In this document: one piece after another, positions 1 through 47,701 of the stretch
How the letters are laid out: every line of letters begins with the position of its first letter
How positions within the stretch are numbered: the first letter of the stretch is position 1
Source: Thermodesulfovibrio sp. N1
Lineage (GTDB): Bacteria > Nitrospirota > Thermodesulfovibrionia > Thermodesulfovibrionales > Thermodesulfovibrionaceae
DNA: 47,701 nucleotides
NCBI RefSeq assembly: GCF_001707915.1
Contig: NZ_MAVV01000008.1
Coordinates: 1 to 47,701 of the forward strand
Reading direction: 5' to 3'
Made by a program: the position numbers and the translations under genes
The notes under the pieces: model-generated
What the model was told of the DNA's origin: nothing
What the model saw: only the letters and a program-made list of their open reading frames with translations
Databases searched by the model: none

Positions 1-225
1 GGAATTTACGGGGATCTTTACATAAAATTTACCATAGATAAAAGAGGAAAGCTTATATCTGTTGAATTACTCAGGACATCAGGTTATAGAATGCTTGATG
101 ATGCAGCTATTAAAGCATTAAATGATGCTCAACCCTTTTGGCCCTTACCAGAGGAGTGGCAAAAAGACAGCTTAACTATAACTGGACATTTTATCTATAC
201 ACTGCGCGGGTTTTATCTGAGATAG
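1..225 (+). CDS. TonB-family C-terminal domain protein (3' end only)
   Basis: This reading frame is open from the first base and stops at TAG 223-225, so the gene starts outside the window. The 74 visible residues read as the end of a TonB C-terminal domain: GDLYIKFTIDKRGKL, then SGYRMLDDAAIKAL, then PFWPLPEEW, ending in a beta strand (ITGHFIYTL). This is the usual pattern of periplasmic TonB-type domains that transmit proton-motive-force energy to outer-membrane transporters. Whether the N-terminus carries the usual membrane anchor cannot be seen. The last 35 bases overlap the convergent rsfS gene on the other strand. Confidence 0.8.
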   Translation, partial: GIYGDLYIKFTIDKRGKLISVELLRTSGYRMLDDAAIKALNDAQPFWPLPEEWQKDSLTITGHFIYTLRGFYLR

Positions 226-574
226 AAGATTCAAAAGGAATTCTTGGTGCATCTAACCACAGACGTTCAAGGTCATAGTAATGTCTTGTTTCTTCTAAAA
301 ATATATGGACAATTACATCCCCATAATCTAATAAAACCCAGTGAGCATATTTAAATCCTTCAATATGCAGTGGCTTAAATCCTTCTAAATCCATTTTTTC
401 TTCAAGATACTCAGTTAGAGCCTTCACCTGTGTTGTGCTGTCAGCAGAGCAGATTACAAAGTAGTCTGTTATTATAGTAAGATCCTTTAATTCAATAATT
501 TTAATGTCTACAGCTTTTTTGTCGTCAAGGAATTTTGCAATCTGTAAGGCTTTTTCTTTTGATGTATATGTCAT
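191..574 (-). CDS. rsfS: Ribosomal silencing factor RsfS (Iojap family)
   Basis: This 127-residue protein matches the RsfS/Iojap family. It has an N-terminal helix, the strand IKIIELKDLTIITDYFVICS, then STTQVKALTEYLEEKM, and the conserved region GFKYAHWVLLDYGDVIVHIF followed by YYDLERLW. The family binds ribosomal protein L14 on the 50S subunit and blocks joining with 30S during starvation. It is the last gene of a leftward operon, and its ATG overlaps the end of rsmE by 4 bp. About 15 residues follow the YDLERLW motif, and their codons overlap the opposing TonB-like gene. No terminator separates the two genes. Confidence 0.93.
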   Translation of the reverse strand: MTYTSKEKALQIAKFLDDKKAVDIKIIELKDLTIITDYFVICSADSTTQVKALTEYLEEKMDLEGFKPLHIEGFKYAHWVLLDYGDVIVHIFLEETRHYYDLERLWLDAPRIPFESSISDKTRAVYR

Positions 575-1293
575 TTTTTAATTATATCATAATTTTGTAA
601 TAAAAAATTAAGTATTGATAAAGAAACTATCGAGGCAGTTTCAGCTCTTAATATTCTTTTGCCGAGAGAAGCAGTTTTTATACCTCTTTCTTTAGCATTT
701 AATATTTCTTTTTCAGAAAAGCCGCCTTCTGGTCCGATTAATAAAAAGATTGGTTTAGATATATCTAACTCTTTAATTAAAGATATTAAAGAGTTTTCCT
801 CCTTCTCCCAAAAAAGTAATCCATTGTCAATTTTATTAATCAGATTTTCAAAGTTGGTTAAATCAGATATCTCGGGCACAAAATTTCTGCCTGACTGTTC
901 TGATGCCTCTTTTGCTATTTTGCGCCATCTTTCAATTTTGTTTGTATTTTTTAAGATACATCTTTCACTTACAAAGGGAATTATTTTTTTTACACCAAGC
1001 TCAGTTGCCTTTTGAATGATCATATCCATTTTTTCACCCTTGAGTAATGCCTGACAAAGAATTAAAGAGAATGGATCTTCAATATCCTTTTTGTCTTCTT
1101 CTATAATTTCAAGTTTATTTTTATCTATAATTTTTGCTTTAAAACTTTTACCTTTTCCATCAATTACAATAATTGAATTTCCAATCTTAAATCTTAAAAC
1201 ATTAAAAATATAGTTTCTGTCTTCTTTGGAGATTTCAACGATTTTATTTGGAAAAATTTCAGTATAGGAAATAGTAAGCCTAATCTCTGTCAT
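571..1293 (-). CDS. rsmE: 16S rRNA m3U1498 methyltransferase RsmE
   Basis: This 240-residue SPOUT-class methyltransferase has the N-terminal PUA-like region (SKEDRNYIFNVLRFKIG). It also has the family motifs KGEKMDMIIQKATELGVKKI, ERWRKIAKEASEQSGR, LLIGPEGGFSEKEI and SLGKRILRAETA, the last forming the SAM-binding trefoil knot. It N3-methylates U1498 of 16S rRNA. Length and motif order are those of the family. The ATG at 1291-1293 directly abuts the argB stop codon and the 3' end overlaps rsfS by 4 bp, so translational coupling within the operon is likely. Confidence 0.95.
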   Translation of the reverse strand: MTEIRLTISYTEIFPNKIVEISKEDRNYIFNVLRFKIGNSIIVIDGKGKSFKAKIIDKNKLEIIEEDKKDIEDPFSLILCQALLKGEKMDMIIQKATELGVKKIIPFVSERCILKNTNKIERWRKIAKEASEQSGRNFVPEISDLTNFENLINKIDNGLLFWEKEENSLISLIKELDISKPIFLLIGPEGGFSEKEILNAKERGIKTASLGKRILRAETASIVSLSILNFLLQNYDIIKK

Positions 1294-2169
1294 TTAGAGA
1301 ATAATTTCTGTACCTACGCCTTTTTTTGTAAAGATTTCAAGAAGAAGACTGTGAGGAACTCTACCATCAATTATGTGGGCTTTTTTTACTCCTCCTGTTA
1401 ATGCATTCAAACAGGCATAAACTTTTGGAATCATACCCCCAGTAATAATTTTTTCTTCAATAAACTTTAAAGATTCATCTATTTTTAAGGTAGGAATATG
1501 ATTACCTGCGTTATCAGAAATACCTTTAACATCAGTAAGCAGTATTAATTTCTCAGCACCAATAGCAACAGCAATACTTGATGCAACTGTATCTGCATTT
1601 ATATTGTAACTGTTTCCCTGTTTATCAAAGCCAATTGGAGCAATAACTGGGATAAATCCATCTTTGTGAAGACTTTCCAGAATATCTATTGAAACATGCT
1701 CAATTTCTCCTACATAACCAAGATCTACATTTTTTTCATTTATTTTTATATTTTTTTTACTTGTCTTTAAGAGATTTCCGTCTTTTCCTGTAAGTCCTAT
1801 GGCTTTACCTCCATGGGCATTAATTAACTGGACAATTTCTTTGTTTATTACACCTCCAAGAACCATTTCTACTATTTCCATGGTTTCTTTATCAGTAACT
1901 CTATGCCCATGTATGAATTGAGGTTCTTTTCCAAGTCTTTTCATCAATTCACTTATTTTAGGACCGCCACCATGAACTACAATTGTTCTTATTCCTATGA
2001 AGTTCAATAAGACTATATCTTGGGCAAAACAATTTTTAAGTTCTGGTTCCTTTTGAGCAGCTCCACCATATTTAATTACAAAAGTTTTTCCGTAGAACTT
2101 TCTTATGTAAGGAAGGGCTTCAATAAGAGTATTTGCCTTTTCTAGTAATTCTTTTTCAGATTCACTCAT
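1294..2169 (-). CDS. argB: Acetylglutamate kinase
   Basis: This 291-residue amino-acid kinase carries out the second step of arginine synthesis, the ATP-dependent phosphorylation of N-acetylglutamate. Family motifs are KYGGAAQ near residue 35, VVHGGGPKISELMKRLG, the RVTDKETMEIVEMVLGG segment, ADTVASSIAVAIGAEKLILL and GGMIPK near the C-terminus. An N-terminal helix of about 25 residues precedes the first strand. This is the extension typical of arginine-sensitive hexameric enzymes, so feedback inhibition is plausible (inferred). It lies between a DRTGG protein (4-bp overlap) and rsmE, and no other arg gene is nearby. Confidence 0.96.
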   Translation of the reverse strand: MSESEKELLEKANTLIEALPYIRKFYGKTFVIKYGGAAQKEPELKNCFAQDIVLLNFIGIRTIVVHGGGPKISELMKRLGKEPQFIHGHRVTDKETMEIVEMVLGGVINKEIVQLINAHGGKAIGLTGKDGNLLKTSKKNIKINEKNVDLGYVGEIEHVSIDILESLHKDGFIPVIAPIGFDKQGNSYNINADTVASSIAVAIGAEKLILLTDVKGISDNAGNHIPTLKIDESLKFIEEKIITGGMIPKVYACLNALTGGVKKAHIIDGRVPHSLLLEIFTKKGVGTEIIL

Positions 2170-3224
2170 TGTTTCACACGTCTAAGAAATTCTTCTAAAT
2201 CAAACTCAGTACTTACTAAATCCTTAGCTTTCATAGCTTTGTTTTTTTCTCTAATTACAGCTTTACCCATTAATTTCTCCATTCTGTCTACAGCAGTAAA
2301 AGTATCTAATGCGGTAACAATGATAGGAATTCCCTTTGCTCTTGCTATGCCTGTAACAGTTTCACTTACATGCATACCGCCTGTAAGTATAAGGCACTTT
2401 GTAGATGTTTCCATGGCAACTAATTGAATGTCTGTTCTATGAATTCCAGTTATTACAGCCTTATTGGGTATCCGTAGAAAATAAGACAAAGCTGTTTCAG
2501 GATCCATAGCTCCAATTGAGAGATTTTCAACAAATTCATCTAATTTATCCTCACAACAAACAAGACCTCCATTGATTGCTTCCATAAGTCTTCTTACGGT
2601 TACTGCTTCGAGAATTTTATCTTTTTTAAATATTCCTAAGACCTTTATGCCTCTTCCTTCCATAAAGGGAACTACTTTTTCTTTGACATGATGGTACTGC
2701 TCTACAGGAACTTTATTTATCACAGCACCTATAAATCTTTCACCGCTTAAATCTTTTATGCCAAATATATCATCCATTGCAAATTCGCTATCCCAATGTT
2801 GAATTGCTATAACTTTTCCCTTTGTATCTTTGACAAGATTTATTGCATCAATCCCAAGACAGTATCCTTCAAAAATATTATTTGCTCCCACAATAATCAA
2901 AAAATCTTTGTTGTTTTGTTCTGAAATAGCTTCTTTAACTTTTTCTTTGATTCTTAAATCTTCACCATTAAGTAATCTGTATTGAGTTTCATAGGTAAAT
3001 ACAAAGGGAGAAATGATATTTAAAGGGTCTTCAAGCCCGAGCATTTCTTTTATAAAAAATGCCTCTTCATCATAAACCTCTTGTCCTTTTTTAAATGGTA
3101 TTCTACCAAGAGGTCTCATATATCCCACATTGTAACCTTTTTCTTTTAAAGTCATTGCTAATCCTAAGGCAAATAAATTTTTCCCTGTAAATGCTCTGTT
3201 TGATATTATAAAAACGGGTATCAT
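2166..3224 (-). CDS. DRTGG-domain / BioD-like protein (Pta N-terminal type)
   Basis: This 352-residue protein resembles the N-terminal half of some phosphotransacetylases (COG0857-like). It has a BioD-type P-loop NTPase fold at about residues 1-220 and a DRTGG domain at about 225-345 (AVITGIHRTDIQLVA, then LILTGGMHVSETVTGIARAKGIPIIVTALDT). The Walker-A equivalent near residues 9-16 reads NRAFTGKN, with Asn where Ser or Thr normally coordinates Mg, so NTP binding may be weak. The function of stand-alone members is not established, although a regulatory role in acetyl-CoA/acetate metabolism is often suggested. It sits 17 bp after the ADP-forming acyl-CoA synthetase, with a good GGAGG site. Confidence 0.8.
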   Translation of the reverse strand: MIPVFIISNRAFTGKNLFALGLAMTLKEKGYNVGYMRPLGRIPFKKGQEVYDEEAFFIKEMLGLEDPLNIISPFVFTYETQYRLLNGEDLRIKEKVKEAISEQNNKDFLIIVGANNIFEGYCLGIDAINLVKDTKGKVIAIQHWDSEFAMDDIFGIKDLSGERFIGAVINKVPVEQYHHVKEKVVPFMEGRGIKVLGIFKKDKILEAVTVRRLMEAINGGLVCCEDKLDEFVENLSIGAMDPETALSYFLRIPNKAVITGIHRTDIQLVAMETSTKCLILTGGMHVSETVTGIARAKGIPIIVTALDTFTAVDRMEKLMGKAVIREKNKAMKAKDLVSTEFDLEEFLRRVKQ

Positions 3225-3241
3225 TTTTTCCTCCCTATACC

Positions 3242-5329
3242 CTAAATAATTATTCTTGCATCTAATCCTATACCACCATTATTCATAACGAGATAAGGAT
3301 TAATATCAACTTCCTTTATTATTGGAAAGTCTTCAACTAATCTGGAAAGCCTTCTTAAACAATTTGCTATATCCTTTTTGTCATAGGGTTTTTCACCTCT
3401 TACTCCATCAAGAATCCTGCTTCCTTTAATTTCATTTATCATATCAAAAGCCTCTTCCTCTGTAATGGGGACAATTCTAAAAGAAACATCTTTCAATACT
3501 TCTACATAAATACCACCTAATCCAAACATAATCATATGACCAAAAGTTCTATCATAACTAACACCTAAAATAACTTCTTTACCTCCTGTAACCATTTCGT
3601 AAACCATAACTCCTTCAATAAAAGCATCTGGCATAAATCTTTTAACATTAGTAGTAATTTCAATAAAGGCATTATATACTGCCTTTTCATTGTTTAAGTT
3701 TAATTTAACACCTCCTACATCGGTTTTATGAAGTATGTGAGGAGATGAGATTTTCATGACCACCGGATATCCGATTCTTTCTGCTATTGCAACTGCTTCC
3801 ATTGGTGTTTTTGCAAGAGCTCTTTCAGGGAAAGTAAAACCGTATAATGATAAAATTTCTAAAGCTTCTTCTCCTCCTATTTCTGAAATTCCGCTTTCTT
3901 GCATTTTTTTGATAATTTTTTCTACTTTTAAAATATTTTCTTGAGGTATTGGTAATGGGTGTTCTTCTGATATTTTTTTGTTTTTAAGTTCAACAAAGTT
4001 AATTAATTTACTATATGCATTTATGGCAACAGAAGGATCAGTAAAATTAGGTATTCTGTTTTCTTTAAGTTTTTTTATTGAATTTTTTATCCTCTGACCT
4101 CCAATAAAGGTAGTAAAAATCGGTTTATCTGTCTTATTTGATGTAGCAATAACAACATCAGCTACATTGTCAACATCTGTCATTGCTTGTGGAGTTAGTA
4201 TAACGCATATTCCCTGTACTACTTCATCTTTTATAGCCTGTTCTAAAACTACCTTATATCTATCAGAAGTGGCATCTCCTATAACATCAACAGGATTATA
4301 CAGAGAAGCACTTGAAGGAAGTTTTTCAGCTATTGTATCTATGGATGCTCTACTCATCGGATCTAATTTTATTCCAAGTTTATCTGCTGTATCTGCAGCA
4401 ATAATTCCAGGACCACCTGCGTTTGTAATAATCAAAAGTCTTTTACCCTTAGGTTGTTTTTTAGAAATAAACATTTCTGCTGTATCAAAAAGTTCTTGAA
4501 TCCCATTAACTCTTATTATTCCTGTTTTCCTGAAAGCCTCTGTAAAGGCTCTATCAGAACCTGCTAATGCTCCTGTATGAGACGAAGCTGCTCTTGCTCC
4601 TGCTTCAGTTGCACCTGATTTTATCAAAATAACAGGTTTTATTTTTGTAACTTCTTTGGCAATATTTAAAAATTTCTTTCCATCAACAATATCTTCAATA
4701 TATCCTAAAATTACATCTGTATCAGAATCCTTTGCAAAGTATTCTAAAAAGTCAGTTTCATTAAGGTCAGCTTTGTTGCCAAAACTTACGAACTTAGAAA
4801 AACCAAAGTTATTCTCCAATGCCCAGTCTATTATTGCTACTCCTAATGCACCAGATTGAGAGAAAAAGGCTACTCTTCCTTCTGGTGGCATCTCAGCTGC
4901 AAAGGAAGCATTCATTTTTATTTTTGTATTCATTACACCAAGACAGTTTGGTCCAACCATTCTCATCCCCGAGTTTCTTACAATAGAAATAATTTCCCTT
5001 TCTCTGTCAACACCCTCTCCGCCAACTTCCTTAAATCCAGCGGTTATAACAACTACGCCTTTTACTCCAGCTTTACTACAATCCATTAATGCATCTGCAA
5101 CAGCTTTAGCAGGGATAACTATTATAGCGAGGTCAATCTTATCTGGTACTACTGAAACAGAAGGATAACAGGGAAGAGATAAAATCTCATTCTTGCTCGG
5201 ATTTATTGGATATATTTTACCTACAAAGCCTTGCAATAGATTTTTTAAGACAGCATGTCCTACTTTTTTTTCTTCTGCAGAGGCACCAATTACAGCTATT
5301 GAATTTGGATTAAAAATAGCATCAATCAT
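3242..5329 (-). CDS. Acetate--CoA ligase (ADP-forming), fused alpha-beta chain
   Basis: This 695-residue protein interconverts acetyl-CoA (or a related acyl-CoA) + ADP + Pi with acid + CoA + ATP, giving substrate-level ATP. The domain order is a CoA-binding Rossmann domain (residues about 1-130, SIAVIGASAEEKKVGHAVL), succinyl-CoA-synthetase-like flavodoxin domains (about 150-450), and an ATP-grasp beta domain (about 470-695, with HKTDVGGVKL). His251 in ASSHTGALAG is the expected phosphohistidine. The fused alpha-beta layout is common in bacteria. The acyl substrate cannot be read from sequence. It is first in the leftward operon. No Shine-Dalgarno precedes ATG 5327-5329, and a promoter-like pair lies almost on top of the start. 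Confidence 0.93.
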   Translation of the reverse strand: MIDAIFNPNSIAVIGASAEEKKVGHAVLKNLLQGFVGKIYPINPSKNEILSLPCYPSVSVVPDKIDLAIIVIPAKAVADALMDCSKAGVKGVVVITAGFKEVGGEGVDREREIISIVRNSGMRMVGPNCLGVMNTKIKMNASFAAEMPPEGRVAFFSQSGALGVAIIDWALENNFGFSKFVSFGNKADLNETDFLEYFAKDSDTDVILGYIEDIVDGKKFLNIAKEVTKIKPVILIKSGATEAGARAASSHTGALAGSDRAFTEAFRKTGIIRVNGIQELFDTAEMFISKKQPKGKRLLIITNAGGPGIIAADTADKLGIKLDPMSRASIDTIAEKLPSSASLYNPVDVIGDATSDRYKVVLEQAIKDEVVQGICVILTPQAMTDVDNVADVVIATSNKTDKPIFTTFIGGQRIKNSIKKLKENRIPNFTDPSVAINAYSKLINFVELKNKKISEEHPLPIPQENILKVEKIIKKMQESGISEIGGEEALEILSLYGFTFPERALAKTPMEAVAIAERIGYPVVMKISSPHILHKTDVGGVKLNLNNEKAVYNAFIEITTNVKRFMPDAFIEGVMVYEMVTGGKEVILGVSYDRTFGHMIMFGLGGIYVEVLKDVSFRIVPITEEEAFDMINEIKGSRILDGVRGEKPYDKKDIANCLRRLSRLVEDFPIIKEVDINPYLVMNNGGIGLDARIII

Positions 5330-5339
5330 AAATTTTTAA

Positions 5340-5368
5340 ATTTTATCATGGGAATATATTAAAAGTAA
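5340..5368 (-). promoter_or_regulatory. Candidate sigma-70 promoter for the acd-argB-rsfS operon
   Basis: On the minus strand, TTACTT (5368-5363) is followed by a 17-bp spacer and TAAAAT (5345-5340). The predicted start, about 7 nt after the -10 box, falls only a few bases before the ATG at 5329. This fits the absence of a Shine-Dalgarno sequence. The assignment is by consensus only. Confidence 0.4.
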
Positions 5369-5515
5369 ACTAATATGAAGATATCATTAAGTAAGGCATA
5401 CTTAATAAATTATCAATTTTTAGTGCCTAAAGGATGGATTTGCTTTGAATAAGAAAAAATTAGTGAGCTTTTTTATAATTGCCTCTAATTATAAAGTTCT
5501 ACCTCAGTTTCGTTT

Positions 5516-5716
5516 TCATATTCTACATATTTTACATATATTATTTGAATGAAACTCCCTGATGATTTTTTCAGCTTCTTCTGGTGTTTTGCCCCTATTA
5601 ATTAAAATTCTTTTAATATCAAGTTGCAATTTTATTAACTTCTTTTCAATCTCAGTGAATTCAAACTCATCATCTTGGGATACAAAGGTGCAAAGCCCCT
5701 TTGAGAGTTTCATCAT
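5516..5716 (-). CDS. Hypothetical 66-residue ORF (doubtful)
   Basis: This short frame has a charged, helix-rich middle (IEKKLIKLQLDIKRILINRGKTPEEAEKIIREF, described from position 25 onward) and ends in an ICKICRI tail with a single CxxC. I do not recognise it. No Shine-Dalgarno precedes its ATG, and the start lies inside the frame of a probable transposase N-terminus (5670-5795). It could be the out-of-frame continuation of decayed sequence or a small zinc-binding protein. It has no operon partner. Overall it is more likely relic DNA than a working gene. Confidence 0.25.
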   Translation of the reverse strand: MMKLSKGLCTFVSQDDEFEFTEIEKKLIKLQLDIKRILINRGKTPEEAEKIIREFHSNNICKICRI

Positions 5717-5795
5717 AAACTGCTAAGCCTGCTCTTACCGTTATTTCATCTTTTGTGTGGGATAACTTGAAAGAAAGTATAGTTTGTTTTATCAT
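5670..5795 (-). pseudogene. Probable transposase N-terminal fragment
   Basis: The minus strand encodes 41 residues from ATG 5795 to TGA 5670, beginning MIKQTILSFKLSHTKDEITV and then RAGLAVYDETLKG. This opening resembles the N-termini of DDE group-1 (IS1380-like) transposases (FKLE.T.E.LT..AGLA). The frame then closes and nothing like the catalytic domain follows, so I read it as an insertion-sequence remnant. The family assignment is from memory of the motif and is tentative. Confidence 0.35.
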
Positions 5796-5895
5796 ATCGA
5801 TGAGCCTTTTTTTATTTATTTAATCTATTGGGGGATATTTTATATCACCCTTAAAATTAAAATCCTATAAAAAGGAGGCTCACTTTTTTATATGC

Positions 5896-5934
5896 CTATC
5901 GGCAATTTCAGGATAAACCTAAAATTGCCGATAG
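5896..5934. repeat. 13-bp inverted repeat (hairpin) upstream of thrS
   Basis: CTATCGGCAATTT (5896-5908) pairs perfectly with AAATTGCCGATAG (5922-5934) around a 13-nt loop. No T-run follows on the plus strand, so it is not a standard terminator. The motif AATTTCAGGRTAA occurs once in the loop region and again just after the right arm. It lies about 100 bp upstream of the transposase-fragment ATG and 80 bp upstream of thrS. It may be an IS end or a leader structure. The rest of 5330-6013 shows only a smaller TTATAATT/AATTATAA dyad near 5473-5494 and an imperfect GAGCC...GGCTC dyad near 5803-5885. Confidence 0.5.
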
Positions 5935-6013
5935 AAATTTCAGGGTAATAGTTGATTATGGATAATGATTTAGATTAATATATCTTGGTAAGAAATTTTT
6001 TTGGAGGTTTAGG

Positions 6014-7924
6014 ATTAAACTTAAGAAAGAAGATAAAGTAATAGAAATTAGTTCTGATGACTTGAAAAAATTTTTGATAGATAATCAGGCATTAGCTATA
6101 AAAGTTAATGGGGATCTTAAAGATTTATCAGTAATATATTCATTAAATTCTAATGATGAAATTGAGATAATTCATATTAACTCTAAAGAAGGTCTTGAAA
6201 TCCTCAGGCATAGTACTGCCCACATAATGGCTCATGCTGTGAAAGAATTATTCCCAGAGGTAAAAGTTACAATTGGTCCAGCAATTGAAGAAGGTTTTTA
6301 CTACGATTTTGATAAAGAAACACCTTTTACAGAGGAAGATCTTCAAAAAATAGAAAAGAAAATGCAGGAAATCATAAAATCAAGAAAACCATTTATAAGA
6401 AGGGAAATCTCAAAGGATGAGGCGGTTAAACTTTTTGAATCTCTTGGTGAAACATATAAAATAGAAATTTTAAAAGAAATAGAGGATGACAAAGTTTCTA
6501 TATATGAAGAGGGTGGTTTTATTGATCTTTGTAGAGGACCTCATATACCTCATACAGGTATGGTTAAAGCTTTTAAGCTTTTAAGCATTGCTGGTGCCTA
6601 TTGGCGTGGTGATGAAAGAAATAAGATGTTACAGAGAATTTACGGTACTGCTTTCCCAACAAAACAAGAACTCGATGAATACTTAAAATTTCTCGAAGAA
6701 GTTAAAAAAAGAGATCACAGAAGACTTGGTAAGCAACTTAGGCTTTTTGATATAAGTGAAGAAGTAGGACCTGGACTTATTATTTGGTTACCAAATGGAG
6801 CAATGGTTAGAAAGATAATAGAAGACTTTTGGAAAGATGAACATCTAAAGGCAGGATATCAACTGCTTTATACGCCACATATTGCAAAACTTGATCTTTG
6901 GAGTAAAAGTGGACATCTTGATTTCTACAGAGAAAACATGTTTTCGCCTATGCAAATTGATGAAGTTGCATATCAACTTAAACCAATGAATTGTCCTTTT
7001 CATATTCAGGTATATAAGTCTGAACTTCGCAGTTACAGAGATCTTCCATTAAGATTTGCTGAACTCGGAACAGTTTACAGATATGAAAGATCAGGAGTAT
7101 TACACGGACTTTTACGGGTTAGAGGATTTACTCAGGATGATGCTCATATATTCTGTACAGAAGAACAACTTGAGGAAGAGATTCAGAAGGTTCTTGATTT
7201 CACAGTATTTATTTTATCAACCTTTGGCTTTGACAACTACGAAATATATATTTCAACAAGACCTGAAAAATATGTAGGAACTCTTGAAAACTGGGAAAAA
7301 GCAACCTTTGCTTTGCAACAGGCTTTAAAAATGAGAAATCTACCCTATCAGATTGATCCTGGAGAAGGAGTTTTCTATGGGCCGAAAATTGATATAAAAA
7401 TAAAGGATGTATTAAACAGAGCATGGCAGTGTAGCACAATTCAGGTTGATTTTAACATTCCAGAGAGATTTGATATAATTTATCGAGGGAAAGATGGACA
7501 TGAACACAGACCTATAATGATACATAGGGCATTAATGGGATCACTGGAGAGATTTATTGGAGTATTAATTGAGCATTATGCAGGAGCTTTTCCCACCTGG
7601 CTCGCACCTGTTCAAGTTGAAGTAATGTCTATATCAGAAAAACATGTAGGTTATGCAAGAAAAATTTATGATATTCTTATAGAGAGAGGAATTAGGGCAA
7701 AATTGAATATAGAGAATGAAAAAATAGGATATAAAATACGACAGGCAACCATTGAAAAAATACCTTATATGCTTATATTGGGTGATAAAGAAGCTGAAAA
7801 AAATAAGATTACTGTTAGAAGAAGAAATGGTGAAAATTTTGAACTTATAGACACTGAAAAGTTTATTGACTTTATAACCAAAGAAATAAAAACAAAAAAA
7901 CAAATTTTGGAGGTGGTACAATAG
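6014..7924 (+). CDS. thrS: Threonine--tRNA ligase (ATT start proposed)
   Basis: This class II aminoacyl-tRNA synthetase charges tRNA-Thr. In order it has a TGS domain (1-65), an editing domain with [18 protein letters not shown] and the RGPHIPHTG region, a catalytic core with [30 protein letters not shown] and [17 protein letters not shown], and the anticodon-binding domain from about residue 535. The first TTG in frame (6062) would remove half of the TGS domain and has no ribosome-binding site. The frame continues upstream with TGS-like sequence ([13 protein letters not shown]) to ATT 6014-6016, preceded by GGAGG at 6003-6007. No ATG, GTG or TTG occurs between the upstream stop (5966) and 6062. 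With the ATT start the protein is 636 residues. It is first in the operon with infC. Confidence 0.93.
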
Positions 7925-8427
7925 CAACAAAAGACATTAGAGTAAATGAAGCCATTAAGGCAAAGGAAGTAAGATTAGTTGATGAAAATGGAAAACAACT
8001 TGGTGTATTAAGTATTAAAGAAGCAATAGCAATAGCAAGAGAAAGAGGTTATGACCTTGTAGAAGTTGCTCCTAATGCAAATCCCCCTGTATGTAGAATA
8101 ATGGATTATGGAAAATACAAGTATCAACTTGAGAAAAAAACTTCTTCTAAAAAGACAGCCACAGTAAAAGAGATAAAAATAAGACCACAAATTTCAGACC
8201 ATGACCTTCAACTAAAAGTAAAGCATATTAAAAGATTTTTAGAGGATGGAGATAAAACAAGGGTTACTTTATTTTTCAGAGGACGAGAGATTGTTCATCC
8301 TGAGCTTGGTATGAAAGTTTTTGATAAAATTAAAGCTCTTCTTGCAGGTTTTTCTCATAAAATTGAGCAAGAACCTCGTCTTGAAGGAAATAATATGAGC
8401 ATGATTATAGCTCCTGGAAAAGATTGA
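7921..8427 (+). CDS. infC: Translation initiation factor IF-3 (ATA start proposed)
   Basis: This 168-residue protein binds the 30S subunit and checks initiator tRNA and the start codon. The N-terminal domain ([58 protein letters not shown]) and the C-terminal domain ([33 protein letters not shown]) are both complete. The first ATG (8101) lies in the middle of the protein. The conserved N-terminus needs a start near 7921, where GGAGG (7909-7913) is followed at 7 nt by ATA. That ATA overlaps the thrS stop (AATAG). Many bacteria use AUU, AUC or AUA for infC so that IF-3 represses its own synthesis, so autoregulation is likely here. Confidence 0.95.
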
Positions 8428-8486
8428 TAATTTCATCAGAATTTTATTAAAATATTTGTCTAAACTTAGGTAGGAGGATACTGTTT

Positions 8487-8687
8487 ATGCCAAAACTAAA
8501 AACCCACAAAGGAGCAGCTAAAAGATTTAAAGTTACTGGCACTGGTAAAATTATACGTAGAAGAGCAAATAAAAGTCATTTGCTCACAGGTAAACCTTCA
8601 AAGAGGACAAGAAAATTAAGACAGTCTGCCGTAGTTCATGAAACTCAGTATAAGTCAATAAAAGCAATGATTCCTTATAAATTTTAA
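8487..8687 (+). CDS. rpmI: 50S ribosomal protein L35
   Basis: This 66-residue basic protein has the L35 pattern [20 protein letters not shown], then [12 protein letters not shown] and a basic tail. L35 is a structural protein of the large subunit. A strong AGGAGG site precedes the ATG. It follows infC as in most bacteria, but the usual next gene rplT (L20) is absent. Only 15 bp separate it from rpmH. The 59-bp gap between infC and rpmI shows no clear hairpin. Confidence 0.95.
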
Positions 8688-8702
8688 TCGGGAGGTTAAA
8701 AA

Positions 8703-8843
8703 TTGGGAGCTTATACAACCTATCATCCTCATAAGCTTAAAAAGAAAAGAACACACGGTTTTCTCAAAAGAATGAGCACACCAGGTGGAAGAAGAGTTAT
8801 AAAAAGAAGAAGAGCAAAGGGTAGATGGAGATTAACTCCTTAA
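8703..8843 (+). CDS. rpmH: 50S ribosomal protein L34
   Basis: This 46-residue, very basic protein begins [19 protein letters not shown] and continues [20 protein letters not shown], the L34 signature. It starts at TTG 8703-8705, seven bases after GGAGG (8691-8695), and stops at TAA 8841-8843. No ATG precedes the conserved region. L34 is normally followed by rnpA, but here yidD begins inside its last codons (8825). Confidence 0.95.
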
Positions 8844-9049
8844 TATCTAAATTTTTTTTAATTTTAATAAAAATTTACAGGAGGTTTATATCACCGATTA
8901 TGCCTCCTTCTTGTAGATTTTATCCGACCTGTTCAGAGTATGCTGACCAGGCAATTAAAAAATATGGAGCAAAGGGGATCTTACTTACTATTAAAAGAAT
9001 ACTTAAATGTCATCCCTTTCATCCTGGCGGATATGACCCATTAAGGTGA
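8825..9049 (+). CDS. yidD: Membrane protein insertion efficiency factor YidD
   Basis: This 74-residue protein has the diagnostic motif [20 protein letters not shown] followed by [13 protein letters not shown] and [11 protein letters not shown], with the three conserved cysteines. YidD is an amphipathic peripheral membrane protein that helps YidC-dependent insertion. Its ATG overlaps the rpmH 3' end by 19 bp, leaving no room for rnpA. yidC follows after 4 bp. Confidence 0.94.
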
Positions 9050-9053
9050 GAAT

Positions 9054-10598
9054 ATGGAAAATACAGGATTAAGAGCATTTTTAGCAGTCCTTTTAAGTAT
9101 GGCTATTTTATTTGGGAGCCAGTATTTATATACAAAATATTATCAACCACAGACACAACCCGTTCAACAGACCGAAGAGACAAAAAAGGAGGAAAAACTA
9201 TCTCCATCACCAATCCTTCAAATTCCATCTGCTAAGAAGGAAGAAGCAAAACCAGTAGTTAAAGATACGAAATATAAAGAAGTAACTGTAGAAAATGAAG
9301 TTTTTAAAGTCGTGCTTTCAAATGAAGGAGCAACTATAAAATCCGTTGAACTTAAAAAATATAAAGATTCAAAGGGAAATCCAATTCATTTATCTTCTGG
9401 TCAAATCCCAGCAATTTCAATTATTAAGGATGGCAAATTTGATTACACAAAAATTATTTTTAATGTTGATGATTCAAAGGCATCCTTTAAAGATTCAAAG
9501 GAAGCCATTGTAGTATTTAACTACAGTGATGAAAATGTTTCAATTAAAAGGATTTTCTCTTTTAATAAAACCGATTATTTAATAGATGTGAAAGAAGAAA
9601 TAAGTGGTATAGGTATTTACTATGTAACCCTCGGTTTGAATTTTGGAATTTTTGACAAGGAGAATGCACCACATTGGGGTCCTGTAATATTGAAAGAAGC
9701 TGATCGAATAGAGCTTAATCCATCAAAAATAAAGGAGCCTGTATCATACATGGGTGATGTAAAATGGATTGCTCAGGAAGACAAATACTTTTTCTCTGCA
9801 ATTGTTCCTGTTAGCAAAGCAAATCAATTTTTTGTATTGCCCTATAATGGAGATGCCCTTACTGCAGTGGAATTTCAGGATGGAATAAATCATTACAAAG
9901 TTTTTGCATCCCCTAAGGACTATGATTATCTTAAAAAGTTTAATTTGGGACTTGAACATATAGTTGACTTTGGATTTTTCTCAATTATAGCCCTCCCACT
10001 TTTTTGGTTTTTAAAGCTTCTACACAGTTTTGTTGGTAATTATGGTGTTGCCATAATAATTCTTACCATAATTGTAAGAATTCCCTTTATTCCTATAGTT
10101 AATCGTGGGCAGAAGTCAATGCAGAAACTAAGCGAACTTCAACCAAAGTTATTAAAATTAAAAGAACAGTATAAAAATGATCCTCAAAGACTTCAAAAGG
10201 AGATGATGGAACTTTATAGAAAATACAAAATCAATCCAATGAGTGGATGCCTCCCAATATTGCTTCAAATTCCTGTATTTTTTGCTCTCTATCAAATTCT
10301 TACATTAGCAATAGAACTAAGACAGGCTCCTTTTATGTTATGGATACAAGATCTTTCAGCAAAGGATCCTTACTATATTCTCCCAATTTTAATGGGTGCT
10401 ACAATGTTGATTCAACAAAAAATGACTCCTTCTACAGCAGATCCAACTCAACAGAAAATAATGCTTATTTTGCCAGTAGTTTTCACATTTTTGTTTCTTA
10501 CTTTCCCTTCAGGACTTGTTCTTTACTGGCTTATAAATAATATATTTGGTATAGCTCAACAGTTCTACATAAATCAGAAAATTAAAAAGGCTAAGTGA
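9054..10598 (+). CDS. yidC: Membrane protein insertase YidC
   Basis: This 514-residue protein is the typical Gram-negative form. It has an N-terminal TM helix (about 7-27), a P/T/E/K-rich linker, a periplasmic P1 beta domain (about 70-290) and the conserved insertase core. The core includes FLKLLHSFVGNYGVAIIILT, the coiled loop LQPKLLKLKEQYKNDPQRLQKE, MNPxSGCLPILLQIPVFFALY-like sequence (INPMSGCLPIL) and C-terminal helices ending QQFYINQKIKKAK. It inserts and folds inner-membrane proteins alone or with Sec. The presence of P1 supports a diderm host. Confidence 0.96.
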   Translation: MENTGLRAFLAVLLSMAILFGSQYLYTKYYQPQTQPVQQTEETKKEEKLSPSPILQIPSAKKEEAKPVVKDTKYKEVTVENEVFKVVLSNEGATIKSVELKKYKDSKGNPIHLSSGQIPAISIIKDGKFDYTKIIFNVDDSKASFKDSKEAIVVFNYSDENVSIKRIFSFNKTDYLIDVKEEISGIGIYYVTLGLNFGIFDKENAPHWGPVILKEADRIELNPSKIKEPVSYMGDVKWIAQEDKYFFSAIVPVSKANQFFVLPYNGDALTAVEFQDGINHYKVFASPKDYDYLKKFNLGLEHIVDFGFFSIIALPLFWFLKLLHSFVGNYGVAIIILTIIVRIPFIPIVNRGQKSMQKLSELQPKLLKLKEQYKNDPQRLQKEMMELYRKYKINPMSGCLPILLQIPVFFALYQILTLAIELRQAPFMLWIQDLSAKDPYYILPILMGATMLIQQKMTPSTADPTQQKIMLILPVVFTFLFLTFPSGLVLYWLINNIFGIAQQFYINQKIKKAK

Positions 10599-11977
10599 TT
10601 TTTTCAGAGTTTGACACAATTGCTGCCATAAGTACTCCTTTAGGAGAAGGCGGAATAGGAATAATCCGTTTAAGTGGAAAAGAAGCAATTTCGATTGTAA
10701 ATAAAATTTTTAAATCTCCTAAAGGAGTGAATCTCTCAGATGTAAAAACTCACACTATTCATTATGGCTTTATAGTTGATCCTTTAACCAGACAGAGAAT
10801 TGATGAGGTTTTAGTTACTGTTATGCGTGCACCAAATACATATACAAGAGAGGATGTTGTTGAGATTAACTGTCATGGAGGATATTTAACCTTAAAAAGA
10901 ATTCTCGAACTTGTTTTATCTCAAGGTGCCCGTCTTGCTGAACCCGGTGAGTTTACAAAAAGAGCATTTTTAAGAGGTCGAATTGATTTAAGTCAGGCTG
11001 AATCAGTAATTGACCTTATCAGGGCTAAAACTGACCAGGCTCAAAAGATTGCTTTAGAGCATTTAAGTGGTAGACTGTCTGAAAAAATTAATGAATTGAG
11101 AGACTCACTTATGAGAGTTTGTGCCCATGTGGAAGCATATATTGATTTTCCTGAAGAGGATATAGATGGTCTCACAGAAGAAGAGATAACACAACAAATA
11201 AATTGCTTAAAAGAGGAGATAAAAAAACTCATTGAAGGATATGAAGAAGGAAAAATTTATAGGGAAGGACTTACAACTGCTATTGTAGGCAAGCCTAATG
11301 TTGGCAAATCCTCTCTTTTAAATGCTTTGTTAATGAAAGACAGAGCAATAGTAACAGAAATTCCAGGAACTACAAGGGATATTATTGAAGAATATGTAAA
11401 TATTAAAGGAATACCTCTTAAAATTGTTGATACTGCCGGTATTCGTGAAGCCCATGACTTGGTAGAAGCAGAAGGAATAAAAAGAAGCTTGAAGGCAGTG
11501 GAATCAGCTGAACTTGTCCTTTTAGTCATTGACAGTAGCCGAAGTATTGACAGGCTTGATGAAGAGATAATAAACAAGGTAATTCATAAAAAGGTTATTG
11601 TTGTAATAAACAAAAAAGATATAAAAAGCACAGAATTTCATTTGCCTGAATCTTTAAAAGATAAACCAGCAGTTGAAATTTCAGCTTTAAATGCAGAAGG
11701 CATAGAAGATTTAAAGGAGCTTATTTTCAATACAACAATTTCTGGTAAATATGAGAAGGAAGGTATAGTAGTTACAAAGTTAAGACATAAACTTTCTCTT
11801 GAAAAAGCCTTTGAATCATTAAATAATGCCTATGAAAGTTTCAAAAAAAGAGAGCCCCTTGAGATTACTGCTATGTTTCTCAGAGAGGCTCTAAATTTCC
11901 TTGGTCAGATTGTTGGTGTTGTAACCACTGAAGAGATATTAAATTTAATCTTCAGTGAATTTTGTATTGGTAAATAG
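10595..11977 (+). CDS. mnmE: tRNA modification GTPase MnmE
   Basis: With MnmG this enzyme makes the 5-carboxymethylaminomethyl group on wobble U34 of several tRNAs. The 460-residue protein has the N-terminal folate-binding domain (STPLGEGGIGIIRLSG, YTREDVVEINCHGG), a helical domain, an inserted G domain (GKPNVGKSSLLNAL near 230, TTRD, DTAGIR, NKKD) and the C-terminal CIGK motif. Start GTG 10595-10597 overlaps the yidC TGA by 4 bp. It ends directly against the opposing parvulin gene with no gap. Confidence 0.96.
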   Translation: MIFSEFDTIAAISTPLGEGGIGIIRLSGKEAISIVNKIFKSPKGVNLSDVKTHTIHYGFIVDPLTRQRIDEVLVTVMRAPNTYTREDVVEINCHGGYLTLKRILELVLSQGARLAEPGEFTKRAFLRGRIDLSQAESVIDLIRAKTDQAQKIALEHLSGRLSEKINELRDSLMRVCAHVEAYIDFPEEDIDGLTEEEITQQINCLKEEIKKLIEGYEEGKIYREGLTTAIVGKPNVGKSSLLNALLMKDRAIVTEIPGTTRDIIEEYVNIKGIPLKIVDTAGIREAHDLVEAEGIKRSLKAVESAELVLLVIDSSRSIDRLDEEIINKVIHKKVIVVINKKDIKSTEFHLPESLKDKPAVEISALNAEGIEDLKELIFNTTISGKYEKEGIVVTKLRHKLSLEKAFESLNNAYESFKKREPLEITAMFLREALNFLGQIVGVVTTEEILNLIFSEFCIGK

Positions 11978-12862
11978 TTATTTTGCCTGCTGGGGTAGTT
12001 GTCCAGTCTTACCTCCAATTAAAGCCTGATTGAGCATTTCCTGTAAAGCCTTTTCATTAACTTCGACTTTATGTTTCTTTTTAAGTTCATCAATATAACT
12101 ATTGAACCAGTCCTGCTGTTTTTTGGCTTTTAGTTGTTCCATTAGTTGAGTTTTTATTTGCTCAAAATCAACTGGGGTTCCTTTGACATCAGTAACTTTA
12201 AATATATAGAGGTCTCCTTTTAAATTCATAGGCATGCTTACTTGACCTTTTTTAAGACTGAATGCAACATTTTCAATTTGTGGAGCAAGTTGTCCCTTTT
12301 TGAAAAATCCCATATCTCCACCAGAGGCTTTTGTTTTTTCATCTTTGGAAAGTTCCTTTGCAATCTTGGCAAAATCTTCTCCTTTGTCAACTCTTTCATA
12401 GACTTTTTTAGCTTCTTCTTCATTTTTTACAACAATCTGGCTTAATCTAACCTCTGTTGGATTTATAAATTGTTCTTTATTCTTATCATAATAATCTTTT
12501 GCTTCCTTTTCTGTTACCTGTTGAATATTTTTTAGTTCCTGTTCAATCAACATGTTAATGAGGGTAATTTTCTTAAATTCTTCAAGTCTTCTTTTAAATT
12601 CCTCTGATTTGGCTAAATCTTTTTTCTTAGCTTCTTCATATAAAACTTCCCTTTTAATTAGTTCATCTTTTAGTCGATTAACACCCTCTGGAGTTGCAAG
12701 AAATACCTTTGTTTGAGGCGGAAGGCTTTTTATATCCTCCTCAAGGTCTTTTTTAGTAAGTTTTGATGAACCAGCTTTTACAATAACTTCATCCTTTTGT
12801 TGACTGCAGGAAAAGATAAATAAAACAACTATAAAAAATGCAAGAAATTTAAGAAACTTCAT
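11978..12862 (-). CDS. Parvulin-type peptidyl-prolyl isomerase lipoprotein (SurA/PrsA-like)
   Basis: This 294-residue protein has a hydrophobic signal ending in a lipobox-like IFSC (Cys19), so it is probably a lipoprotein. A SurA-N-like helical region (about 30-125) precedes a PpiC/parvulin domain (about 135-230) with EVRLSQIVVKNEEEAKKVYE, GGDMGFFKKGQLAPQIENVAF and a C-terminal helical tail. Such proteins act as folding chaperones for exported or outer-membrane proteins. A GGAG-type site precedes ATG 12860-12862. It is read separately from the Rieske/b operon upstream, behind its own promoter candidate. Confidence 0.9.
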   Translation of the reverse strand: MKFLKFLAFFIVVLFIFSCSQQKDEVIVKAGSSKLTKKDLEEDIKSLPPQTKVFLATPEGVNRLKDELIKREVLYEEAKKKDLAKSEEFKRRLEEFKKITLINMLIEQELKNIQQVTEKEAKDYYDKNKEQFINPTEVRLSQIVVKNEEEAKKVYERVDKGEDFAKIAKELSKDEKTKASGGDMGFFKKGQLAPQIENVAFSLKKGQVSMPMNLKGDLYIFKVTDVKGTPVDFEQIKTQLMEQLKAKKQQDWFNSYIDELKKKHKVEVNEKALQEMLNQALIGGKTGQLPQQAK

Positions 12863-12894
12863 TAGTTTACTCCTTTCTGATAATTTTTCCTTTA

Positions 12895-12923
12895 ATTTAA
12901 CATTAAAATTTACATTTAAGCAA
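12895..12923 (-). promoter_or_regulatory. Candidate sigma-70 promoter of the parvulin gene
   Basis: On the minus strand, TTGCTT (12923-12918) and TTAAAT (12900-12895) are separated by exactly 17 bp. The predicted start lies about 25 bp before the ATG, leaving room for the Shine-Dalgarno. It lies in the 126-bp gap after the cytochrome operon. Confidence 0.4.
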
Positions 12924-12988
12924 ATAAATATTTTGCCCTTTGACTTTATCCATCTCTTCCTTCACCCAAGATAATTATTAACCCTAAT

Positions 12989-13351
12989 CTATTGATAAAA
13001 AACTTCAACAAGGGTACCGATTAGAAATATTAAAAAAAACAGAAGTCCTAATAAAGCAGTCAATTTCCAGCCAATGTATCTTTCAATCCATGGAATGAAT
13101 ATAAGAAATCCAACAATAAACAAAGGAATGACAATTCCTCCAATAAAAACCATATCAGTTGAGAAAAATCTCAATAACCAAAAAATCCATAGATAATACC
13201 ATTCCGGTCTTGGCTGATAGGCTGAAGTAAAATCTATTTCTCTGCCAATCACAGGAGGAAATAAAAAAGCAAGCAAAAGGATTATCTCAAATGTAACAAT
13301 TGCAAAAAATAAAATTTCAATTAAGTAATCAGGATAAAACTTTTTTTTCAT
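12989..13351 (-). CDS. Cytochrome b6f-type subunit IV-like (C-terminal half of cytochrome b)
   Basis: This 120-residue membrane protein has three predicted helices. It contains the quinol-oxidation-site motif PEWYYLW (RPEWYYLWIFWLLRF), corresponding to PEWY of subunit IV or cytochrome b. The frame is open further upstream, but ATG 13349-13351 is chosen because it overlaps the preceding cytochrome b TGA as ATGA and gives the N-terminus MKKKFYPDYLIEILFF, typical of subunit IV. Together with the upstream gene it forms a split b6/IV-type cytochrome b. Confidence 0.87.
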   Translation of the reverse strand: MKKKFYPDYLIEILFFAIVTFEIILLLAFLFPPVIGREIDFTSAYQPRPEWYYLWIFWLLRFFSTDMVFIGGIVIPLFIVGFLIFIPWIERYIGWKLTALLGLLFFLIFLIGTLVEVFYQ

Positions 13352-13992
13352 AATGGTTTTGATATACCAAGTTTTTTTATCATATGAAAATGTGCCCATA
13401 AAAGAATTGCTAAGATTAATGGAAACCAAAGTACATGGAAACTATAAAATCTGGCAAGAGTTACACCAGTTACCTCATATCCGCCCCTAATAATTAATAA
13501 CAAACTTTCACCAATAAAAGGAATAGACCCAATAATATTTGTTCCTACTACAGTTGCCCAATAGGCTTTTTGATCCCATGGAAGAAGATATCCTGTAAAA
13601 CCCTCTAACATAACAATAAAAAATATAATAACTCCAACAATCCAATTTAACTCTCTTGGAGGTCTGTAACTTTTTGTGATGAAAACCCTTATGGAGTGAA
13701 TAATAATGCTTATGATTAAAACATTGGCAGACCATTTGTGAATTCCTCTTATTAATTTACCCAGATATACTTCTTCATGAATTCTTTGAATGCTCAAATA
13801 GGCTTCTTTTTCGGAAGGTACATAATGAAGGGATAGAAAAAGTCCGGATATTAAACATAATAAAAAGGCTGTAAAGGCAATTCCGCCAAAACAGTAAAAA
13901 TAGTTAATTCCTTCTGGAATCTCTCTTTCAAAAATTCCTCTGTGAGCTGATTTTAATCTGAATCTATCAAGAAACCAATCAATGAAATTCAT
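13348..13992 (-). CDS. Cytochrome b6-type subunit with heme ligands and heme c_i cysteine
   Basis: This 214-residue, four-helix cytochrome b N-terminal half resembles PetB/QcrB. Bis-His heme ligands are visible: His85 and His99 in helix B (spacing 14), and His186 and His201 in helix D (spacing 15, the b6 type). Cys34 in NYFYCFGGI aligns with the cysteine that covalently holds heme c_i/c_n in cytochrome b6. Other matches are GYLLPWDQKAYWA and the C-terminal KLGISKPL. It transfers electrons from quinol across the membrane. It overlaps both neighbours by 4 bp. Confidence 0.93.
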   Translation of the reverse strand: MNFIDWFLDRFRLKSAHRGIFEREIPEGINYFYCFGGIAFTAFLLCLISGLFLSLHYVPSEKEAYLSIQRIHEEVYLGKLIRGIHKWSANVLIISIIIHSIRVFITKSYRPPRELNWIVGVIIFFIVMLEGFTGYLLPWDQKAYWATVVGTNIIGSIPFIGESLLLIIRGGYEVTGVTLARFYSFHVLWFPLILAILLWAHFHMIKKLGISKPL

Positions 13993-14462
13993 ATTTTTAT
14001 TCCAATAAAAATCCTGTTATTTTCTATTTTAACTGGAAATCTTATAAGATTTTCCTTTGGCGGACCTTCAATTACCTTTCCTTCAATATTGTATCTGCCT
14101 GCATGACAGGGGCATATGAACTCATTTATGTTTATATCAAAATTTACAAAACATCCAAGATGGGTGCATACAGGCGATAGAGCAAATATTGAATTGTTAT
14201 ATTTTACAAGAAATATTTTTATAGTCCTTTCCTCATCAATGGCTATATCAACTTTTTTAACTCCTTCTTTTGGAATTTTGTCATTGGAGATTTCAAAAAA
14301 ATTGTAGGGCTTGTTTTTCGGTTTTTTAGGCTTTAAAAAAATTAAAATTGAGAGAACAAAAACAAAACTTGCTATAATAAAAAATAATTTTATAACTTTT
14401 TTTAAAAAAAGCCTTCTTCTTGAGTTATGTAACTGATTATCTTTAAAATCAATATTTTTCAT
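13989..14462 (-). CDS. Rieske [2Fe-2S] protein of a cytochrome bc/b6f-type complex
   Basis: This 157-residue protein has a twin-arginine-like N-terminus (NSRRRLFLKKVIKLFF) leading into a membrane anchor (about 24-44), then a Rieske fold with box I CTHLGC and box II CPCHAGRY supplying two Cys and two His ligands. It takes the first electron from quinol at the Qo site and hands it to a periplasmic acceptor. It is the first gene of the leftward operon Rieske-b6-IV. No cytochrome c1 or f gene accompanies it, so the acceptor is unknown. It faces away from the Mo-reductase operon. Confidence 0.93.
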   Translation of the reverse strand: MKNIDFKDNQLHNSRRRLFLKKVIKLFFIIASFVFVLSILIFLKPKKPKNKPYNFFEISNDKIPKEGVKKVDIAIDEERTIKIFLVKYNNSIFALSPVCTHLGCFVNFDININEFICPCHAGRYNIEGKVIEGPPKENLIRFPVKIENNRIFIGIKI

Positions 14463-14489
14463 ACCCCCATATCCTATTGTGAAAATATA

Positions 14490-14518
14490 TTGACAAAAAA
14501 AATTTTTTTAGATACCAT
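14490..14518 (+). promoter_or_regulatory. Candidate sigma-70 promoter of the psr-type operon
   Basis: Perfect -35 TTGACA (14490-14495), a 17-bp spacer made of an A-run followed by a T-run, and TACCAT (14513-14518) lie about 35 bp before ATG 14555. This is the strongest consensus promoter in the divergent Rieske/psr gap. No clear minus-strand promoter was found there. Confidence 0.6.
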
Positions 14519-14554
14519 TTATATATAGTATAACAAAAGCAAGGGGGTGAGGGT

Positions 14555-16747
14555 ATGAGTATTACCCGACGAGATTTTTTAAAAATTGCAGCAGTAACTG
14601 GTGGCGTTGCAGTTGCTGGAACACCAGTAGTAAAGTCAGTTTTAGCCCTTGGTAAAAAACCTGTTTCATTACCCCAATATGTTCCTACAACCTGTGAGAT
14701 GTGTTTCTGGCGATGTGGTGTAATTGCAAAGGTTGTTGATGGAAAGGTTGTAAAGCTTGATGGGAATCCTATTCATCCAAACTCTCGTGGAAAATTATGT
14801 GCAAGAGGGCATGGAGGAATTGGGCTTCTTTATGATCCTGATAGATTAAAAACGCCTCTTATTAATACTGGTAGTCGAGGAGAAGGAAAGTTTAAGAAGG
14901 TTTCATGGGATGAAGCTTTGGGTTATGTGGCAGATAAAATGGAAAAAATTAAAGAAAAATACGGTGCAGAATCAATAGCTCTTCTTACACATGGAACAAT
15001 TTCAACCTATTTTATCCATCTTCTTCAAGCCTTTGGCTCACCAAATTTTGCATTTCCTTCCTTTGCATTATGTAGAGGTGCTCGTGATACTGCCTTTGAA
15101 ATAACTTTTGGTGAAGCAGTTGGTAATCCAGAAAGAGTTGATATTCAGAATAGTAAAGTAATTGTTCTTATAGGTAGTCATCTTGGGGAGAATGCCCATA
15201 ATTCTCAGTGTCAGGAGTTTGCAGAGGCAGTAGGTAAGGGAGCTATTGTAATTGTTGTTGACCCAAGATTTTCAACAGCTGCAGGAAAAGCAAAATATTG
15301 GCTGCCTATAAAACCAGCCACTGACCTTGCACTTTTGCTTTCATGGATTAATGTAATAATAAATGAAGGACTTTATGATAAAGAATATGTTGCAAAATAT
15401 ACTGTTGGATTTAATGAAGTTGCAAGTGCAGTAAAGGAATATACTCCAGAATGGGCTGAAAAAGAAACAGATATCCCAGCAAGTTTAATTATTGAGACAG
15501 CTCGCTTAATGGGGAAAAATAAACCCAGTGTTTTAATCCATCCAGGAAGACATACCGCATGGTATTCAGATAATGTACAACGTCAGCGTGCTGTTGCCAT
15601 ACTTACAGCCCTTTTAGGTGCCTATGGAAGACCAGGTGGAATTTATCTTAATCCAAAGAAAAAGCTTGAACCTGTATTTCTTTCAGATAAAGATTATCCT
15701 GACCACCAAAAACCAGAGATCCATAAGGGTAATTATCCCTTTGCAGGTGAAGAAGGTTTAACTCATGCAATTGTTAAAACTACATTAACAGAGCAACCCT
15801 ATCCTATAAAGGGCTGGTTTACCACAGGAATAAACATAATTAAGGCAATGCCTAATCAGAGAGATACTTTAAAGGCTATTCAAAAACTTGAGCTACTTGT
15901 TGCAGTGGATATGATGCCCTATGATGGTGTAATACTTGCCGATGTGGTACTTCCAGAATGCACCTATCTTGAGCGCCACGATGATTTATTTACAGTGAAA
16001 GAGAGAGCCTTTGGAATATCAATCCGTCAGCCTGTTGTCCAGCCAATGTATGATACAAAACCAGGATGGTGGATAGCAAAGGAACTTGGTAAAAGACTCG
16101 GACTTGAAGATCACTTTCCATGGAATACTTTTGAAGATTTCTTAAAAATGAAGTGTGAAACATGGGGAATAGATTACAGCGAGCTTACAAAAAAGGGTTA
16201 TATTAGTTTTCCAGAAAGTGAAAAACCTTACATATCAGCTGATAATGAGCCAAAATTTAAAACACCTTCAGGAAAAATTGAGCTTTACAGTAAAGAACTT
16301 AAAGATAAAGGATTTGATCCTGTTCCAAAATACACAAGACATGAACAACCTCCTGAAGGGTGGTTTAGACTTATCTATGGTAGATCTCCAGTGCATACAT
16401 TTTCGAGGACAACCAATAATCCTTCTTTGTGGGAATTGATGGAAGAAAATACAGCATGGGTCAATGCAAAGGTTGCGAAAAGAAAGGGGCTTAAAAATGG
16501 TGAATATATTGTACTTATAAATCAGGATGGAGTTAAATCAAATAAAGTAAGAATAAAAATAACAGAGAGAATTAGACCAGACTGCATATATCTTGTCCAT
16601 GGTTTTTCATCAACTTCAAAACTTTTAAGAAAAGCTTATTTAAGAGGTGCCGATGACCAGCAACTTATAACAAGATATGACATTGACCCAATTGCAGGAA
16701 CTGTTGGAATGAGAGTTAATTTTGTAAAGATTGCCAAGGAGGTCTGA
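14555..16747 (+). CDS. Molybdopterin oxidoreductase catalytic subunit (PsrA/PhsA-type polysulfide/thiosulfate reductase)
   Basis: This 730-residue DMSO-reductase-family enzyme has a Tat signal (SITRRDFLKIAAVTGG), so it folds in the cytoplasm and acts in the periplasm. Cys47, Cys50, Cys54 and Cys82 bind a [4Fe-4S] cluster. Cys173 (ALCRGARDTA) is the likely Mo/W ligand, as in PsrA/PhsA/TtrA relatives. It carries the bis-MGD binding regions and a C-terminal molydopterin-dinucleotide domain. The likely reaction is reduction of polysulfide, thiosulfate or a similar sulfur oxyanion with menaquinol electrons. The exact substrate is not readable from sequence. An AAGGGGGTGAGG-type site precedes the ATG. 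Confidence 0.88.
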   Translation: MSITRRDFLKIAAVTGGVAVAGTPVVKSVLALGKKPVSLPQYVPTTCEMCFWRCGVIAKVVDGKVVKLDGNPIHPNSRGKLCARGHGGIGLLYDPDRLKTPLINTGSRGEGKFKKVSWDEALGYVADKMEKIKEKYGAESIALLTHGTISTYFIHLLQAFGSPNFAFPSFALCRGARDTAFEITFGEAVGNPERVDIQNSKVIVLIGSHLGENAHNSQCQEFAEAVGKGAIVIVVDPRFSTAAGKAKYWLPIKPATDLALLLSWINVIINEGLYDKEYVAKYTVGFNEVASAVKEYTPEWAEKETDIPASLIIETARLMGKNKPSVLIHPGRHTAWYSDNVQRQRAVAILTALLGAYGRPGGIYLNPKKKLEPVFLSDKDYPDHQKPEIHKGNYPFAGEEGLTHAIVKTTLTEQPYPIKGWFTTGINIIKAMPNQRDTLKAIQKLELLVAVDMMPYDGVILADVVLPECTYLERHDDLFTVKERAFGISIRQPVVQPMYDTKPGWWIAKELGKRLGLEDHFPWNTFEDFLKMKCETWGIDYSELTKKGYISFPESEKPYISADNEPKFKTPSGKIELYSKELKDKGFDPVPKYTRHEQPPEGWFRLIYGRSPVHTFSRTTNNPSLWELMEENTAWVNAKVAKRKGLKNGEYIVLINQDGVKSNKVRIKITERIRPDCIYLVHGFSSTSKLLRKAYLRGADDQQLITRYDIDPIAGTVGMRVNFVKIAKEV

Positions 16748-16748
16748 T

Positions 16749-17306
16749 ATGCCAAGATATGTTATGGTCATAGATGTTGAAAGATGTATTGGATGTATGG
16801 CATGCGTTATTGCTTGTAAAAAAGAGAATGGAGTTGCTGATGGATATTTTAGAACAAGAGTTGTTGAAGAAGTAAGAGGTGAATTTCCATATTTGAGAAT
16901 GGAACAAAGGTCAGAGCTTTGTAATCACTGTGAAATAGCACCCTGTATTGATGCCTGTCCAACAAGAGCTTCTCATAGAGCAAAAGATGGAACAGTTCAG
17001 ATTGAAAAGAAAAAATGCATTGGGTGTAAAGCCTGTATTTTAGCCTGCCCCTATGATGCAAGGTATTCTACACCAGAAGGTGTTGCTGATAAATGTAGCT
17101 TTTGTGAACACAGACTCAAAGAAGGCAAAAGTCCTGCTTGTGTTGAAACATGTCTTGGACATTCAAGGATATTTGGTGATTTAGATGATCCAAACAGTGA
17201 AGTATCACAGCTTATTAAAAAATACGATGCTTCAGTGAGACTTGAATTCGCGGGAACCCGTCCAAGAGTCTTTTACATTAACAAAAAATTTGCAGGAGGT
17301 CTATAA
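16749..17306 (+). CDS. 4Fe-4S ferredoxin-type electron-transfer subunit (PsrB-like)
   Basis: This 185-residue protein has four ferredoxin-like Cys clusters: CIGCMACVIACK near 13, CNHCEIAPCIDACP near 61, CIGCKACILACP near 91, and CSFCEHRLKEGKSPACVETC near 113-132. It wires the Mo subunit to the membrane quinol oxidase. Start ATG 16749 is chosen because GGAGG lies at 16738-16742. An earlier in-frame start would overlap the previous gene and has no site. It probably travels through Tat bound to the catalytic subunit, as it lacks its own signal. Confidence 0.92.
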   Translation: MPRYVMVIDVERCIGCMACVIACKKENGVADGYFRTRVVEEVRGEFPYLRMEQRSELCNHCEIAPCIDACPTRASHRAKDGTVQIEKKKCIGCKACILACPYDARYSTPEGVADKCSFCEHRLKEGKSPACVETCLGHSRIFGDLDDPNSEVSQLIKKYDASVRLEFAGTRPRVFYINKKFAGGL

Positions 17307-18292
17307 TGATAGAGCTTAGTATTACAGGAACAAATGCTATTACCTTTCCCCATCTTGAAGTTTGGGATTGGAGAATTGTAATTTACTTATTCTTAGGAGG
17401 TCTTTCAGCTGGAATGCTTGTCATGTGTTCAATTGCAAATTTGAGGATTCCTAAACAACCTGTTGAAGAGCTTGCTCAATGTGTTAGAGCGCCCTTTATT
17501 GCCTTTATAATACTTTCTGTGGGTGCCCAATTTATAATCCTTGATCTCGGTGCACCTTTCAACCTTTACTGGGGTTATTTAACTTTTCAGCCTCTTTCTC
17601 TTATGTCTTGGGGTACCTGGGGAGTCCCTGCTGTTTTATTTGCAAATGCACTTTACATTTTAGCAGTTATTCCTAATGAGCAGAGACATCGTCTAAGATT
17701 TCCATTTCTTATAAAAATTTCTGAGAAACTTGTACCTAAAATGAGACCAATTGCAAAGTTAAATTTCGCTATGGGAATATTTCTTGGAATATACACTGGT
17801 GTTCTACTTAGTTCCTTTGCAGCAATCCCTCTTTGGAACAATGCTACACTGTCAATTTTATTTCTTGTTTCAGCTCTTTCTTCAGGTGCTGCAATGATTG
17901 TTATTATTGCTAAAAAAGCAGAGATTAAATTTCTCTTTACAAAAATTGATATATGGTTAATTGTTGCAGAACTTGTTGTGATAGCTTTGTTTTTCTATGG
18001 ATTATATACATCGACTGCTCCATATAAAAGGGCAATTGAACCCTTTTTCTCACTAACAAGTGAACATTTCATATTTACTATTGCCCTTATTTCTATATTT
18101 CTTTTGCTTCCTTTAGCGTTAAGAATTAAACTTGGAGAATTAAAAGAGTTTGAAGATGGTTTTCATGGTGAATTTACCCGTGCTCAAATTTTTAGAATGA
18201 ATTTTGCAGCTATATTAGTACTTACAGGAACATTGATTTTAAGAGCAGCAATAGTTTATGCTGGGCAGTTAACAAAACTTTCATTTTATTGA
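17306..18292 (+). CDS. NrfD/PsrC-type membrane subunit
   Basis: This 328-residue integral membrane protein has about eight or nine helices, beginning WDWRIVIYLFLGGLSAGMLV, the NrfD/PsrC signature. The conserved first-helix region and the loop with DLGAPFNLYWGYLTF resemble the quinone-site side of PsrC. It anchors the Mo/FeS subunits and exchanges electrons with the quinone pool. The start ATG shares one base with the preceding TAA, and GGAGG is 7 nt upstream. It completes a classical three-gene CISM (complex iron-sulfur molybdoenzyme) operon. Confidence 0.92.
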   Translation: MIELSITGTNAITFPHLEVWDWRIVIYLFLGGLSAGMLVMCSIANLRIPKQPVEELAQCVRAPFIAFIILSVGAQFIILDLGAPFNLYWGYLTFQPLSLMSWGTWGVPAVLFANALYILAVIPNEQRHRLRFPFLIKISEKLVPKMRPIAKLNFAMGIFLGIYTGVLLSSFAAIPLWNNATLSILFLVSALSSGAAMIVIIAKKAEIKFLFTKIDIWLIVAELVVIALFFYGLYTSTAPYKRAIEPFFSLTSEHFIFTIALISIFLLLPLALRIKLGELKEFEDGFHGEFTRAQIFRMNFAAILVLTGTLILRAAIVYAGQLTKLSFY

Positions 18293-18298
18293 TATAAT
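18269..18298 (+). promoter_or_regulatory. Candidate sigma-70 promoter for the small periplasmic protein
   Basis: TTAACA (18269-18274), an 18-bp spacer and a perfect TATAAT (18293-18298) lie at the very end of the NrfD-type gene, about 37 bp before ATG 18335. The following gene may therefore be transcribed more strongly than the reductase operon. Confidence 0.45.
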
Positions 18299-18334
18299 CT
18301 AACCAAATCCTAAAAAGAAAGGAGGTGAAAGGGA

Positions 18335-18589
18335 ATGAAAAAAATATTAGCAATAGTAGTAATGTTAACCTTTGTATTTGGTTTTGTTGTCTCTTCCTAT
18401 GCAGCCAATATTAGCGGAACCATAACCAATATTGACGGAAACAAGATAACCGTTAAGAAAGCAGATGGAAAAGAAGTTACTGTTGAACTTAAAGTTGGTG
18501 ACAAAATAACAATCAAGCAGGAAGTACCAAAGGAAAAGGCTAAAGAAGGGACAGCACCAAAGAAAAAGAAAGCAGTAGAAGGCTGTTAA
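18335..18589 (+). CDS. Small exported protein with a single C-terminal cysteine
   Basis: This 84-residue protein starts with a clear Sec signal peptide (cleavage near SSYA-A, residue 23). The mature part is a short beta-rich repeat-like domain (ISGTITNIDGNKITVKKADG, then VTVELKVGDKITI) and a Lys-rich tail ending KKKKAVEGC. The only Cys is the final residue. A strong AAAGGAGGTGAAAGGG site precedes ATG. I do not know a defined function. The exposed terminal Cys on a flexible arm next to a sulfur-reductase operon recalls sulfur-carrier arms such as SoxY, but this is speculation. Confidence 0.75.
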   Translation: MKKILAIVVMLTFVFGFVVSSYAANISGTITNIDGNKITVKKADGKEVTVELKVGDKITIKQEVPKEKAKEGTAPKKKKAVEGC

Positions 18590-18597
18590 AAAATTTT

Positions 18598-18631
18598 TAT
18601 AGGGAGGGGGGGTGTATTTATCCCCCCTATA
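18598..18631. terminator. G/C-rich hairpin, probable terminator or 3' stabiliser
   Basis: TATAGGG(A)GGG pairs with CCCCCCTATA across a short loop, just after the small exported protein. On the plus strand it is followed by AGGATATG rather than a T-run. On the minus strand a T-rich stretch (from AAAAAATTTTTAT at 18588-18600) follows it. It probably ends or stabilises the preceding mRNA. The rest of the 212-bp gap up to 18801 has no supported gene. Confidence 0.55.
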
Positions 18632-18765
18632 GGATATGCAGATAATGTTATATTTCAACATTCAAAAGTCCTTCAGTATAGAAGTCCTTTCAAGAAAAAT
18701 CAGAGAAGTTCTTGAAGGAAAATAATAGAATCAATCTTTCATCAACTAAAATTTTCAAACATAAA

Positions 18766-18794
18766 TTGACAGATTTTAAAAATTTTGATATGCT
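18766..18794 (+). promoter_or_regulatory. Sigma-70 promoter predicting a leaderless mRNA
   Basis: TTGACA (18766-18771), a 17-bp spacer and TATGCT (18789-18794) place the transcription start at about 18801-18803, on the ATG at 18802. No Shine-Dalgarno is present before that ATG. Confidence 0.6.
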
Positions 18795-18801
18795 TACCTA
18801 A

Positions 18802-19593
18802 ATGAAGAAGTTATTTATTTCGTTTTTGATTATAATTGTTTTTAGTTCACCTGCGTTTTCATTTGACAGAAAGGGATTTTCACCAACAGCTCCCTTTGCA
18901 GTTTTTTCAACCTTTTCTGCAGAATCTCCGAACAGAAATCAGGTTGCCATTGACCTTAATTTTGATTTTACAAGAGAGCCAGCTATAAAAAGATTGAATC
19001 TAAATCTTTCTTATGGATTAACAGATAGAGTTGAAATTATCACCAATCTTCCCTATAACATTTCTTATAAAAATTCCTTCAATGACAATGGAGCAGAAGA
19101 CCTAAATTTTGGATTTAAACATAGATTTATTGATGAAACAACTTTTTTGCCAGCCTTTGCTTATATGCTTTATTTATCAGGTGATATCGGGCATGAAGAT
19201 TTTTCAACAGGCGGTGGATTAGGTGCAGGTTTTGTTATAACCAAAAAGATAGGTCCTGTTAAAGCCCATGGAAACATAATTTATTTCAATCCCGAGAAAG
19301 AAGGATTAAATGAATCATGGAATATTAATCTTGGTTCAGAGTTGAAGATAAGTTACAATTCAAAGATTTTATTTGAAATAATTGGCAGAAAAGCTATTAA
19401 TAAAAATAAAATAGACCTCCTTGAATGGCGGCTTGGTTATAGAGTCAGGGTAACAGATTTTTCATATACTTCTGTAGGTATTGGTTTTGATATAAAAAAC
19501 AGAACTCCAGATGTTAGATTACTTTTTGGTGTAACTGTTCTTTTCCCCCAAGAAAAGAAAAAGTTAAAGAAAATTGTAGATGATGTTCATTAA
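18802..19593 (+). CDS. Predicted outer-membrane beta-barrel-like protein
   Basis: This 263-residue protein has a signal peptide (cleavage near AFSF, residue 20). It is followed by alternating amphipathic strands typical of transporter-like barrels (RLNLNLSYGLTDRVEIITNL, GAEDLNFGFKHRF, AYMLYLSGDIG, GGGLGAGFVITKKIG, VRLLFGVTVLF). I cannot name the family with certainty, though it resembles the uncharacterised 'transporter'-annotated barrels of Nitrospirota and Deltaproteobacteria. It starts almost on its promoter and lies 15 bp before the Tat genes, so it may be cotranscribed with them. Confidence 0.65.
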   Translation: MKKLFISFLIIIVFSSPAFSFDRKGFSPTAPFAVFSTFSAESPNRNQVAIDLNFDFTREPAIKRLNLNLSYGLTDRVEIITNLPYNISYKNSFNDNGAEDLNFGFKHRFIDETTFLPAFAYMLYLSGDIGHEDFSTGGGLGAGFVITKKIGPVKAHGNIIYFNPEKEGLNESWNINLGSELKISYNSKILFEIIGRKAINKNKIDLLEWRLGYRVRVTDFSYTSVGIGFDIKNRTPDVRLLFGVTVLFPQEKKKLKKIVDDVH

Positions 19594-19608
19594 TGTTATA
19601 ATAAATTC

Positions 19609-19929
19609 ATGTTTGATTTAGGAATTCAGGAGTTAATTGTTATATTCATAGTGGCATTATTAGTTTTTGGTCCTAAGAGACTTCCAGAACTTGGCTATTC
19701 ATTAGGAAAAGCACTTAATGAAGTTAAAAAGGCTTTTCAGTCTGCAAAAACAGAAATGGAAAAGGAAATCGAAGAGGTTAAAGAAACCGTTGAAGAAGCA
19801 AAAAAAGATATAAAAGATCCTCTACAATTAAAAGATGAACTTTTCAAAGATATGCCAAACCTTTCTGATTTAAGAATTGATAAACATATTGAAAACATTG
19901 CCAAAAGAGAGATTGAAAAGAAGGAGTAA
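19609..19929 (+). CDS. Sec-independent translocase subunit TatB/TatA-like
   Basis: This 106-residue protein has the N-out helix MFDLGIQELIVIFIVALLVF, the hinge FGPKRLPELG and an amphipathic helix (LGKALNEVKKAFQSAK), followed by a long charged coiled region (EKEIEEVKETVEEAKKDI). Glu8 at the helix start is a TatB trait, while the FGP hinge occurs in both TatA and TatB. It works with TatC, which starts 6 bp later, to export folded Tat substrates. Two such substrates, the Mo reductase and the Rieske protein, are encoded nearby. Confidence 0.9.
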   Translation: MFDLGIQELIVIFIVALLVFGPKRLPELGYSLGKALNEVKKAFQSAKTEMEKEIEEVKETVEEAKKDIKDPLQLKDELFKDMPNLSDLRIDKHIENIAKREIEKKE

Positions 19930-19935
19930 GAATGG

Positions 19936-20730
19936 ATGGAAGAACAAAAGATGTCTTTAATAGAACATCTTTCAGAGTTAAGGAAAAGAATTGTTGTATG
20001 CCTTGTTGCTCTGTTAATTGCCTTTTTGATTACCTTTAGTTTTTCTGAATATATATTTAAGCTTTTACTTTTTCCTCTTAATTATTCCCCTCAACTTTCA
20101 TTGAAGGAAGGATTAGTTTTTGTTCCTGATCAGAAGCTTCAAAATACAAAGCTTGTATTTTTGGGACCTGCAGAAGCTTTTTGGATGAATATGAAGATAG
20201 CCCTTGTAAGTGGTTTTATTCTTATAATTCCTATAGTTTTTTATCAGCTTTGGAAGTTTATTTCCCCAGGGCTTTATCAACATGAAAAAAAATATATTAT
20301 TCCCTTTGTTTTAAGTGCCTCGGGTCTTTTTCTTGTTGGAGTAACCTTTTGTTATTTAATAGTGCTTCCATTTGCAATGAGTTTTCTCCTTAATTATAAG
20401 GTAGGAGATTTTCTCATGCCCATGCTTTCTGTGGGACTTTATATAGATTTTCTCTTAAAGTTTTTACTTGCCTTCGGTTTTGTATTTGAACTACCTATTC
20501 TTATTGTTATTACTACCAGAATGGGTTTGATAACTCCACAGACACTGAAAAAATACAGAAAGCTTGCAGTGATTCTTGCTTTTGTTGTTGCTGCAATTAT
20601 TACTCCCACTCCCGACGCTTTCAATCAAACATTGATGGCTGTTCCAATGATTATTTTATATGAATTTGGTATCTGGGTTTCAATTATATTAAATAAAAAG
20701 AAGGGGCAAGATAATGGAGGGCAGAACTAA
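19936..20730 (+). CDS. tatC: Sec-independent translocase TatC
   Basis: This 264-residue, six-helix protein begins with the family motif SLIEHLSELRKRI, then LGPAEAFWMNMKIAL, FYQLWKFISPGLYQHEKKYI and ITPTPDAFNQTLMAVPMI. TatC recognises the twin-arginine motif. The ATG at 19936 is used. Another ATG 4 bp earlier is out of frame. AAGGAG of the preceding gene's end serves as ribosome-binding site. The conserved Glu in EHLSELR and the QLWKFISPGL stretch are intact. Confidence 0.96.
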   Translation: MEEQKMSLIEHLSELRKRIVVCLVALLIAFLITFSFSEYIFKLLLFPLNYSPQLSLKEGLVFVPDQKLQNTKLVFLGPAEAFWMNMKIALVSGFILIIPIVFYQLWKFISPGLYQHEKKYIIPFVLSASGLFLVGVTFCYLIVLPFAMSFLLNYKVGDFLMPMLSVGLYIDFLLKFLLAFGFVFELPILIVITTRMGLITPQTLKKYRKLAVILAFVVAAIITPTPDAFNQTLMAVPMIILYEFGIWVSIILNKKKGQDNGGQN

Positions 20731-20977
20731 GTCTTTACAGGCAATTGCCTCTGATATTGCTGAAGGATTTGTTATAGTAAATCCAATTTTTTTAAAAAAA
20801 TTTAAAGAAAGAGAGCTTAAAGAACTTCAGGAAGCATTAATAAAAAAGGAAAGACAAATTCGAGCAGAACCGTTTCCCTTCAACGATGCCTTTCAAATCA
20901 GACAGAGAAATATGAAACTTCAGCGAATTGCTCAAGCTATGGTGGTATTAAAAAATTTCCTTGAAGGTAGAATATGA
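20714..20977 (+). CDS. Conserved-looking small protein of unknown function
   Basis: This 87-residue protein has no signal peptide or membrane segment and a helical, charged profile: LQAIASDIAEGFVIVNPIF, then LKKFKERELKELQEALIKKE and IRQRNMKLQRIAQAMVVLKN. I do not recognise it. It overlaps the tatC end by 17 bp and the next gene by 4 bp, with GGGG 7 nt before ATG, so it is translated within the operon. The tight coupling suggests a partner of the YchF-family protein (inferred only from position). Confidence 0.7.
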   Translation: MEGRTKSLQAIASDIAEGFVIVNPIFLKKFKERELKELQEALIKKERQIRAEPFPFNDAFQIRQRNMKLQRIAQAMVVLKNFLEGRI

Positions 20978-22023
20978 AAATAGCTCTCATTGGTTTTTCT
21001 AACTCTGGCAAAACAACTCTTTTTAATGCAATTACCCATCAAAAAATTGATACATCACCTTCAATAACTCCTCCTGATGTAATTCACAAAGGTATAATAC
21101 AGGTCGAAGATTCAAGATTAAAAAATATTAGCGAACTTGTTAAACCAAAGAAGACAACCTTTGCAACAGTTGAATGCATTGATACTGCTGGACTTTTAAA
21201 AAACAATCCAGTTCATAATTCAAAGATAATAAAAAATATAACAGAAGCAGATGCTTTAATATATGTTTTAAGGGGATTTGAGGATTTATCTATTCCCTAT
21301 CAGTTTGATTCAATAGATCCTTTAAGAGATTTTTCAGAACTTGAGTATGAATTTTTAATCATTGATTTAGATTTGGTCACTAAACGAATTGAAAGAATGG
21401 ACGAACAAAAAAAGAAAGGACAAAAAATAAATGAAAGAGAAAGGGAGGTTTTAATTTTTTTGCAAGAACATCTTGAAAATGGAAAACCTTTAAGAACAGC
21501 CCAAATATCAGATGAACAATTTATTGAAATAAGACATCTGAATTTTTTAACTTTGAAACCTCTTTTAGCAGTAACAAATGTAGATGAGAAAACCTTCAAT
21601 TCCGGTAAATACAAAGACTTAGATTTTATAACGATTTGTGGAAGCCTTGAAAGCGAAATTTCTCAACTTCCATATGATGAAGTATATAATTTTCTGGATG
21701 CTATGGGAGTAGATGAACCAGTTAGTAAAAAAATTATAAAAAAAGTCTATGAAATTTTAAATTACATAACATTCTTTACAATAATTTCTCAAGAAGTAAG
21801 AGCCTGGAGTATTCACAAAGGAACAAAGGCTGTAGAAGCCGCAGGTAAAATTCATTCAGACATTCAAAGGGGATTTATCAAAGCAGAAGTAATATCTTAT
21901 GAAGATTTTCTATCAGTACAGGGAGACCTTGGTTTAGCTAAACAAAAAGGAATTTTACGATTAGAAGGAAAGGAATACGAAGTAAAGGATGGTGATATAA
22001 TAACATTCAGATTTAAAGTTTAA
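20974..22023 (+). CDS. YchF/Obg-family P-loop NTPase
   Basis: This 349-residue protein has P-loop GFSNSGKTTLFNAIT, a DTAGLLK G3 motif, the G4-like NVDE (AVTNVDEKTF) that marks ATP-preferring YchF proteins, a coiled middle (ERMDEQKKKGQKINERERE), and a YchF C-terminal TGS-type domain (FFTIISQEVRAWSI..GTKAVEAAGKIHSDIQRGFIKAEV). YchF binds ribosomes and affects stress responses. The P-loop NSGKT differs from the usual NVGKS, and the sequence after G3 lacks the common KGAS. It is therefore a divergent member, perhaps a paralogue of a standard YchF. Confidence 0.8.
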   Translation: MKIALIGFSNSGKTTLFNAITHQKIDTSPSITPPDVIHKGIIQVEDSRLKNISELVKPKKTTFATVECIDTAGLLKNNPVHNSKIIKNITEADALIYVLRGFEDLSIPYQFDSIDPLRDFSELEYEFLIIDLDLVTKRIERMDEQKKKGQKINEREREVLIFLQEHLENGKPLRTAQISDEQFIEIRHLNFLTLKPLLAVTNVDEKTFNSGKYKDLDFITICGSLESEISQLPYDEVYNFLDAMGVDEPVSKKIIKKVYEILNYITFFTIISQEVRAWSIHKGTKAVEAAGKIHSDIQRGFIKAEVISYEDFLSVQGDLGLAKQKGILRLEGKEYEVKDGDIITFRFKV

Positions 22024-22044
22024 TCTTTAAAAAGGAGGGGGAAT

Positions 22045-23676
22045 ATGGGGTTTTTACAGGAACTTGACAAAAAAGTTAAGTTACGCTGGAAAATGGTTAT
22101 TCCACTTGCATTTGCAATTGCCTTTGGAGTAATTGCAACAGTAATTGTAACAGGATATGGAGCTTATAAGATTGCTTTTGATTCAGCAGTTCATTTTGGA
22201 GCAAAAGAAGTTCCAGAGACAATAATGAAAGAAGTAAGAAATATGCAGATTGCTTTTGCTGTTTTGGGATTTTTAGGGATTATATCAGCTTCTTTGATAG
22301 TTTACATAACTTATATGATTACTCATAAACCCATTAATCTTCTTGCTCAGACATTGCAAAAAATTTCAGAGGGAGATTTAACTGTAAGTGTAGGATTTAA
22401 GGATAGAGTAGATATTGTAGGAAGGCTTGCAAACAGTATTGATAGAGTCTTACAATCTTTTATAAATCTTACAGACCGCTCTTTGGAATACTCTCAAAAA
22501 CTTGCTTCAACCGTTGACAAATGTAACAAAGTTATTGATGATACAATTGAAGATGCCAAGAAACAATCTCAACAGGCAAATCAGATCGCAACTGCAGCAG
22601 AGGAGATGACTCAGACAATTACAGATATAGCAAATAATGCAGCTAAGGCATCAGAAACTGCAACAGAGGCAATGGAAATAGCTAAAAAAGGGCAGTCCTC
22701 AGCAGAGCAAGCAGTAAAGAAAGTAAATATTGTCTACCAGACAACTAATGAACTTGGTAGCATGATTGATAATCTCAATAAAAGAGCTACTGAAATTGGA
22801 GAAATCGTAACTGTTATAAAAGACATAGCGGACCAAACTAATCTCCTTGCCTTAAATGCAGCAATTGAAGCAGCTCGTGCAGGCGAGCAAGGCAGAGGCT
22901 TTGCAGTTGTAGCAGATGAAGTAAGAAAACTTGCAGAAAGAACGATTAAAGCAACAGAGGAGATTGCAAATAAGATAGGTCTAATTCAAAAGGAGACATT
23001 ACAGACAGCCCAATCAATGAATAAAGAACTTACAGAAGTAAAAGAGGTAACCGATGCAGTAAATAGTATCGGAAAGGCATTAGGTGAGATTGTGTCGGCT
23101 GTTATAAAAGTTAAAGATCAGATAACACAAATAGCAACAGCAGTGGAAGAGCAGTCTGCGGCAAGTGAAGAAGTGACAAGAAACATTGAAGAAAGTGCAA
23201 AAATTGCATCAGAAATAGAAAAACTCGCATGGGAAATTGTAAAGGATTCATATGCAATTCTTCATATTTCATCGGATTTAAGACACACAGCTTCATTAGT
23301 TAAAACAAAAAAATCTCAAGAAATGCTTTTTGATATTTTCAAAGGAGACCATGAAAGATTAATGGTAAGAGTACATGCCCATCTGAAAGGTATTGACAGA
23401 CTTGATCCAGAACGCCTTGCTGATTATCGTGCTTGTGGTGCAGGAAAGTGGTATTATGGAGAAGAAGGACAGAAATATAGAGACTTACCAGGTTTTATGG
23501 AGTTTGAGGAAGTTCATAGAGCCTGTCATAGTCTTGGAAGGGACATAATAGTTGCTTATAATTCAGGAGACTATGATAAAGTAAATAAATTAAAAAAAGA
23601 AATTGAAAGAAACAGTGAAAGATTAAACAAAATTTTAGATCAACTTAAAAGTGGTTATCTTGCAAGAATTAGGTAA
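22045..23676 (+). CDS. Methyl-accepting chemotaxis protein with C-terminal CZB domain
   Basis: This 543-residue chemoreceptor has two TM helices (about 16-40 and 70-96) with only about 30 residues between them, a HAMP domain (about 97-150), a long signalling coiled coil with the standard tip ([20 protein letters not shown] near 258) and a C-terminal chemoreceptor zinc-binding (CZB) domain from about 427. The CZB motifs are visible: [29 protein letters not shown] and [11 protein letters not shown], supplying the His/Cys zinc ligands. Sensing is therefore probably cytoplasmic (zinc or oxidants such as HOCl in characterised CZB proteins). AAGGAGGGGG precedes ATG. Confidence 0.93.
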
Positions 23677-23703
23677 AGAATGCTATTATTAACCATAGAG
23701 TTT

Positions 23704-23794
23704 GGAGAGGTGGCCGAGCTGGTCGAAGGCAGCCGCCTGCTAAGCGGTTGTGGGGCCAAAAGCTCCACCCAGGGTTCGAATCCCTGCCTCTCCG
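23704..23794 (+). tRNA. tRNA-Ser(GCT)
   Basis: A 91-nt class II tRNA gene. The acceptor arms are GGAGAGG (23704-23710) and CCTCTCC (23787-23793) with discriminator G23794. The anticodon loop CTGCTAA gives anticodon GCT at 23739-23741, reading AGC/AGU. A long variable arm and the T-loop GGTTCGAATCC are present. CCA is not encoded. It stands alone between a chemoreceptor gene and a DedA gene. Confidence 0.97.
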
Positions 23795-23806
23795 TTTTAA
23801 TTATTG

Positions 23807-24415
23807 ATGGATTCCTATTCATTTATAGCTAAATTTTCATATCCAGGTTTATTTTTTCTACTAATTCTTGGAGGATTAGGCGTTCCCTTTTTCCCAGAGG
23901 ATTTGATACTGATTGCCTGTGGGATGTTGATATCTTTCAAAATAATTAAACCGATTCCAGCAATAATTATTGCCTATTCAGGATTAGTAATTTCTGATTT
24001 TATGCTTTATTATGCAGGAAAAAAATTTGGAAGAAAAATTGTAACCAATAAGAGATTTGAAAAAATCCTCTCACCTGCTAAATTTCTTATTCTTGAAAGA
24101 AAGTTTATAAGACACAGCACACTTTTAATGTTACTTGGAAGACTTCTTGTAGGTTTTAGAACCCAAGTATTTATTCTTGCTGGAATAACAAAAGTTCCCG
24201 TTTATAAATTTTTAATTATAGATGCCTTTGGTTCTGCCGTTGTCCTTTCGGTGATGGTTTCTGCAGGATACATGGGTGGTAAATTTCTCGAAAACATTCA
24301 AAAAGGTATAATGTACATTGAATATATTGTTGGTATGATTGTGATATTTGCTATTATCTTAATTTTGATTCATTTTTCTTACAGATATTTAACTCGTAAT
24401 AATATTAAACAGTAA
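23807..24415 (+). CDS. DedA family membrane protein
   Basis: This is a membrane protein of about 202 residues with the DedA/SNARE-associated (VTT) pattern. It has an N-terminal re-entrant region GGLGVPFFPEDLILIACGML, then YYAGKKFGRK, FIRHSTLLMLLGRLLVGFRT and a further helix pair. Family members are lipid-scrambling or proton-coupled transport proteins for undecaprenyl phosphate or phospholipids. ATG 23807 is preferred over the adjacent TTG 23804. The start lies 12 bp after the tRNA with no ribosome-binding site visible. Confidence 0.9.
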   Translation: MDSYSFIAKFSYPGLFFLLILGGLGVPFFPEDLILIACGMLISFKIIKPIPAIIIAYSGLVISDFMLYYAGKKFGRKIVTNKRFEKILSPAKFLILERKFIRHSTLLMLLGRLLVGFRTQVFILAGITKVPVYKFLIIDAFGSAVVLSVMVSAGYMGGKFLENIQKGIMYIEYIVGMIVIFAIILILIHFSYRYLTRNNIKQ

Positions 24416-24424
24416 AAGCATAAT

Positions 24425-24470
24425 TGTCCCAAATGGGACAGTAGATTTTAAGATTGTTCCCTTCAGCACA
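24425..24470 (+). promoter_or_regulatory. Two upstream activator sites of a sigma-54 promoter
   Basis: TGTCCCAAATGGGACA (24425-24440) is a near-perfect 16-bp dyad. A second, degenerate site TGTTCCCTTCAGCACA lies exactly 30 bp downstream (24455-24470) and keeps the outer TGT..CC / G.ACA bases. The sites are centred about 94 and 64 bp before the -12 element, the usual place for NtrC-type activator dimers. The protein that binds here is unknown. Confidence 0.7.
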
Positions 24471-24512
24471 GTCCAATAAATAAAATTTTCTTATTTTTCA
24501 ATTAAATCAATC

Positions 24513-24528
24513 TGGCAAAGTCTTTGCT
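24513..24528 (+). promoter_or_regulatory. Sigma-54 promoter of the uspA-tauE-phnD operon
   Basis: TGGCAA-N5-TTGCT matches the -24/-12 sigma-54 consensus (TGGCAC-N5-TTGCW) with only the sixth base different. The conserved GG and GC have the required spacing. The predicted start is at about 24539, some 28 bp before ATG 24567. It sits downstream of two dyad sites suitable for an NtrC-type activator. Confidence 0.85.
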
Positions 24529-24566
24529 TTTTAACTTTTCCTGAAATACTTTTTTGGAGAAGTGTT

Positions 24567-24983
24567 ATGCAAAAAATTTTAGTGTGTTTTGATGGTTCAG
24601 AATGGTCGAAGAAAGCTTTAGAGCAAGCAATAGAGATAGCTCAAAAATTTGATTCCCATATTACAGTTTTATCGGTTGTCCCAAAGGTTTGTTTTTTAGA
24701 AATTGGCATTGATTGCGCCACTGTTGAAGCAATATTTAAAGCAGAAACAGAGGGAAATCTTAATTCTGCCAAAAAAATCATGAATGAAAAGGGGGTGAGA
24801 GGAGAAACTTTAATTTTAGAAGGTACACCAGCAGATGTAATTGTTGACTACGCGAAGGACAACAAAATTGACTTAATCGTTATTGGTTCAAAGGGTAAGA
24901 ATGCCACTGAAAGAACGCTTTTTGGAAGTGTTACTCAGAAAGTAGCAGTCAATGCTACTCAATCTGTATTGATTGTAAGATAA
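24567..24983 (+). CDS. Universal stress protein (UspA family)
   Basis: This 138-residue cytoplasmic protein has the UspA fold: strand KILVCFDGSEWSKKALEQAI, the middle EGTPADVIVDYAKDNKIDLI, and the ATP-binding motif GSKGKNATERTLFGSVTQKV with G-x2-G-x9-G-S spacing, so it is probably the ATP-binding type. Two Cys occur near residues 46-54 (VCFLEIGIDC). It is the first gene after the sigma-54 promoter, 19 bp before the split permease gene, so it is likely part of the same response. Confidence 0.92.
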   Translation: MQKILVCFDGSEWSKKALEQAIEIAQKFDSHITVLSVVPKVCFLEIGIDCATVEAIFKAETEGNLNSAKKIMNEKGVRGETLILEGTPADVIVDYAKDNKIDLIVIGSKGKNATERTLFGSVTQKVAVNATQSVLIVR

Positions 24984-25002
24984 TAATAGGAGGGGAGAAA
25001 AT

Positions 25003-26226
25003 ATGAAAATTTGGATATTATTTTTAGCTTTAATTTTCTTTGCTTCAGGTAATGCCTTTGCAGAACAAACGCAAGAACAAGTTACATTGCCTCAGGAACA
25101 GGTTACGTTGTCTTTAGACAAATCTGTCTATGAAGGAGGAGAAATCATTAAAATAAAAGGAAAGGCTCCTGCAGGTAGACCCGTTTATATTGAAATAGCC
25201 TCTGAAAAAAAAGTTCAAGTTTCAAGGCTTGATGCAAGAAGAGATCCAGATACAGGGAAAATACCCTATATATTTTATTTAAGTAAAGATATTCCCGCTC
25301 TGTATATGATTCTTATGCCAAAGGAGGTTGAAGAGGCATATAAAATTGAAGCAGCTAAGGATAAAGACTGGAGCGTAAGCAGAATGCTTACAACAACTGG
25401 AGCAGATGTAGCTTATATAACTCCTGGAAAGGCTGTCGTTGAAAGATGGCAGGCATCTATTTTAGCCACTATAATGGGCTCAAGAGGTGAAAAACTTGAA
25501 CCACTCGATGAAAAGGGTAACAGAAGACAATCAATGCCTCTTATGAAAGCGAGATTTAGATGGCCTGAAAGGATGTTTAGTCCAACAATAAAGATAAATG
25601 AAGACGGAACCTTTGAGGCGGAATATAAATTGCCTGATAACGCACCAAGCGGTAATTATACAGTAATTGCTGTTGTTGATAAAGATTTGAAAAGTGAAAC
25701 TGTAACTTTTAAACATGAACTTTCCTTTGGAGAACTTTATTTTGACAGAGCAGGGCAGAGTCTTAACGTAATCGGACCATTCTTACTCGCAACTGTCGTT
25801 ACCACATTTGGCGTTTTAATGGGTGCTGGTGGAGGTTTTATTCTAAATCCTCTGTTGATATTTATATATGGAATACCTCATACAATTGTAGCAGGCTCTG
25901 TTCTCCCAACAGTTTTATTTAGCCAAGCAAGTGGTATATATAACTACACAAGAATAAAATTCATAAGCTGGAAATTAGGCGTTGGTGTAGGATTGGCGAT
26001 GTTAGCAGGAGGATTCATTGGTCCTAAGCTTACAGAGATGATAACTCTTGAACAATATAAGTTTCTCTTTGGTTGGGTGCTTTTAATTCTTGGTGCTATT
26101 ATGCTTTGGCAGACAACGCCAAAATACATTGAAAGAAACAAAAAAGAACAGGCTATTTTAAAAGAATTCAAGAGAAGGGCAGAGGAAGCAGCTGCTAAAA
26201 AAGCTGAGAAAAAATTACAAAAATAG
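25003..26226 (+). CDS. TauE/SafE-type permease half fused to an exported beta domain
   Basis: This 407-residue protein has a signal peptide (1-20) and an extracytoplasmic beta-rich domain (about 35-240, opening LSLDKSVYEGGEIIKIKGKA, like bacterial Ig/macroglobulin-type domains). Four TM helices follow (about 255-370), carrying the DUF81/TauE-SafE repeat motif GVLMGAGGGFILNPLLIFI with IPHTIVAGSVLPTV. The charged C-terminal tail (about 375-407) is Lys/Ala/Glu rich. TauE/SafE proteins export sulfite, sulfoacetate or similar anions, or import other small anions, and normally contain two such repeats. Only the first is here, and the second is the next gene. A GGAGGGGAG site precedes ATG. Confidence 0.8.
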   Translation: MKIWILFLALIFFASGNAFAEQTQEQVTLPQEQVTLSLDKSVYEGGEIIKIKGKAPAGRPVYIEIASEKKVQVSRLDARRDPDTGKIPYIFYLSKDIPALYMILMPKEVEEAYKIEAAKDKDWSVSRMLTTTGADVAYITPGKAVVERWQASILATIMGSRGEKLEPLDEKGNRRQSMPLMKARFRWPERMFSPTIKINEDGTFEAEYKLPDNAPSGNYTVIAVVDKDLKSETVTFKHELSFGELYFDRAGQSLNVIGPFLLATVVTTFGVLMGAGGGFILNPLLIFIYGIPHTIVAGSVLPTVLFSQASGIYNYTRIKFISWKLGVGVGLAMLAGGFIGPKLTEMITLEQYKFLFGWVLLILGAIMLWQTTPKYIERNKKEQAILKEFKRRAEEAAAKKAEKKLQK

Positions 26227-26241
26227 TAAAGGAGGTATGCT

Positions 26242-26643
26242 ATGAAAATTGAATTCTGGGGACAAGAATTTAAAGCAAATATGATAGTTGGCTGTACTGG
26301 TGGTTTTTTAATAGCAGTAATGTCAAGTATGTTTGGTTTTGGTGGCGGTCCTTTCATGGTTCCTTTAATGACTGTAATAATGGGACTTCCTATGTATGTC
26401 GTTGTCGGAAGCTCTCTTTTAGCCATATTTTTTAACACTTCAATGGCAACTGCTAGAGTGATTGGCTTTGGAAATGTAGATTTCTTACTGTTTGCTATAA
26501 TGGCTATTGGTGCTATAATTGGAGGTAATGTTGGTCCAAGAATAGCTCAAAAATTGAATCCTCTTTGGGTCAAAAGGGTAGCTGTTATTGGTCTTACAAT
26601 ACTAGCATTCATGCTTTTAGGCGTAATACCTACGCCAAGATAA
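26242..26643 (+). CDS. TauE/SafE-type permease, second half as a separate gene
   Basis: This 133-residue protein has four TM helices carrying one DUF81/TauE-SafE repeat: FLIAVMSSMFGFGGGPFMVP, then LPMYVVVGSSLLAIFFNTSM, VDFLLFAIMAIGAIIGG and RIAQKLNPLWVKR. It starts 15 bp after the first half with its own strong AAAGGAGG site, so this looks like a true split gene rather than a frameshift. The two products probably form one transporter. A glycine-rich GxGGG motif is present in both halves. Confidence 0.8.
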   Translation: MKIEFWGQEFKANMIVGCTGGFLIAVMSSMFGFGGGPFMVPLMTVIMGLPMYVVVGSSLLAIFFNTSMATARVIGFGNVDFLLFAIMAIGAIIGGNVGPRIAQKLNPLWVKRVAVIGLTILAFMLLGVIPTPR

Positions 26644-26664
26644 AAAAATAAAAGGAGGTTTGTC

Positions 26665-27501
26665 ATGAGTAAGAAGTTGTTGTTAATTGCCTTAGTTGTA
26701 TTGCTGGTGTTTCCTTTCAATGCAATTGCAAAGGAGTTGAAGTTTGGTGTTCTGCCAAGGCTTACAGAGAAGGAAATGAGAGAAGGTTTTACACCCCTTG
26801 CTGACTATTTAAGTAAAGAGTTAGGAGTCAAGGTTGTTCTTGTGATACCAAAGGATTTTGACACATGGAGAAAAGAAGCTGAAGCAAGACAATACGATTT
26901 TGTCTACACCAATCCCTATCTTTATGTTTTACTAAAAAAGGCAGTTCCTGAAACAGAACCGCTTGTTATAGCTTCAGAACCAGAGATTGGTGATGATATC
27001 AAAGGAACAATAATAGTTAAAAAGGAAAGTCCTATTAAAACAATTGCTGATCTTAAAGGAAAAACCATTGCTGCAACAGATCCAGGTTCAGCAGGTGCGT
27101 ACCTTGTACAGATGATGATGTTAGCAAAGGCTGGTATAAAAAAGGATGATGTCAAAATAATATTTGAAAAGAAACGTGATCCTGTTGCAGAAGCTGTACT
27201 TACTGGAAAGGCAGATGCAGGTTTTGTAAGAGATGATGATGTTGAAAAATTAAAAGTTGGTGCAGGTAAATTCCGTAAGTTAGCAGTAAGTGAGCCAATA
27301 CCTAATTGGCCTATAGCTATATCAAAGAAAATGGATCCTGAATTAGCAAAAAAATTAAGAGATGCATTGATTAAACTCAAAAAAGGTGATCTTAAGACTA
27401 TATCAGTATTAGGACCAGCAAGAATAGAAGGTTTTGTCCCAGTAAAAGACAAAGATTATGATATTATGAGAGAAGCTGCCAAGGCAGTTGGTGCATGGTA
27501 A
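26665..27501 (+). CDS. PhnD-like periplasmic oxyanion-binding protein
   Basis: This 278-residue protein has a signal peptide (cleavage near AIAKE, residue 23) and the PhnD/phosphonate-binding fold. Visible motifs are LKFGVLPRLTEKEM, FTPLADYLSKELG, the hinge YDFVYTNPYLYVLL, IADLKGKTIAATDPGSAGAY, GKADAGFVRDDDVEKL and PNWPIAISKKMD. The family binds phosphonate, phosphite and related oxyanions, and relatives act as sensors (AioX). There is no Cys in the mature part. No ABC permease or ATPase is encoded nearby, so a role in sensing or in delivery to the adjacent permease is inferred. Confidence 0.85.
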   Translation: MSKKLLLIALVVLLVFPFNAIAKELKFGVLPRLTEKEMREGFTPLADYLSKELGVKVVLVIPKDFDTWRKEAEARQYDFVYTNPYLYVLLKKAVPETEPLVIASEPEIGDDIKGTIIVKKESPIKTIADLKGKTIAATDPGSAGAYLVQMMMLAKAGIKKDDVKIIFEKKRDPVAEAVLTGKADAGFVRDDDVEKLKVGAGKFRKLAVSEPIPNWPIAISKKMDPELAKKLRDALIKLKKGDLKTISVLGPARIEGFVPVKDKDYDIMREAAKAVGAW

Positions 27502-27517
27502 ATGTTTTTGATTTAAA

Positions 27518-27555
27518 ATTAAGAAAGTGGGGACTTAGTTCCCCACTTTCTTAAT
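27518..27555 (+). terminator. Strong hairpin after the PhnD-like gene
   Basis: A perfect 16-bp stem (27518-27533 with 27540-27555, including AAGTGGGGA/TCCCCACTT) has a 6-nt loop CTTAGT. The following bases are AT-rich without a T-run, so it may be a weak terminator, a processing-protection hairpin or a transcription-reducing element between the PhnD-like gene and the molybdoenzyme. The remaining gap to 27676 holds an AT-rich stretch in which I see no convincing promoter. Confidence 0.7.
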
Positions 27556-27676
27556 AAATTTAAATTTATATTTATAAAAAATCAAGTTAAAACTCTTTGG
27601 GATTTCTATAAACAATGTAAAAGAAAGTTTTAAAAATTATAGAATAAAAGGTTTTGAAATTAAAAGGAGGTGAAAA

Positions 27677-29770
27677 ATGTCTAAAGTTTCATCTGTATAC
27701 AGCAATTGTGGAATGTGTTCAGTAAGATGTCCCATACAGGTAGAAGTTATTAATGGAAGAGTTACTTGGATAGAAGGAAATCCCTATGTTGCAGGCATAG
27801 AAAGCAGTCTTTGTGCTAAGGGCTCTGCTGGACTGTCTCTTCTTTATGACTTTGAAAGACCTCAATATCCCATGATAAGGACTGGTGAAAGAGGTTCTGG
27901 TCAGTTTAAAAGAGCAACATGGGATGAAGCCTTTGCCTATGTAGCAGAGGCATTGAATAAAATTCAATCTCAGTATGGCAAAAAATCTGTTGCACTACTT
28001 GACAGAGGTGCAGGATTATTTGGTGAAATTCAAAGATGTTTTCTAAGAGCAATTGGTTCACCAAATTATTTTAGTCATGATGACTTTTGCAGAAAAAATG
28101 TTGACCTTGCCTATCAAAGCCTTCTTGGATATGGAAGGCCAGAGATTGGTTATGACTTTGCAAATACCCGTCATATGGTTTTTTATGGTAGAAACGCCAT
28201 TGAAGCATTGGGTGTAAGGGAGGTTAACAATATTGTTAAGGCTCTTACAAATGGTGCTAAACTTACATACATTGATGTAAGAGCAACTAAAACTGCAACA
28301 AAGGCTACAAAATTTTTGCAAATAAGACCAGGCACTGATTATGCTTTAAATCTTGCACTAATTCATGTAATTTTAAGAGAAAACCTTTTTGATAGAGACT
28401 TTGTAGACCGCTTTGTAACTGGACTTCCAGAGCTTGAAAACTTCATTAAACCCTACACTCCAGATTGGGCTGAAAAAGAAACAGGAATTCCAGCCTATGA
28501 AATAATTAATCTTGCAAGACAGCTTGCCTCTGACAGCCCTAAAGTAATCCTTTATCCTGGATGGTTTGCTGCAAGAACAATGGATTCCTTTTATTTTGCA
28601 AGGTCAGTGATAATTCTGAATGCCCTTCTTGGAAGCATTGAACAGAAGGGTGGGTTAATTTTAGCAAAAACTCCAAAAGAAGTTGGAGCAAAGGGACTTA
28701 ATAGTATTCTTGAAAGAATTCCCGCACCAGCTGACAAAAGAGTTGAAGCAGAGGAAGGCAAAGGCTTCCTTTATGATGGTGCAGGACATATTCTTCACCT
28801 ATACAGAGCTATAAAAACAGGTGAACCCTATCCAATAAAAGCACTTTTTGTTGTCCGTTATGATCCCTTTGCAGGTATCACCCATAAAGACATAAAAGAA
28901 ATTTTAAATGGACTTGATCTTCTTGTTGCAGTAGATACAAATTATTCAGCTACTGCCTGGTATGCTGATGTGGTTCTTCCAGAGTCTACCTATCTTGAAA
29001 GGGATGATATAATAGGGCTCCAAAGAGGAGCAAAGCCAACATTAGTAATGCGCAGGAAAGCAATAAATCCTATCTATGACACCAAAGGTAAATGGGAAAT
29101 ATTCACAGGACTTACAAAAGCCTGTGGTGCAGGTGAGCACATGCCCTATGAAACAATAGAAGATATATGGAATTATCAACTTGAAGGAACAGGAATAAAA
29201 ATTGAAGATTTCAACAAAAATGGACAGGTTGCACTTTGTAAAAATCCAGTGATGTACAGTAGAGATGAGCTTAAGTTTAAAACACCTTCAGGAAAAGTAG
29301 AGATACTTTCAAGTAAGATGACAGAAAGAGAAGTTCCATATTTTCTTGATTTCCAGACACCTCCGAAACCAAATATTGAAGAAGGAGAATTTAGACTTGT
29401 CTTTGGAAGAATGGCAGTTCACACCCATGTTCAAACCCATAACAACAAGTACCTAAATGAGATTGTACCAGAGAATGAACTCTGGATAAATGAAGGAGTA
29501 GCTAAAAAACTTGGTATAAAAGATGGAGATACTGTTGAGGTTTCCTCTGGTGATTACAGTGGAAAAATTAAGGCAAAGGTAACTCCATTCATTCATCCAG
29601 AGGCTGTATTTATGTACCGTGGATTTGAAAATGAAGTTCCTGTCAAAACTCGCTCCTATGGGAAAGGTCTTAATGAAGGCAGGCTCCTTAAAGGTGCCTT
29701 TGAAAAGATGGCCTATGGAAGCCATACAGGTGCTCTTTTTGAATGTTTTGTTAAGGTAAGAAAGGCATAG
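27677..29770 (+). CDS. Cytoplasmic molybdopterin oxidoreductase (DMSO reductase family)
   Basis: This 697-residue enzyme has a [4Fe-4S] motif at Cys11, Cys14, Cys18 and Cys46, followed by molybdopterin domains. Cys138 (DDFCRKNVDLAY) aligns with the Mo/W ligand position, as in polysulfide/thiosulfate/arsenate-reductase relatives. It has no N-terminal signal: the first Cys is at residue 11 and no RR motif is seen, so it should stay in the cytoplasm. It is clearly homologous to the Tat-exported enzyme at 14555 (shared GTDLALxLxxI-type and FKTPSGK regions). The substrate is unknown, and the context suggests a sulfur or other oxyanion. A strong AAAGGAGGTG precedes ATG. Confidence 0.85.
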   Translation: MSKVSSVYSNCGMCSVRCPIQVEVINGRVTWIEGNPYVAGIESSLCAKGSAGLSLLYDFERPQYPMIRTGERGSGQFKRATWDEAFAYVAEALNKIQSQYGKKSVALLDRGAGLFGEIQRCFLRAIGSPNYFSHDDFCRKNVDLAYQSLLGYGRPEIGYDFANTRHMVFYGRNAIEALGVREVNNIVKALTNGAKLTYIDVRATKTATKATKFLQIRPGTDYALNLALIHVILRENLFDRDFVDRFVTGLPELENFIKPYTPDWAEKETGIPAYEIINLARQLASDSPKVILYPGWFAARTMDSFYFARSVIILNALLGSIEQKGGLILAKTPKEVGAKGLNSILERIPAPADKRVEAEEGKGFLYDGAGHILHLYRAIKTGEPYPIKALFVVRYDPFAGITHKDIKEILNGLDLLVAVDTNYSATAWYADVVLPESTYLERDDIIGLQRGAKPTLVMRRKAINPIYDTKGKWEIFTGLTKACGAGEHMPYETIEDIWNYQLEGTGIKIEDFNKNGQVALCKNPVMYSRDELKFKTPSGKVEILSSKMTEREVPYFLDFQTPPKPNIEEGEFRLVFGRMAVHTHVQTHNNKYLNEIVPENELWINEGVAKKLGIKDGDTVEVSSGDYSGKIKAKVTPFIHPEAVFMYRGFENEVPVKTRSYGKGLNEGRLLKGAFEKMAYGSHTGALFECFVKVRKA

Positions 29771-29781
29771 GAGGTGAATAG

Positions 29782-30288
29782 ATGAGCATTTATTACATAT
29801 ATCAAGATCATGAAAAATGTATAGGCTGTTATGCCTGTGAAGTTCATTGTAAAACAAAAAATGACTTACCTGTTGGTCCAAGGCTTTGTAGAATCATAGA
29901 AACTGATATAAAATTGGTCGGAGGACTGCCAAGACAGAGATTTGTATTTATGCCTTGTTTTCATTGTGAAGACCCTTGGTGTGTTAAAGCCTGTCCAACA
30001 GGGGCAATGCAAAAACGTTCAAAGGACGGAATTGTTTTTATTGAACAGAGCCTGTGTATAGGTTGTAAATCCTGTATTACAGCCTGTCCATGGGGAGTTC
30101 CTCAATGGAATTCTGAAACAGGAAGGGTTGTCAAATGTGATTACTGTAAAGACAGAGTTGATCAGGGATTAAAACCTGCATGTGTAACTAAATGTACAAC
30201 AAAGGCATTAAGATTCATCTCAGCCGATGAAGCATCAAGGTTAAAAAGAGAGAGATTCGTTAAGGATACTTATGAATCCCTTTATTGA
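29782..30288 (+). CDS. 4Fe-4S ferredoxin-type subunit of the cytoplasmic molybdoenzyme
   Basis: This 168-residue protein has four Cys clusters of the PsrB/NrfC type: CIGCYACEVHCK near 14, CFHCEDPWCVKACP near 62, CIGCKSCITACP near 94, and CDYCKDRVDQGLKPACVTKC near 120-139. It carries electrons to or from the catalytic subunit encoded 11 bp upstream. No membrane-anchor gene follows, unlike the operon at 14555, so the pair probably works with a soluble donor or acceptor. GGAGGTG precedes ATG. Confidence 0.9.
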   Translation: MSIYYIYQDHEKCIGCYACEVHCKTKNDLPVGPRLCRIIETDIKLVGGLPRQRFVFMPCFHCEDPWCVKACPTGAMQKRSKDGIVFIEQSLCIGCKSCITACPWGVPQWNSETGRVVKCDYCKDRVDQGLKPACVTKCTTKALRFISADEASRLKRERFVKDTYESLY

Positions 30289-30306
30289 TTTAAAATTTTT
30301 TAAATA

Positions 30307-30394
30307 TGAGATTCTTCACCTTCGTATACGCTTAGGGTCAGAATGACAAATACTTAATCTGTCATTCTTAAGGACAAAATCTGGAAGAATCTCA
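30307..30394. repeat. Nested palindromic repeat element (REP/MITE-like)
   Basis: The outer arms TGAGATTCTTC (30307-30317) and GAAGAATCTCA (30384-30394) are perfect inverted repeats. Inside, AGAATGACA (30340-30348) and TGTCATTCT (30360-30368) form a second inverted pair. The layout matches widely spread bacterial palindromic elements with GATTCTTC...AGAATGACA arms. It is 45 bp upstream of nuoB. No second copy was seen in the window. The whole 151-bp gap 30289-30439 is taken up by this element and its flanks. Confidence 0.8.
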
Positions 30395-30439
30395 AAAAAG
30401 TTAATTTTGATTTCTGACATCACTTTGGAAAAGAAAAAA

Positions 30440-30964
30440 ATGACAGATACTAAAGAAATAAAAGAACTAATTGAAGTTGATGACGGAGTAAGGATTATCA
30501 AGGGTAGTAATGTAATCTTTACTACCCTTGATAAAATTGTTAACTGGGGGAGGTCAAATTCTCTTTGGCCTCTTACTTTTGGACTTGCCTGTTGTGCTAT
30601 TGAGATGATGGCTGCAGGAGCATCCCATCATGACCTTGACAGATTTGGAATACTTTTCAGAGCGTCGCCAAGGCAGGCAGATGTGATAATTATAGCTGGT
30701 ACTGTTACCTATAAAATGGCACCTGTTGTAAAAAGAGTTTATGATCAGATGCCAGAGCCTAAATATGTTGTTGCAATGGGAAGTTGTGCCTGCACAGGAG
30801 GAATTTTTAATACCTATAGCACAGTTCAGGGTGCAGATCAGTTTTTACCTGTTGATGTCTATATTCCAGGATGTCCACCCCGTCCAGAGGCTTTAATGTA
30901 TGGCTTACTTAAACTTAAAGAAAAAATAATGAAGGAGCAGGGAAGATGGGGCAGTTGGAAATAG
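30440..30964 (+). CDS. nuoB: Complex I subunit NuoB (N2 cluster)
   Basis: This 174-residue protein contains all four ligands of the N2 [4Fe-4S] cluster: the CC pair in [15 protein letters not shown], the Cys in GSCACTGG and the Cys in PGCPPRPEA. It sits in the peripheral arm next to the quinone site. ATG 30440 is chosen over TTG 30407 because the family begins near here. The ribosome-binding site is weak (GGA at 30427). It opens the nuo locus and overlaps nuoD by 19 bp. Confidence 0.95.
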
Positions 30965-32151
30965 AAAAATTATCTGAAACAAAATTTGTTCTTCAGATGG
31001 GTCCCCATCATCCTGCAACTCATGGGGTTTTAAAGCTTTATACTGAGTTTGAGGGTGAAAGGGTTTTAAAAATTGTCCCTGATGTAGGTTATCTTCATCG
31101 AGGTATTGAAAAGCTTGCAGAATCAAAGACATATCCTTCAGCAATGACCCTTACAGACAGACTTGATTATATATCAAGTATGACTAACAATATTGGTTAC
31201 TGTCTTGCTGTTGAAAGGCTTATGGGTATTGAGCCACCTCCAAGAGCAAAATATATAAGAACAATGGTGGCAGAGCTTACAAGATTAAGCAGTCACTTAC
31301 TTTGGCTTGCCACCCATGCTCTTGATATTGGAGCAATGACAGTCTTTCTTTATGCCTTCAGAGAAAGAGAGCAGATTCTTGAGCTTTTTGAAAAAATCTG
31401 TGGAGCCCGCCTTACAGTAAGTTATCCGAGAATTGGTGGTGTCAGAGTTGATATAAAAGAGAAGGTTTTAGAGGAAATATCCAAATTTACTGAAATTATG
31501 CTTAATCGCATTGATGAATATGAAGGATTACTTACAGAAAACAGAATATGGATATCAAGAACAAAGGGAGTTGGAGTTGTATCTTCAGAGGAAGCCCTGT
31601 CTTTGGGACTTACAGGTCCTGCTTTGAGAGGTTCAGGTGTTTACTATGATATCAGAAAGCTTATACCCTATGATGCCTACTCTGAGGTTGATTTTGAGGT
31701 TCCCCTTGGAGAAAATGGTGATACCTATGACAGGTACCTTTGTAGAATTCGAGAAATGAAACAGTCTGCATTGATAATAAGACAGTGTATTGAAAAGATG
31801 CCTGAAGGAGAGATAATAGCTGAACAGACAATTGATATTGATATTCCTCATCAAGGGAAAAGAAAAATTTCTGCAGGAGATTCTCTATGGAGTGGTTTTA
31901 TTAAGTTTGTTGATGAGAAAGCTGAGTTGATACCTCCTGGAGAAATATATTCAGCAATTGAAGCACCGAAGGGTGAGCTTGGATTTTATATTGTAAGTGA
32001 TGGTTCAGGAAGACCTTACAGAATGAGGGTCAGGGCACCTTCTTTTGTTCATATTTCGGCAATTCCAAAGCTTTGTGAAGGACATTTACTTGCTGATGTT
32101 ATTGCCATAATCGGAACCCTTGATATTGTTATGGGAGAAGCTGATAGATGA
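30946..32151 (+). CDS. nuoD: Complex I subunit NuoD (49-kDa)
   Basis: This 401-residue protein matches Nuo[15 protein letters not shown] near the N-terminus with the quinone-site His, [18 protein letters not shown] with the quinone-site Tyr, [14 protein letters not shown] and [22 protein letters not shown]. It lacks the four Ni-binding cysteines of hydrogenases, so it is a quinone-reducing complex I subunit and not a hydrogenase subunit. NuoC is a separate gene four positions later, with nuoI and nuoA in between. This order is unusual. Confidence 0.96.
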
Positions 32152-32720
32152 ATAATTTGCTGAAAAAAATTTTATTTTTAGATATCATCAAAGGTTTGCT
32201 CATAACCTTTAAAACAATATTTACTCATCCAGTAACAATAAGATATCCAAAGGAAAAAAAAGAACCTGAAGAAGGTTTCAGAGGAAGACATGCCTTTGTT
32301 CGCGATCCTGAAACAGGGAAAGAGAGATGTGTAGCCTGCACAAAGTGTGCTCAGGTTTGTCCTTCTCAATGTATTTATGTTGATTTTTCATTGAATGTGG
32401 AAACAGGTGTAAGAGTTTTAACCAAGTATGAGATAGATGCGTTAAGATGCATTTTCTGTGGATACTGTGAGGAGATATGTCCTGTAAATGCAATTGTCTT
32501 AACAGAATTTTACGAGTATGCTTCCTATGACAGAAAAACAAACTATTTTAATAAAGAATCTTTACTTAAAAACTGGGATGAATTCATAAGCCAATACAAG
32601 GGTAACGAATATATTAACAAATTCTGGTATTTACCGGGGATTAACAGAATGCGACTGCCTGTTGGTAAAAGACAACCAAAACCAGTTCCTATTAGAAAAA
32701 TTGCAGGGGTGAGAGATTAA
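32148..32720 (+). CDS. nuoI: Complex I subunit NuoI (two 4Fe-4S)
   Basis: This 190-residue protein has an N-terminal amphipathic segment and two classical motifs, CVACTKCAQVCP near 62 and CIFCGYCEEICP near 101, for clusters N6a and N6b. It links the electron-input side to N2. Its ATG overlaps nuoD by 4 bp. It sits directly after nuoD rather than after nuoH. The C-terminal part (about 135-190) ends with a basic, proline-rich tail. Confidence 0.95.
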   Translation: MNNLLKKILFLDIIKGLLITFKTIFTHPVTIRYPKEKKEPEEGFRGRHAFVRDPETGKERCVACTKCAQVCPSQCIYVDFSLNVETGVRVLTKYEIDALRCIFCGYCEEICPVNAIVLTEFYEYASYDRKTNYFNKESLLKNWDEFISQYKGNEYINKFWYLPGINRMRLPVGKRQPKPVPIRKIAGVRD

Positions 32721-33100
32721 TGGAGCCAGGAACTTACATACCCTATAAATATCTACCAGTTTTTATTGCATTGGTCTTTTCCACAATTTTTGGATTAGGA
32801 GGACTTTTAATTAATAAATTAGTTGCACCAAGAAAATTTAATCCTGTTAAATTTATTGCCTATGAGTCAGGAAATCTTCCAAGTGGAGAACCGAAAGAAA
32901 GATTTTTCATTGGCTTTTTCCTTCTTGCTATTCTCTTTGTTGTCTTTGATGTGGAAGTTATTTTCCTTTATCCCTGGGCAGTAGCCTTTGATTTATTATC
33001 CATTGAGGGATTCTGGGTGATGATTATTTTTATAGGGCTTATTCTTGTAGGTTACATCTATGAAATTCTTATAGGAGCACTCACATGGCACAGGAAATAG
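32720..33100 (+). CDS. nuoA: Complex I subunit NuoA
   Basis: This 126-residue protein has three TM helices with the family motif YESGNLPSGEPKERFFIGFF and FVVFDVEVIFLYPWAVAF, whose acidic residues and conserved loop lie near the quinone channel. The start ATG shares one base with the nuoI stop (TAATG). NuoA stabilises the junction between the peripheral and membrane arms. Confidence 0.95.
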   Translation: MEPGTYIPYKYLPVFIALVFSTIFGLGGLLINKLVAPRKFNPVKFIAYESGNLPSGEPKERFFIGFFLLAILFVVFDVEVIFLYPWAVAFDLLSIEGFWVMIIFIGLILVGYIYEILIGALTWHRK

Positions 33101-33606
33101 AGAGAAATTATCAGGATTCTCTTAAAATTGCTTTCCTTCTGAGGGAGCAATTTCCTGAGGAAGTCCTTGAAATAACTGAATTTAGAGGTCAGGTGTCAGT
33201 TACAGTAAAAAAGGAAAAAATTAAAGAGATACTTAGATATGTGAAAGAAGAGCAGGGATTTAATCATCTTCAGGACCTCTGCGGAGTTGACTATTATTTA
33301 GAAAATCCAAGATTTGAAGTTGTATATAATCTTTTCAGCATATGGAGAAGGCTTCATATAAGAGTGAAAGCAAAAATTGATGATAAGGAACCAGAAATAG
33401 ACAGTATTACCGATCTTTGGGAGGGTGCAAACTGGCATGAAAGAGAATGTTTTGACATGTTTGGAATAAAGTTTACAGGCCATCCAGACTTAAGAAGAAT
33501 TCTTATGCCTGAGGACTGGGATGGTCATCCTTTAAGGAAGGACTATCCTTTAAAAGGTAGAGAGCTCTGGAGAGGTTTCAAAGAAATTCTTGAGGAGCAA
33601 AAATGA
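33085..33606 (+). CDS. nuoC: Complex I subunit NuoC (30-kDa)
   Basis: This 173-residue protein has the NuoC core: FNHLQDLCGVDY, FEVVYNLFSIWRRLHIRVK, then WEGANWHERECFDMFGIKFTGHP and LRRILMPEDWDGHPLRKDYP. It is a structural part of the quinone-reducing module. Its ATG lies 16 bp inside the nuoA 3' end, preceded by TAGGAG. It is separate from nuoD, so this is not the fused NuoCD form of enterobacteria. Confidence 0.96.
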   Translation: MAQEIERNYQDSLKIAFLLREQFPEEVLEITEFRGQVSVTVKKEKIKEILRYVKEEQGFNHLQDLCGVDYYLENPRFEVVYNLFSIWRRLHIRVKAKIDDKEPEIDSITDLWEGANWHERECFDMFGIKFTGHPDLRRILMPEDWDGHPLRKDYPLKGRELWRGFKEILEEQK

Positions 33607-34598
33607 TTGAGTTAATAATCATTTTCATAAAAACTGCTGTTGTTTTTGGTGTTGTCTTAGCCCATGTAGCTTATACAACCTATGCTGAAAGAAAAATCAT
33701 TGGAAGGGCACAAGCAAGAATGGGACCTATGGAAGTTGGTCCCTATGGACTTCTTCAGCCAATTGCAGATTTTATAAAAATATTTTTCAAAGAAGATATT
33801 GTTCCAATGAATGCAGAAAAAGTGCTCTTTCAGATTGCACCTTTGATTGTTCTTGTTTTTACAATGATAAATCTTACAGTTATTCCCTTTGACAGAAATT
33901 TCATTCTTGCAGATTTAAACATAGGACTTCTTTTCATTCTTGCATCAGCCTCTGTAGCAGTCTATGGAATAATCCTTGCTGGATGGTCATCAAATAGTAG
34001 ATATTCTTTCTTAGGAGGGTTAAGGTCTGCTTCACAGGTGCTTAGTTATGAGATTGCTCTTGGATTAAGCCTTGCTGGAGTTGTGCTTTCAGCAGGTTCC
34101 CTTAATCTGAGAGAAATTGTAATTGCCCAGCATAACACAGTCTTTGGAGTATATGCAATTCCTCAGATAATTGGTTTTATTGTCTTTGTTATTTCTGCTT
34201 TTGCAGAGACAAACAGAGCACCCTTTGACCTTCCAGAGGCTGAAACAGAGCTCGTTGCAGGATACCTTACAGAATACAGTGCCTTTAGATATGCTCTCTT
34301 TTTCTTGGCTGAATATGTGGCAATGTATATTATGGCATTCCTTTGTGCCCTCTGTTTCCTTGGTGGATGGACAATTCCAAAATTTATTATTGATATATTG
34401 CCCTTTCTTGAAAAAGTTCCCGGGATTCTTTGGTTTGCAATAAAAGTTTATGCCTTTATTTTCCTTTATATCTGGGTTAGGGCAACACTGCCAAGATACA
34501 GGTTTGACCAGTTACTTAACATTGGTTGGAAAGTGCTTATTCCAGCAGGAATTGTAAATTTATTAATCGTGGCATTTATAAAGAGGTTAGGGTTATGA
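33603..34598 (+). CDS. nuoH: Complex I subunit NuoH
   Basis: This 331-residue protein has eight or so helices and matches NuoH: TYAERKIIGRAQARMGPMEVGPYGLLQPIAD, quoted by parts (AERKIIGRAQARMGP, YGLLQPIADFIK), then FAETNRAPFDLPEAETELVAG and RATLPRYRFDQLL. It forms the quinone cavity and links to the proton-pumping subunits. Overlaps of 4 bp on both sides indicate coupling. Confidence 0.96.
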   Translation: MIELIIIFIKTAVVFGVVLAHVAYTTYAERKIIGRAQARMGPMEVGPYGLLQPIADFIKIFFKEDIVPMNAEKVLFQIAPLIVLVFTMINLTVIPFDRNFILADLNIGLLFILASASVAVYGIILAGWSSNSRYSFLGGLRSASQVLSYEIALGLSLAGVVLSAGSLNLREIVIAQHNTVFGVYAIPQIIGFIVFVISAFAETNRAPFDLPEAETELVAGYLTEYSAFRYALFFLAEYVAMYIMAFLCALCFLGGWTIPKFIIDILPFLEKVPGILWFAIKVYAFIFLYIWVRATLPRYRFDQLLNIGWKVLIPAGIVNLLIVAFIKRLGL

Positions 34599-35098
34599 TT
34601 TATCTGATATTTGCTTACTTTTGTGCTTCAATGATTGGTATTACTTTAATGGCTTTGACAAGAAAAAATCCTGTTCATTCTGTGCTCTGGCTTTTATTGC
34701 TTTTTTTACATATTGCAGTCCTTTATCTTTTTCTTAATGCAGAGTTTTTGGCAGTAGTTCAAGTAATTGTCTATGCTGGAGCTATTCTTGTTATGTTTCT
34801 TTTTACAGTTTTTTTATTAGGTGCTAAGGAACTCCCAAAAGGGAAAAGATACACAGACTTACCAGAGGGTAAGGCTCTTATAGGATTATCACTTACAGGA
34901 GTTTTTATAGGTGCCTTTTCAAGTATCACTACAGCATGGAAAGGTAAATATACCATTGAATATATTGAAAAGATTGGTAATACAAAAGCTTTAGGTGTTA
35001 TGCTTTTTAACGAGTATCCCCTTGCAGTTTTTCTGTTAGGTATTATTCTATTGATTCCCATGATTGCTGTTGCTGTTATTGCATGGAGGGCAAAATGA
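34595..35098 (+). CDS. nuoJ: Complex I subunit NuoJ
   Basis: This 167-residue, five-helix protein has the conserved third-helix motif AEFLAVVQVIVYAGAILVMF and an N-terminal run of NPVHSVLWLLL. The start at ATG 34595 is preferred over an upstream in-frame start because it overlaps the nuoH TGA as ATGA and gives the normal NuoJ length. NuoJ carries the pi-bulge helix at the base of the pumping arm. Confidence 0.94.
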   Translation: MIYLIFAYFCASMIGITLMALTRKNPVHSVLWLLLLFLHIAVLYLFLNAEFLAVVQVIVYAGAILVMFLFTVFLLGAKELPKGKRYTDLPEGKALIGLSLTGVFIGAFSSITTAWKGKYTIEYIEKIGNTKALGVMLFNEYPLAVFLLGIILLIPMIAVAVIAWRAK

Positions 35099-35412
35099 TA
35101 CCCCTTGAATGGTATTTGGCTTTGGCAGGATTAATCTTTGGGATGGGTGCATTAAGTATTCTAATCAATAGAAATCTTATCATTGTGCTTATTTCTCTTG
35201 AGGTAATGCTTGCAGGAGTAAATCTTGCACTGGTTGCTCTATCCCATTACATGAATGATATTCGTGGGCAGGTTTTAGCTTTATTTAGCATTGCTGTTGC
35301 TGCTGGCTCTGTGGCTGTGGGATTGTCTCTATTGATTGCCAATTTTAATTTAAGAAAAAGCATTGATATTGAAGACTTAAGGGAGTTGCGGGAGGAACAG
35401 GGAAATGATTGA
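35095..35412 (+). CDS. nuoK: Complex I subunit NuoK
   Basis: This is a 105-residue, three-helix protein. The family motif MGALSILINRNLIIVLISLE with the conserved Glu and MLAGVNLALVALS is present. ATG 35095 is chosen because it overlaps the nuoJ stop as ATGA and follows GGAGG. NuoK provides the first antiporter-like channel residues (Glu in helix 2). Confidence 0.95.
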   Translation: MIPLEWYLALAGLIFGMGALSILINRNLIIVLISLEVMLAGVNLALVALSHYMNDIRGQVLALFSIAVAAGSVAVGLSLLIANFNLRKSIDIEDLRELREEQGND

Positions 35413-36868
35413 TTTTCTTCCTCTATTTGCTATATTAGTGTCTGTTTTGGGAGCAGTTCTGATTGTTCTTATAGGAGATAGAAATCCCAATTTAAGGGAA
35501 GCGGTATCAGTAATTGCAGGAGTTTTAAAATTTAGTTTTGTATCTCTTTTAATTCCACCATTTCTCAATGGTCAGGAGATTTATCTCAAAATTGCCACCG
35601 TATTGCCCGGAATAGAACTCGCCTTTAAAGTTGACGGACTTGGTCTTTTATTTGCCTTTGGTGCATCATTCCTGTGGATTGTTACAACTTTTTACTCCAT
35701 AGGATACATGAGAGGATTGAATGAACATGCCCAGACAAGATACTTTGCCTGTTTTGCACTTTCTTTAAGTTCAGCCATTGGAATTGCCTTTTCTGCTAAT
35801 CTTTTTACTATGTTTATTTTTTATGAAGCATTAACAATTGTTACCTATCCTCTTGTTGCTCACCATGAGGACAAAGAGGGCCTTGAAGGAGGAAGACAAT
35901 ACATTGTTTATCTTCTTGGAACAGCAAAGATATTCCTTTTTTCTGCAATAGTTTTAACTTATATTCTTACAGGAACTCTTGATTTCAGAAGGGGAGGAAT
36001 TTTTTCACAGGAGCTGGCTGAAAACAATAAATTTCTTCTTCAAATAATGCTCATATTTTTCATTTATGGATTTAATAAGTCTGCTGTGATGCCCCTTCAC
36101 AGCTGGCTTCCTGCGGCAATGGTAGCTCCTACACCTGTTAGTGCCTTGCTCCATGCAGTTGCAGTTGTAAAGGCAGGAGTCTTTACTGTTTCAAGAGTAT
36201 TATTAAATGTTTACGGAGAAAACACAATAAAAATAATTGGAATGCAGGATTTGCTATTTATACTGACAGGAGTAACAATCATTGTTGGTTCATTAATTGC
36301 CCTTACAAGGGATGATTTCAAGGCAAGATTGGCATTCTCAACAGTTGCCAATCTCTCTTATATAATAATTGGTGTTTCCATGTTTTCTCCCTCTGGAATT
36401 CTTGGTGGTTTAATTCATATAAGCATGCATGCCTTCTCAAAGATAACAATGTTTTTTGTGGCAGGTTCAGTTTATGTATCCACCCATGTTAAAAAAATAA
36501 GTGAGCTTGATGGCATAGGTAAAGCAATGCCAATAACGATGTTCTCTTTCTTCCTTGCCACACTAAGCATGATAGGAATACCTATTTTTGCAGGATTCAT
36601 AAGTAAGTTAAATCTTGCTATTGGAGCCCTTGAAATAGGAAGACCTGAGCTAATAGGCATATTTTTAGCAAGCTCTTTTTTAAATGCTGCCTATTTTTTA
36701 CCAATCTCTTATAGAGCTTTTTTCAGAAAACCAGAAAACTCATTGAAATGGTCTCAAACAAAGGAAAATTATTTTTGTGCAATTCCACTTTTAATTACAG
36801 CCTTGTTTACCATATTTTGGGGAGTTTATCCAGATTTTTTAATAGAGATAATAAGGAGAGTGCTCTAA
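35405..36868 (+). CDS. Antiporter-like proton-pumping subunit 1 (NuoL/MrpD-related, short)
   Basis: This 487-residue, about 14-TM protein is in the NuoL position after nuoK. Its core matches the antiporter family: FSANLFTMFIFYEALTIVTY, GFNKSAVMPLHSWLPAAMVA with channel Lys/His, PTPVSALLHAVAVVKAGVFT and HISMHAFSKITMFF. It is too short for a standard NuoL (about 610-650 residues) and ends after the 14-helix core, with no long lateral helix. It is nearer to MrpD/NuoM-like proteins. It overlaps nuoK by 8 bp. Confidence 0.85.
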   Translation: MIDFLPLFAILVSVLGAVLIVLIGDRNPNLREAVSVIAGVLKFSFVSLLIPPFLNGQEIYLKIATVLPGIELAFKVDGLGLLFAFGASFLWIVTTFYSIGYMRGLNEHAQTRYFACFALSLSSAIGIAFSANLFTMFIFYEALTIVTYPLVAHHEDKEGLEGGRQYIVYLLGTAKIFLFSAIVLTYILTGTLDFRRGGIFSQELAENNKFLLQIMLIFFIYGFNKSAVMPLHSWLPAAMVAPTPVSALLHAVAVVKAGVFTVSRVLLNVYGENTIKIIGMQDLLFILTGVTIIVGSLIALTRDDFKARLAFSTVANLSYIIIGVSMFSPSGILGGLIHISMHAFSKITMFFVAGSVYVSTHVKKISELDGIGKAMPITMFSFFLATLSMIGIPIFAGFISKLNLAIGALEIGRPELIGIFLASSFLNAAYFLPISYRAFFRKPENSLKWSQTKENYFCAIPLLITALFTIFWGVYPDFLIEIIRRVL

Positions 36869-36869
36869 A

Positions 36870-37082
36870 ATGGGAAGGAAGATAATATATCTGTCCTGTG
36901 CAGTGATTTTAGTTTTACACATTATTTTGATTAAATTCATGCATCTTGGACATGGTTATTTTGATTTTGAAGAGTTGCCTGCCTTTGGAGCATTGATCGG
37001 ATTAATTGGAACTTTATTTATAGTTATTTTTGCAAAGTCTTTAAGTAAGGTGGTTACAAAGAGGGAGGATTACTATGATTGA
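36870..37082 (+). CDS. Small two-helix membrane protein inside the complex I locus
   Basis: This 70-residue protein has two TM helices (about 5-24 and 40-60) joined by a short loop with HGYFDFEELPAFGALIG, and it ends in a charged tail KVVTKREDYYD. A similar small protein with an EDYYD-type end occurs beside antiporter-type subunits in other anaerobes, as far as I remember. I treat it as a probable accessory subunit of the membrane arm. It lies between the first and second antiporter-like genes and overlaps the latter by 8 bp. Confidence 0.75.
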   Translation: MGRKIIYLSCAVILVLHIILIKFMHLGHGYFDFEELPAFGALIGLIGTLFIVIFAKSLSKVVTKREDYYD

Positions 37083-38844
37083 TTTCATACATCCTGCGTT
37101 GATTTTAACAATAGGAGCCATTATTCTCCCTTTACTACCCAAAAATCTGCGTTCACCTTATAGTGTAGCAGTAGCAACAATAGGGTTTTTCTTTACTCTT
37201 AATGCATCACAGGGTTTTTATGGAGCTTTCTCTTTATTTGGTCATGAAATTTCTCCCCTCGTAAGGGTTGATAAACTGAGTCTTCTTTTTGCCTACATAT
37301 TCAGCTTTATCGGACTTATTGGTATTATCTACTGCTATCATATTGATGATTGGATTCAACAACTTGCAGGGCTTTTGTATACAGGTGCCTCCATTGGTGT
37401 AAGTTTTGCAGCGGATATTCTTAGTTTTTATCTTTTCTGGGAAATTCTTTCTTTCTGTGCAGTTATCTTAATCTGGAGCAACAGAACAAAGGAGGCAACT
37501 TCTGCAGGTTTCAGATATATACTTGTTCATGTAGCAGGAGGACTTTCCCTTTTTGCAGGAATAATGATTTATATTTACAAAACAGGGAATTATGATTTTT
37601 CCTCTCTTATGAATTATTCTGGAGAAACTTTCTGGTGGCTCATATTAATAGGCTTTATTCTTTGTGCTGCTGTTCCTCCACTGCATGCCTGGTTACCTGA
37701 TGCATATCCCTCTGCAACTATTTATGGAAGTGTTTTTCTTAATCCCTTTACAACAAAGGCAGCTGTTTATGCACTTATAAGGGGTTTCCCGGGAGCTGAA
37801 GTGTTGATATATCTTGGTTCAGTGATGGCAGTTTACGGTGTTATCTATGCATTGCTTGAGAATAATCTAAGAAGGCTTCTTTCATATCACATTGTAAGTC
37901 AGGTTGGATACATGGTTGCAGGAGTAGGGTTAGGTGTTGTCTCTCTTGGACTTAATGGCTCTGCATCCCATGCCTTCAATCACATTCTCTATAAATGTTT
38001 GCTTTTTATGTCTGCTGGTGCAGTTATATTTGCTACAGGTAAAGAAAAAATGACAGAACTTGGAGATTTTGGTAGATATGCACCTCTTACTGCATTGAGC
38101 TTCTTTGTAGGAGCATTTTCAATTGCAGGATTTCCTCTGACAAACGGATTTATAGGAAAATCACCCATTATTTCAGCAGCTGGCGAAATACAAAATGCCT
38201 TTGCTTATCTGATGCTTAATATTGCTACTTGTGGAACTATTATTAGCATCATATGTAAAATGGGTTATTATACTTTCTTTTCAGAAAAGAAATCTGATTA
38301 TTCAGTTAAAGAAATCCCAATAAATATGAAGATTGCCATGTTAACCACTTCTGCTCTTTGTATACTTATTGGAATCTTTCCACAGGTTTTTTATCAATTT
38401 CTTCCCTATCCGATGAGTTATGAACCCTATACAGTTCAGCATATTATGGATACCCTGGCTATCTTTAGTTTTACAGGTTTGGTTTTTGTTATATTTTTGA
38501 AAAAATTAGAGCCAAAACCTTATATAAATCTTGACCTTGACTGGTTTTATAGAATAGGTGCAAAAGGTTTTATGAAAACCATGGATTTAACAGTTGCGAA
38601 GGCAGAGTATGATTTTATAAACATACAATGGAAAAAATTAATGGATAATTTAGTAATTCCAGTATCTAAAAAATCAGCAAAATATGAAGACTTAAGAATG
38701 AATAGGATACCTATGTTCATATCAAATCTTGCAAAAACTTTAAGCGATGGTATAGCCCAATTTGGAACAGGTAAGGTTCAGGATTATGCCTTTTATATGT
38801 TTGGTTTTTTAGGTTTGGTAATTTTGATTTTATTACTATTTTAG
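37075..38844 (+). CDS. Antiporter-like proton-pumping subunit 2 (MrpD/NuoL-related, with C-terminal extension)
   Basis: This 589-residue protein has a 14-TM antiporter core (ADILSFYLFWEILSFCAVIL with the channel Glu, PPLHAWLPDAYPSATIYGSV, FTTKAAVYALIRGFPGAEV, SHAFNHILYKCLLFMSAGAV). A hydrophilic segment of about 90 residues follows (about 480-570), then one last TM helix (about 569-589). This tail has the layout expected of a lateral helix plus anchor, as in NuoL, though the match is by layout only. It is the second of four antiporter-like subunits here. Confidence 0.8.
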   Translation: MIDFIHPALILTIGAIILPLLPKNLRSPYSVAVATIGFFFTLNASQGFYGAFSLFGHEISPLVRVDKLSLLFAYIFSFIGLIGIIYCYHIDDWIQQLAGLLYTGASIGVSFAADILSFYLFWEILSFCAVILIWSNRTKEATSAGFRYILVHVAGGLSLFAGIMIYIYKTGNYDFSSLMNYSGETFWWLILIGFILCAAVPPLHAWLPDAYPSATIYGSVFLNPFTTKAAVYALIRGFPGAEVLIYLGSVMAVYGVIYALLENNLRRLLSYHIVSQVGYMVAGVGLGVVSLGLNGSASHAFNHILYKCLLFMSAGAVIFATGKEKMTELGDFGRYAPLTALSFFVGAFSIAGFPLTNGFIGKSPIISAAGEIQNAFAYLMLNIATCGTIISIICKMGYYTFFSEKKSDYSVKEIPINMKIAMLTTSALCILIGIFPQVFYQFLPYPMSYEPYTVQHIMDTLAIFSFTGLVFVIFLKKLEPKPYINLDLDWFYRIGAKGFMKTMDLTVAKAEYDFINIQWKKLMDNLVIPVSKKSAKYEDLRMNRIPMFISNLAKTLSDGIAQFGTGKVQDYAFYMFGFLGLVILILLLF

Positions 38845-38854
38845 AGGAGACGAG

Positions 38855-40297
38855 ATGATTGAGTCATCATTTATATTTTTAATTCCTCTTTTAGGTGCTC
38901 TTTTGATATTTATTCTTAAAAATCGGGAAATTTCAAAGTTAATTGCTTTGTTTTCAGTATCAATTGCTTTTTTTGTGACTTTGTCTATTTATCTTCAGCT
39001 TGAACGGAATATTGAGGGATTTCAGTTTGTTACTCTTTTTTCATGGATTCCTCAGTGGAATCTATATTTTTCAACTGGACTTGATAGAGTCAATGCTCCC
39101 TTTGTTCTTCTTACAAGTTTTATCTCCCTGATTGTGATTTTGCTATCTCTTAAAACAATAAAGGATAAGTTACAATCCTATCTAACTTTATTTTTAATTC
39201 TTTCTTCCTCTGTTAATGCCTTTTTTATTTCCACAAATTTTCTTCAGTTTTTCTTTTTCTACGAAGCAATGCTCATTCCTTCAGTTTTACTAATTCAGAG
39301 ATGGGGTGGAAGTAAAGCCCGTGAAGCAGCCATTAAATTTCTTATATACACCTTTGGTTTTAGTATTTTTCTTTTTATTTCAATAATTGCTGTTTATATT
39401 TATGGTGGAGGCTTTGAATTTGAAAGGCTTTATTCAATGAATTTGAGTATTCAGGCAAAAACTCTTCTTTTCGTTGGCTTTTTATTGGGTTTTCTGGTAA
39501 AGATTCCTGTTGTTCCCTTTCATGGATGGCTTCGGGATGCCTATTATGAATCACCCATGCCTGTTACAATTTTTCTCTCTGCTGTTCTTGGTAAAATGGG
39601 AATATATGGTATTCTCAGGATTGTTCCAGCCTTTTCAGATGTTTTGATAAATACAGGTCAATGGATTGTACTGCTTTGTTTGATTTCCTTTATTTATGCT
39701 GCATTTCTTGCCCTGTCAGAAAGAGATTTAAAAGCATTGTTTGCCTATATGAGTTTAAGCCATGTTGGTATAATTACAGCTGGTGCTTTAACGGGAAATA
39801 TTTATGGTTATCAGGGAGCTTTGCTACAAAGCATTAATCATGGTGTGCTTGCAGCCACCTTTTTCTACATAGCCGATTTAATGCACAGAGATACTGGTAC
39901 CTATGATTCAGAAAAGTTTGGACAGCTTGCAAAAAGAGTACCTGTTTTGACCTTTTTTACCTTTGCCTTTGTAATGGCAATGGGTGGTTTCCCTGGACTT
40001 AATTATTTCAACGGAGAATTACTGCTTCTTAGCGGAATTTTCAAAAACAATATTCTTTTTGGATTTCTCGGAGTTATTGGAGTTGCTATTGGAGTAGTTT
40101 ATCTTTCATGGTTTTTCTATAGAGTGTTCCTCAGAAAACCAGGAGGTGATTATAGTGCAAAAATCCTTGATATAGGTTCATGGGAATTTTTAATTTTTGT
40201 TTTTAATTTCTTTATTGCCCTTTATTTTGGCTTAAATCCAGAATTTATCTTAGGTGGATTTAAAGAGCTTTTACTGACCTTTGGAGGTAAAGGATGA
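38855..40297 (+). CDS. nuoM: Complex I antiporter-like subunit NuoM
   Basis: This 480-residue, 14-TM protein has the NuoM features DRVNAPFVLLTSFISL, FFFYEAMLIPSVLLIQRWGG, GFLLGFLVKIPVVPFHGWLRDAYYESP, and ALFAYMSLSHVGIITAG with INHGVLAATFF. It is a proton-translocating subunit. A GAGGAGACGAG site precedes ATG. It overlaps nuoN by 4 bp. The conserved Glu in the fifth helix and Lys in the seventh are present. Confidence 0.92.
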   Translation: MIESSFIFLIPLLGALLIFILKNREISKLIALFSVSIAFFVTLSIYLQLERNIEGFQFVTLFSWIPQWNLYFSTGLDRVNAPFVLLTSFISLIVILLSLKTIKDKLQSYLTLFLILSSSVNAFFISTNFLQFFFFYEAMLIPSVLLIQRWGGSKAREAAIKFLIYTFGFSIFLFISIIAVYIYGGGFEFERLYSMNLSIQAKTLLFVGFLLGFLVKIPVVPFHGWLRDAYYESPMPVTIFLSAVLGKMGIYGILRIVPAFSDVLINTGQWIVLLCLISFIYAAFLALSERDLKALFAYMSLSHVGIITAGALTGNIYGYQGALLQSINHGVLAATFFYIADLMHRDTGTYDSEKFGQLAKRVPVLTFFTFAFVMAMGGFPGLNYFNGELLLLSGIFKNNILFGFLGVIGVAIGVVYLSWFFYRVFLRKPGGDYSAKILDIGSWEFLIFVFNFFIALYFGLNPEFILGGFKELLLTFGGKG

Positions 40298-41655
40298 GCC
40301 AGTACAGTATTTTAATGCCTGAAATGATAATGCTGATTCTATCTATAGCAAGTTTTATTTATGGCGTTTTAAGGAGAAATGATAACGAGATTTTTTTCAT
40401 TGGAATTCTCACTTTTCTATTACCTATATCATTGCTGATTTTTTCGTCTTCTTCAGGTGAAATGATAGGTGGATTGATTAAAACTGACAAGATTGTCAAT
40501 ATTTTTAGATTTTTACTTTTAATGACTGGCTTTTTTATACTTTTGCTTGCCTATGGGGAAATCAAAGGAAGAACAGAGAGATTTGCAGAATTTGTATTTC
40601 TGCTAACAATCTCATTCTTTGGAATGAATTTAATGGTGCTATCAAATGATTTGCTTTTACTTTATCTTTCTCTTGAGACTTTCTCCCTTTCCCTTTATGT
40701 ACTTGCAGGATTTTTCAGAGAGGACAGAAGAAGCGTTGAATCAGGTATGAAATATTTTATACTCGGAACACTTTCATCAATTCTTCTTCTTGCTTCAATA
40801 GCTTTCTTTTATGCTGTTACAGGAACTACTTCCTTTGATGCCTTTAAAACAGTGGAGTTTAAAAACGTTACTGTTCTGTTAAGTTTAATATTCCTTCTTG
40901 CATCCTTTGCCTTTAAACTTTCATTAGTACCCTTTCATGCATGGTCACCAGATGTTTATCAGGGAGCACCAACTTCGGTAACAGCTCTTTTTTCAACAGC
41001 TCCTAAAATAGCAGTCTTTGTTGCCCTTGTAAAAATATTTTTGAGTGGTGCTGAAAATGTTGCTTCCTCAGGACTCATAATAATACTTTCATCACTTTCT
41101 ATGATTGTTGGAAATATTCTTGCATTAAGACAAAGGGATTTAAAAAGAATGTTTGCTTACTCTTCTATTGCCCATGCAGGTTATATCTTTATGGCTTTTT
41201 TACTCATAGATGAGGCATTGCTCAGATCCATTATACCCTATTTGATTATTTATTTATTCATGAACATAGGAGCCTTTGCAGTAATAATGAGCATCAAAAA
41301 TGGTGAGAATATTTACAGTTTTAATGGTCTAAATAAAATTAGTTCTCTCCTTGCCCTATCAATGACAGTGATTCTTTTTTCACTAACTGGAATTCCACCA
41401 ACAGCTGGATTTATAGTAAAGTTTAATATTTTTAAAAATCTATTTATGGCAGGATATGGAGGACTTGTATTTTTGGGACTTTTAATGAGTATAATGTCTG
41501 CTTTTTATTACTTAAGGATCGTTTTTTACATGTATAGTGAACAGATAGGCAATGTTACACTTTTAGAAAGCAATGCTATAAACCGATATATTGCAATGGT
41601 TTCAACAGGTGTTTTGCTGATTACAGGGTTATTTCCTAATTTAATTTTGTTATAA
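40294..41655 (+). CDS. nuoN: Complex I antiporter-like subunit NuoN
   Basis: This 453-residue, 14-TM protein is the terminal gene of the locus. NuoN traits are [60 protein letters not shown] and [20 protein letters not shown]. It is the antiporter-like subunit closest to NuoK in the assembled complex. A likely TATAAT box sits at its stop codon and could drive the chemoreceptor gene behind it. Confidence 0.95.
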
Positions 41656-41692
41656 TATTATTAAAATTTTTTATAAATGGAGGAAACAAATA

Positions 41693-43276
41693 ATGAACAT
41701 TAAAAGATTGCTTCAGTTTATTAATCTCATGATTTTAGTTGTTCTTGCAGGGCTTTTTATTCTTTCCTATTTTAATGAAAAGGGATTTCAGGAAAGGGTT
41801 GAGAGCCTTACAAAAAGGGATTTAAATATTCTTATTGCTCTCAATGATATGTATGCTCAGGGACTTCAGACAGGACAGGCAACGAGGAATGTATTTATTA
41901 ATCCAAAGGATGAACAGGCAAAGAAAAATTATCAAAAGGCCCATCAGGAATTTATTAAATCCAATGAAGAGGCAATTAAACTTACAACAGGAGAATTTCA
42001 AGCAGAGTTAAAGAAAATAGCCCAGTTATGGCAGTTAGACCATGCAAAGAAAATGGAAATCCAACAACTTGCTGTTGAAGGCAAGAAAGATGAGGCAGTG
42101 CAAAAAATTATTGAAGAGACAAAGCTCTGGCGAGAGATAAAAGATTTAATTTTTAAGTTGACGGAAAATCATAAAAAGGAATTTGAGAGATTAAATCAGG
42201 AAGTTTCAAGTGTAAGAAAGAGAAACTCCATAATTTATTCATCTGTGCTTTTAATTTCCCTTGCCGGTTTAAGTGCTTTGCTTTTTTACTCCTATAAATC
42301 ATATGAAAAAAGCATGTCTTCAGCTTTATCCTGTTTTACAAAACTTGAACAGGGTGACCTCAGAGATGAAAAATCAGAAGCCTGTGATTTAATTGGAGAT
42401 ATTTATCAAAGAATTGTTGGAAGTTTAAAGAGTACTATCGGTAAAATCAGAAATGTAGTAAAAAATATAAATAATATAGTTAGTTCTCTTTCAATTGAGA
42501 CAGACAGATTAGAGAAAAACTCCAAAGAACAACTCTCAAGAATTGATCACATGGCATCAGCATCAACCCAGATATCACAGACAATAATTGATGTAGCAAA
42601 AAATGCTGCTTCTGCCTCAGATTCTGCCAAACAGGCAAATGAAACTGCTCAAAAAGGGAAATCCGCAGTAGAAAAAGCTGCCAATGCAATGATTGAAATT
42701 GCCAGTTCTATTAAATCAGCTGCAAACACAATTGAAGAACTTGGGGTTAGTTCTCAGGAGATTGGAGAGATTGTATTAACGATTAAAGACATTGCGGATC
42801 AAACAAATCTCCTTGCCTTAAATGCAGCAATTGAGGCAGCAAGGGCAGGTGAGCAAGGCCGTGGCTTTGCGGTAGTTGCCGATGAGGTACGTAAATTGGC
42901 TGAAAGAACTGCAAAAGCTACAGAGGAAATTGCAGAAAAAATAAGGAATATACAGACAAAATCTGATGCCTCTGTTAATGCGATGAATCAAAGTAGTAAA
43001 AAGGCAGAGGGAGGAGTCTCTCTTGCCAATGATGCCATGAAAGCCTTAGAAGAGATAGTCTCTGCCACAGCAGGTGCAATGGATATGATTCAGAGAATTG
43101 CTGTAGCAACAGAAGAGCTTTCTGCCACAAGTGAAGAGATTGCACAGAACATGGAAACCATAAAAGAAAATGTTAATGCTACAGTTAAAATGATAGAGGC
43201 TGTAAGAGAAATTGCAACGAAACTATATGCAGAAACAAAAACTCTTGATGAGAGCGTTGAATACTTTAAGGTATAA
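41693..43276 (+). CDS. Methyl-accepting chemotaxis protein with periplasmic helical-bundle sensor
   Basis: This 527-residue chemoreceptor has TM1 at about 9-26, an extracytoplasmic helical domain of about 155 residues (27-180) that looks like a four-helix bundle, and TM2 at about 180-200. A short linker leads into the cytoplasmic signalling domain with the tip [20 protein letters not shown] near 365. The C-terminus lacks an NWETF-type tether. GGAGG precedes ATG. The ligand is unknown. It stands just after nuoN and ends at a bidirectional hairpin. Confidence 0.92.
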
Positions 43277-43312
43277 CTAAAAAGCTTACCTCCCCCCAGC
43301 CCCACCCTCCTT

Positions 43313-43346
43313 AAAAGGGTATGGGAGATTTCTCCCATACCCTTTT
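43313..43346. terminator. Bidirectional intrinsic terminator
   Basis: A nearly uninterrupted 15-16-bp stem, AAAAGGGTATGGGAGA (43313-43328) with TCTCCCATACCCTTTT (43331-43346), sits between the convergent chemoreceptor and response-regulator genes. T-rich sequence follows on both strands, so it can end transcripts from both sides. A C-rich stretch (43290-43310) precedes it. Confidence 0.85.
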
Positions 43347-44692
43347 TATTCATCTTCTATTGAACCATTAAGAAGTCCATGATGTTTCATTTTTGTGCGA
43401 AGCTGTTTTCTAGAAATTCCTAAGACCTGAGCAGCCTTTGTTTGATTCCAGCCTGTTGAATTTAATGCTCTAAGAATTAAAGATTTTTCAACTTCTAATA
43501 GGTTCAAACTACTTTCTTTATATAATGTCCAACCTGTTTTTTCTATTATTCTTTTTGGTAGATGTTTCATTGAGATAATACCAGAAGGAGAAAGTACTAT
43601 AGCTCTCTCTATAACATTTGCAAGTTCCCGAACATTTCCACTCCACTCATAATTTATTAAGGTATCCATAACTTCAGGTTCAAGTTGTGGAATTGGTTTA
43701 TTATTTTCCTTTGAATATTTATTCAAAAAATGGTTAACAAGCAAGGGTATGTCTTCTTTACGTTCCCTTAATGGAGGAAGATTAATTCTTACAACATTAA
43801 GTCTCCAGTAAAGGTCTTCTCTGAATGTGCCTTCTTGTACTAATTTTTCAAGGTCACGATTTGTTGCAGATATAACGCGCACATCAACCTTTATTCGTGC
43901 AGTGCTACCTATTCTTTGAATTTCCCTTTCCTGTAAAAATCTTAAAAGTTTTTTTTGTAAGGACATTGGTAGTTCACCAATTTCATCAAGAAATACTGTT
44001 CCTTCATTGGCAATTTCAAAGAGTCCGGTTTTTCTTTCCACAGCACCTGTGAAGGCTCCCTTTTCATGTCCAAAAAGTTCTGATTCAAGAAGATTTTCAG
44101 GAATGGTTGTGCAATCAACGATAACAAAAGGTTTTGTATTTCTCAAAGATTTTTTATGAATTGCCCTTGCAACAAGTTCTTTACCTGTGCCAGACTCTCC
44201 TGTAACCAATACATTTGCATTACTTTCAGCAACCATCTCCATTATGTAGAAAACTTCTTGCATTGCCTTACTTTTTCCGATAATTTCAGGGAAAGGACTG
44301 TATACTTTTTCCTTTTCTTTAAAAAGAATTGATGATTTTTCAATAGCCTCCTTTAAAACATTTATTAAAAGTTCAGTATCAACAGGTTTTATTAAATAGT
44401 GATAGGCACCTAATTTCATTGCTTCAACTGCTTTTTCTATTGTGCCATAGGCGGTAAGCATTACTGTCGGGATATTAATTCCATTGTATTTTAGCCATTT
44501 TAGTAATTCAATTCCGTCCATCTGAGGAAGACGATAATCAAGAAGAAGGCAATCAACAGATGTTTCTTTTAAGAGGGAAATTCCCTCTTCAGCGGTTGTG
44601 GCAGTAAGAACATCAAAGCCTGCTTTTTTTAAAATAGCAGAAATAGCCTTCAAAGCGCTTATTTCATCGTCTATATAAAGTATTTTTGCCAT
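43346..44692 (-). CDS. Sigma-54-dependent response regulator (NtrC family)
   Basis: This 448-residue protein has a receiver domain (1-120) with phospho-acceptor Asp52 (LLLDYRLPQMDG). The sigma-54 AAA+ domain (about 140-375) shows Walker A GESGTGKE, the sigma-54 contact loop GAFTGA, Walker B FLDEIGELP and an R-finger region. A Fis-type HTH (about 405-440) has NQTKAAQVLGISRKQLRTKM. It activates sigma-54 promoters after phosphorylation by the adjacent kinase (6 bp upstream). It is the only such activator in the window and a candidate for the site at 24425-24528. Confidence 0.95.
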   Translation of the reverse strand: MAKILYIDDEISALKAISAILKKAGFDVLTATTAEEGISLLKETSVDCLLLDYRLPQMDGIELLKWLKYNGINIPTVMLTAYGTIEKAVEAMKLGAYHYLIKPVDTELLINVLKEAIEKSSILFKEKEKVYSPFPEIIGKSKAMQEVFYIMEMVAESNANVLVTGESGTGKELVARAIHKKSLRNTKPFVIVDCTTIPENLLESELFGHEKGAFTGAVERKTGLFEIANEGTVFLDEIGELPMSLQKKLLRFLQEREIQRIGSTARIKVDVRVISATNRDLEKLVQEGTFREDLYWRLNVVRINLPPLRERKEDIPLLVNHFLNKYSKENNKPIPQLEPEVMDTLINYEWSGNVRELANVIERAIVLSPSGIISMKHLPKRIIEKTGWTLYKESSLNLLEVEKSLILRALNSTGWNQTKAAQVLGISRKQLRTKMKHHGLLNGSIEDE

Positions 44693-44698
44693 ATATTC

Positions 44699-46300
44699 TT
44701 AAAGTTTAAGAGGTAATTCTATTATAAACTCTGTTCCCACACCTTTTTTACTATTAACAATTATATTACCATCATGGTCTTTGATGATTCTTTCAACACA
44801 GGCAAGACCTAATCCTGAGCCAGTTGTTTTAGTAGTAAAAAAGGGTTCGAAAATTTTATTTAAAAGCTCATCGGGAATACCCGTTCCTGTATCAGATATT
44901 TTTATTAATACTTTACTGTCTTTCTTAGATGTTGTAATTGAAATTGTATCCCCCCTGTTTGTAGCATCCATTGCATTAACCAAAAGATTAAGAATTGCCT
45001 GTTTTAATTGATGATTGTCAAAATAAAATTCTGGGATTTTTTCATCAAATTCTGTTTTTAATATTTTACCGTCCTCTTTTACTTCTGTTTCGATAAGTTT
45101 GATTACTTCTGTAAGGGATTTGTTTACATTAGCCTTTTCGTATTTTAAAGGGATTGGCCTTGCATAGGAGAGAAAACTGGTTATTAATTCATTTAATCTT
45201 TCAGTTTCTTTGTCAATGATTGATAGAAATTCTTTTAAAACCTCGCCTTCAAAATTTGATTTTATGTATGCTGTTGATGCCTTGATTGCATTAAGAGGAT
45301 TTTTTATTTCATGGGCAACAGTCATAGCCATTTCAGCCATTGCCGAGGATTTTTCAAGTCGCAGTTTTTCCTTTGTAGCTTTATCAAGTTCTTCAAGAGA
45401 ATTTTTAAGTTTTAATATCATCTCATTAAAGGTTTCAATTAGATATCCTATTTCATCGCCACAGGAAATTTTATAAACATAACAGTCATTGCAATCAATA
45501 CTATGGCATTGTTTACAATTTTCCTTTGCCTCTCTTATTAACCAACATCTTTCCTTGCCATAGGCAGGGCATTCAGTTTTATTACAAGAAAGAATGTCTT
45601 TACAAAGTACAATAGAAGGATTTTGACAAATTTCAAGTCTGTCTGCTTGAATATGGGACATTTTATTCTTAAGTCTTTGTAAAGGTTTTATGAGGGTTTT
45701 TGAAAGCATAAAGGACATAAAAACAGTAACGCCAAAGGCTAATAAGCTGAGAATAAAAATGTAGTTTTTTAGATTTTTTGTTACCTCTGTAATATGTTGA
45801 TCTATTTTATTTTCAGAAATCCCAGATCTCAAAACTCCGATAAAGGTATCACCAGCCATAATTGGAATATTTAAATGCCATATCCCTTCATGGTCAACAT
45901 ATTGCCATTTTTTAAGAGTATTTTTATCAAATTTTATAGAATTCCCCAACTCTTTTTTACTGCTATGTCCGATGATTCTACCATTTTTATCAGCTATCAT
46001 TATATATTCAATCCCGGGATTATTCATAATTAAAGTTATTTTTTCATCAATTGCCAGAGGATCAAAAAGTACAATATGGTCTATAGCATCCTTTGATAGA
46101 TTTTCAAGGACTGTTGATATATTCTCATTAATCTGGTTTTTGAGGGATTTTTTTTGATAATTAAGTATCAATAAATTAACAGCCACTATAAGAATTATAA
46201 AGAGAATTAAAAATGAAAGAAAAATTTTTCTTCCAATGCTTATTCTTTTTATTTTAATTAAAAATTTATTTGTTACTGAGCTTTTTAAGTGTTGCAACAT
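44699..46300 (-). CDS. Sensor histidine kinase with Cys-rich linker
   Basis: This 533-residue membrane kinase has TM1 (about 27-47), a periplasmic sensor of about 130 residues with a Cache/PAS-like look (EYIMIADKNGRIIGHSSKKE), and TM2 (about 180-200). A HAMP-like region is interrupted by ten cysteines between residues 225 and 280 (including ECPAYGKERCW and CKQCH). H-box His330 (VAHEIKNPLNAI), an N-box and G-boxes DTGTGIPDEL and GSGLGLA complete it. The start lies 35 bp inside the upstream binding-protein gene. CKQCH looks like a heme-c motif, but it is predicted to be cytoplasmic, so an Fe-S or zinc site is more likely. Confidence 0.88.
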   Translation of the reverse strand: MLQHLKSSVTNKFLIKIKRISIGRKIFLSFLILFIILIVAVNLLILNYQKKSLKNQINENISTVLENLSKDAIDHIVLFDPLAIDEKITLIMNNPGIEYIMIADKNGRIIGHSSKKELGNSIKFDKNTLKKWQYVDHEGIWHLNIPIMAGDTFIGVLRSGISENKIDQHITEVTKNLKNYIFILSLLAFGVTVFMSFMLSKTLIKPLQRLKNKMSHIQADRLEICQNPSIVLCKDILSCNKTECPAYGKERCWLIREAKENCKQCHSIDCNDCYVYKISCGDEIGYLIETFNEMILKLKNSLEELDKATKEKLRLEKSSAMAEMAMTVAHEIKNPLNAIKASTAYIKSNFEGEVLKEFLSIIDKETERLNELITSFLSYARPIPLKYEKANVNKSLTEVIKLIETEVKEDGKILKTEFDEKIPEFYFDNHQLKQAILNLLVNAMDATNRGDTISITTSKKDSKVLIKISDTGTGIPDELLNKIFEPFFTTKTTGSGLGLACVERIIKDHDGNIIVNSKKGVGTEFIIELPLKL

Positions 46301-47701
46301 CCTTATCAGTAACCTCTTTGAATCCTTTAATCTTTGCTTTTTTTAGTATATCAGGCTCTAAATTTGTGATTATTTCTTTAACTTTCGCTGTTAGTTCCTG
46401 ATTTCTGTTTCTAACCACTGAAAAGGGCCAGTTTGGAAGATATTCTCCGTAATCAAGAATCTTTATTTTTGATATATCTACTTCATCTGACCACACACTT
46501 AACGCCGCCTCTCTTATAAACCCTGCATCTGCTTCACCTTTGTAAACACCTATAATGACCTTTTCCTGCCTTTTTGCATCTATGAGTTTAAAATCACGAG
46601 TTAAATTAAATCCCTTTTTTTCAAGATAAATTTTTTGGGATAAAAAACCACCTGCAGAAGTGGGTGAGACAATCATTATTTTTTTACCTTTAAGGTCTTC
46701 TATTTTATTTATATTGCTATCCTTTCTTGTTATAATAATTCCCCTAAATCGTTCATCTCCGCATATACCTTCTTCTTGGGTGCAATCCTCACCAATTGTT
46801 ATAGCAAGGGCTTTTACTGGATATCTTTTTGATACAATTGAAAAAACATAGGGATTTTGATAGGAAAAATCTACTTTTCCTTCACTTACAATTTGAATAA
46901 ATTCTTCAAAATTTTTTGGAATAACAAGTTTAAACTCGTAACCAGTTTTCTCAGATAAATATCTCATTAGAGGGTCATATCTTTTATATATTGTAAGGGG
47001 GCTATAAAGAGGAAGAATAGCAACTTTTATTGTTTTTGGAGTGTACTCAATATAATCTTTTCCTTTTATATTTCTTATGAGCACCCTTATGTAATCAAAG
47101 TCTCTGTCTTCCGCATAGGAGAATTTTTCAATGTCTAAGGATTTCAGAACTTCCTTGTCTAATTGAGCAAGCAGATAAGATTTTATTTTTTCAATTTCGT
47201 CTCTTTCAATATTATTTAAATGAGCAATTAAAAATCTTGGAGTTGGTTCAGAATATCTTATTATTTTAAGTCCATCCTTCAAATATTTATTAGCTGTTAA
47301 TTCACTTACTGCTCCAATATCATAATCGCCGATAAGTACCGAAAGAGCAATCCTTTGCTCCTTTTGTAACATATCAACAGATTTAAAATCTTTCAGGGAT
47401 ATATCAACATCCTTTAACATGGAAAGGGGAATTAGATAACTGAATGATGATTTTTCATCTCCCAATGCGAGTTTTTTGCCGAGAGAATCAAAAATTTTAT
47501 CTATATTTTTACCTTCCTTTGTTATAAAAACACTTCTTGTTTCAGCTATTCCACCCTCTGGCTTAACTAATGGTAAAATATTATTTTTCATAGACCATTT
47601 AAGTTCACAGTATGTAGCAGGGTCAACAATAAGAAGATTTAATATGTTATCTTTGATTTTCTTTTCTAAATCATTAAAATCCCTTGCAATTTCAATTGAT
47701 A
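46266..47701 (-). CDS. Tandem PhnD-like periplasmic binding protein, upstream of the kinase (5' end outside window)
   Basis: The frame is open to the window edge, with PhnD-like residues upstream of ATG 47591 (LIVDPATYCELKWS). I therefore treat the gene as incomplete and the apparent ATG as internal. Two PhnD-type domains follow one another: a first half with VFITKEGKN and LALGDEKSSFSYLIPLSM, then a complete second domain from about VAILPLYSPLTIYKRYDPLM, with VDFSYQNPYVFSIV, DLKGKKIMIVSPTSAGGFLS and GEADAGFIREAAL. A Cys pair (CTQEEGIC, codons near 46761-46784) lies between the hinge and the DLKGK strand. It probably passes an oxyanion signal to the kinase, as AioX does to AioS. Confidence 0.8.
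   Translation of the reverse strand, partial: SIEIARDFNDLEKKIKDNILNLLIVDPATYCELKWSMKNNILPLVKPEGGIAETRSVFITKEGKNIDKIFDSLGKKLALGDEKSSFSYLIPLSMLKDVDISLKDFKSVDMLQKEQRIALSVLIGDYDIGAVSELTANKYLKDGLKIIRYSEPTPRFLIAHLNNIERDEIEKIKSYLLAQLDKEVLKSLDIEKFSYAEDRDFDYIRVLIRNIKGKDYIEYTPKTIKVAILPLYSPLTIYKRYDPLMRYLSEKTGYEFKLVIPKNFEEFIQIVSEGKVDFSYQNPYVFSIVSKRYPVKALAITIGEDCTQEEGICGDERFRGIIITRKDSNINKIEDLKGKKIMIVSPTSAGGFLSQKIYLEKKGFNLTRDFKLIDAKRQEKVIIGVYKGEADAGFIREAALSVWSDEVDISKIKILDYGEYLPNWPFSVVRNRNQELTAKVKEIITNLEPDILKKAKIKGFKEVTDKDVATLKKLSNK

Follow-up and report, generated by a model that had tools for sequence, protein, structure and literature searches.

A TauE/SafE family permease encoded by two adjacent genes in Thermodesulfovibrio sp. 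N1 and its relatives

The window analysed here is a stretch of 47,701 nt from Thermodesulfovibrio sp. N1 (assembly GCF_001707915.1, contig NZ_MAVV01000008.1, positions 1–47,701, forward strand). Two of its genes, ORF1 and ORF2, constitute a real and conserved variant of the known TauE/SafE (TSUP) transporter family, which occurs in dozens of relatives that metabolise sulfur, and are not the product of a sequencing error. Both ORFs were present as the first-pass annotation had described them, and its claim that a TauE/SafE permease is split over two genes holds. The Pfam TauE profile PF01925 is divided between the two proteins, with ORF1 matching profile positions 2–114 (66.5 bits) and ORF2 matching positions 126–235 (77.6 bits). 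Scored apart, each half exceeded the curated cut-off of 32.6 bits, and the two treated as a single stretch scored 142.4 bits. A standard TSUP/TauE protein carries both repeats on one polypeptide, which was the case neither here nor at any of the 53 loci described below. The remaining two TauE genes of the Thermodesulfovibrio sp. N1 genome are single-chain. No prior description of a split TSUP protein was found in the literature searched.

The gene pair and its junction

The coordinates of the pair and of neighbouring features are listed in Table 1. Sequence and hydropathy identified a hydrophobic, signal-peptide-like N-terminus in ORF1 that ends AFA/EQ. Each gene has its own Shine-Dalgarno sequence, as had been noted before: AGGAGG at approximately 24988–24993 for ORF1 and AAAGGAGG at 26228–26235 for ORF2. 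In most of the genus the ORF2 Shine-Dalgarno sequence is located within the 3' end of ORF1, which suggests that translation of the two genes is coupled there.

Table 1. Features of the split permease locus and its surroundings
Feature	Position	Strand	Evidence
Sigma-54-type promoter site, TGGCA-N6-TTGCW, 54 bp upstream of USP start	24513..24528	+	
Universal stress protein (USP), first gene of likely operon	24567..24983	+	Pfam Usp 7.9e-32
ORF1, 407 aa: signal peptide, exported PF09608-like beta domain, TauE repeat 1, basic C-terminal tail	25003..26226	+	
Exported domain, ORF1 residues 34–257	25102..25773	+	AlphaFold2 pLDDT 89.8; hhalign to PF09608 proteins 96.5%
TauE repeat 1 (PF01925 positions 2–114), ORF1 residues 260–378	25780..26136	+	Pfam match
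Junction: TAG, TAA, AGGAGG Shine-Dalgarno; common frame with both ORFs	26224..26241	+	
ORF2, 133 aa: TauE repeat 2 (PF01925 positions 126–235); starts with FWGxxF linker motif	26242..26643	+	
PhnD-like periplasmic binding protein, apparently exchanged along with ORF1 and ORF2	26665..27501	+	PF12974 3.5e-62; TIGR01098 over cut-off
PhsA-like molybdopterin oxidoreductase, no N-terminal signal (cytoplasmic)	27677..29770	+	PhsA model 516.6 bits; N-termini compared
PhsB/DmsB-like 4Fe-4S subunit	29782..30288	+	Profile matches; homologue in 22 of compared loci
NtrC-type (sigma-54 activating) response regulator	43346..44692	-	53–60% to regulators encoded upstream of split pair in other genera
Sensor histidine kinase (Cache/HAMP)	44699..46300	-	
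Tandem PhnD-like (Phosphonate-bd) domain protein, sensor partner of kinase	46266..47591	-	48–52% to proteins encoded near split pair elsewhere

The ORFs lie in one frame and are separated by only 15 nt, as a single-chain TauE gene damaged by a sequencing error or decaying as a pseudogene might appear. However, ORF1 ends with two consecutive in-frame stop codons, TAG (26224–26226) and TAA (26227–26229), after which come the Shine-Dalgarno sequence and ATG of ORF2. The halves had earlier been placed in two frames, and a frameshift error joining them had been named as grounds for rejecting the split. The assignment of two frames was mistaken. As ORF1 and ORF2 share a frame with TAG-TAA between them, a frameshift error is not a possible explanation. 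Moreover, the split recurs in many independent assemblies, in which stop codons, spacings and relative frames differ. For both genes dN was far below dS, with dS near saturation in the comparison with Caldimicrobium; judged by these substitution rates, both are under strong purifying selection. The probability of an error or pseudogene is therefore negligible.

Distribution and origin of the split

Both halves were readable at 53 loci from Nitrospirota, from a second phylum containing Caldimicrobium, and from Ammonifex. In all 53 the genes were adjacent, separate and never fused, with a median gap of 13 nt and a gap of 50 nt or less in 48. When the read-through of the pair was used as the query, the pair was found in the genus Thermodesulfovibrio, though missing from two genomes that are incomplete, and further families of the order had it as well. 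The same query matched two Caldimicrobium MAGs at 81–82%, and Ammonifex thiophilus also has the pair. Profiles of the exported domain were positive in 33 of 296 genomes in the phylum of the window and, counting strong matches only, in about 28 of 395 sampled genomes of the Caldimicrobium phylum; among 398 genomes of Ammonifex's phylum, Ammonifex alone was positive. In a sampled PF01925 survey of 31 genomes TauE was otherwise single-chain, save for a few fragmentary matches. Open-frame length had suggested a natural fusion at one locus (genome G097, contig C172), and reading of the sequence showed that the gene is split there too. At another split locus (L138, genome G204) ORF1 is broken into two overlapping ORFs (182 and 279 aa), which may reflect either decay of the gene copy or faulty assembly. 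The ORF1 homologue at L072 and L131 (G160) is 591 aa long, with about 170 additional N-terminal residues by a mechanical start call.

The search for fused as well as split homologues that had been recommended returned both kinds. Apart from the 53 split loci, the sample of the Caldimicrobium phylum contained a single-chain sister family of 558–576 aa (L141 and L143–L150). These proteins consist of a signal peptide, a related beta domain, repeat 1, a basic linker, an FWGxxF motif and repeat 2. The basic tail of ORF1 and the first residues of ORF2 (MKIEFWGQEF) correspond to the inter-repeat linker of this family. The FWGxxF motif is also found in L002, a single-chain TauE of the window's own genome, and was absent from the other canonical sequences tested.

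Profile comparison placed each split half closest to its counterpart repeat in single-chain TauE and not to the other half. Split repeat 1 gave hhalign scores of 98 against canonical repeat 1, 95 against fused-family repeat 1 and 67 against split repeat 2, while split repeat 2 scored 137 against fused-family repeat 2 and 83 against canonical repeat 2. In an IQ-TREE phylogeny the split sequences formed one clade (100/99), which joined the fused and L002-type proteins (99/98), separately from other TauE, the tree being midpoint-rooted with no true outgroup. The most likely explanation for these results is that the split arose by one fission event after the repeats had duplicated.

The opposite history, in which the repeats duplicated as separate genes that remained apart here and fused elsewhere, would predict the same pairing of each repeat with its counterpart, and the presence of separate genes in several phyla is consistent with it. 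However, the tree, although built on unrooted data, joins the split clade to single-chain proteins of the fused-domain and L002 types and not to other TauE, and the end of ORF1 and the start of ORF2 match the inter-repeat linker of those very proteins. With no true outgroup in the tree, we consider a pre-fusion ancestral state improbable. The earlier suggestion that the split halves reveal how the double-repeat permease originated is thus not borne out, since the halves pair with matching single-chain repeats and the neighbours of the split group are single-chain families with the same linker motif.

Exported domain, predicted membrane topology and the PhnD-like neighbour

AlphaFold2 prediction of ORF1 residues 34–257 with 13 sequences yielded a beta-rich model with a helical insertion (pLDDT 89.8, pTM 0.87). 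The signal peptide and exported beta domain ascribed to the first half were retained, whereas the description of a beta sandwich holds only in part, as the modelled domain of about 220 residues contains this helical insertion. Pfam gave hints of MG2 and PF09608 (Alph_Pro_TM) on ORF1, both below cut-off, PF09608 with 15.5 bits against a curated cut-off of 24.5. A profile of 62 split exported domains aligned with PF09608 proteins over about 150 columns with an hhalign probability of 96.5%, and with the fused-family domain at 96.1% over the domain start. These values suggest that the exported domain is a remote homologue of PF09608, not a member by cut-off. Foldseek with the exported domain gave only weak Ig-like or macroglobulin-type matches, with E values of 0.01 or worse and a query TM of at most 0.32 among the listed matches.

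In Nitrospirota relatives (L046–L050) a PF09608 gene is located between genes for a single-chain TauE and a USP. TauE, an exported beta domain and USP therefore come together more than once, one lineage encoding the domain by itself and another having it built into the permease. The name of PF09608 refers to Alphaproteobacteria, yet the compact set of L046–L050 is from Nitrospirota.

The membrane part of the AlphaFold2 read-through model was of low confidence (pLDDT mostly 35–75). The best Foldseek lead for this model (25003–26640) was the undecaprenyl-pyrophosphate phosphatase BacA/UppP, with a probability of 1.00, an E value of 0.024 and a target TM of 0.48; because of the low confidence of the membrane part, we do not claim this likeness. 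A PDB sequence search found no relatives of the read-through protein or of ORF2, and only chance-level matches for the exported domain and canonical TauE. Viral contigs searched for more diverse TauE sequences that could deepen the structural alignment contained no relatives.

Net loop charges were averaged over the 53 pairs. In repeat 1 the TM2-3 loop carried +2.75, the TM3-4 loop +0.09 and the tail +4.8; the corresponding loops of repeat 2 carried 0 (TM2-3) and +4.38 (TM3-4). By the positive-inside rule these charges place repeat 1 N-out/C-in, as the exported domain requires, and repeat 2 N-in/C-out. The charge bias suggests that the halves insert in opposite orientations, i.e. as an antiparallel pair. 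Single-chain TauE relatives showed an asymmetry in the same direction that was weaker, and the TM3-4 loop of fused-family repeat 1 carried +3. TSUP proteins have been described as 4+4 TMS (PMC7176098), in which case the repeats would be parallel, against the antiparallel model.

Alternatively, the two proteins could work independently of each other: ORF1 would be a sensor or scaffold anchored in the membrane, and ORF2 a half permease that forms homo-oligomers. In favor of this, the halves have separate starts and Shine-Dalgarno sequences, and small four-helix membrane proteins can dimerise. Nevertheless, the strict pairing at all 53 loci with such short gaps, the complementary and non-interchangeable nature of the repeats, and the opposite loop-charge patterns make separate action very improbable. 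We favor assembly of the two chains into one permease.

The gene that follows ORF2 encodes a PhnD-like protein. It scored 138.3 with TIGR01098 (phosphate/phosphonate binding protein), above the subfamily cut-off of 112.05, and 132.4 with the PhnD equivalog model TIGR03431, below the cut-off of 261.1. Identities of the window proteins ORF1, ORF2 and PhnD were 82, 81 and 84–87% to Caldimicrobium, compared to 53–60, 67–75 and 69–71% to their own genus. Most flanking genes were native-like: PhsA was 80–84% identical to the genus versus 46% to Caldimicrobium, and USP mostly 75–83% versus 54–59%. The order ORF1-ORF2-PhnD is common to the window and Caldimicrobium, whereas the genus has PhnD-ORF1-ORF2 or no PhnD. 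The region from 25003 to 27501 thus looks like a single ORF1-ORF2-PhnD cassette exchanged with a Caldimicrobium-like donor inside a native neighbourhood, and the joint movement of the three genes links PhnD to the permease.

PhnD orthologues adjoin the split pair wherever their location is known. However, the majority of split loci, and with them most of the genus, lack a PhnD orthologue and have only more distant homologues, mainly the tandem-PBP protein; docking of PhnD cannot be the general role of the exported domain. The link to the PhnD-like protein suggested earlier was thus upheld in part, by the joint exchange and by adjacency, but not as a general docking function. PhnD would appear to be an accessory to the permease, with docking optional at best. 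An obligate three-part, binding-protein-dependent secondary transporter, in which the exported domain docks PhnD, would account for exchange of the block between native-like flanks, for adjacency in two different gene orders, and for the result that no PhnE permease scored over cut-off in the Thermodesulfovibrio sp. N1 genome, which contains weak PhnE-like matches only. The many loci without a PhnD orthologue, again including most of the genus, and the conservation of the exported domain regardless of PhnD make such an obligate system unlikely. A bolder reading, a binding-protein-assisted secondary transporter on the TSUP fold with two antiparallel half-permeases and a periplasmic docking cap able to take up a PhnD-like protein for sulfur-oxyanion uptake, is in our view unlikely. 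If it were true, the charge pattern of such a transporter would also mean that the repeats of TSUP proteins are inverted and not in a parallel 4+4 arrangement.

Probable operon, proposed function and related systems

A sigma-54-type site, TGGCAAAGTCTTTGCT at 24513–24528, was the sole match in the window, where 0.40 were expected. Of 13 loci of the Thermodesulfovibrio group, 12 have such a site just upstream of USP, against an expectation of 0.005 from shuffling; at L036 a mechanical start call places it at −11. The genome contains rpoN, and the USP cluster was present in 22 of the compared loci. The split pair is likely to belong to an operon behind this conserved sigma-54 site, together with USP and the cytoplasmic PhsAB-like genes. 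Homologues of the NtrC-type regulator, the kinase and the tandem PhnD-domain protein (Table 1) lie directly upstream of the split pair in two genomes (G025 and G227), and one or two of them are near the pair in several others. The arrangement of the tandem PhnD-like protein (46266–47591, minus strand) beside the kinase and NtrC is reminiscent of TtrS-type sensing, with the sensor domain encoded here as a protein of its own.

The PhsA-like protein scored 516.6 bits, under the PhsA equivalog cut-off of 694. Of the compared loci, 26 have a PhsA-like gene; these loci come from several phyla, and the orientation of the gene varies among them. An N-terminal export signal was absent from all such neighbours examined. 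PhsAB-like genes are missing beside about half of the split loci. In the window the PhsA-like and PhsB-like genes are followed by nuo genes, with no PhsC between the end of the PhsB-like gene at 30288 and the nuo genes. We also note that a PhsAB-like molybdoenzyme (27677–30288) with neither an export signal nor a PhsC anchor is thereby encoded immediately before complex I genes. A similar PhsA-1/PhsB-1-Nuo run without PhsC is present in Desulfolithobacter dissulfuricans (PMC9751629). Its PhsA-1 was detected during both thiosulfate disproportionation and sulfate reduction, being slightly more abundant in the former, and two Nuo subunits beside PhsA-1 were found only in disproportionation; the authors pointed out that Phs levels were low and that this may not be the main route (PMC9751629). 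We consider MolyA of sulfur disproportionators (PMC12998232) an unlikely identity for the PhsA-like gene, because MolyA is predicted to be extracellular and the window protein has no export signal. TSUP specificity cannot be read from sequence (PMC5840216). Our best guess from gene context, a tentative one, is that the substrate would be a small sulfur oxyanion, with thiosulfate moving in or sulfite moving out.

We propose that the pair probably forms a two-chain TSUP permease, derived by a single fission of an exported-domain TauE at its linker, with antiparallel halves and a role in sulfur-oxyanion transport for the PhsAB-like enzyme. According to this model, a single-chain exported-domain TauE would have been cut once at the inter-repeat linker and stayed split since, fission being the well-supported step. 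A cleavable signal peptide would export the N-terminal part of ORF1, so that the beta domain would be periplasmic. Going by loop charges, repeat 1 would then insert N-out/C-in and its basic tail would be cytoplasmic, ORF2 would insert N-in/C-out, and the antiparallel halves would presumably join into one permease. The exported domain may be the built-in form of a periplasmic partner that is encoded as a separate neighbour of single-chain TauE. The permease would move a small sulfur oxyanion for the cytoplasmic PhsAB-like enzyme encoded downstream, its operon would be sigma-54-controlled under a PhnD-domain sensor/kinase/NtrC system, and the PhnD-like binding protein would have been added in some lineages.

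TSUP permeases are very common and poorly characterised, and the sequence search found no solved relative. A conserved natural split at the repeat boundary offers a direct handle on TSUP symmetry, topology and assembly. The exported domain and the likely operon also connect one TSUP subfamily with a PhsAB-like enzyme, with sigma-54 control and with the possible involvement of a binding protein in sulfur metabolism.

The pair resembles TSUP/TauE-SafE proteins (PF01925, TC 2.A.102) in having both repeats, in order and each over the Pfam cut-off, but differs from them in that the repeats are on two chains and repeat 1 bears a signal peptide and an exported domain of about 220 aa. The single-chain proteins L141 and L143–L150 have the same series of domains, with two-component genes nearby in L141, L143 and L145; they are one chain, however, and beyond about the first 70 residues their exported domain is no longer clearly similar. 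TauE, an exported beta domain and USP also occur together in the TauE-PF09608-USP operon of L046–L050, except that there a gene of its own encodes the exported domain and TauE is single-chain. In paired SMR transporters and DUF606 pairs, homologous halves are encoded by two genes and have inverted topology. The present pair is like them by analogy only, with homologous halves on two genes and probably in opposite orientations, but here a fixed double repeat would have undergone fission and a signal peptide sets the orientation of one half. Finally, TRAP transporters likewise combine a binding protein with two unequal membrane proteins in one cassette; this is a likeness in working with no homology claimed, and in the system described here the binding protein is optional.
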